From positions 1 to 31,193 of IMG/VR virus record IMGVR_UViG_3300037586_004548: a stretch of 31,193 nucleotides of DNA; one strand, 5' to 3'. The DNA is from a virus. Below the pieces are notes generated by a model. That model saw only the letters and a program-made list of their open reading frames with translations. It searched no databases and was not told the DNA's origin. Position numbers and translations under genes: made by a program. Every line of letters starts with the position of its first letter. Position 1 is the stretch's first letter. This document shows, piece by piece, positions 1-31,193 of this stretch.

Positions 1-401
1 GAGGCAAACCGGCTTCCTCTTTTTAAGACGGGTAAATATTTAGTGTCCGGACCTATACCATAGCCGCTAGCGGGGACTTGAACGAAAAGGGCCACCTCTC
101 CGTAAGTAGATGGCCGGCCTGTGTCTTTATATCCTAGTGTGCGCCCGTGTCTTATAATATTAGAATATTGGTAAGCAGTGTCTAAAAATGCCTCATTAAC
201 ATTATAATCTAAATAAAAGGAAAGTTGATCTCCCACATAAGCAACTGCGTCCAGCATCAATGATCCAAAAGATGCTTCGCTGAAATCTTGGAAAGAATCG
301 GGGTATAGTCTTTCTGCGATTTGTAGCAGATCTTGCCTAATAGATTTAAACTCACGATGAGTATAATTTATAGGTATTATGTTTTTTTGGTCATCTGGCA
401 T
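1..401 (-). CDS. gp6: T4 gp6-like baseplate wedge protein, N-terminal part (cut by window edge)
   Basis: The frame is open from an ATG at 401 to the window edge, giving 133 codons of the N-terminus; the rest lies outside. The start reads MPDDQKNIIPINYTHREF, followed by DSFQDFSEASFGSLMLDAVA and a segment with FYLDYNVNEAFLDTA. From memory this is the characteristic N-terminus of the gp6 baseplate wedge protein of marine T4-like phages. In T4, gp6 joins neighbouring wedges into the baseplate ring. A GGGGG run (409-413) lies 7 bases before the ATG. The gene follows gp25 by 16 bp, and gp25 followed by gp6 is the usual late-gene order in T4-like phages. The assignment rests on family resemblance; the C-terminal half cannot be checked. 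Confidence 0.85.
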   Translation of the reverse strand, partial: MPDDQKNIIPINYTHREFKSIRQDLLQIAERLYPDSFQDFSEASFGSLMLDAVAYVGDQLSFYLDYNVNEAFLDTAYQYSNIIRHGRTLGYKDTGRPSTYGEVALFVQVPASGYGIGPDTKYLPVLKRGSRFA

Positions 402-417
402 TAAAAATCCCCCTTTT

Positions 418-786
418 TTAAATAGTAAATTCTAGTAAATCTTTTACGCCAATCTGAGGAACATTATATACTATGGCGAAGCCTAGGGTGTTTGCGTCGG
501 GATCCATTGTGTGAAAATCGATTTTCTCAATTTGCACCGATGGCATATAGGTGGATACCTGCTTTCTAATAATGCCCTCAAGCTGCGGTCCAACCCCGGC
601 ATTAAAACTTTCGAATAAGAAAGTTTTAATGCCAGCACCAAACAACGGATCCATCACGCGTTCGCCAGGATCGGTCAACAATATCATTTTTAAATTTTGT
701 CGAATGAGCGAATTAAACTCTTTTATCATTCTAAAGCCATCAGTGGCATCAAACTCTAAGGGGAGCGCTACACTAAATGAGGCCAT
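418..786 (-). CDS. gp25: T4 gp25-like baseplate wedge protein
   Basis: A 122-residue protein of the GPW/gp25 family, a baseplate wedge component related to bacterial contractile-injection proteins. The family core is visible at residues 28-52: an 'IRQNLKMILLT' helix, then DPGERVMDPLFGAG, followed by a 'FLFESF' segment. The length fits the family (about 110-140 residues). The ATG at 786 has AGGAG at 795-799, 8 bases upstream. It follows the giant structural gene by 30 bp and precedes gp6. Expected role: assembly of the tail baseplate in the infected cell and presence in the virion. No oddities seen. Confidence 0.93.
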   Translation of the reverse strand: MASFSVALPLEFDATDGFRMIKEFNSLIRQNLKMILLTDPGERVMDPLFGAGIKTFLFESFNAGVGPQLEGIIRKQVSTYMPSVQIEKIDFHTMDPDANTLGFAIVYNVPQIGVKDLLEFTI

Positions 787-816
787 AATTGTTTCTCCTA
801 TCTAATAATTATGCTA

Positions 817-3800
817 CTAATCTTTTTTCGTGCACAATTCCTCTTCCGCATTAAACGGGTTGGGACGTAATCTGCCGCGTCGCCACCAAGGAAGCATTGA
901 CCGGCCGGGGACGGGCCGAAAAGACTCTCGAAGACCAGCTAACCAAATTGTACCAGCACTTGGTCCATCATCATCGCCGGGAGTAAACTTACGACTTCGA
1001 TAAAAACTACGAAAAAGCTTTTTCAAGCGCGTTTTAAAGTTTCTTAATAATACCATGTCCCACTTATCAAATTCTAACACAAACCATTGATCTATATCCC
1101 GATCCTTTTTACTAGCCCACCCATCGGTGTCTGTATAATTAAAACTAATGTCCGTTACATATGGGCCGTCCTTTCCATAGCTTACTGATACGGCGCGCCC
1201 TGGTTTGGTGCCGATTCCTGCAAATTTGCCGGGGGGCGTGACCCCAAAAGTATCTCCCGTCTCGGCGCAAATTTGTCCAATAGACTGCAAAAGCCCATAG
1301 GAGTTATAAATGGCAATGAGTGAAACCATCTTTGGTAGTGGAAGAATATAACGTGTCAATAGTTTGAATCGCGCATCTTCCCTTAGTTTCAAAATTAAAC
1401 AATATAAAAGGTTACTATCTGCTTCAAAGGGCTGCGCATTAGCACACTCTACGTCCAAAGAATCCACTTCAACGGACGTAATCGGCACCTGCTGGCTGCC
1501 GATCACAGCACTCACTTGAAGCCCATAACGAACTCCCATGCTTCCTTTTATTCCCACCTCTTCTCCATCGTCGTTATAGACGTTTTCCATCGAACCGGGA
1601 TAATGTTGAGAAATATTATCTGTGGGCGGCAGATCTTTAATTACAGCTAGCGCGTCGGCTGGAGTTTTTTTGCCGCCATTAATACTGATATACTTTTCAA
1701 TAATCAAGAAATCGTCAGAACCTGGACTTGCTTCTCCCAAACTAGCCACGTCTCCGATGGGTACAGTGAGCTTGTTTGCTAGTGGCCGCAATAGCCGCGG
1801 CTCGTCATCTGCTATCCAAAATTCGCCGGCGGCATATAGCGCGCTGCCATCCATGGGATCGCGGAACACATGATAATATCCCTCATATTCTTCACCTGTT
1901 TCCGCATCAGAAAAAGACTTGCCAGAGGTATATAATTCGCTGTCCCCGGGCTCACCTAAGCCAACAACTTCCGGCTTGATGTCCCAATCTAAAATCAATT
2001 CACTTCCAGCGGCGAAATATTGCAATAAATAATAATCTAAATCAAATATAGTTGGTTTTATGTCTAATACTTTGAGATTATCTACGAATTTTTTGCCCAT
2101 ATAGTTGATTTGTTCGACAACTAACTCAGCCAATACAATTTTGGCGGACTCTTCGATTTTTTGTACGGCTTCAAGGTTTTTACTTTCACGATATCCCTTT
2201 AGAGTTTCGAGCATCCCTGCGTCTCGGGGGTTTGTCGACTTAGCATCCGAAAGCTCTTCGTGATATGGGTATTTATATTCAGATTGCATGTTATCTATTT
2301 CGATCAAAGCCCCTAAAACACTCTGCGGGGGCTGGATCTCATCTAAACTAATTCTATAATTATATATTTGAACGGCAGTTTCTAGAAATGCATACCAAAA
2401 TTCGTGATCGCTGAAAGGGCTGAAAAAGTCCCAAGGAGCTGTTGAAGGATCTTTGAACCCCTTTTCCATTAGCTCTACCACATAGGCAGCAAATAATTTA
2501 CTATATGTATATGGACAACTAGGGTTAAAGGTGCTAAATGTTGCGAGACCTTTGAGCATTTCCACACTAACGAAAGCTCGAATGGCAGAACTTATAAGAC
2601 CTTCTAATTCTGCTTTTGCTGAGCGCTCTAAAATTCTATTAAATGGGACTTCTAAAACGCAATCTGGATCGGATTTAAGGCGCTGATCGTGAGGGATTTG
2701 CGGATATCGCTCATTAATTTTGTCTTGGATATCGCCGAAATCAATCAAATCAGTTCGTTGTGGTTTACATGGGCTTATATCGGGAAACAGTACATCCACC
2801 ATTCCAAGCCACCCCTTATTCACAACCGGTCGAATATAAAGAGGAGGATTCATATATGTACCGCCAAATTTATTGGGATCTAAATAAATGACGCGAGCAT
2901 CCTTCCCATTTAGATACTGATCTCGGCTTTTACCCAAAATCATATCATCATTACTTAACGGCTCACCCTCGTCATTTACCGCTTCATGGTAAGCCACCCC
3001 ATTGTCCGTTACATATTCGATATCACTCAGTGTGAGGGGATCAAATTGCGCACCGTAATTAAAGGCTATATCATTATTGGCCACGAGATCCATGAATCGC
3101 TTAGTAAGTGTTTGGATGGCGTCGTCGCGAGCGTCGCCGGCAGCGCCGGATGTGACGGTATCAACGGGGATACCGATTGCCTGAGAGCCACTATTTATCA
3201 TTTCTTTCAGCAGGATTGTTTCGGGAGGGGCGCCTACGAGATTTGTAAAACATTGATAGAAATTGGGATAATCGGCAGCAATTTCTTCAAAATTTTCAAA
3301 GGCATCGTCAATAGCTACAAACTCTAATGCTCTATCTTTAATAATGCTGTTTTTTTGATCTTTCTCAAATTCTTTTTTCTCTTTTCTGTCCATATGTTGA
3401 GTTGGAGAAAAGTCTGTATCAACTCCCATGTTAAAAAATTCAGTAATTTTGACGCGAGCGTTATCGGCATAAGAATACGTTCCTACTGGGCTGCTACCCA
3501 TATTATGTGGCGCACTTTCTGGTTGTACCAAATCAGAAAGATAGATCTGAGCATCATACCCCCACGCATATGTTCCACCGAAATTCGCCGAGAGACCTTT
3601 GGCATTGTCTCTGAAGCTTAAATTAAGGTCAGGAGAGGCCTTCCGGGGCATCCTCTTAAAAAGGACGGATTCGGCGCCCATATTGACACCCAATCCTATA
3701 TTATACCCCATATCTGGGACTGCCAACAGATCAATATCCCCACCAAAAAGTCCTGTAAACCCTAGTGTCTCGAAGGAAACATACGTGTCCTTTCTACCAG

Positions 3801-6800
3801 CGAGGCTATTATTTCCTTTAAAATTTATTTCTACTTCGTCCTTCATATAATCTTGTAGCCATCCCCCGACGCGGACGGGGTACGCGCCCTGTTGCTTGTA
3901 CAGGGCGGACACTTGTTCAAAGGCGGCTTGATCTTTGTCAAACGCCGAGGCCCAAGTGTTACCTAAATCCACATAAAAATCCACATAACTACGATCATTA
4001 AAAACTTTCCTTTTGTGAGCGGTATATGGTTTTCCCATTGTGTCGGAGAGAATCATATTTATCATCCCCCAATCTTTATCGCTTGCAAACAACCCTCCAT
4101 TACCCAACATATCTTTCGAAAAGTCTACTTTTAATTGCTCTAAAGCTCCGCCTAATGCTGCCTTGGCGGATGCCGCGGCCTCTTCGGGCTCTAAGGGTAT
4201 TAATCCATCCTGACAATCTGGGTCAGGGTTAGTGGAGACGATGGGAGGCATATTGTCCATGATAAACGCGGTTGGACCTCCTTGAACTACTGCACCCAAA
4301 TCATCCAAATCGTCTAAAAATTGCCCTCTGATACTCTCATACATAGCATCGCATTGTTCTTTGGTTGCTCTTCCCTCAAGTAATTCACAACGTAAGTTTT
4401 TAAAATCTTCCAATTGTTTAGGGGTTGCACATAAAGTTGGGTTAGCAGGAGTTGTATCGTTTAGAGGAACACTATCCAAATAATCTTCGATTTCGGCCTT
4501 AAAGTCGACCGGAAGTAATTTTCCAACATTGACAAAAAATCTTTCGATGTCATCTGTTCCACCGAGACCATCGCGAAATTCAGGATACTCCCACTCAATA
4601 AGAGTATCAGTGATATTCAACAATGCTTGGGAAGGCACTCCTGTAAACCCTTCTAGTAGTTCGCGTTGAGTTACAGAAGAGGCAATATCTTCAGCAAAGT
4701 TAATCACAGCCTCTCGGTCGCCAAATGCGGCGCCGCCGGCGCCTAAAGTACCAAAAAGATCTTCAATGGTGGCTTCAACTTGTGCATCGTCTGCCTCCTC
4801 TCCACAAATCGCCTTCCTAATTGCAGCCGCAAAGGTTGTGCTAGAGTCCACTAACGCAGCCGCCATAGCGCCTGCAACTTCTAGAGCCTTACATATCGCG
4901 TCTCCTAACAACTCACATAGTTTTACCAAAAGCTTCATCAAAATTGAAACAATTAACTGTTGAATTGCACACTTTAAAGCTAGCCACAACCATCGCCAAA
5001 TATCTTTAAATTTGGGAAGCCATCCGAAAGGGTTTTCTATACGAGGAAGGGTGATATCCGTCATATTTCGACAAAAAGGTAGCTCAAGATCTTTTAGGAA
5101 ATCCATTATGCTGGGGTTAAAGATGGGTGGGCGCGGACAGTCGAGTAAAGCTATGATTCCTGCTATAAGCTGAGCGCCAGGGAATTTATTAAGTATATCT
5201 ACCAGTTCCAACAGCATCCCATCAAACATCTCCAGCAGAGCCTTAAAATAAGCCTGCATTACAATATTGGAGTCTAACTGGTTAGCTGATGCTCCCATGT
5301 CAAATTGTTGTGCGAGTGTACGACGCTGAGCGGTGGATGTATCTTGTGTTTGCTGAGGTGTCATCCCATCAACCGGCCCTTCTACTTGATTTTTGCGTTC
5401 CTTATCAATTAGCTCTTGGTTTTCCCAGGGCTTCTCTATGACATAGTTGCCGGCGGTCGAATCTCCCACAATCGCATTTTGTGAGTCGGATTTAAAAAGT
5501 TGTCCTTCGGAAAGCTTTTGCTTCACTAGAGCATCTAATGCAGCTTGCTTTTCAGGATCAAGGCCAATAAAAAGATCGCCGAAATTCTCTATACCCATTG
5601 CTTGGAGTGCGCTTTCACAAATACTCGCGAGGGCTTCTTCTAAAGTAAGGCCGCCCATCAAGCATCTGATGACCTCCATAAGCAGATCTAATAAACCACA
5701 CCATTTAAGACCATCAAACCCCTCCTTCCATAGCGCTTCCATTTGGGCGCCGGCACTTCCGCATATGCCACCCACGGCAGGCAAACCTAATCCCAACACA
5801 TTTGCGCATAAATAATTACCGATAGGATTATTGGTCTTCAGCTTCTTAAACGCTTGTTCCGTGGCCATGGACGACACCTTGCTGCGATCAAATGCGCCGG
5901 GGTTATCCAAATTAGGAAGAAGGCCCAACTCTTCATCAGATGCAATAACGTCCTCTAATGAAGATTGACACAAATTGTTGTGAAACATATAGGCAATTGC
6001 ATCTCCCAAACCAAACACATCATCCAAAATATCTTGTCCTAGTTGTTTGGCTTCGTTTTCTAGCGCCTCCATTACACAGCTTCCCACCGTTTCGCCGGGA
6101 GTTGAATCAGTAGGAAGCTTCACTGCTATTACAGGAGGGTAGGTAAAATTAGTTACAAATTCTATCCATGGCCACGCTTCGCGCGCGCCAAGTGCTGAGT
6201 GCATTTGTTGAAGCTGCGCAAAATAGCCGCGCGCAGTTCTATCGCGCCAACCGGGTTTTGATTTAAGCCGGCTTAATTTGCTTGTGTAAACCTTGGGCTT
6301 TTCCCCACAGTCTTCAGTCCACACTTTCATTCTTTTTAAATCATATTCTCCACTATATAAAATCTCTATTTTAACCACGCGATCTTGAAAAAAGACAATA
6401 GGGCCGCTACCAGGAATGTTTAGGCCTTTGCCATTTAAAAACTTATCTAACTCTACCAACATCGAACCCATCTTAGAGGCGCTTGGCCACATTCCAATAT
6501 CACCATAACTTTCTAAATTAAAAATGGCTCTTGATTCACCGGACTCCGCATCTTCAAAATATAAGTTTCCTCCTTCGACTCCTTGGTACACTTTTAGAAA
6601 GCGCGAATATAAACTCAAGCCCTTTCTAACCCGAATTAATTGAGATTTGATTGATGATGCTTGATATGTTACCAAAACATCCTCGCGTTCCTCTTCTACT
6701 TCTTCGTCTTCTTCCACGGCATCTTTAAGATCATGTAAATCCGAATAAGAAACCCCATATAGAAATTTAGCTCTGCTGTTAGGGCGTGGATCTAGATCAA

Positions 6801-7149
6801 AATCTTTAAGATGTAGTGCGGCGCTTAATGCACTAAAGGTCTCGTGCGAAGTATCTTTATCAAAAATGTCCAACAAGGCAGATACCGCTCGTGTTTTTTG
6901 AATTTCTGCCTTTCCCTCTAGATTATGTGAAATCTCGGTATATGCGGTAGGAACAGTGATCCAATATTCACACAATTTCTCGTTTAAGAATGGTTCGTCT
7001 ATTGTTCGATTACGCCAGTTTGGTACCAAAGCTTTAGGATTGGGAGAACATTCTAAACAAATAATGGGTGAGGATGGTGCAGGGCCGCACACATCTATTA
7101 AGCCATCATTGTTTCTATCTTGCCATGATAAAAAAGTAGAGTCTGCCAT
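817..7149 (-). CDS. Giant virion-type protein of unknown function, 2110 residues
   Basis: I do not recognise this protein as a named family. Its position between two other structural-type genes and gp25/gp6 suggests a virion component, probably of the tail or baseplate (inference). Near the N-terminus, residues 11-20 (DRNNDGLIDV) look like an EF-hand or dockerin-type calcium loop. Residues about 143-157 are a very acidic glutamate-rich stretch. Two strongly hydrophobic helical regions lie at about 641-670 and 717-765, unusual for a plain structural protein and compatible with membrane contact or packing inside a tube. The middle is rich in Asp, Gly and aromatic residues, and the last about 100 residues are Arg/Lys-rich before an acidic end. 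Cysteines are frequent. The ATG at 7149 has AAGGAG 8 bases upstream. A tape-measure, hub or host-contact role is possible; none is shown. Confidence 0.8.
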   Translation of the reverse strand: MADSTFLSWQDRNNDGLIDVCGPAPSSPIICLECSPNPKALVPNWRNRTIDEPFLNEKLCEYWITVPTAYTEISHNLEGKAEIQKTRAVSALLDIFDKDTSHETFSALSAALHLKDFDLDPRPNSRAKFLYGVSYSDLHDLKDAVEEDEEVEEEREDVLVTYQASSIKSQLIRVRKGLSLYSRFLKVYQGVEGGNLYFEDAESGESRAIFNLESYGDIGMWPSASKMGSMLVELDKFLNGKGLNIPGSGPIVFFQDRVVKIEILYSGEYDLKRMKVWTEDCGEKPKVYTSKLSRLKSKPGWRDRTARGYFAQLQQMHSALGAREAWPWIEFVTNFTYPPVIAVKLPTDSTPGETVGSCVMEALENEAKQLGQDILDDVFGLGDAIAYMFHNNLCQSSLEDVIASDEELGLLPNLDNPGAFDRSKVSSMATEQAFKKLKTNNPIGNYLCANVLGLGLPAVGGICGSAGAQMEALWKEGFDGLKWCGLLDLLMEVIRCLMGGLTLEEALASICESALQAMGIENFGDLFIGLDPEKQAALDALVKQKLSEGQLFKSDSQNAIVGDSTAGNYVIEKPWENQELIDKERKNQVEGPVDGMTPQQTQDTSTAQRRTLAQQFDMGASANQLDSNIVMQAYFKALLEMFDGMLLELVDILNKFPGAQLIAGIIALLDCPRPPIFNPSIMDFLKDLELPFCRNMTDITLPRIENPFGWLPKFKDIWRWLWLALKCAIQQLIVSILMKLLVKLCELLGDAICKALEVAGAMAAALVDSSTTFAAAIRKAICGEEADDAQVEATIEDLFGTLGAGGAAFGDREAVINFAEDIASSVTQRELLEGFTGVPSQALLNITDTLIEWEYPEFRDGLGGTDDIERFFVNVGKLLPVDFKAEIEDYLDSVPLNDTTPANPTLCATPKQLEDFKNLRCELLEGRATKEQCDAMYESIRGQFLDDLDDLGAVVQGGPTAFIMDNMPPIVSTNPDPDCQDGLIPLEPEEAAASAKAALGGALEQLKVDFSKDMLGNGGLFASDKDWGMINMILSDTMGKPYTAHKRKVFNDRSYVDFYVDLGNTWASAFDKDQAAFEQVSALYKQQGAYPVRVGGWLQDYMKDEVEINFKGNNSLAGRKDTYVSFETLGFTGLFGGDIDLLAVPDMGYNIGLGVNMGAESVLFKRMPRKASPDLNLSFRDNAKGLSANFGGTYAWGYDAQIYLSDLVQPESAPHNMGSSPVGTYSYADNARVKITEFFNMGVDTDFSPTQHMDRKEKKEFEKDQKNSIIKDRALEFVAIDDAFENFEEIAADYPNFYQCFTNLVGAPPETILLKEMINSGSQAIGIPVDTVTSGAAGDARDDAIQTLTKRFMDLVANNDIAFNYGAQFDPLTLSDIEYVTDNGVAYHEAVNDEGEPLSNDDMILGKSRDQYLNGKDARVIYLDPNKFGGTYMNPPLYIRPVVNKGWLGMVDVLFPDISPCKPQRTDLIDFGDIQDKINERYPQIPHDQRLKSDPDCVLEVPFNRILERSAKAELEGLISSAIRAFVSVEMLKGLATFSTFNPSCPYTYSKLFAAYVVELMEKGFKDPSTAPWDFFSPFSDHEFWYAFLETAVQIYNYRISLDEIQPPQSVLGALIEIDNMQSEYKYPYHEELSDAKSTNPRDAGMLETLKGYRESKNLEAVQKIEESAKIVLAELVVEQINYMGKKFVDNLKVLDIKPTIFDLDYYLLQYFAAGSELILDWDIKPEVVGLGEPGDSELYTSGKSFSDAETGEEYEGYYHVFRDPMDGSALYAAGEFWIADDEPRLLRPLANKLTVPIGDVASLGEASPGSDDFLIIEKYISINGGKKTPADALAVIKDLPPTDNISQHYPGSMENVYNDDGEEVGIKGSMGVRYGLQVSAVIGSQQVPITSVEVDSLDVECANAQPFEADSNLLYCLILKLREDARFKLLTRYILPLPKMVSLIAIYNSYGLLQSIGQICAETGDTFGVTPPGKFAGIGTKPGRAVSVSYGKDGPYVTDISFNYTDTDGWASKKDRDIDQWFVLEFDKWDMVLLRNFKTRLKKLFRSFYRSRKFTPGDDDGPSAGTIWLAGLRESFRPVPGRSMLPWWRRGRLRPNPFNAEEELCTKKD

Positions 7150-7157
7150 TTATATTT

Positions 7158-7163
7158 CTCCTT
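7158..7163 (-). promoter_or_regulatory. Ribosome binding site of the giant gene
   Basis: AAGGAG on the minus strand, 8 bases before the ATG at 7149, in the 16-bp gap after the preceding stop codon. It supports the chosen start and efficient independent initiation for this long gene. Confidence 0.8.
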
Positions 7164-7165
7164 GG

Positions 7166-8242
7166 TTAAGTGGAATACACATTCCGGCTCGGGATAAAGC
7201 GGTAACCGCATGGATATAGGTGATTAATTTCCCACAGGGTTTTGTTGGTGCGCGTTTGTATTATGCTGTCCATTATCCACGGGATCGACAATGCCACGAA
7301 ACTTCCAGCAGCTGTCGGCACCCACGGACGAATCGGGTCTACTCCGACCGCACCATTGAATGCTTGTTGAAGTAATAGGAAGTTAATAAGAGCGCTCATC
7401 ACCTCGTCTAAAATTTCAGCTAAATCACGAAGAGATTCTACAACATTCTCTCCACGAGCCACACCTTGCAGGTTGTTGTATTTTTCAGGTGTATTAAAAA
7501 GGCCACCAAACACCATACGAGACTCGACATTGTTGCCGGCTTGTAAGATGATGCGCGGCGCGGGAAGTAATTTTCCACCCATAGAGTTTTTTTCAGCCGG
7601 CTTACAACCGTCACACTTTCCGGTAACGATTTTCACTCCTTCGCGACCAATCACGCGCACGAGATCCGCTTTAATACCAATACCAGAACGGGGAGGGGCT
7701 GCGGTAATCTCATTGGTGGCTATACCGAAGTTTTTATCAATATCTGTCATCTGACTTATGTGAATACGTGCTGCATCGGCACTGAAGGAGTTGTCAACAT
7801 GGGTACCATCATCTACTCCTTGTCCGTCTCGTGCACCAGCCATTCTACCTACCACCAAATCAATGCTAGCGGCATTTATCGCCCCTTTAGATCCCCATCC
7901 GCTGCGATTTGAACTGGGTCGATCTCGGCCAAGAACTATATAAGCGTTCTTTCTTTTAATAATCTTTTCGCCTTTGGCGCGCTTGTAGTGCACGCGTGGA
8001 GTCGCGACATCCGTATGATAAAGACCACTATTATCTGGCAAAACATAAGGAGGATTATCATAATAATCGGATGGATCACCTAGCGTTACAGCAGACTCTG
8101 TGGTCGTATCAATGCCTTCGGATGTTGTAGTGGAGCGGGCATTGCCCGAGCCCTTCATCTTGGCATAAACATCTTCAACTATTGCTCTTCGTTCGGCGGA
8201 GAATTTCTCTTTACTCCAAATTTTCTTATCTTTCTTAGTCAT
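7166..8242 (-). CDS. Phage structural-type protein of unknown function, 358 residues
   Basis: I recognise no named family. The N-terminal 50 residues are charged and Ser/Thr-rich with no signal peptide. Residues 80-215 look beta-rich: VHYKRAKGEKII, YIVLGRDRPSS, ASIDLVVGRMAGARDGQG and AARIHISQMTDIDKNFGIA, then SGIGIKADLVRVIGREGVKI. These short strands with turns resemble phage tail or baseplate folds. A CDGC pair occurs at 210-213. Residues about 270-300 are a hydrophobic helix. The ATG at 8242 has GAGGAA just upstream and lies 11 bp after the 406-residue gene; the giant gene follows after 16 bp. Context suggests a tail or baseplate component. Annotate as a conserved-type phage protein only. 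Confidence 0.75.
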   Translation of the reverse strand: MTKKDKKIWSKEKFSAERRAIVEDVYAKMKGSGNARSTTTSEGIDTTTESAVTLGDPSDYYDNPPYVLPDNSGLYHTDVATPRVHYKRAKGEKIIKRKNAYIVLGRDRPSSNRSGWGSKGAINAASIDLVVGRMAGARDGQGVDDGTHVDNSFSADAARIHISQMTDIDKNFGIATNEITAAPPRSGIGIKADLVRVIGREGVKIVTGKCDGCKPAEKNSMGGKLLPAPRIILQAGNNVESRMVFGGLFNTPEKYNNLQGVARGENVVESLRDLAEILDEVMSALINFLLLQQAFNGAVGVDPIRPWVPTAAGSFVALSIPWIMDSIIQTRTNKTLWEINHLYPCGYRFIPSRNVYST

Positions 8243-8253
8243 TTTTCCTCTTT

Positions 8254-9474
8254 TTAAAAGACACCAAAAGCTCCAAAGATACCAGCTAAATGAGTGTAAA
8301 GAGTTAGACGTGTATTATGATTACGAAGACTTTCAAAGCTCTCAATATTTGCGCTTTTGAGGGCCTCCGGGAGAGTCTGCATTCTGGTGTAATAATGTTT
8401 TTGAGCGGCCAACCAAAGCCCCTGGCCCTCTATAGTATCTTCATTATATTGCCAGTGATGGAGTTCTGTAACATTTATGTCTCCGGGTTGCCCGGTGCGG
8501 CCGCCAAGTTTTCCACCCCACTTGTATTTGCCACCAGAAGCCGCCTCTGCAGCCAACATACATTGCATAAGCTGTGTGTCTTTAGCTAAAATTTTGTTGG
8601 ACTTACCTCCATAGGTGGGAACAGCCTCGACACCGGTCAGCCCGACGGACGCAGGATTTGTTGTTATTTTAAGATCATGTGCCATGTACAGCATGTGTAA
8701 GGATAGTTTGGATCGGCCGGGGCCGGCCTCCCAGGTGGACTGCACGGTGCGCCCAGCTCCATTGGATCCAATGGAGACATCGGTGCGCGATGGTTTCGAT
8801 GCGTGGCATGCCGCAATAATCAAATTTGAATATGATGCAAGTGAGTTGGCGGGAGGCCCATATGGATTCCCCTTGAATGTTACCTTATCTTTCATTGTAC
8901 CATCGGCGCTAATCCCATTAAATATAGGCATCCATATAGCTGCATCTTGGGCGGTTGCAAACAAAGTTAGGTCACCGGCATCTGTACCAAATTTAGAGGC
9001 AAGGCCCTCGCACTCTGCAGCCGTTTTACCTGCCGCGGCGTACGCACCCTTGCGAGCTATTCCTAGATGTTCACCATCTGCTAAGTTCCAAGTGCCGTTT
9101 GCTCCTAGATCAAGTGCCACGATAACTACATCACCACCCGCCGGCACCTGTCCCCTGCTATTATATGTAGAATAAAACGTGGTGTGCAATCGAATGGCAT
9201 CGTTAACTCCTGCTGGATCTGCGGCCCAAGATATCTTGCATGGATCGGGTAGCGCTGCGTGTGGGTTGGGAGTACGGCTGCCGGCTTCGGGCGCAAGAAT
9301 GCGCGCCTTATACTTAAAGACACCTCCCCCTGCTTGCTGAATTGGAGCTAAAACTAATGCGTGGAAGCGTTGGCCGCCCAGTTCACCTCTATAGACTCGG
9401 CGAATAGATTGCGCAAAAACATCGACAGCTGATCTGTTGTCGGAAAAAACCGAATGATCAAAAGTTTCACTCAT
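8254..9474 (-). CDS. Phage structural-type protein of unknown function, 406 residues
   Basis: I recognise no named family. Residues about 25-85 look like a small beta barrel: RVYRGELGGQRFHALVLAP, then FKYKARILAPEAGSRTPNPH and ALPDP. The pattern recalls N-terminal OB-like domains of baseplate or spike proteins, but this is a guess. The centre is rich in Gly, Ala and Asn, as in secreted or virion proteins. A C-terminal region (about 300-400) contains LAKDTQLMQCMLAAEAASGG and a KYKWGGKLGGRTGQPGDI segment followed by helices. No catalytic cysteine or lysozyme motif is evident. The ATG at 9474 overlaps the preceding stop as ATGA, with a GGGGGG run upstream. The gene is distinctly more GC-rich than the sugar genes. 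Position with the giant gene and gp25 suggests a virion protein. Confidence 0.75.
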   Translation of the reverse strand: MSETFDHSVFSDNRSAVDVFAQSIRRVYRGELGGQRFHALVLAPIQQAGGGVFKYKARILAPEAGSRTPNPHAALPDPCKISWAADPAGVNDAIRLHTTFYSTYNSRGQVPAGGDVVIVALDLGANGTWNLADGEHLGIARKGAYAAAGKTAAECEGLASKFGTDAGDLTLFATAQDAAIWMPIFNGISADGTMKDKVTFKGNPYGPPANSLASYSNLIIAACHASKPSRTDVSIGSNGAGRTVQSTWEAGPGRSKLSLHMLYMAHDLKITTNPASVGLTGVEAVPTYGGKSNKILAKDTQLMQCMLAAEAASGGKYKWGGKLGGRTGQPGDINVTELHHWQYNEDTIEGQGLWLAAQKHYYTRMQTLPEALKSANIESFESLRNHNTRLTLYTHLAGIFGAFGVF

Positions 9475-9761
9475 TCTACACCCCCCTGAATTATATCAAA
9501 TAGGCTATTTTTATCATCTTCTGAGAAATCGACACTCTTTTGACCTTTCTGCTGCATTCCTATAAGCTTGACTAGTTGTTCGTTGGAGCGCTGCAGCGTT
9601 TCTACGTGTTTAGCTGCAACTGGGCTCAGGCGCGCGATCTTTTCGGTGTCAGTTGCAATCTCGTTGGCGATATCATTAAGAAATTCGCGCGCAAGTTTAC
9701 GATCCGATCTGATGTTGTCGAGAGCTTCGCCTATTAATATTTCTACTTTCTTAGTGCTCAT
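9471..9761 (-). CDS. Small helical phage protein, 96 residues, unknown function
   Basis: A short, charged, predicted all-helical protein: EILIGEALDNIRSDRKLAREF, then a heptad-like stretch around DTEKIARLSPVAAKHVETLQ and SNEQLVKLIGMQQ, ending in an acidic tail. There is no membrane segment and no recognised family. The ATG at 9761 is chosen over one at 9779 because it overlaps the gp55 stop as ATGA and has a GGGGG run just upstream. It also overlaps the next gene as ATGA. Position between the late sigma factor and virion genes would fit a small assembly or regulatory protein, but nothing in the sequence proves it. Confidence 0.7.
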   Translation of the reverse strand: MSTKKVEILIGEALDNIRSDRKLAREFLNDIANEIATDTEKIARLSPVAAKHVETLQRSNEQLVKLIGMQQKGQKSVDFSEDDKNSLFDIIQGGVE

Positions 9762-10453
9762 AGTACCCCCGTATTCCATGATTGTTTAAAATTACTGTAT
9801 TTTTTACGGAACTTCTTTAGAGAATTAACAATCTGTTTTGTGTTTAGACCCGTTATCTCCCGCAAGTATAGATAAATAGCTTTTTTATTAAAAATTTCGA
9901 TGTCCTCTTTGGATTCGAATAAAATATTTATTGCCTGGTAAACCTTTAGGTCGTTCTCCTTCATTTGAGATACATCCCAAGATTGCAGTTCTTTATAAAA
10001 TGAGTCCCAAAATTCTTCTTCTTCTCTCTCACTTACATACGATTCGGTAGTAGAGAGGTATTTCTCTTCGTAATATTTAGAAATGTTGTCATAATCAACT
10101 TCGCGACGTTGACGCTTTTGTTGTTTTTTAACCTTGTGAATAAACCAGTTTTTAGTGATTACGCTAAAATAAGAAAAGGCTGCTGAGCCGCGGCTCTGAT
10201 CGTATTTGTCCAAAATAGTAACAAGCCAAACTTTACATTCGTCGCGTAGCGAATCAATATTTGGTAAATTAGTGAATTTATAGGTAAACACAATTTTGTC
10301 TACCATTTCATTTAGGGCAGGCCCAATCCAGCGTTCATATAATTCTGTGCGTTCTCGAATGCAAGTGGTATTTGAATATCGCACAATCGCATTTTCGTGA
10401 TCTTTTGTAAAATAATAATTTTTACGTTTCTTTGTTTTCTTCTTCTGTGTCAT
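9758..10453 (-). CDS. gp55: gp55-like late-transcription sigma factor
   Basis: A 231-residue protein resembling T4 gp55, the small sigma factor that directs host RNA polymerase to phage late promoters with the sliding clamp and gp33. The sigma-70 region 2 core is visible at residues about 56-111: FTYKFTNLPNIDSLRDECK, then ILDKYDQSRGSAAFSYFSVI and KNWFIHKVKKQ, a good match to the 2.2-2.4 pattern 'kyD..rg.F.yf..i..n'. The N-terminus is very basic, and the C-terminal half is helical and charged. There is no region 4, as in gp55. Start is ATG 10453, inside the end of the previous gene (32-bp overlap). Its presence predicts late promoters of the T4 TATAAATA kind. Confidence 0.88.
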   Translation of the reverse strand: MTQKKKTKKRKNYYFTKDHENAIVRYSNTTCIRERTELYERWIGPALNEMVDKIVFTYKFTNLPNIDSLRDECKVWLVTILDKYDQSRGSAAFSYFSVITKNWFIHKVKKQQKRQRREVDYDNISKYYEEKYLSTTESYVSEREEEEFWDSFYKELQSWDVSQMKENDLKVYQAINILFESKEDIEIFNKKAIYLYLREITGLNTKQIVNSLKKFRKKYSNFKQSWNTGVL

Positions 10454-10787
10454 CTATAATCTCGTTTTCATTTTCTTCTTCCGGTTTGGGGTTTTCTATT
10501 TCTTCTTCGGTAAGGGAGTATATGTATTCAAATGTTTCCATCTGTTCATTAAATGAAACCGCATGCTCCAAAAGGCTTTTTAGCGATTGATCTCCATAAA
10601 ACATCTCTAATTCATATATATTTTTAGTATGGATAGCGAAAGCATTGATCATTTGTTGAAGGTCGCCTAGTTCTTCGGAAACCATCAACAAGCGCGCGAT
10701 GGCTGCGCGCGCATATATAAACACTACCCCATTAAACACCAAAGAAAGAGATAGAATGACGGCCAATATTATTTCAAGTCGGCTCAT
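10422..10787 (-). CDS. One-helix membrane protein with acidic tail, 121 residues
   Basis: The N-terminus carries one clear membrane helix at about residues 4-26 (LEIILAVILSLSLVFNGVVF), followed by a helical region (ARLLMVSEELGDLQQMINAF) and a YELEMFYGDQSLKSLLEHA segment. The last about 30 residues are almost entirely Glu, Asp and Asn. Topology is probably N-in or N-out with the bulk on one side of the inner membrane. I recall similar small proteins beside gp55 in marine T4-like phages but know no function. It overlaps the FmdB-type gene by 14 bp and gp55 by 32 bp. A holin or spanin role is possible but unsupported, since there is one helix and no lysis genes nearby. Confidence 0.75.
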   Translation of the reverse strand: MSRLEIILAVILSLSLVFNGVVFIYARAAIARLLMVSEELGDLQQMINAFAIHTKNIYELEMFYGDQSLKSLLEHAVSFNEQMETFEYIYSLTEEEIENPKPEEENENEIIDDTEEENKET

Positions 10788-11040
10788 GGGCTTCCTCTTT
10801 TGCTTTTTGTTTCATTTGATTTAGAATTTCTCGATTGTCTTCGATATATTGTTGAGTTAATTCTCCCACCTTTGTATCCGCAGATATTGGTGTTTTGGAA
10901 GTATACAAGGGTTTTGAAAGCAATTTCTTCATACTTCCTTTTGTACCACACAAGTCGCAGTCCTGCACTGTCTCCTTGATGGTATGACGTAGGGTGGTCT
11001 CTATTTTACACTCGTTACATAGATATCGATACCTAGGCAT
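10774..11040 (-). CDS. FmdB-type zinc-ribbon protein, 88 residues
   Basis: The first 40 residues form a zinc ribbon: MPRYRYLCNECKIETTLRHT with C8/C11, then C28/C31 in DCDLCGTKG, followed by MKKLLSKPLY. This is the FmdB-type layout (Y.Y.C..C followed by CPxC and a 'kl.s' ending). The remaining 45 residues are polar and helical (TQQYIEDNREILNQMKQKAK). FmdB-like ribbons are often linked to regulation, but the function in phages is unknown. The ATG at 11040 overlaps the preceding stop by 8 bp. Being just upstream of gp55, a transcription-related role is possible, though this is inference from context only. Confidence 0.82.
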   Translation of the reverse strand: MPRYRYLCNECKIETTLRHTIKETVQDCDLCGTKGSMKKLLSKPLYTSKTPISADTKVGELTQQYIEDNREILNQMKQKAKEEAHEPT

Positions 11041-11245
11041 CCCGAGCCATCTTTACTAAATCTTCTTCTGTAATCGTACTATCGTCTGTGAATCTTACAG
11101 TGGGGGGATTTTTCACGATGAGGTCACCTTTTCCTGATTCTTCTAGTTCGAACCCCTTAAGAATTGGGACAATGTCCAATTCATTTAAGAGTGATTCTTG
11201 AAGCGCCATCATAATAGCGCCAAGTGCTTGATTTGATAAATGCAT
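11033..11245 (-). CDS. Small phage protein of unknown function, 70 residues
   Basis: A short protein starting MHLSNQALGAIMMALQESLL, followed by DIVPILKGFELEESGKGDLI and VKNPPTVRFTDD. I recall similar proteins near gp55 in marine T4-like phages, without a known function. The start at 11245 is preferred over an in-frame ATG at 11263 because AAGGAG (11251-11256) lies 5 bases upstream of 11245. It is the first non-sugar gene after the glycan cluster, 11 bp beyond the RmlB-like stop, and overlaps the zinc-ribbon gene by 8 bp. Confidence 0.72.
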   Translation of the reverse strand: MHLSNQALGAIMMALQESLLNELDIVPILKGFELEESGKGDLIVKNPPTVRFTDDSTITEEDLVKMARDA

Positions 11246-11250
11246 ATTTT

Positions 11251-11256
11251 CTCCTT
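11251..11256 (-). promoter_or_regulatory. Ribosome binding site deciding the start at 11245
   Basis: AAGGAG on the minus strand, 5 bases before ATG 11245. An upstream in-frame ATG at 11263 would place this motif inside the coding region, so the downstream start is the likely one. Confidence 0.75.
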
Positions 11257-12207
11257 TTACCATTTAAAATTATTTTTATAATATTCAACTATATGTTGAA
11301 TTTCATCATCAAAGTTTTTTTTTGTGTGCCAGTTTAAATGACGTAACTTGTCATCATTAAGGGCATATCGTACGTCCTGGCCTTCTCGTACATATGCCAA
11401 ATCTAAATATGGAGACCAGTCTCTTTTTTCTCCAAAATAACATTCACAGATTTTCGTTACTGTATCAATATTTTTCTGTTCAAAGACGCCGGCCACGTTA
11501 TATATTTCATTTGTGTTTCCAGATTCCACCAAGGTCACTACTGCATTGGCTGTATCGTCGGCGTGTAGCCAGTTTCTGATTGGCAGCCCTTCATTATGTA
11601 ATTTAATCTTTTTGCCGCGCATTAACAACTTCACTGAAACTGGAATGAGTTTTTCGGGGTATTGTCCTATACCATAATTATTAGTTGGGCGTAAAATTAT
11701 ATACTTTATTCCGTAGGTGCGAGACCATGCTAAAATGAGCATGTCGGCAGCTGCTTTAGAGGCAGAATAAGGATTACTAGGCTTTAAAATATCGGTCTCT
11801 ATATGTTCGCCTTCGGTGATATCTCCGTAAACCTCATCTGTACTAAAGTGAAAAAATAGCGGTCTGTCGCTTACGTTATGCGCCTTATTGCGAACAAGAT
11901 CTAAAAGGTTCTTCACTCCCACTACATTAGTCTTAATAAAATCAGCACTATCGATAATGCTGTTACCTACGTGGGATTCAGCAGCGACGTTAATAACACA
12001 GTCGCAATCCGGCAAATATGTAAGAGTGGCAATATCCTCTTTGCAAAATGTAAAGTTGGGGTGTTTGAAAAACTCATTCAAAAATTCTTCGTTGGCTGCG
12101 TAGGTACACTTATCGACCCCATATACCTTCCATCCTTTTTCAAGGCATTTGCGTGTCACGTACGAGCCAATAAGACCCAAACATCCTGTTATAACAACTA
12201 ATTTCAC
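11257..12207 (-). CDS. rmlB: dTDP-glucose 4,6-dehydratase-like SDR (RmlB family)
   Basis: An extended SDR of 316 residues. RmlB-type enzymes convert dTDP-glucose to dTDP-4-keto-6-deoxyglucose, the precursor of rhamnose and many deoxysugars. Visible features: GxxGxxG at 8-14 (GCLGLIG), the STDEVYG catalytic motif at 122-128 with T123, D124 and E125, YSASK with Y147 and K151, RPTNNYGIGQYPEKLIP at 173-189, and NWLHADD. All active-site positions expected of the dehydratase are present. The start is GTG at 12207, overlapping the previous stop as GTGA. No RmlA, RmlC or RmlD is in the window, so the pathway would need host enzymes. The nucleotide (dTDP versus another) is inferred. It is the last gene of the glycan block. 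Confidence 0.85.
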   Translation of the reverse strand: MKLVVITGCLGLIGSYVTRKCLEKGWKVYGVDKCTYAANEEFLNEFFKHPNFTFCKEDIATLTYLPDCDCVINVAAESHVGNSIIDSADFIKTNVVGVKNLLDLVRNKAHNVSDRPLFFHFSTDEVYGDITEGEHIETDILKPSNPYSASKAAADMLILAWSRTYGIKYIILRPTNNYGIGQYPEKLIPVSVKLLMRGKKIKLHNEGLPIRNWLHADDTANAVVTLVESGNTNEIYNVAGVFEQKNIDTVTKICECYFGEKRDWSPYLDLAYVREGQDVRYALNDDKLRHLNWHTKKNFDDEIQHIVEYYKNNFKW

Positions 12208-12596
12208 TTTATACCTTCTAAAATCTTGGTGGTGGAATAACGCTCTATTCTATCAAAAAAACACAGCTTTTGTGTATATTCTTCTCCAATAACGGTCTTA
12301 TCTTTCCAGTCAGATCCTATAACCATCACGTCGGGGGATATACTTTTAATTATCTGTGAAAGGTCTTCGGTTGAATCAAAGACAATAACAGTGTCCACAT
12401 ACTTTATCGATTCGAGGGCGAACTTTCTATCCTCCACAGAATTATATGGCCTATCATTTCCTTTGTCTTTCTTCACTTTTTGATCTGAATCAATGCCTAC
12501 TATGAGGTAATCTCCGAGCGATTTTGCATGTTTTAACATTTCAAAATGGCCGCGGTGTAAGATGTCAAAACATCCATTGGTCCACACTTTTACCAT
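12204..12596 (-). CDS. hldE (C-terminal domain, rfaE2): Heptose-1-phosphate nucleotidyltransferase (HldE C-terminal / RfaE2 type)
   Basis: A 130-residue cytidylyltransferase-fold protein, equal to the C-terminal domain of HldE, which transfers a nucleotide (ATP in HldE) to D-glycero-beta-D-manno-heptose 1-phosphate in LPS core synthesis. Motifs: TNGCFDILHRGH at 6-17 with the HxGH signature H14-R-G-H17, then VGIDSDQKVKKDKGNDRP, VMVIGSDWKDKTVIG, and STTKIL near the C-terminus (the family's ISTT-like motif). The ATG is at 12596. It follows the matching kinase gene after a 64-bp gap, so the two halves of HldE are separate genes here, as in some bacteria. A glycerol-phosphate type transferase is the main alternative, but the kinase next door favours heptose. 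Confidence 0.85.
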   Translation of the reverse strand: MVKVWTNGCFDILHRGHFEMLKHAKSLGDYLIVGIDSDQKVKKDKGNDRPYNSVEDRKFALESIKYVDTVIVFDSTEDLSQIIKSISPDVMVIGSDWKDKTVIGEEYTQKLCFFDRIERYSTTKILEGIK

Positions 12597-12660
12597 TCAA
12601 TTTTTCCCGTTAAGACGTCTTTAAGCATCACCCAATCGCACGCCTTCGCCTTGGTTTTTC
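12597..12660 (-). other. 64-bp gap with possible relic of a small gene
   Basis: This is the longest non-coding gap in the glycan block. On the minus strand an ATG overlapping the kinase stop opens 16 codons (MTDKKNQGEGVRLGDA) and then stops. A second frame across the gap reads CDWVMLKDVLTGKIEW and stops on the next gene's start. Neither has a known match. It may be a degraded short gene or leader, or simply chance; nothing else is visible. Confidence 0.3.
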
Positions 12661-13413
12661 TTATCTGTCATATTGTTGTATCCATCCTATTGTATTAACT
12701 CCTCTTTGTTGTACAACTTGTGTGGCGCATTCATTGGCAAAATCGATTGCTACATAGATATTGCCTCTCTTAACAAAGTTGTATACTAAAGAGGCCAAAA
12801 ACGTGTCCCCTGCACCTACTAAATCACGAATTTCCACTTTTATAACACCTATTATTTTGTCTTTATAACGACACCCATGTGAACCAAGGGTGACAATCAT
12901 TTTCTCATCACACCAATCGCTTAGCGTGTGTTTGGTTTTTTCATATTCTACTTCATTAATCTTGATATAGGTGATATCTTTTGCCCAATCGCCAATCAGT
13001 TTTTTAGTGTCCAAAAAGACGAGAGGGTGTAGGCGGGAAATTTCACGGATATCCTCGGTAGTCAAAAAGCCCTTATCATAATCGGAGAGAATAACTGCAT
13101 CATAATCATCATACTTTATCTCTTCAATACCCTCTATTCGATCCACACTTCCTTCGCCTGAATCCAGTCGCATAATCATGTGGTTAGTTTTATTTTCCAC
13201 ATATCTCGTTTTTGTAATTTGTGTTTTATTAGTGATAAGATCACACTCCACACCAAGAGAAAGCATATTTTTATAAACATTTCCGGCCATTCCCATGTTG
13301 CTCTTTTCTTTGTCTGCTACAAACACCGGTACCGGGGCGGCTGGCGCCATCCTATCACAATACCCATATACAAACACGTCTGTACAACTATCGCCAATAA
13401 CCAAAAACTTCAC
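12661..13413 (-). CDS. hldE (N-terminal domain, rfaE1): PfkB-family sugar kinase, HldE N-terminal (heptose-7-phosphate kinase) type
   Basis: A 250-residue ribokinase-like enzyme, shorter than the roughly 310-residue HldE kinase domain. HldE/RfaE1 phosphorylates D-glycero-D-manno-heptose 7-phosphate at C1. HldE-like segments: RMAPAAPVPVF at 21-31 (compare the SPEAPVPV motif), GMAGNVYKNMLSLG at 41-54, a KTRYVENKTNHMIMRLD region at 68-84, VILSDYDKGFL at 107-117, LDTKK at 134-138, and GAGDTF at 200-205 with catalytic D203. The start is GTG at 13413, overlapping the preceding stop as GTGA. The nucleotidyltransferase partner is the next gene. GmhA, GmhB and HldD were not recognised here, so host enzymes would have to complete ADP-heptose. 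Confidence 0.82.
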   Translation of the reverse strand: MKFLVIGDSCTDVFVYGYCDRMAPAAPVPVFVADKEKSNMGMAGNVYKNMLSLGVECDLITNKTQITKTRYVENKTNHMIMRLDSGEGSVDRIEGIEEIKYDDYDAVILSDYDKGFLTTEDIREISRLHPLVFLDTKKLIGDWAKDITYIKINEVEYEKTKHTLSDWCDEKMIVTLGSHGCRYKDKIIGVIKVEIRDLVGAGDTFLASLVYNFVKRGNIYVAIDFANECATQVVQQRGVNTIGWIQQYDR

Positions 13414-13802
13414 TTCCAGCTAATCTCCCAATCTTTAAAGTCTGCCGCAAGACAATCTATCTTGTAGTCCTTTCGACCTCCGAGTTTTTCCTGAATCTTG
13501 TTTTTTGCTGTATTTCTAATACCATTTAATCCGTGGGTAAGTTCAAGGTTGTTGCCGTCCTTAATGCCCTTTCTATAGTTGGACTCATTATGCCAAATAT
13601 GCAAATTCATCTGGGAGAGTACTACCACTGCTCGTATAAGTTCGGCTGATTCGGGCAACAGAATCTCTATGTCATGACAAATATCGGCAATCTCTTGTGC
13701 GTATTCTTCCTTGTGTTCTGTGATAAACACTTCTTTTAATTGCGCGATCGAAAGTCTATCCACAAGTTCGGATAGGGTGGGTAAATATTTACGTTGAGTC
13801 AT
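13410..13802 (-). CDS. Uncharacterised sugar-cluster protein, 130 residues
   Basis: I do not recognise a named family. The protein is predicted mostly helical: LPTLSELVDRLSIAQLKEVF at 7-26, a YAQEIADICHDIEILL helix, VVVLSQMNLHIWHNESNYR at about 59-77, and LTHGLNGIRNTAKNKIQEKL. The His/Asn/Arg-rich centre could be a ligand site. I recall similar small proteins beside nucleotide-sugar genes in phages and bacteria, without a function. It overlaps the cupin gene (TAATG) and the kinase gene (GTGA), so it is probably translated with them. It is not a truncated enzyme of an obvious family. Confidence 0.7.
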   Translation of the reverse strand: MTQRKYLPTLSELVDRLSIAQLKEVFITEHKEEYAQEIADICHDIEILLPESAELIRAVVVLSQMNLHIWHNESNYRKGIKDGNNLELTHGLNGIRNTAKNKIQEKLGGRKDYKIDCLAADFKDWEISWK

Positions 13803-14161
13803 TAATCTCCCTTGAGCAAGCGATGCGAATCGCTATCAAAATGTTGGGTAGAAAACTCAAACAGTTCGCAGTCTGCGAGAGCTACCATTTGGTGTCGCAA
13901 GCCGCGATATACATGAAAATTGTCGCCAGGATGCAGAATAAGCTGATCAGCGGTTTCAAGATCGTCTTTCTCTGAATAGTATACCATCATCTTACCTGAC
14001 TGTAAATAAAAGACTTCATCCTTCAGTTTGTGATAGTGCCATGAACAGCGTTTTCCGCGTTCAAAAAATAGCAACTTACCGCAATATTCCTCGCAGTTAA
14101 CGATCCAGCGCTCCCAGCCCCATCCTTTATCGACGTGTTTCATTGGTAAAGAGGTCTTCAT
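13802..14161 (-). CDS. Cupin-fold protein, sugar isomerase or epimerase-like
   Basis: A 119-residue single-domain cupin. The first cupin motif is SWHYHKLKDEVFYLQSGKM (about 40-58) with metal ligands H42, H44 and E49; the second is PGDNFHVYRGLRHQMVA (78-94) with H90. The family includes the C-terminal domain of bifunctional mannose-6-phosphate isomerase/mannose-1-phosphate guanylyltransferase and related small sugar cupins, and the KGWGWERWIVN start is typical of that group. A role in sugar-phosphate isomerisation or binding is likely; the substrate cannot be read. The ATG at 14161 overlaps the FkbM stop by one base (TAATG). Confidence 0.8.
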   Translation of the reverse strand: MKTSLPMKHVDKGWGWERWIVNCEEYCGKLLFFERGKRCSWHYHKLKDEVFYLQSGKMMVYYSEKDDLETADQLILHPGDNFHVYRGLRHQMVALADCELFEFSTQHFDSDSHRLLKGD

Positions 14162-14985
14162 TATTTTATCCTACGATCGTTTAGGTGAAACTTCATCTCT
14201 TCATTATCGGAGAGGCGCCTATTTAAGAAACTCATATTGTGCAACTCTTTGCTAAAGTCAATTGTATTTATATCTATGAATTGAGTCTCAGCGGGAGGGC
14301 CACCGCATGCTTCAGACACATATGTGGCGTTGTCTACAGCCGTATAGGCAATTATAATGTCAAAGTATTGGTTTAAATATCTACACAACTCTTCATTCTT
14401 TTTCGCGCCGCAATGAAACTCCACATACATTGAATCAACTTTGCTAAAATCCTTATTCATCAGAAAATCATATTCCGCCCCCTCAATATCCACCTTCATG
14501 GTTCTTATTGTTTGTATATCACATAATGTAAAAATGTCTTCTAGTGATATAGTTGTACATGGTTCAAATTCTTCCGAAATTTTATATTGTGGCTCATGTT
14601 CGTAATTTGTAATTGTATATTGACCGCTTGATGCATTTTCAAGCCGGCCATTTTCACCAGAAATAACTTTTCTTAATTTCACAATGTTTCCACTTGTTGC
14701 GGCCGCGGCATAGTTGAACAGCTTATAATTTGTAATATTGCAACTATCCAAAAGCATGGTGGCGATTTCAGCATTGGTGCTTGAGGCCTCAAAGCAATAA
14801 ATCTCTTGTGCGCCGCGACGGTGGGCTTCATAGGCATTTGCGCCGTAATGCGTTCCTATGTCTACATAATTCTCCAACGGGAGCAGAAATAAAGTCCCAC
14901 GAGCATCACCCACCTCTTTGATAAAATCTTCTTGTATCGCCGTAGGGTTGGTATTTTCTTTACAAATTAAGGTTTGGTTTTTCAT
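14161..14985 (-). CDS. FkbM-family methyltransferase (copy 5 in the block)
   Basis: A 274-residue SAM-dependent methyltransferase of the FkbM type, typically O-methylating sugars. Motif I is YVDIGTHYGANAYEA at about 40-54, motif II is the acidic YCFEASS segment, and the FkbM motif MKVDIEGAEYDFL sits at about 163-175. The ATG at 14985 is chosen over an in-frame TTG at 15012 because GGAG (14990-14993) lies 4 bases upstream. It overlaps the end of the HAD gene by 26 bp, while the cupin gene begins on its stop. It differs from the other FkbM copies in the block, so it is probably not a recent duplicate. The acceptor sugar is unknown. Confidence 0.87.
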   Translation of the reverse strand: MKNQTLICKENTNPTAIQEDFIKEVGDARGTLFLLPLENYVDIGTHYGANAYEAHRRGAQEIYCFEASSTNAEIATMLLDSCNITNYKLFNYAAAATSGNIVKLRKVISGENGRLENASSGQYTITNYEHEPQYKISEEFEPCTTISLEDIFTLCDIQTIRTMKVDIEGAEYDFLMNKDFSKVDSMYVEFHCGAKKNEELCRYLNQYFDIIIAYTAVDNATYVSEACGGPPAETQFIDINTIDFSKELHNMSFLNRRLSDNEEMKFHLNDRRIK

Positions 14986-15313
14986 GTTTCTCCATTGTTG
15001 TAAAAAAATCAATATCTCTCATTCCCTTATCATCTATGTAAATGTCACCTGCAGGTTTTCCTAGAAAAAGGTCGTGGAACTTAACACCCCACTCAATAAG
15101 TTGTGTGCGCGTTAATTCGTAAAACGCTTCGTGTGCATATGAGGGCGAATTATCCGACCGTCCCATACCACGTGCTGTCTGAAAGATGATAGTGTCCCCA
15201 TTCTCGTATAACTTATTAATTATATCAATGCGTTCTTGAATCGGTTCAGCCTTCTCATAAACCCCATCAACTAACGTACAAATTGTGCCGTCTATATCAA
15301 ACACATAAGTCAT
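14960..15313 (-). CDS. HAD-family phosphatase, capsule-biosynthesis type
   Basis: A 117-residue minimal HAD hydrolase. Motif I is FDIDGTICT with nucleophile D6 and acid D8; IIFQTARGM provides motif II; LGKPAGDIYIDDKG provides the lysine and the motif IV DD pair. The single-domain layout, with DxDGT at the very N-terminus and LGKP...DDKG at the C-terminus, matches small capsule or LPS-cluster phosphatases. The ATG at 15313 (1 bp after the SDR stop) is chosen over an ATG at 15328 because HAD proteins of this type start just before DxDGT. It probably removes phosphate from a sugar phosphate; it is not clearly GmhB. It overlaps FkbM by 26 bp. Confidence 0.85.
   Translation of the reverse strand: MTYVFDIDGTICTLVDGVYEKAEPIQERIDIINKLYENGDTIIFQTARGMGRSDNSPSYAHEAFYELTRTQLIEWGVKFHDLFLGKPAGDIYIDDKGMRDIDFFTTMEKHEKPNLNL
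14990..14993 (-). promoter_or_regulatory. Ribosome binding site deciding the FkbM start at 14985
   Basis: GGAG on the minus strand followed by AAAC and ATG (14985). It lies inside the last codons of the HAD gene and argues against the upstream TTG at 15012. Confidence 0.7.
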
Positions 15314-15314
15314 A

Positions 15315-16244
15315 TCAATAATTCCCATACCACGGAGCGTCAATCATCGCATATGCTGTAACAAGCTGTCTAATACCGTCGTCTAAATCAAACTGGCATT
15401 CAAAACCTTTATCATAAATCTTCTGGCTGCTCACGATATAGTCGCGAGTGTCTGGATCTGACGTAAATTCCGCTTTAATGATTTCTAGCGGCAGGTGCTC
15501 TTGAATCTTTTGGGCCAATTGTAGTTTGTTCATATTGATGGAATCGTTGCCCACATTATAAGTCTCGTTCTTGCAGTTGTCCCAGTGATCTATCACGAAT
15601 CGAAATGCACCACAGACATCTGCTATGTGTACATAATTCCTCATGAATTCACACTCATAAAGAACTAGAAGGCGCTCCTTTAGTGCCTTCAAAACAAAAT
15701 TGTTTACAAGCAGGTCTGAGCGCATGCGGGGGCTTGGGCCAAATACAGTAGCCAGCCTAAACGTAACATGATTTTCTACTCCGCGATAATCCGCTTCTGC
15801 GGCTACTTTTGTTTTTCCATAGAGAGAAACAGGGTTAAGCGGCGATTCCTCAGTGCATACAGAGCCATCGATGCTTACCCCATAACCAGAGTTGGTACAG
15901 GGATAGATCACCAATTGATCTTTGCTTTTGTTCTCGGCAAACCATGTGTTTACATCGTGGTTAATTTCTTGAGCTGCGCGAGGATCTTCATCACAAAGCG
16001 GAAACCCAACTAAAGCTGCTAATGGAATAACCACATCGTGATTCGAGAGTAGTTTTTGCATCAAGTGTAAATTGCGGACATCTCCTTTAATAAAATTAAA
16101 ATTCTTGTTTTGTGCGTAGCGAAGCAACGTGGTGTGTTCATACATTAAACTATCAACCACCGTTACTTGATTATCTGGAAACAGCAAATATTCCACCAAC
16201 TCACTTCCAATGTATCCGGCGCCGCCTGTTATTAAAATCTTCAT
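15315..16244 (-). CDS. NAD-dependent sugar epimerase/dehydratase (SDR)
   Basis: A 309-residue extended SDR. The NAD-binding GGAGYIG is at 7-13. The catalytic triad region is PCTNSGYG (T117) and YGKTK (Y142, K146). A FRLATVFGPSPRMRSDLLVN segment and MRNYVHIADV are typical of nucleotide-sugar epimerases. LAALVGFPLCDEDP near residue 80 resembles a UDP-sugar epimerase subgroup whose substrate I cannot name. The ATG at 16244 overlaps the preceding stop (ATGA), and the HAD gene starts 1 bp after its stop. Expected: cytoplasmic interconversion of a nucleotide-activated sugar used by the cluster's glycosyltransferases. Confidence 0.85.
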   Translation of the reverse strand: MKILITGGAGYIGSELVEYLLFPDNQVTVVDSLMYEHTTLLRYAQNKNFNFIKGDVRNLHLMQKLLSNHDVVIPLAALVGFPLCDEDPRAAQEINHDVNTWFAENKSKDQLVIYPCTNSGYGVSIDGSVCTEESPLNPVSLYGKTKVAAEADYRGVENHVTFRLATVFGPSPRMRSDLLVNNFVLKALKERLLVLYECEFMRNYVHIADVCGAFRFVIDHWDNCKNETYNVGNDSINMNKLQLAQKIQEHLPLEIIKAEFTSDPDTRDYIVSSQKIYDKGFECQFDLDDGIRQLVTAYAMIDAPWYGNY

Positions 16245-17236
16245 TTGGCTAGCCGGGCTGTAATGTCTTCATATATGATTTTTAAACCATCGTCCAGCGA
16301 CGTTGTGGCGCGCCAACCTAGGCTTTTATGTACACTTTCACAACTACAGTTCTGGGCTAATATTTTGGCTGCTTTAGTCTCGTCGTACTGAATAGGAATG
16401 TCTTTACCGGAGATGGTGATGAGTTTTTCTGCGATTTCTTTAATCTTTACTTGTTCTTCCGAACCTACGTTAAACGGTCCAACAAAGCGTAAATCATCTA
16501 ATTTTTCAATCATCAATTTTGTACATTCTATTGCATCATTAATATAGCAGTACGAGCGTGTCTCTTCGCCGTCCCCCCAAATCGCAAAGGCCACATCGGG
16601 ATACTTAATCGCTCGGTGCGCAAAGACCGGTATTACTGAGCCAGTCGCCAAATCAAAGTCTTGGTTTGGTCCATAGACCCCAATATAACGAGCAATAGCT
16701 GCTCTAAAATTAGGATTTTCATATATAGCACATCGAATTTGAGTCTCTGTTTGAAGTTTGGCCCAGCCATAAGAAAGGAGAGGGTTTGCGGGGACAGCGT
16801 CCCCTTCATTAATCAGGGGCGCATCCATTTCATTTTGTAATTCATAGGGATAAACATGCGCACTGCTAGCATAGAAAAAGCGTGGGACACCGTTTGCCAT
16901 AGCAGCCTGCAGCACATTGGTGTCAATGAGCACATTATCGCTCATAATTGAGTAGGGACAATTCGTATATACTCCGATACCTCCTACCTTTGATGCAAGA
17001 TGAATTACGATGTCGGCGTCTCTAATCACGGCTCGGGCTTTGAGATTATCTCTCAGATCTACATCAAGTAGTTCGATCATTTCCCGAACTCTACTTAAGT
17101 TCTCCGGCTTACTTCTGAAAAAATTATCAATAACGGTGACTTCACATCCTTCGTGTACCAAATTCTCTACGAGCGGAACACCGATTAGTCCAGCTCCCCC
17201 GGTCACAATTACTCTTTTTCCTTTCCAATAGCTCAT
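16241..17236 (-). CDS. NAD-dependent sugar epimerase, possibly GDP-mannose 3,5-epimerase-like (SDR)
   Basis: A 331-residue extended SDR. NAD site TGGAGLIG is at 12-19, ASSAHVYP at 123-130 provides the catalytic Ser, and LSYGWAK gives Y156 and K160. The ASKVGGIGVYTNCPY stretch at 81-95 is of the kind seen in GDP-fucose synthase and GDP-mannose 3,5-epimerases, so a GDP-sugar is a reasonable guess. RYIGVYGPNQDFD and ETRSYCYINDA complete the family pattern. The ATG is at 17236, directly abutting the sulfotransferase stop; the 3' end overlaps the next SDR (ATGA). The exact substrate is inferred. Confidence 0.83.
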   Translation of the reverse strand: MSYWKGKRVIVTGGAGLIGVPLVENLVHEGCEVTVIDNFFRSKPENLSRVREMIELLDVDLRDNLKARAVIRDADIVIHLASKVGGIGVYTNCPYSIMSDNVLIDTNVLQAAMANGVPRFFYASSAHVYPYELQNEMDAPLINEGDAVPANPLLSYGWAKLQTETQIRCAIYENPNFRAAIARYIGVYGPNQDFDLATGSVIPVFAHRAIKYPDVAFAIWGDGEETRSYCYINDAIECTKLMIEKLDDLRFVGPFNVGSEEQVKIKEIAEKLITISGKDIPIQYDETKAAKILAQNCSCESVHKSLGWRATTSLDDGLKIIYEDITARLAK

Positions 17237-17872
17237 TTATTCTCCTTCAAATTTAAAATCAAAATATTCTATTTCTTCGGCACATATTCGAGCGACCAAT
17301 TTCCTCATTTCATCATCATAATAAGTTGAATAATGTCGATTTGAAGATGCTGAATTAGTCTTGGTTTCTAGCTGGTTTCCATATTCAATTTCGTGCTCAT
17401 CAAAAAATGCCTTTAGCTCTTTTTTAAAAATATCATATCTAAAAACCTTATTTACCATAACCTCTCCATCACTATTTTTTAATAAGGGAATCTGTGTCAT
17501 ATCATACTGGTTTCCAAACCATCCTGATACTTTCAGATTCAGGGCGCTGATAAATTTTTCTCTATCAAACTCACCTTTATTAAGCCAAAGCACATAGGAT
17601 AGCAGACGATCCCAGGGATTACGTATTACCGTAAAGGTGGTGAAATCATCAAATTTATCCGGGTACTGCATCTCATAAAATTCTACGTTAGGGTGCATAA
17701 TCATCATCTTAGTACGATAATCCCACATGCGCATCCCAGTGTTTTCTCCAAACAGAGTTGGAAACCCCCTCTTAAGAACGTCTGGTGAGTGTGGTTCTAA
17801 AATGTTTTTTATAGTGTATCCTCCTGTTTTGGGGAGATGAATAAATATAAGTTTTTTATCAATACATATCAT
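17237..17872 (-). CDS. Sulfotransferase-family protein
   Basis: A 211-residue protein with the two PAPS-binding signatures of carbohydrate sulfotransferases: IFIHLPKTGGYTIKNIL at 9-25 (5'-phosphosulfate loop, with K15) and FTVIRNPWDRLLSYV at 80-94 (3'-phosphate-binding, with R84 and S92). A ETKTNSASSNRHYSTYYDDE segment near the end matches the C-terminal part of the bacterial and phage members. There is no membrane helix, so it probably acts in the cytoplasm using host PAPS. The ATG at 17872 overlaps the preceding FkbM-like stop (ATGA). It suggests the glycan or another acceptor is sulfated; the acceptor is unknown. Confidence 0.85.
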   Translation of the reverse strand: MICIDKKLIFIHLPKTGGYTIKNILEPHSPDVLKRGFPTLFGENTGMRMWDYRTKMMIMHPNVEFYEMQYPDKFDDFTTFTVIRNPWDRLLSYVLWLNKGEFDREKFISALNLKVSGWFGNQYDMTQIPLLKNSDGEVMVNKVFRYDIFKKELKAFFDEHEIEYGNQLETKTNSASSNRHYSTYYDDEMRKLVARICAEEIEYFDFKFEGE

Positions 17873-18888
17873 ATTAACGCTTCCACTATGTGACTAAGAA
17901 GTTTCTGAGTTTCATACGCTTCTGGGTGAATATCTATGACGTCAGCATCGAACAGATTATTATCGACGTCAATACCTTCGAGGGCGCCCTTCTTTATAAA
18001 GGCGCCCTTCTTTATAAAGGCGAATTTGGCCATATCGAATGTATTCAAAAATATGTATTTTAAATCTGGGTATTTACTGCTCGTATTCTCCCAGATAAAG
18101 AATCTCTCATCTTCAATATTAGGTATTAAAATTTTATCTTTAAGGTGAAGAAAGTCTTTATTAATAAATATTTTATCTACTACTGTGTCGTTTACCATTT
18201 CACCTTCATGGTGTAGTACAAAGTTATTGGTTGTTAAATATTCTTCTATGAGGCCGTCGGCAGGTGTGTTGTGATAATGGCCGTGTGTTGTAGTTTCTAC
18301 CTGAATCATCGCGATTTTAGACAACCAGTCTCCAGCACTTTTGAGAATATTCAAATCTGCCCCTTGTGCATCAATTTTTAAATATTCTATATACTCAATA
18401 TGTGGATTGTCCTCAAACAAACCCTCCATGATCATTTTAAGACTAAGACAAAGAACCTCCATCTCGTCGTATCCGTCGCTATTTATGGGTACATCTTCTT
18501 TGGGTTTATAAAGACTACTACATCCCAAGTCCTTACGCGTACAATACAAAGTTCTTAGGCCGGCCTCACTTATATCATCCAGTGCGCGATTTAACAAATA
18601 TATATTATGATGATAGGGTGGTTGTTCATAAGGAAAAAGTAGTGGTGTGTTTGGTTCAAGCTTTCCAGTGACGTATTCATGGTGCATAGAAAGCACTTTC
18701 TCTATGTCGGATAGACGGATAGATGGTAGATGAAGAAGCGCTTCACACACTTCACAATTAAGACTTTGTGCCTCAATTCCAATCAATGCGCAATGAGGTA
18801 TCTCATATGCCCAAGCGGTCAGATTTGGGCCATTATATGAAAGACCAACATCTATGCGTATATTTTTAATATCTTTAGAAAAATTCAT
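17869..18888 (-). CDS. FkbM-like methyltransferase, long form with internal repeat
   Basis: A 339-residue protein. The core is FkbM-like: IRIDVGLSYNGPN near residue 10, LIGIEAQ, and YLKIDAQGADLNILKSAG (about 169-186), with A and Q replacing the usual E-G in the FkbM motif. It is about 100 residues longer than its neighbours, and the C-terminal third has no recognised match. This tail contains a perfect hexapeptide repeat, AFIKKG twice. The ATG at 18888 is chosen over an in-frame TTG at 18906 because it overlaps the preceding stop (ATGA). Methylation of a sugar is inferred from family and context; divergence in the motif lowers certainty. Confidence 0.75.
   Translation of the reverse strand: MNFSKDIKNIRIDVGLSYNGPNLTAWAYEIPHCALIGIEAQSLNCEVCEALLHLPSIRLSDIEKVLSMHHEYVTGKLEPNTPLLFPYEQPPYHHNIYLLNRALDDISEAGLRTLYCTRKDLGCSSLYKPKEDVPINSDGYDEMEVLCLSLKMIMEGLFEDNPHIEYIEYLKIDAQGADLNILKSAGDWLSKIAMIQVETTTHGHYHNTPADGLIEEYLTTNNFVLHHEGEMVNDTVVDKIFINKDFLHLKDKILIPNIEDERFFIWENTSSKYPDLKYIFLNTFDMAKFAFIKKGAFIKKGALEGIDVDNNLFDADVIDIHPEAYETQKLLSHIVEALI
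17986..18021 (-). repeat. Perfect tandem 18-bp repeat inside the FkbM-like gene
   Basis: The plus-strand unit GCCCTTCTTTATAAAGGC occurs twice back to back (17986-18003 and 18004-18021) with a further GGC just before. In frame it encodes AFIKKG twice in the protein tail. The unit contains the palindrome CTTTATAAAG. It looks like a recent in-frame slippage duplication. Confidence 0.95.
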
Positions 18889-19832
18889 TCGTGTGTTAAA
18901 TACCAATCAATAGTTTTTTGAATTCCTTCGTGAATGCCGGTGTCCGGCACATAGCCGACAGCCTCTTTGAATTTGGACATGTCGTAAAACCGACGTGGTT
19001 GGCCGTCTGGTTTTGAGGAGTCCCACACAACCTTTCCGGTATAACCAGTCAATTCAGCAATGGCGTGAACCAGCTCTTTAATAGTAGTTTCCACCCCAGT
19101 ACCCAGATTAAACGGACCTGTTTCATTGACCCTCTCAGCCATGGTCACAATCGCACGTGCTGTATCCTCTGAGTAGAGAAATTCCCGGCTAGCTACGCCT
19201 GTTCCCCATACCACAACTTCATCTTTGTCTTCTTGCATAGCTTCAAGAAACTTCCGAATGAGCGCTGGTACAACGTGAGAGGTTTCAAGATTGAAGTTAT
19301 CATGCGGCCCATACAAATTAGCTGGCAAAAGCACAACAGAATTAAAACCATATTGTTCTCGATAGGTCCATGATTGAATGATGAGGTTTTTCTTAGCCAT
19401 TGAATAGCCAATAGAGTTTTCGTCGGGCAAGTCGCGCCAGAAGTCCTCCTCGGTATAAGGAACAGGCAACAGCTTGGGATAACCACAACCAGCAGCGAGG
19501 GCCACCACCTTTTCTGCTCCATTCTTCCATGCATGATGCATGACGAGAGTGCCCATCATGATGTTATCGTAAAAGAACTCCGCGGGCTTCGCTTTATTAA
19601 TTCCAATACCCCCCACTTTACCAGCAAGATGCAGCACAATGCTTGGTTTGTGTTCGGCAAAATAGGCTTCTACCTCTGTTTCATTAGTTAGATCTAGTTG
19701 CGTTCGAGTGGGCGATAGGATCTCAAAAGACGTCGTGTTTTGCATTTCTTTTAATAAATTCATCAAATTAGAGCCGACGAAGCCGTGTGCTCCGGTGACC
19801 AAGACGGTCTTATTTTTCCAAAAGTCGTTCAT
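18885..19832 (-). CDS. fcl: GDP-L-fucose synthase-like reductase/epimerase
   Basis: A 315-residue SDR close to GDP-L-fucose synthase, which converts GDP-4-keto-6-deoxymannose to GDP-fucose. Features: TGAHGFVG at 13-20, LAGKVGGIGINKAKPAEF at 69-86, GCGYPKLLPVPYTEEDFW at 115-132, YSMAKK with Y143 and K147, and LYGPHDNFNLETSHVVPALIRKF at 173-195 including the conserved His of SHVVPAL. The expected catalytic Ser (E. coli Fcl S107, from memory) aligns with A114, so activity or substrate may differ; the neighbouring Cys is kept (C116). The ATG at 19832 has GGAG upstream. The partner dehydratase (GMD) is not seen here. A GT11 fucosyltransferase lies two genes upstream. Confidence 0.8.
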   Translation of the reverse strand: MNDFWKNKTVLVTGAHGFVGSNLMNLLKEMQNTTSFEILSPTRTQLDLTNETEVEAYFAEHKPSIVLHLAGKVGGIGINKAKPAEFFYDNIMMGTLVMHHAWKNGAEKVVALAAGCGYPKLLPVPYTEEDFWRDLPDENSIGYSMAKKNLIIQSWTYREQYGFNSVVLLPANLYGPHDNFNLETSHVVPALIRKFLEAMQEDKDEVVVWGTGVASREFLYSEDTARAIVTMAERVNETGPFNLGTGVETTIKELVHAIAELTGYTGKVVWDSSKPDGQPRRFYDMSKFKEAVGYVPDTGIHEGIQKTIDWYLTHE

Positions 19833-20778
19833 TTAAGTTCTCCATAAAATTTTCTATTGAATATTGTTGTACATGCTCATGGGCTCTCTCGACCATGGGC
19901 CAATACTTTTCATAATTGTTTATAATGTCTTCCATTTTAGCATGTAAATCTCGAAATGTGTCCCAATAAATGAAATGTTTATCGGGCTCAAACCAGTTTT
20001 CAATTACATTGTATCGATCGCGACACATCAGCATCAATGTCTTGCTGGCGGCCGCTTCAACCATCCGGGTTTTCATTTGGGGCATCTGATAGGTGTTGTT
20101 GATCCATTCCATCTTTTCAAATTGCTCAATATTATTAAAAGAATTAAATGTTTCAAGATGCGGAGCATGTAAAAAGAGGAGATTAACCCCTACAGATATT
20201 TTGCATTGATTCAAAAGATCCCATTTTTGCTGACTTGATAATTGATAATCGGTGACTAATTCTGTGGCCTCTTTAGTCAATCCGTGATTAGAGATGGTGC
20301 TAAATCTATGGTTAAATCGCGATAGTACTTCAAGCATTGGAATATAGAACGGGTGGTGTACTTGTCCGTAATAAATTGCATCATGTTTTTTGTCTTCTGG
20401 TTCGGTGTCTTCGTATTTTTTGAATTCTTGTGCACTAAACGGAAAACAGATAGGAGTATGAGGAGTAGAGCTTACCATGCTTGCCCACTTGGCTGTAGAA
20501 GGACAGATAGTAAATATTTCAGTGAAATATTCTTGATTGGTGATTGTGTCGCCTCCTGCGTATTTGGGATCGTGGGCCAGCAGATCACAGGGCGCACTAG
20601 TATTGAACGCCAAGCGGTGGGGGAAATCTTTATACTTTTCTCTCAGTTCGGCATCCATAAGCGCAACCCATCCCCAAAAAAATACTGCATCTTCAACACC
20701 GTCGTCATAACGATCCAGGCCGAAGTGTTTAACGATACAATCAGAATATTCTCCGCCTTCTTTATAGACTACTATCAT
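19810..20778 (-). CDS. CgeB-like glycosyltransferase (GT-B, C-terminal motif)
   Basis: A 322-residue protein. The C-terminal third carries the CgeB/GT1-like pattern: MKTRMVEAAASKTLMLMCRD (about 235-254), then a FEPDKHFIYW segment and a repeated-helix end (QYSIENFMENL). The N-terminal half has alternating strands and loops without a clear motif. Related proteins glycosylate surface polymers or spore coats. The ATG at 20778 is chosen over an upstream ATG at 20850 because it overlaps the FkbM stop (ATGA); the upstream extension is a shadow of that gene. The acceptor and donor are unknown. It overlaps the fucose-synthase-like gene by 23 bp. Confidence 0.75.
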   Translation of the reverse strand: MIVVYKEGGEYSDCIVKHFGLDRYDDGVEDAVFFWGWVALMDAELREKYKDFPHRLAFNTSAPCDLLAHDPKYAGGDTITNQEYFTEIFTICPSTAKWASMVSSTPHTPICFPFSAQEFKKYEDTEPEDKKHDAIYYGQVHHPFYIPMLEVLSRFNHRFSTISNHGLTKEATELVTDYQLSSQQKWDLLNQCKISVGVNLLFLHAPHLETFNSFNNIEQFEKMEWINNTYQMPQMKTRMVEAAASKTLMLMCRDRYNVIENWFEPDKHFIYWDTFRDLHAKMEDIINNYEKYWPMVERAHEHVQQYSIENFMENLNERLLEK

Positions 20779-21464
20779 TTTACAAACATCATCCCGTAAT
20801 TTACGCGTCGATCCGGTTCGACGAGGCGCTTTATCTCTAGATCTTCCCATGAATGGTATTCGTCAGGTTCTGTTAGATAAGGATCTCCATTGTCGGAGTA
20901 AGTTACTTTATCAAACACATCGCCCTCATCAAAATATCCAATAACTCCAAAGTTATTATAGCCTATAGCATGCAAGTGTTCCACGATTTTTAATAACGTG
21001 TCGTATTCCTCTTCGTGCCACTCAAAACAAATCATGTGTTGTTTTTTACTAAGTCCGCGCAACACTTCGTATTCATGCCCTTCTACATCGATTTTAATCA
21101 AATCCGGATTGCCGTACGCTACAATCATCTCATCCAGCGTAATAGTGTGAACTTTGGTGGCAAGTTCCCAATTAGCAGATTTAGGCGGTAAATTTTTTGA
21201 TCCCTTGGTAAATCGTGAGTTTTCCATAAATCTTCGCGAGGCCGTCGATATCCCATTCTGATTGGGTTCAATATAGAATTCTTCTTCAAGATTGTCTCCC
21301 GAGGACGCCAAAGCATGCAGCAATATTAACTGTGGTGGTAAATCTTTTCCATGAATGAGGTTTAGATTCGCCTCTACGCCGACCACCTTGCAGTCTGGGT
21401 GCTGTCTAAGGCACTCAGTGGCGAATTCGCCCTTATTATATCCAACATCAAATATTAAATTCAT
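20775..21464 (-). CDS. FkbM-family methyltransferase (short form)
   Basis: A 229-residue SAM methyltransferase. Motif I is MNLIFDVGYNKGEFATECLR at the very N-terminus, VVGVEAN follows, and the FkbM motif IKIDVEGHEYEVLRG is at about 123-137. A compact C-terminal domain contains FEWHEEEYD. The start at 21464 is preferred to an upstream GTG at 21476 because the ATG overlaps the GT11 stop (ATGA), and the domain begins at once. It lies between the fucosyltransferase and a glycosyltransferase, so methylation of a glycan residue is likely. The acceptor is unknown. Confidence 0.87.
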   Translation of the reverse strand: MNLIFDVGYNKGEFATECLRQHPDCKVVGVEANLNLIHGKDLPPQLILLHALASSGDNLEEEFYIEPNQNGISTASRRFMENSRFTKGSKNLPPKSANWELATKVHTITLDEMIVAYGNPDLIKIDVEGHEYEVLRGLSKKQHMICFEWHEEEYDTLLKIVEHLHAIGYNNFGVIGYFDEGDVFDKVTYSDNGDPYLTEPDEYHSWEDLEIKRLVEPDRRVNYGMMFVK

Positions 21465-22351
21465 ACTAATGTCCACTCCGTGGGATAGAATCCCTGTCGA
21501 TGTTCAATTTCAGGCCGATCTGGATGGTAATGCTTTGGAGCAACTATGATAGAGTCTTTCTTGGTGTTCAAATATGCTGCCCACCAACCAAAGCTACTAA
21601 TGTGGGAAATGATGTTGTGATCGCACTGCATGATCGTTGCAAAGTCGATAAGACTATCGTTTTCATCTGCGAAAATGTACTCTTCTCCTACAAAATTGCG
21701 TTTGCACCACTCCATATCTGTTTCATTAGAATTGCCTGATTGGCGTGACCCCCCCGAAAAGATCAGGTATTTCACTTTCTGATCTTTAAAACACTCCTTA
21801 GCTGCAGTCAAATATTGTCCGTAAAAACTGTCCAATTCTAGATCTCCATTTTTTCCGTACATCTCGTTGAGTTCTTTACTGGGATTTGAGCCATCAGTAT
21901 TGTCACCACGACGAAGATGTAAAGATACAATCTCACACCCTTCGTGTTCGGACCTAATCGCATCTAAGTTTTCTTTGGCTTCATCTAAGATTTCTATCTT
22001 GGGAGTTAACTCTTTTCGAATCTGTTCTTCGTGGCCCTTAAAATATAAAGTACTTTGAAAAAAACCATGTAAATCGATGTTATCTGGAAGAATAAAAAAC
22101 TGTTCGTCAAAATTCATGTAGTCGGGCTCATAATACCGGCCCTCTAACTCTCGAATTTCACTTTCTTCCATAAACTCACATTCGATATTAAAGTTGTCCA
22201 AAAGACAGGTTTGGCCATGCCACATGCGTTTGGAAGGATCTGGAATTTTGGTGGTATAACCACGCGACAACCCCAAACCTCTTAGTGCTGCATATTGAAA
22301 CAACTGATTGCCCAGTCGTCCTAGTCTTCCTAATTCTATAAATGTTATCAT
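21461..22351 (-). CDS. GT11 alpha-1,2-fucosyltransferase-like enzyme
   Basis: A 296-residue GT11-family protein, which transfers fucose from GDP-fucose to a glycan. Signatures: GRLGNQLFQYAALRGL at 11-26, the donor-binding HLRRGD at 145-150, and the C-terminal SSFGWWAAYL at 252-261, all in the right order; the length fits the family. There is no signal peptide or membrane helix, so the transfer is cytoplasmic. The ATG at 22351 overlaps the aminotransferase stop (ATGA) and the stop overlaps the FkbM start. With the fucose-synthase-like gene two genes away it forms a probable fucosylation unit. The acceptor is unknown. Confidence 0.9.
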   Translation of the reverse strand: MITFIELGRLGRLGNQLFQYAALRGLGLSRGYTTKIPDPSKRMWHGQTCLLDNFNIECEFMEESEIRELEGRYYEPDYMNFDEQFFILPDNIDLHGFFQSTLYFKGHEEQIRKELTPKIEILDEAKENLDAIRSEHEGCEIVSLHLRRGDNTDGSNPSKELNEMYGKNGDLELDSFYGQYLTAAKECFKDQKVKYLIFSGGSRQSGNSNETDMEWCKRNFVGEEYIFADENDSLIDFATIMQCDHNIISHISSFGWWAAYLNTKKDSIIVAPKHYHPDRPEIEHRQGFYPTEWTLV

Positions 22352-22968
22352 TTCACCATCTCCACATTTTTAAACAATTCAAATTCTCTTAAATCACGAT
22401 AAGGTGGATTCTCAGGCAAGTCTTCTACGTGTTCGGGATAATTCTGCATCAACATCAAACCTCTTGCAGCCTGCTCGGGAGACATGTAGGCGTTCCATCC
22501 GTTAATCTCGATATTATCCTCGTGATACATTACTGTGCCGCGGCCCTCATAGCGACCTTTTCTGAACCATTTGGCTGCTTCTTCGTCATCTGTGAGGATC
22601 ATACCACCTTTTCCAATCTTCAGGTGCTTTTTAATATGAAACGACAAACACATGTAACTATCGGGAATATACATTCCACTTGTTAAGCGCTTTGCAGCAT
22701 CATATATCGGATAGGGCTTAAGCTGGTATACACCCCTCCAGGGCGCATCCTCAAACCTTACAGTACCTCCTGCATGGATAATGGACTGCGGGACAGACAA
22801 ATAGGTTCTAGAGGGTATTGTGACCTCTTTGACCTTCAGGTACTCACAACACAGTAATAGTGCGTCTGTGCAATTGTCCGTTGATACTGCGTACTTAGAG
22901 CCACAGTAATCGGCGACTGTTTCTTCAAACATCTTTACGATTTTATATGGATTGTGTCTTCTTCCCAT
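22348..22968 (-). CDS. Short DegT/DnrJ/EryC1-type PLP aminotransferase
   Basis: A 206-residue protein with the core of the DegT sugar aminotransferase family: YCGSKYAVSTDNCTDALLLC at 21-40, an IPSRTYLSVPQSI segment, PIYDAAKRLTSG at 87-98 with D90, and SFHIKKHLKIGKGGMILTDD at 109-128, where K114 is the probable PLP lysine. The family is normally about 370 residues, so the C-terminal small domain is missing or reduced. The stop is genuine in this frame and the next gene starts on it (ATGA). It could be a compact aminotransferase, or a truncated one unable to work alone. The ATG at 22968 has AAGGA upstream. Confidence 0.75.
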   Translation of the reverse strand: MGRRHNPYKIVKMFEETVADYCGSKYAVSTDNCTDALLLCCEYLKVKEVTIPSRTYLSVPQSIIHAGGTVRFEDAPWRGVYQLKPYPIYDAAKRLTSGMYIPDSYMCLSFHIKKHLKIGKGGMILTDDEEAAKWFRKGRYEGRGTVMYHEDNIEINGWNAYMSPEQAARGLMLMQNYPEHVEDLPENPPYRDLREFELFKNVEMVK

Positions 22969-23726
22969 TGTCCTTTTCCGATATATTGTTCCATTGCACG
23001 CGGTACTTGCGCTCCCCCTCTTTGATCAAGAAAGAGAGGCGCATATTGAATACGATATTTTCTATTAACACACGTTAATACCGCATCTCCTTTATGCATT
23101 CTCCACATATGCATATATTTGAATATATGCTCCAACAGATCTGTGTATTGTGTATCTGTATACATTCCTCCATGCACCTCCATGGCGATGATCCCAATGT
23201 GCGATAAATCCTTATTCATTAAAAAAGGATATTCCGCACCCTCAATATCAATTTTCATATAATCGACATAGTCTGTGCGAATTAATTTGAACACATCTTC
23301 CATTGCAACTGTCATACAAGTTTCATATTGAGAATCCTGCTCTGCTGAATATAGGCTACTGTCTCCGGGGTGGCCATTGGATGCGGCATATAAATTCATA
23401 ATTCGACCTGAATGTGTTTCTGCCGCTAATCGATAAGTGTGCAGGTTATTGTTTGTGCCTATATTTTTAGTTATCAAATCACATAGTCGAGTAGATGGCT
23501 CAAAGGCATGTACTTCTGTGAATTTGCTGAGTGCCTGTTTGCAAAACGTACCTATGTTGGCGCCAAAATCAACAGCAATTCGTGGTGTAAAATCTGGCGC
23601 AACTATTTGAAGAGTTTCTACTGAAGGGTATGAGTTTTCTGTTTCTTTTTCCATTTTGGAACGATAGTTGTCCATAGCTGTGGGGGTTTGAATTATTTCA
23701 TCAAAAGTTATAGTCTTATCCGGCAT
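22935..23726 (-). CDS. FkbM-family methyltransferase following the GNAT relic
   Basis: A 263-residue SAM methyltransferase: VDFGANIGTFC at 52-62, HAFEPS, and FkbM motif YMKIDIEGAEYPFL at about 156-169, followed by MEVHGGMYTD. The start is taken at ATG 23726 rather than an in-frame ATG at 23795. The upstream 23 codons lie out of frame over a conserved GNAT relic, and GGAG (23734-23737) sits 7 bases before 23726. The ATG overlaps the relic's stop codon, exactly as the intact GNAT and its FkbM gene do. It is a relative, not a close copy, of the FkbM at 23835. A sugar acceptor is inferred. Confidence 0.88.
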   Translation of the reverse strand: MPDKTITFDEIIQTPTAMDNYRSKMEKETENSYPSVETLQIVAPDFTPRIAVDFGANIGTFCKQALSKFTEVHAFEPSTRLCDLITKNIGTNNNLHTYRLAAETHSGRIMNLYAASNGHPGDSSLYSAEQDSQYETCMTVAMEDVFKLIRTDYVDYMKIDIEGAEYPFLMNKDLSHIGIIAMEVHGGMYTDTQYTDLLEHIFKYMHMWRMHKGDAVLTCVNRKYRIQYAPLFLDQRGGAQVPRAMEQYIGKGQWEEDTIHIKS

Positions 23727-23832
23727 CCGATTTCTCCAACAAATAATATCTCTTTTCAAATCCGCATTTTTCAAAAAGCTTAAGGCTGGCTTCATTATCT
23801 AATTTAACTTTTGCAACAGCATTTGGGTTGTG
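23716..23832 (-). pseudogene. C-terminal relic of a second GNAT acetyltransferase
   Basis: A minus-strand frame from just after the upstream FkbM stop (23835-23837) runs 38 codons to TAA at 23716-23718. It encodes HNPNAVAKVKLDNEASLKLF followed by EKCGFEKRYYLLEKSDAG. Aligned to residues 97-132 of the intact GNAT at 24547-24945, 27 of 36 residues agree, including the NEASxKLFExCGF core. No start and no acetyl-CoA-binding loop remain, so it cannot be a working enzyme. The match begins 2 bases after the FkbM stop, so the N-terminal two thirds of the gene were removed. Confidence 0.88.
23734..23737 (-). promoter_or_regulatory. Ribosome binding site inside the GNAT relic
   Basis: GGAG on the minus strand, 7 bases before ATG 23726, in the relic's LLEK codons. 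The intact GNAT has GGAG at 24562-24565, also 7 bases before its downstream FkbM start, in the corresponding LMEK codons. Confidence 0.75.
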
Positions 23833-23834
23833 TC

Positions 23835-24554
23835 TCACGTGGCAATTGCCTCTCTATTTAAACAAAAAAAGTTGTTTTTTCCGTGTAATAATTTAAAATC
23901 GTTCATAGCCTGTTTTTTTATATTTTCCAATTGTATTTTTTGTTTTTTAACTAAGGGTAAAATATGATAAAATTTATTCAAAAAAAGCAATAAATCTCGC
24001 TTACGATCTGGGCCGTAGAACCCATGAAGCTCCATTGCAATAATACTAATTCTATGATGTTCATGGAAATTTTCTAGTATTTCATACTCGCTGCCCTCGC
24101 AATCTAGCTTTAGGTAATTTATTCTTTTTATTTGCAGGCTGGCCATAAGATCCGACAAAGAGATAGTTGTGCATGTTTCGCCTAAATTACCAAATTTAAA
24201 TTCTTCATTATCAAAATCAGCGCAACTTATATCTTTTGAGTGATTATTTTGATGTATTTTTAGCGTGCGTGTTTCATTGCTTTTTCCAGTAACAGCCATA
24301 TTAAAAATTTCTACATTATTCATCTTTAATTTTTCTTTCACTCGTAACAAAATATCATAATTGGAAGAGCATGGCTCAAATGCATATATCTTGTCAAAAT
24401 GAGGGTGTGCATTAATACAAAAACCCCCCACATTAGCACCAATATCTATTGCAACAGGCAATTTCTGCTGCAACATAGGATAAGAGGAACGACACTCCTT
24501 GGCGCTTTCATTAATCCAGTCTAAAACATTTGATTCTGATACTAGATTATGCAT
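23835..24554 (-). CDS. FkbM-family methyltransferase, AT-rich
   Basis: A 239-residue SAM methyltransferase. Motif I is VAIDIGANVGGFC at 34-46, then YAFEPCSSN, and the FkbM motif LKLDCEGSEYEILENF at about 148-163, followed by MELHGFYGPDRKRD. It starts at ATG 24554, which overlaps the GNAT stop (ATGCATAA) with GGAG 7 bases upstream. By eye it is noticeably more AT-rich, with long A/T runs near its end, than the flanking genes, which fits separate acquisition. Downstream, only a GNAT relic separates it from the next FkbM gene. The acceptor sugar is unknown. Confidence 0.88.
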   Translation of the reverse strand: MHNLVSESNVLDWINESAKECRSSYPMLQQKLPVAIDIGANVGGFCINAHPHFDKIYAFEPCSSNYDILLRVKEKLKMNNVEIFNMAVTGKSNETRTLKIHQNNHSKDISCADFDNEEFKFGNLGETCTTISLSDLMASLQIKRINYLKLDCEGSEYEILENFHEHHRISIIAMELHGFYGPDRKRDLLLFLNKFYHILPLVKKQKIQLENIKKQAMNDFKLLHGKNNFFCLNREAIAT

Positions 24555-24945
24555 CTTCTTTCTCCATCAGATAATATTTCTTCTTAAATCCGCATCTTTC
24601 AAATAATTTAATACTTGCTTCGTTTTCGAGCTTTACTTTCGCATAAGCAAACGGATTTAGCTTCATCACTTCATTAATCATAAACGAGCCCGCCCCTTTG
24701 CCTTGCGCATCAGGATGAGTTGCAACGCGAATATCGTTATCTATTACCCCAACATACCCTACGGGCTTTTGATTGTCAAGACAAATCCAAAAATTATTAT
24801 TATATTGTAGCATGTAAGTGGCATGAGAAATCTCATCTATTTCTTCTTGTTGAATGAATCCCTGGCGCACATTGTCCATGTTGCGTAATTCTCTAATAAA
24901 TTCCCAGTATTGGGGATTATTTTGTACCAATCTTAATTCTGCCAT
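24547..24945 (-). CDS. GNAT-family N-acetyltransferase
   Basis: A 132-residue acetyltransferase. The acetyl-CoA loop is VATHPDAQGKGAGSFMINEV (about 74-93) with the Q/RxxGxG pattern, and the C-terminal NEASIKLFERCGFKKKYY (108-125) is the family's last strand and helix. It has the size and layout of RimI/PseH-like enzymes that acetylate amino sugars or small amines. The ATG at 24945 has AGGTAG upstream and overlaps the previous gene by 13 bp. Its end overlaps the FkbM start. With the short DegT aminotransferase in the cluster, N-acetylation of an amino sugar is a reasonable guess. A relic of a second copy lies downstream. Confidence 0.87.
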   Translation of the reverse strand: MAELRLVQNNPQYWEFIRELRNMDNVRQGFIQQEEIDEISHATYMLQYNNNFWICLDNQKPVGYVGVIDNDIRVATHPDAQGKGAGSFMINEVMKLNPFAYAKVKLENEASIKLFERCGFKKKYYLMEKEDA

Positions 24946-25730
24946 GTGTCTACCTGTGTTCCAAATGGGCTTTTGCTATTTAACCAATAATGTGTTAAAT
25001 ACCCGCGGGTGTATTTCCACCCTTCTAATCCCAGCAGCGGGTTCAAGCAACTACCAATATCTAAAAATGTGTTATTTGGGTTTTCTTTGAAATTTTCATA
25101 AATTACATAATTGCTCAAACTAGCTGCCGAGCAAAGAATAACATAATCACGGATATCGTTGGTGTCAATATACTCTTTAATTTCGTTCACAACATTATAA
25201 TCATTAATCATACAGTTTGAGCCTATTTCAAACGTCTTCTTTATTTCAAAAGGTAGCCTGGATACATCGGCCAGTTTATTAACGACATATATGATATGTC
25301 GTTTAGATAAGAGGGGAAGTAGTTCTTCTACAAAACGTCGGTAGTTCGCATTAATTAAAAGATTTGAAAAAGTCAAAGTTTCATGATCGCCCCCATGTAA
25401 ATCAATCATATAGGCAAAATTTTCATCTCCTACATGAGGGTCTGTGCCGGTACATATTCCCTTGAAATAATTGGATTGAACATGTTGGTATGCTTCAATA
25501 AGCTTCTCCCTATAAAATTGATCTCGTTCCGGGAGGAATTCCTTTTGTTCTTCTTCAGTATAAATGTTGCGTCCCTTAATATCACCTGTGATATAATGAT
25601 CTTTGGCTAAAATCACGGTTTTGTTCTGCATGATAAACAATTCACCATCTGAGAACCTGCTAAAGGCAAAGTTCTCTTTAGATTTAATTTTAGATAGAAG
25701 ACTGTCGAAAGCGGATGTAAAATCTTTCAT
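24933..25730 (-). CDS. GT-D-type glycosyltransferase (DUF1792-like)
   Basis: A 265-residue protein. The N-terminal FAFSRFSDGELFIMQNK (about 21-37) contains the DGE motif of GT-D fold glycosyltransferases (DUF1792), in which it binds metal and nucleotide sugar. A HIIYVVNKLADVSRLPF strand region and a C-terminal LDIGSCLNPLLGLEG pattern (compare the family's 'ldiGs.ld') are visible. Family members extend O-glycans on bacterial surface adhesins. The assignment is from motif resemblance only. The ATG at 25730 overlaps the preceding stop by one base (TAATG). Donor and acceptor are unknown. Confidence 0.7.
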   Translation of the reverse strand: MKDFTSAFDSLLSKIKSKENFAFSRFSDGELFIMQNKTVILAKDHYITGDIKGRNIYTEEEQKEFLPERDQFYREKLIEAYQHVQSNYFKGICTGTDPHVGDENFAYMIDLHGGDHETLTFSNLLINANYRRFVEELLPLLSKRHIIYVVNKLADVSRLPFEIKKTFEIGSNCMINDYNVVNEIKEYIDTNDIRDYVILCSAASLSNYVIYENFKENPNNTFLDIGSCLNPLLGLEGWKYTRGYLTHYWLNSKSPFGTQVDTWQN

Positions 25731-26719
25731 TACAACTCCGCAACTAAAATATTCCTGATCTTATTCGCGGAGCGTCCGTCGCCATAGGGACACTCCCCAA
25801 CGGGAACATAATCATTAATCAGAAATTCAAATGTATCCCACAAAGTATCTGGCGTCGCCGTAAAGGAAAATGTCCCCATTCCTTCTACTCTCTCTGTGAA
25901 TTCTCGACATACGATGCACTTCTTTCTTAAGAAAGAGGATTCTTCTTGAAGTCCGCCTGAATCTGTAATGATCAATCTTGCATTGGCGAGCAGCTTAATA
26001 AACTCATTATGTGGCAGCGGCTCTATCACTTTTACATGCTTCAAAAGATGTTGGTGTTTCTTGACGTTAGGATTGGGATGAATGGGCAATATAAAATTAT
26101 AGTCTGAATATTGGGCAGCTATTTCGTCGATGGCTAAAAACCACGAATGCATCATTGAATGATTTTCACGGCGATGTAAGGTAACCACGATATCAGAGCT
26201 ATAGCTGGTAGAGGTGTTTACAAGATGATCTAAAACCGTGTTGCCTACTACGAATGTCTTGCCGTCTGTTTGTTCTCGCTTAAGGTTGGCTGCAGCGTCA
26301 TCAGTTGGGCAAAGATGAATATCCGCCATACAAGAGACGGCTCGGCGATTAAACTCTTCAGGATACGGGTGAAACTTATTGTAAGTGCGCAAGCCTGCTT
26401 CCAAGTGAACGATCTTGATACCTCGATGAAACGCTCCCAGCGCAATTGCAAACACCGAAGTAGTATCTCCTTGCACAAGAACAGAGTTAATATCAGTGAA
26501 AATATCTGGTTGTGTGTTCATCAGGGATTCAACTATGGAATCCAGTCGATTGTCGCCCGGCTTAATCGTGAGGCGTTCTACCGGCTCATCGATCTTCGCC
26601 AATAAATCAGTATGTTGGCCTGTAAATAATAGTTTATATGGAATATGACCTTCGATGGCCGCTATTACTGGTTTAATTTTAACATACTCCGGGCGTGTAC
26701 CGAAACATATCAACATCAT
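25730..26719 (-). CDS. wecB: UDP-GlcNAc 2-epimerase (non-hydrolysing, WecB-like)
   Basis: A 329-residue enzyme expected to interconvert UDP-GlcNAc and UDP-ManNAc. Motifs: FGTRPEYVKIKPVI at 6-19, VHLEAGLRT at 104-112, YPEEFNRR at 119-126, TLHRRENH at 180-187, PIHPNPN at 212-218 and ITDSGGLQEESSFL at 251-264. These include the catalytic Asp, Glu and His positions of WecB. The length is slightly short (about 375 usual). The ATG at 26719 overlaps the preceding stop (ATGA) with AAGGAG upstream. ManNAc could go to surface polysaccharide; the oxidising partner WecC is not present. Confidence in the family is high; the exact sugar is inferred. Confidence 0.9.
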   Translation of the reverse strand: MMLICFGTRPEYVKIKPVIAAIEGHIPYKLLFTGQHTDLLAKIDEPVERLTIKPGDNRLDSIVESLMNTQPDIFTDINSVLVQGDTTSVFAIALGAFHRGIKIVHLEAGLRTYNKFHPYPEEFNRRAVSCMADIHLCPTDDAAANLKREQTDGKTFVVGNTVLDHLVNTSTSYSSDIVVTLHRRENHSMMHSWFLAIDEIAAQYSDYNFILPIHPNPNVKKHQHLLKHVKVIEPLPHNEFIKLLANARLIITDSGGLQEESSFLRKKCIVCREFTERVEGMGTFSFTATPDTLWDTFEFLINDYVPVGECPYGDGRSANKIRNILVAEL

Positions 26720-28341
26720 AACTTAATCTCCTTTACTGTTTGCCATCCTTTAGATAATCCAGCCTCAACACACCCATCTCGTTCAGAGAAAAATTGAGCA
26801 TGCGAAACAGCCGAATTGGTAGACGTCGCCTTGTCGTCGATTCCGAGTTCATTACCCAAGATAGAACCATGCATCTCGCGATCATGAGGCGGATGGGGCG
26901 GACAATAAGTTGGAACATTTCCATGAATTTTGGCCATAAAAGCAAACTGAATGTCCTCTCCGTTGTCCCACGTTACAGGCTTTTCTTGCCATAAATAGCG
27001 CAACCATTGGCGTTTAAAGAACCACGCGTGGCCAACCAAATCAACTTCGGTGGTTTCAGCATTTTGAGATGGCCATCCGCAGCGATCATGATTCATATAC
27101 TGCGGACTTTTAAGAATGATTCCAGCACTTCCCAGAATACCTTCGTGAGTTTTCATTGTCTCCAGACAGTTTTCAAACCACTTTTTGCCTGGGATGGTAT
27201 CATCGTCAAAAATTGCAATGTGTTCGGTATCCGCCAATAGGCATGCCGCGAAACGGCCATAAAATTTCCAATTATAGTCATTGTGGAAAACACGATCTGC
27301 TCCCACACTTGCAAAATCAAACCCTGCGTTATCTTCATGTGCATTAACCCAGAGCCAAATTTGCTTAGGTTGTGTTGTTTGATTGCGAATGGCCTCAACT
27401 TGCATTTTAAGATTATATGGACGCCTATAGGCATTTAATATAACTGTGATGTCCGCGATGTTAATATCCTCAACGGTTTCTTTGCCATCTAAGATGGCGG
27501 ATTTAATATCCTCAAAAACTCGGGCGCGTTGGGTACGCACAAATTCTATGAGTTCTTTTCCTTTATATTTGGGAAACCAGTCTTCAGAAGTACAACCATT
27601 TAAATTGGTGGTTATTATTTTACAATTAAGCATTCTCGCTTCTAATATAACGCGATTAAAGCTTTCTAGCACACGTGGAACAAACACATGAGATTGATGT
27701 AAAGATAATTGTTGAATAAATTCCTTATAATTAGGCGAACCAATCAGCGTGTAGGGAATCGATTTCTGGGTGCAGTGTTCGATTGCAGCATGTGTGTTTT
27801 TGGTGGGATTCTTGCTGTTAAGGACTGACGCATTTTCTTCTTTTGGGTTGTCGATGTTGTTCTCAATAATTTGTAACTGTTCGTCCGTCCAAAGACTCAT
27901 TCCCAGGTTTACCACATTGTTAATGTGCAGGTTTTTTCTAATCGTCTCCGCTTGTATTTTAGACTGCGCAAATATGTTTTTGGCGTTGGTGTAGAACTTT
28001 CTATTCACGATATCGCTAGCTGGCGCTATATAATTCTTATAAACCGAAGGGTTGCGTGTCTTTACATATTTGTGATCGTGCTCCATAATGCTATAACACC
28101 CCGGATTGTTTACCAAGGTTGTCGATACCAGATCGTTCATAAGAGTAAAATTAGAAACAATAAAGTGATATCCACTATTCTTATAGAGATGGATGTGCTT
28201 ATCTGTTAAATCAGTATTTTTAAATTTTATTACATCAAAACCGTCTTCGAGAAGAAGGTTTATCAATATATTATCATAAATCTCGGCGCCGCCGCCCATT
28301 TCTTCGATAAAGAAATCAGCAATAAATACTATCTTTTTCAT
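26716..28341 (-). CDS. Two-domain glycosyltransferase: GT4-like plus GT-A (GT2/GT64-like)
   Basis: A 541-residue protein with two apparently complete catalytic domains. Residues 1-285 are GT4-like: a MGGGAEIYDN loop at 15-24 and FVPRVLESFNRVILEARML at 220-238, with the E226/E234 pair. Residues 290-541 are GT-A: ITVILNAYRRP at 298-308, FDDDTIPG at 378-385 with the metal-binding DDD, and WDNGEDIQFAF at 458-468 as a likely catalytic ED motif. The 'GT4' half lacks a long donor-binding region, so one half may have another role. Such fusions can add two sugars in turn. The ATG at 28341 is 2 bp after the previous stop. Confidence 0.8.
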   Translation of the reverse strand: MKKIVFIADFFIEEMGGGAEIYDNILINLLLEDGFDVIKFKNTDLTDKHIHLYKNSGYHFIVSNFTLMNDLVSTTLVNNPGCYSIMEHDHKYVKTRNPSVYKNYIAPASDIVNRKFYTNAKNIFAQSKIQAETIRKNLHINNVVNLGMSLWTDEQLQIIENNIDNPKEENASVLNSKNPTKNTHAAIEHCTQKSIPYTLIGSPNYKEFIQQLSLHQSHVFVPRVLESFNRVILEARMLNCKIITTNLNGCTSEDWFPKYKGKELIEFVRTQRARVFEDIKSAILDGKETVEDINIADITVILNAYRRPYNLKMQVEAIRNQTTQPKQIWLWVNAHEDNAGFDFASVGADRVFHNDYNWKFYGRFAACLLADTEHIAIFDDDTIPGKKWFENCLETMKTHEGILGSAGIILKSPQYMNHDRCGWPSQNAETTEVDLVGHAWFFKRQWLRYLWQEKPVTWDNGEDIQFAFMAKIHGNVPTYCPPHPPHDREMHGSILGNELGIDDKATSTNSAVSHAQFFSERDGCVEAGLSKGWQTVKEIKL

Positions 28342-28343
28342 AA

Positions 28344-29612
28344 CTACTCAAATTCTATAATTTCTTCTTCATGAGAGTCGTTCGGATCGATCCCCAAAGC
28401 ATCACACACCACTTTCACCATGGCGCTGTATTGGTTTTCTTCGGACATTACTGTCGACAGGCGCTTTGCATTAAATTTTGCCGATTTTGTTCCGGGATTA
28501 TCCTCTCCTGACGTAAGGTGGGTATAACATCGTCTCATTTGTTTCTTGGCTGAGTGCTCTCGTGGATAGGCCCACATTGATTCCTTTATGATTACCCCTT
28601 CCCATACAACATTCTCGGGGATCGGCTGAATATCATATTCTACATTATAAAAATGATCTTCTCTGGTCTTAGGATCGACCAAAAAGTCCAGGTGGCCCGA
28701 CCACCCGGGCGCAACGACTGGCATGCCGGTATACGCAGCCTCAAACACTGGCAGACCAAACCCCTCTCCGTGAGTTAAGGTGAGAAGCGCTGAAAGTTTC
28801 GGGTGTTCAAATAATGAATGAATTTCGGAGTCGCTCATGTCACCATGCAAAAGATATACCTTACACTTGTGTTCTTCGACGCCGGGTCTATTTACGTAAG
28901 CCTTTAAATCATTAAACAACTTTTGGCGATCCATCACACAATTTTTAGCAATGTTGGTTTTAAGAACCAGTCCAACTTCCTCGTCCCTAAATTCTTCCAA
29001 AAACCACTTAACAGTTGTTGGAATATTTTTACGTGGGCCAAATTGAGCCATGACCAAGAAATTAAAGTCATAATCCAAAGCCAAATCTAGCTTCGGGCAC
29101 TCTCCAAAATCTTTAACAGGATAATTGACGGCATCAATTGGAGTAGTGAGTTTGAGTTCTACCACTTCTCCTGTTTGGTCGTTGTGTGCTGTATATACTG
29201 TGTCTGCGTACGTTTTCTTGGAGTGGTTAGATACCACCACGATTCGATCCATCAGGTTGCCCTTTTCAATCCACTGGTGAGCTACTCTGGTGGTCTCCAT
29301 TCCGGCTGTATACCCCACGTTCACTCTGGCGTTCTTTTCCCATTCATTCGGAATTGTAACCTGAAACGACACATCAAAGTGTGGTTGGCCGTCGCCATGA
29401 ATGTAGCCCAGCGTCTTTTCGATAGTGGCGTCAATCCAACTTCGTTCTTCCGATTCTTCACTAATCCACGATGTCTGTCCCCAATTAAGAGGTTGAATAT
29501 AAATATCAAATAACTCGGGGCGTGAGCGTAGTGCCCGGAGCGCAAAACGAGCCTGTTCACCATATCCAGATCTTGTTAATAGCGGCCCTTTAAAAAACAG
29601 TTTATATTTCAC
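28344..29612 (-). CDS. GT4-type glycosyltransferase (GT-B fold), GTG start
   Basis: A 422-residue glycosyltransferase with a GPLLTRSGYGEQARFALRAL N-terminus (typical of the donor-proximal first loop), RIVVVSNHSKKTYADT mid-protein and the GT4 motif THGEGFGLPVFEAAYTGMPV, where the E-x7-E pair is E283/E291. The GTG at 29612 is chosen over a TTG at 29633 because it overlaps the preceding stop as GTGA and has GGAGGT at 29616-29621. It lies between a second GT4 and the two-domain enzyme. The donor sugar cannot be read from the sequence; the protein has no membrane helix. Confidence 0.86.
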   Translation of the reverse strand: MKYKLFFKGPLLTRSGYGEQARFALRALRSRPELFDIYIQPLNWGQTSWISEESEERSWIDATIEKTLGYIHGDGQPHFDVSFQVTIPNEWEKNARVNVGYTAGMETTRVAHQWIEKGNLMDRIVVVSNHSKKTYADTVYTAHNDQTGEVVELKLTTPIDAVNYPVKDFGECPKLDLALDYDFNFLVMAQFGPRKNIPTTVKWFLEEFRDEEVGLVLKTNIAKNCVMDRQKLFNDLKAYVNRPGVEEHKCKVYLLHGDMSDSEIHSLFEHPKLSALLTLTHGEGFGLPVFEAAYTGMPVVAPGWSGHLDFLVDPKTREDHFYNVEYDIQPIPENVVWEGVIIKESMWAYPREHSAKKQMRRCYTHLTSGEDNPGTKSAKFNAKRLSTVMSEENQYSAMVKVVCDALGIDPNDSHEEEIIEFE

Positions 29613-30895
29613 GCTACCTCCATTAAATGCCAACGCTGATGGTTATGACGAGTTTCCCACGAACCATGCTTCTCCACAATACCGTCCATAAGATTAATCC
29701 AGTTTTGTTGATAAGATTCAAAACTATAATTGTTAAGGACATGTAATCGTCCGTTTTTACTCATCTTTTTATATACTGTTGGTCGCATTTGTAAGGCTCG
29801 TTGCAGTGTGTCATGAAAATCTTCCTTGGAAATACGATCTTCGTAAATATATGGCACTTGCAGGGAGCCTATAATCGCCTTGGAGCTAGGTTCAATCCCA
29901 AATCCAAACCAATTTTCGCCGTCGGTCACTTGTTCCTGCAATCCACCGGTCATGTTTACAATAATAGGTGTTCCGCAAGCCAGAGATTCTAAAGTAGAAA
30001 GACCGAATCCTTCCGCATCTGATATATTAATAGTGAAGTCGGCTGCATTATACAGGGCTGCAAGGTGTTGGGGCTCTACTTTTTCTGTTGAAAGAAGAAC
30101 TTGGCCTTCGCCCACACCGAGATGCTCGATGATATGTGGTAAATCTTGACCGTGTGGATCTCGCGCGTCAGTATGCATCAAAAGCATGGCCTTGTCGTGC
30201 CCCACCTTATCCAAAAACTCCTTAAACCACCAAATTAGTGTTCCAGATTGCTTGCGGCGGGCATTTCGATTATTCCACATGAAAATTTTCTTTTTGGGAT
30301 TTGCTACTCTTTCTGAAGAAGCTCCCAAAATTCGATCTCGGACCTGTTGTGTTTTCAGTTTTTCTTCAACCGTCGTGTAGGGGTGGAAATGTGCCGGATC
30401 AACCGCATGGGGCAAATAACAGGAAGATACATCTGGTGCTACTTCTTGCAGAATTTGGTGGGTTACTTTCGAAATGCACACTACCTCATCGTTAGATCTA
30501 TAGTAGACGTTGTTGAATACTGGAGCGGGGAAGTTGTCCCACACGTGATAATATACCATCGGAATATTCGCACGGATTTCGTTTTCGATTTCCCACAACC
30601 ATCCATAAAATCGTGGGTCAGTCATAAACCACAAAACATCCGGTCTTTCTTTCGATAAGACAGAACGAATCATTTCATGTGTTCCGTAGCCATCCACCGG
30701 AAAGACACGCCAATCGTCTCCCCAGGGGTCGATACGTTGCGGCGTATAATCGTTGTGCTTGATTGCCCCTCCCAAGCAAATAAACTGATAGCGCCCTGTT
30801 CGTAAGAGCGCTTCAATAAAATACTTGGTTTGTGTGCCAACACCGCTGGGGCTGAGCGGGTGGTCAGAGATTGTTAAAATCTTTATTTTTTTCAT
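29609..30895 (-). CDS. GT4-type glycosyltransferase
   Basis: A 428-residue GT-B glycosyltransferase. The N-terminus ILTISDHPLSPSGVGTQTKY (6-25) is the usual GT4 first strand and loop, a KKKIFMWNNRNARRKQ segment at 201-216 opens the second domain, and SDAEGFGLSTLESLACGTP at 292-310 is the GT4 E-x7-E motif (E295/E303). There is no signal peptide. The ATG at 30895 is 7 bp after the nuclease stop, with GAGGA upstream. It is the first sugar gene of the block and is translationally close to the phage nuclease, with no detectable promoter between. Donor and acceptor are unknown. Confidence 0.88.
   Translation of the reverse strand: MKKIKILTISDHPLSPSGVGTQTKYFIEALLRTGRYQFICLGGAIKHNDYTPQRIDPWGDDWRVFPVDGYGTHEMIRSVLSKERPDVLWFMTDPRFYGWLWEIENEIRANIPMVYYHVWDNFPAPVFNNVYYRSNDEVVCISKVTHQILQEVAPDVSSCYLPHAVDPAHFHPYTTVEEKLKTQQVRDRILGASSERVANPKKKIFMWNNRNARRKQSGTLIWWFKEFLDKVGHDKAMLLMHTDARDPHGQDLPHIIEHLGVGEGQVLLSTEKVEPQHLAALYNAADFTINISDAEGFGLSTLESLACGTPIIVNMTGGLQEQVTDGENWFGFGIEPSSKAIIGSLQVPYIYEDRISKEDFHDTLQRALQMRPTVYKKMSKNGRLHVLNNYSFESYQQNWINLMDGIVEKHGSWETRHNHQRWHLMEVA
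29616..29621 (-). promoter_or_regulatory. Strong ribosome binding site that fixes a GTG start
   Basis: GGAGGT on the minus strand, 3 bases before GTG 29612. This near-perfect Shine-Dalgarno, together with the GTGA overlap, supports GTG as the start over the longer TTG frame. Confidence 0.85.
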
Positions 30896-30902
30896 TTATT
30901 CC

Positions 30903-31193
30903 TCATGGACAGTGTTCTGTCTTATAAAATTTGCAACCATAACCGGATGTACAAGACAGCCGATTTTTTAAATATCGTTTGTTTTGGATATTATATAACG
31001 CAGTTCTCAAAAGTTTAAGAGCATTTTCGGTTTTTTTTGTACCGCTGGTTACTCTGAAAAACTCGACATGGTTTTTCTTGGCTGTTCTCTTAAGTAGTGC
31101 GAAGTGTGTCTCAACGTTCTTTGGATCGACATTCATTTTCTGACAAAAGTAGTGTTTGTACAATGTTAACTGATATGTCACCATTTTGTCATT
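30903..31193 (-). CDS. PD-(D/E)XK (RecB-type) nuclease, C-terminal end (cut by window edge)
   Basis: The frame is open from the right edge (three codons before the first ATG at 31184) to the TGA at 30903-30905, so the true start is outside. VTYQLTLYKHYFC includes the QxxxY motif (Q5 and Y9, counted from the ATG at 31184) that follows the catalytic lysine in RecB-type nucleases. The end, LSCTSGYGCKFYKTEHCP, has three cysteines (C78, C84 and C92) like the iron-sulfur C-terminus of Cas4/AddB-type nucleases. The N-terminal active-site residues are not in the window, so the identity is provisional. The role would be DNA processing in replication or recombination. Confidence 0.6.
   Translation of the reverse strand, partial: NDKMVTYQLTLYKHYFCQKMNVDPKNVETHFALLKRTAKKNHVEFFRVTSGTKKTENALKLLRTALYNIQNKRYLKNRLSCTSGYGCKFYKTEHCP

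Follow-up and report, generated by a model that had tools for sequence, protein, structure and literature searches.

Unequal joining at a GNAT-DegT cargo slot as the probable source of a two-part scar in a viral genome fragment

Exchange at gene borders in phages is the subject of an old dispute, in which targeted boundary sequences are set against random joining followed by selection. Two models have been put forward for such joints, namely exchange at short boundary sequences and illegitimate recombination (PMC3233612). In the temperate phages of one study, recombinase-driven exchange is reported to prevail over illegitimate recombination, with relaxed homologous recombination by Rad52-like recombinases (PMC3945230). 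The locus described here is similar to other cases of phage genome mosaicism in that its joints lie at gene ends and its cargo differs between otherwise similar phages.

The enzymes of the locus also have described counterparts. Its two cargo genes both pass the curated cut-off (37.7 bits) of the FkbM methyltransferase family (TIGR01444, PF05050). The best NCBIfam matches of its GNAT and DegT proteins are PseH (33.3 bits, cut-off 93.1) and PseC (47.5 bits, cut-off 423.5), an amino-sugar acetyltransferase and transaminase pair; both matches fall far under the cut-offs, and the DegT protein has about 200 residues rather than about 380.

The locus and its parts

The stretch of DNA analysed here (the window) is a viral fragment of 31,193 bases from IMG/VR with a baseplate wedge gene at one end. 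Its minus strand carries a long series of sugar-related genes, including glycosyltransferases, epimerases, several FkbM methyltransferases, a GT-D-like gene, a GNAT and a short DegT-type aminotransferase. Beside the baseplate wedge gene is an open frame of 2110 amino acids (817-7149) with no Pfam or PHROGs match, which perhaps encodes a large tail protein. Amid the sugar genes, 13802-14161 matches the cysteine dioxygenase family phrog_7851.

The order on the minus strand is GNAT, FkbM1, a GNAT relic and FkbM2, as noted in a preliminary description of the sequence, and then DegT. The features are as follows.

24933-25730, minus strand: GT-D-like protein, the conserved neighbour upstream of GNAT (PF22882 just under the cut-off; order kept in loci L004, L006 and L010)
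24547-24945, minus strand: intact GNAT N-acetyltransferase, upstream border of the slot (Pfam PF13508, E 8e-12)
24562-24565, minus strand: GGAG 7 bases before the FkbM1 start, within the codons of the GNAT tail (read in the sequence; GAG is preferred at this codon across the family)
23835-24554, minus strand: FkbM methyltransferase 1 (FkbM1), cargo (NCBIfam TIGR01444, 80.7 bits; clade with L010_B)
23716-23838, minus strand: two-part scar of 123 bases, a 40-codon open frame with a GTG start overlapping the FkbM1 stop
23825-23838, minus strand: scar part 1, the start of a DegT gene, GTGAGACACAACCC (identical at 14/14 positions to the start of DegT in L103; +12.1 bits against the GNAT profile)
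23716-23824, minus strand: scar part 2, the 3' end of a second GNAT allele, with a stop overlapping the FkbM2 start (27/36 amino acids identical; positions 15-24 at -16.7 bits)
23734-23737, minus strand: GGAG 7 bases before the FkbM2 start, from the GNAT tail (read in the sequence)
22935-23726, minus strand: FkbM methyltransferase 2 (FkbM2), cargo (TIGR01444, 65.0 bits; clade with L146)
22348-22968, minus strand: short DegT/DnrJ-type aminotransferase, downstream border of the slot (PF01041, E 1e-22; 80 relatives in viral contigs)

By their coordinates, the last codons of FkbM2 extend 34 bases into the DegT gene. A sister contig, UViG_3300006736_003202 (L003), has the same arrangement and is 99.97% identical over 10.4 kb, so an assembly chimera is unlikely.

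The short DegT protein belongs to Pfam PF01041 (DegT/DnrJ/EryC1/StrS), which it matches in two separate stretches with 81.1 bits against a cut-off of 19.8. In all these phages it has about 200 residues, roughly half the usual size, and keeps the motif SFHIKK..GKGG. A predicted fold, of moderate quality (mean pLDDT only 67), lies nearest to sugar aminotransferases such as WbpE (3nu8). Five bacterial MAG contigs of GTDB (L306-L310) also contain close relatives of this short DegT; they are possibly phage sequence binned with bacteria.

A cargo slot between GNAT and DegT

A collection of GNAT and DegT homologues was drawn from IMG/VR; once duplicates were removed, 64 distinct loci contained both. 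The two genes are adjacent in 47 of these, often overlapping, and separated by a gap of 68 bases in one. In three they are fused in one open frame (L127:3998-5044, L134:4004-5023, L135:3986-5056), which suggests that the encoded enzymes may have a joint function on one amino sugar. The remaining 13 loci carry cargo of 0.3-3.9 kb between GNAT and DegT. The cargo is mostly FkbM (the window, L010, L043, L072, L082, L087, L136, L141 and L146), with a formyltransferase in L005 and, by likeness, in L146, a sulfotransferase in L077, and further types elsewhere. In L033 the slot holds a SET-domain protein of about 97 amino acids (1012-1305).

Comparison of related phages reveals the same flanks with different contents. 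Homology ends at the GNAT stop between L104 and L141 (86% identity over 2.7 kb) and between L109 and L115, and restarts at the DegT start between L010 and L041 (cargo 97%, DegT 83%), L094 and L097, and L109 and L115. The interval between GNAT and DegT therefore serves as a slot for cargo, and its borders are exact. These break points mark where exchanges end and not which sequence paired, and the earlier suggestion that the GNAT tail is the homology through which cassettes are exchanged is unproven. The genes found upstream of DegT are widely varied.

Both borders carry translation signals within coding sequence. The GGAG is formed at a conserved glutamate codon of the GNAT tail. Of 38 alleles, 28 use GAG there, as against 161 of 635 glutamate codons elsewhere in the genes (Fisher p=2e-9, a value too small owing to the relatedness of the sequences, although the contrast with other columns stands). 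The frequency of GAG in this column is 0.68, compared with 0.18-0.46 at other conserved glutamate columns. Given this bias, the tail carries the ribosome-binding site of the next gene, and the idea that a tail was kept as the carrier of such a site gains statistical support across the family. At the other border, the DegT start (ATGnnnCATAAYCC) holds a stop codon used by the upstream gene, which is GNAT in L004 and cargo in L043, L141 and L146.

One other locus preserves a trace of how cargo arrives. The first 19 bases of a second FkbM gene in L010 (4983-5705; MLHNPY) exactly repeat the DegT start of the same locus (copy 4983-5001, DegT start 5707-5725), and the gene before this FkbM uses a stop codon within the copy. 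In a second lineage, therefore, the DegT start was the place at which cargo was added. The copy is an independent parallel, a second scar of cargo addition.

Make-up and origin of the scar

The preliminary description had recognised the relic as the end of a second GNAT gene (its C-terminal 36 codons), and this identification is correct. Relic codons 4-39 are identical to GNAT residues 97-132 at 27 of 36 positions (75%), local alignment of the nucleotides scores 51 while none of 500 shuffles exceeds 18, and tblastn within the genome gives E 1.6e-14. The matching signals described at the two FkbM genes were also recovered, since GGAG lies exactly 7 bases ahead of each start and the stop of the intact GNAT, like that of the relic, overlaps the FkbM start that follows. 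The place where the relic begins had to be revised, however: the frame opens 6 bases earlier than first described, with the GTG at 23838, and not all of it is GNAT.

The first 14 bases of the frame (23838-23825) are the start of a DegT gene. They agree with L103 at every position of its DegT start and with L114 at 13/14, whereas GNAT alleles reach at most 10/14. With position profiles of DegT against GNAT (the former built from starts fitting CAYAAYCC, the residues HNPY being invariant in alignment A2), the score of +12.1 bits is close to that of true DegT starts (12.7 +/- 3.6 bits). By comparison, 67 of 67 GNAT alleles score negative at these positions, with a maximum of -3.2 bits. Positions 15-24 are GNAT-like by the same measure, so GNAT begins at base 15 and the DegT-like part is 14 bases only. 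Within the minus strand of the window, 14/14 matches to the DegT start are found at the scar and at the true DegT start only.

Just as the GTG of the relic lies over the FkbM1 stop, the GTG of GTGAGACACAACCC in L103 shares bases with the stop of the gene upstream (GTGA); to judge from this likeness, L103 shows what would be the parental junction. The 14-base profile, the GNAT-like positions that follow and the GTGA overlap together show that in the scar a DegT start continues in frame into a GNAT tail, so that the joint holds pieces of two different genes. At the corresponding place the GNAT allele of L103 reads CACCCGAATGC; ACCC is common to both sides and is likely the joining point. Should a full-length GNAT allele read ...GTGAGACACAACCCAAATGCTGTT..., the first 14 bases would be plain GNAT.

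The two FkbM genes on either side of the scar are about 33% identical and are not each other's nearest kin. In a tree of 43 FkbM proteins, L010_B is the partner of FkbM1 and L146 that of FkbM2; grouping FkbM1 and FkbM2 in one clade is rejected (AU p=2.8e-6). The nearest kin of each sit in the same slot of other phages (L010, L043, L072 and L141 for FkbM1; L146 for FkbM2). The relic tail, compared with 18 further alleles and also by alignment, has a nucleotide identity of 0.71-0.77 to the GNAT of the window and of up to 0.77-0.79 to GNATs of other phages. A tree of the GNAT tails, which are too short to place the relic, does not reject sisterhood of the relic and its own GNAT (AU p=0.52). Taken together, the FkbM tree and the tail identities favour the view that two different slot alleles were joined, rather than one being duplicated.

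The scar is best read as the result of gene shuffling rather than of a tandem or recent duplication of a module. It was probably made by unequal recombination between the alleles GNAT-FkbM1-DegT and GNAT'-FkbM2-DegT. In these phages GNAT and the short DegT are partner neighbours between which sugar-decorating genes are repeatedly placed. Where two such alleles met, the DegT start after FkbM1 would have been joined in frame, via ACCC, to the tail of the GNAT preceding FkbM2. The hybrid was probably retained because its working GTG over the FkbM1 stop and its GGAG serving FkbM2 would let translation pass on. With its start region and the ribosome-binding site in the tail, the scar could keep up translation from FkbM1 to FkbM2.

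Although the preliminary description was right to invoke recombination, it had derived the arrangement from a duplicated GNAT-FkbM module, which would mean tandem copies and decay of the second GNAT to its tail. That origin is largely refuted and now very improbable. The gene order, the equal GGAG spacing and overlap at both FkbM starts and the tail tree are all compatible with it, but the FkbM genes are not sisters, the relic is no nearer to its own GNAT than to foreign ones, and a simple duplication of GNAT-FkbM does not predict a scar that opens with a DegT start. A switch of template, leading from the start of DegT back to the tail of GNAT, would, judging from the anatomy, give exactly this scar by duplicating FkbM within one genome, one copy being replaced later. 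It is quite unlikely, given the extra replacement event that it requires and the distance of the tail from its own GNAT (about 23-29%), which is as large as that between phages.

A variant of the preferred exchange is that a phage with GNAT-FkbM1-DegT received FkbM2 and the tail of its GNAT as a fragment, inserted at the DegT start. The cargo added in L010 with its copied 19-base head, and the varied upstream neighbours of DegT, are in keeping with such stepwise insertion. It leads to the same sequence as the single unequal exchange that we infer, requires two joints instead of one, and appears rather unlikely. One could also regard the 40-codon frame as a retained small protein with its own function, in view of the in-frame joint, the start over the FkbM1 stop and the GAGAGG ahead of it at 23849-23854. 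However, the frame occurs only in the window and its near-identical sister contig and is without the acetyl-CoA binding part of GNAT, which makes this reading most improbable.

A search of related loci for other scars of the GNAT tail, as the preliminary description had recommended, found none outside the window and the sister contig, and upstream of the cargo in L010, L043, L077 and L146 no candidate rose above shuffles; a KKYY...LLEK stretch in L010 was rejected as chance. Among all loci, DegT starts out of place comprise the relic, L010 and two further matches that lie away from slot joints and were taken as chance. Neither the parental GNAT'-FkbM2-DegT nor FkbM1 followed directly by DegT was found in IMG/VR, and a back-translated search with the tail peptide of the relic returned only the sister contig. 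Isolate phage genomes yielded no relatives of the GNAT of the window and only distant relatives of DegT.

It is tempting to generalise, if only tentatively, and to regard the two border elements, the tail of GNAT and the start of DegT, as a docking site made of coding sequence. With a ribosome-binding site and a ready stop, cargo would be expressed at once, and slots would grow by repeated joining that leaves hybrid scars. That this might be a main way in which large aquatic phages change their sugars is part of the same rather doubtful proposal.

Comparison with phage mosaicism

The slot provides a countable set for the study of gene-border exchange: of 64 natural alleles with the same borders, 13 contain cargo and two bear scars that can be read. 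This suggests that signals for translation in the flanking gene ends help to decide which joints survive. The slot also shows that methyl-, formyl- and sulfotransferases for sugars are shuffled among large phages. No description of the slot was found in the literature. Phage mosaicism as such is already known; the new elements are the slot itself, the coding nature of its borders and the scar composed of two parts. In contrast to mosaic joints described before, the borders here are coding, consisting of a GNAT tail with a ribosome-binding site and a DegT start with the stop of the upstream gene. The slot of the window further differs in having two different clades of the FkbM family side by side, and the scar between them holds pieces of both borders.
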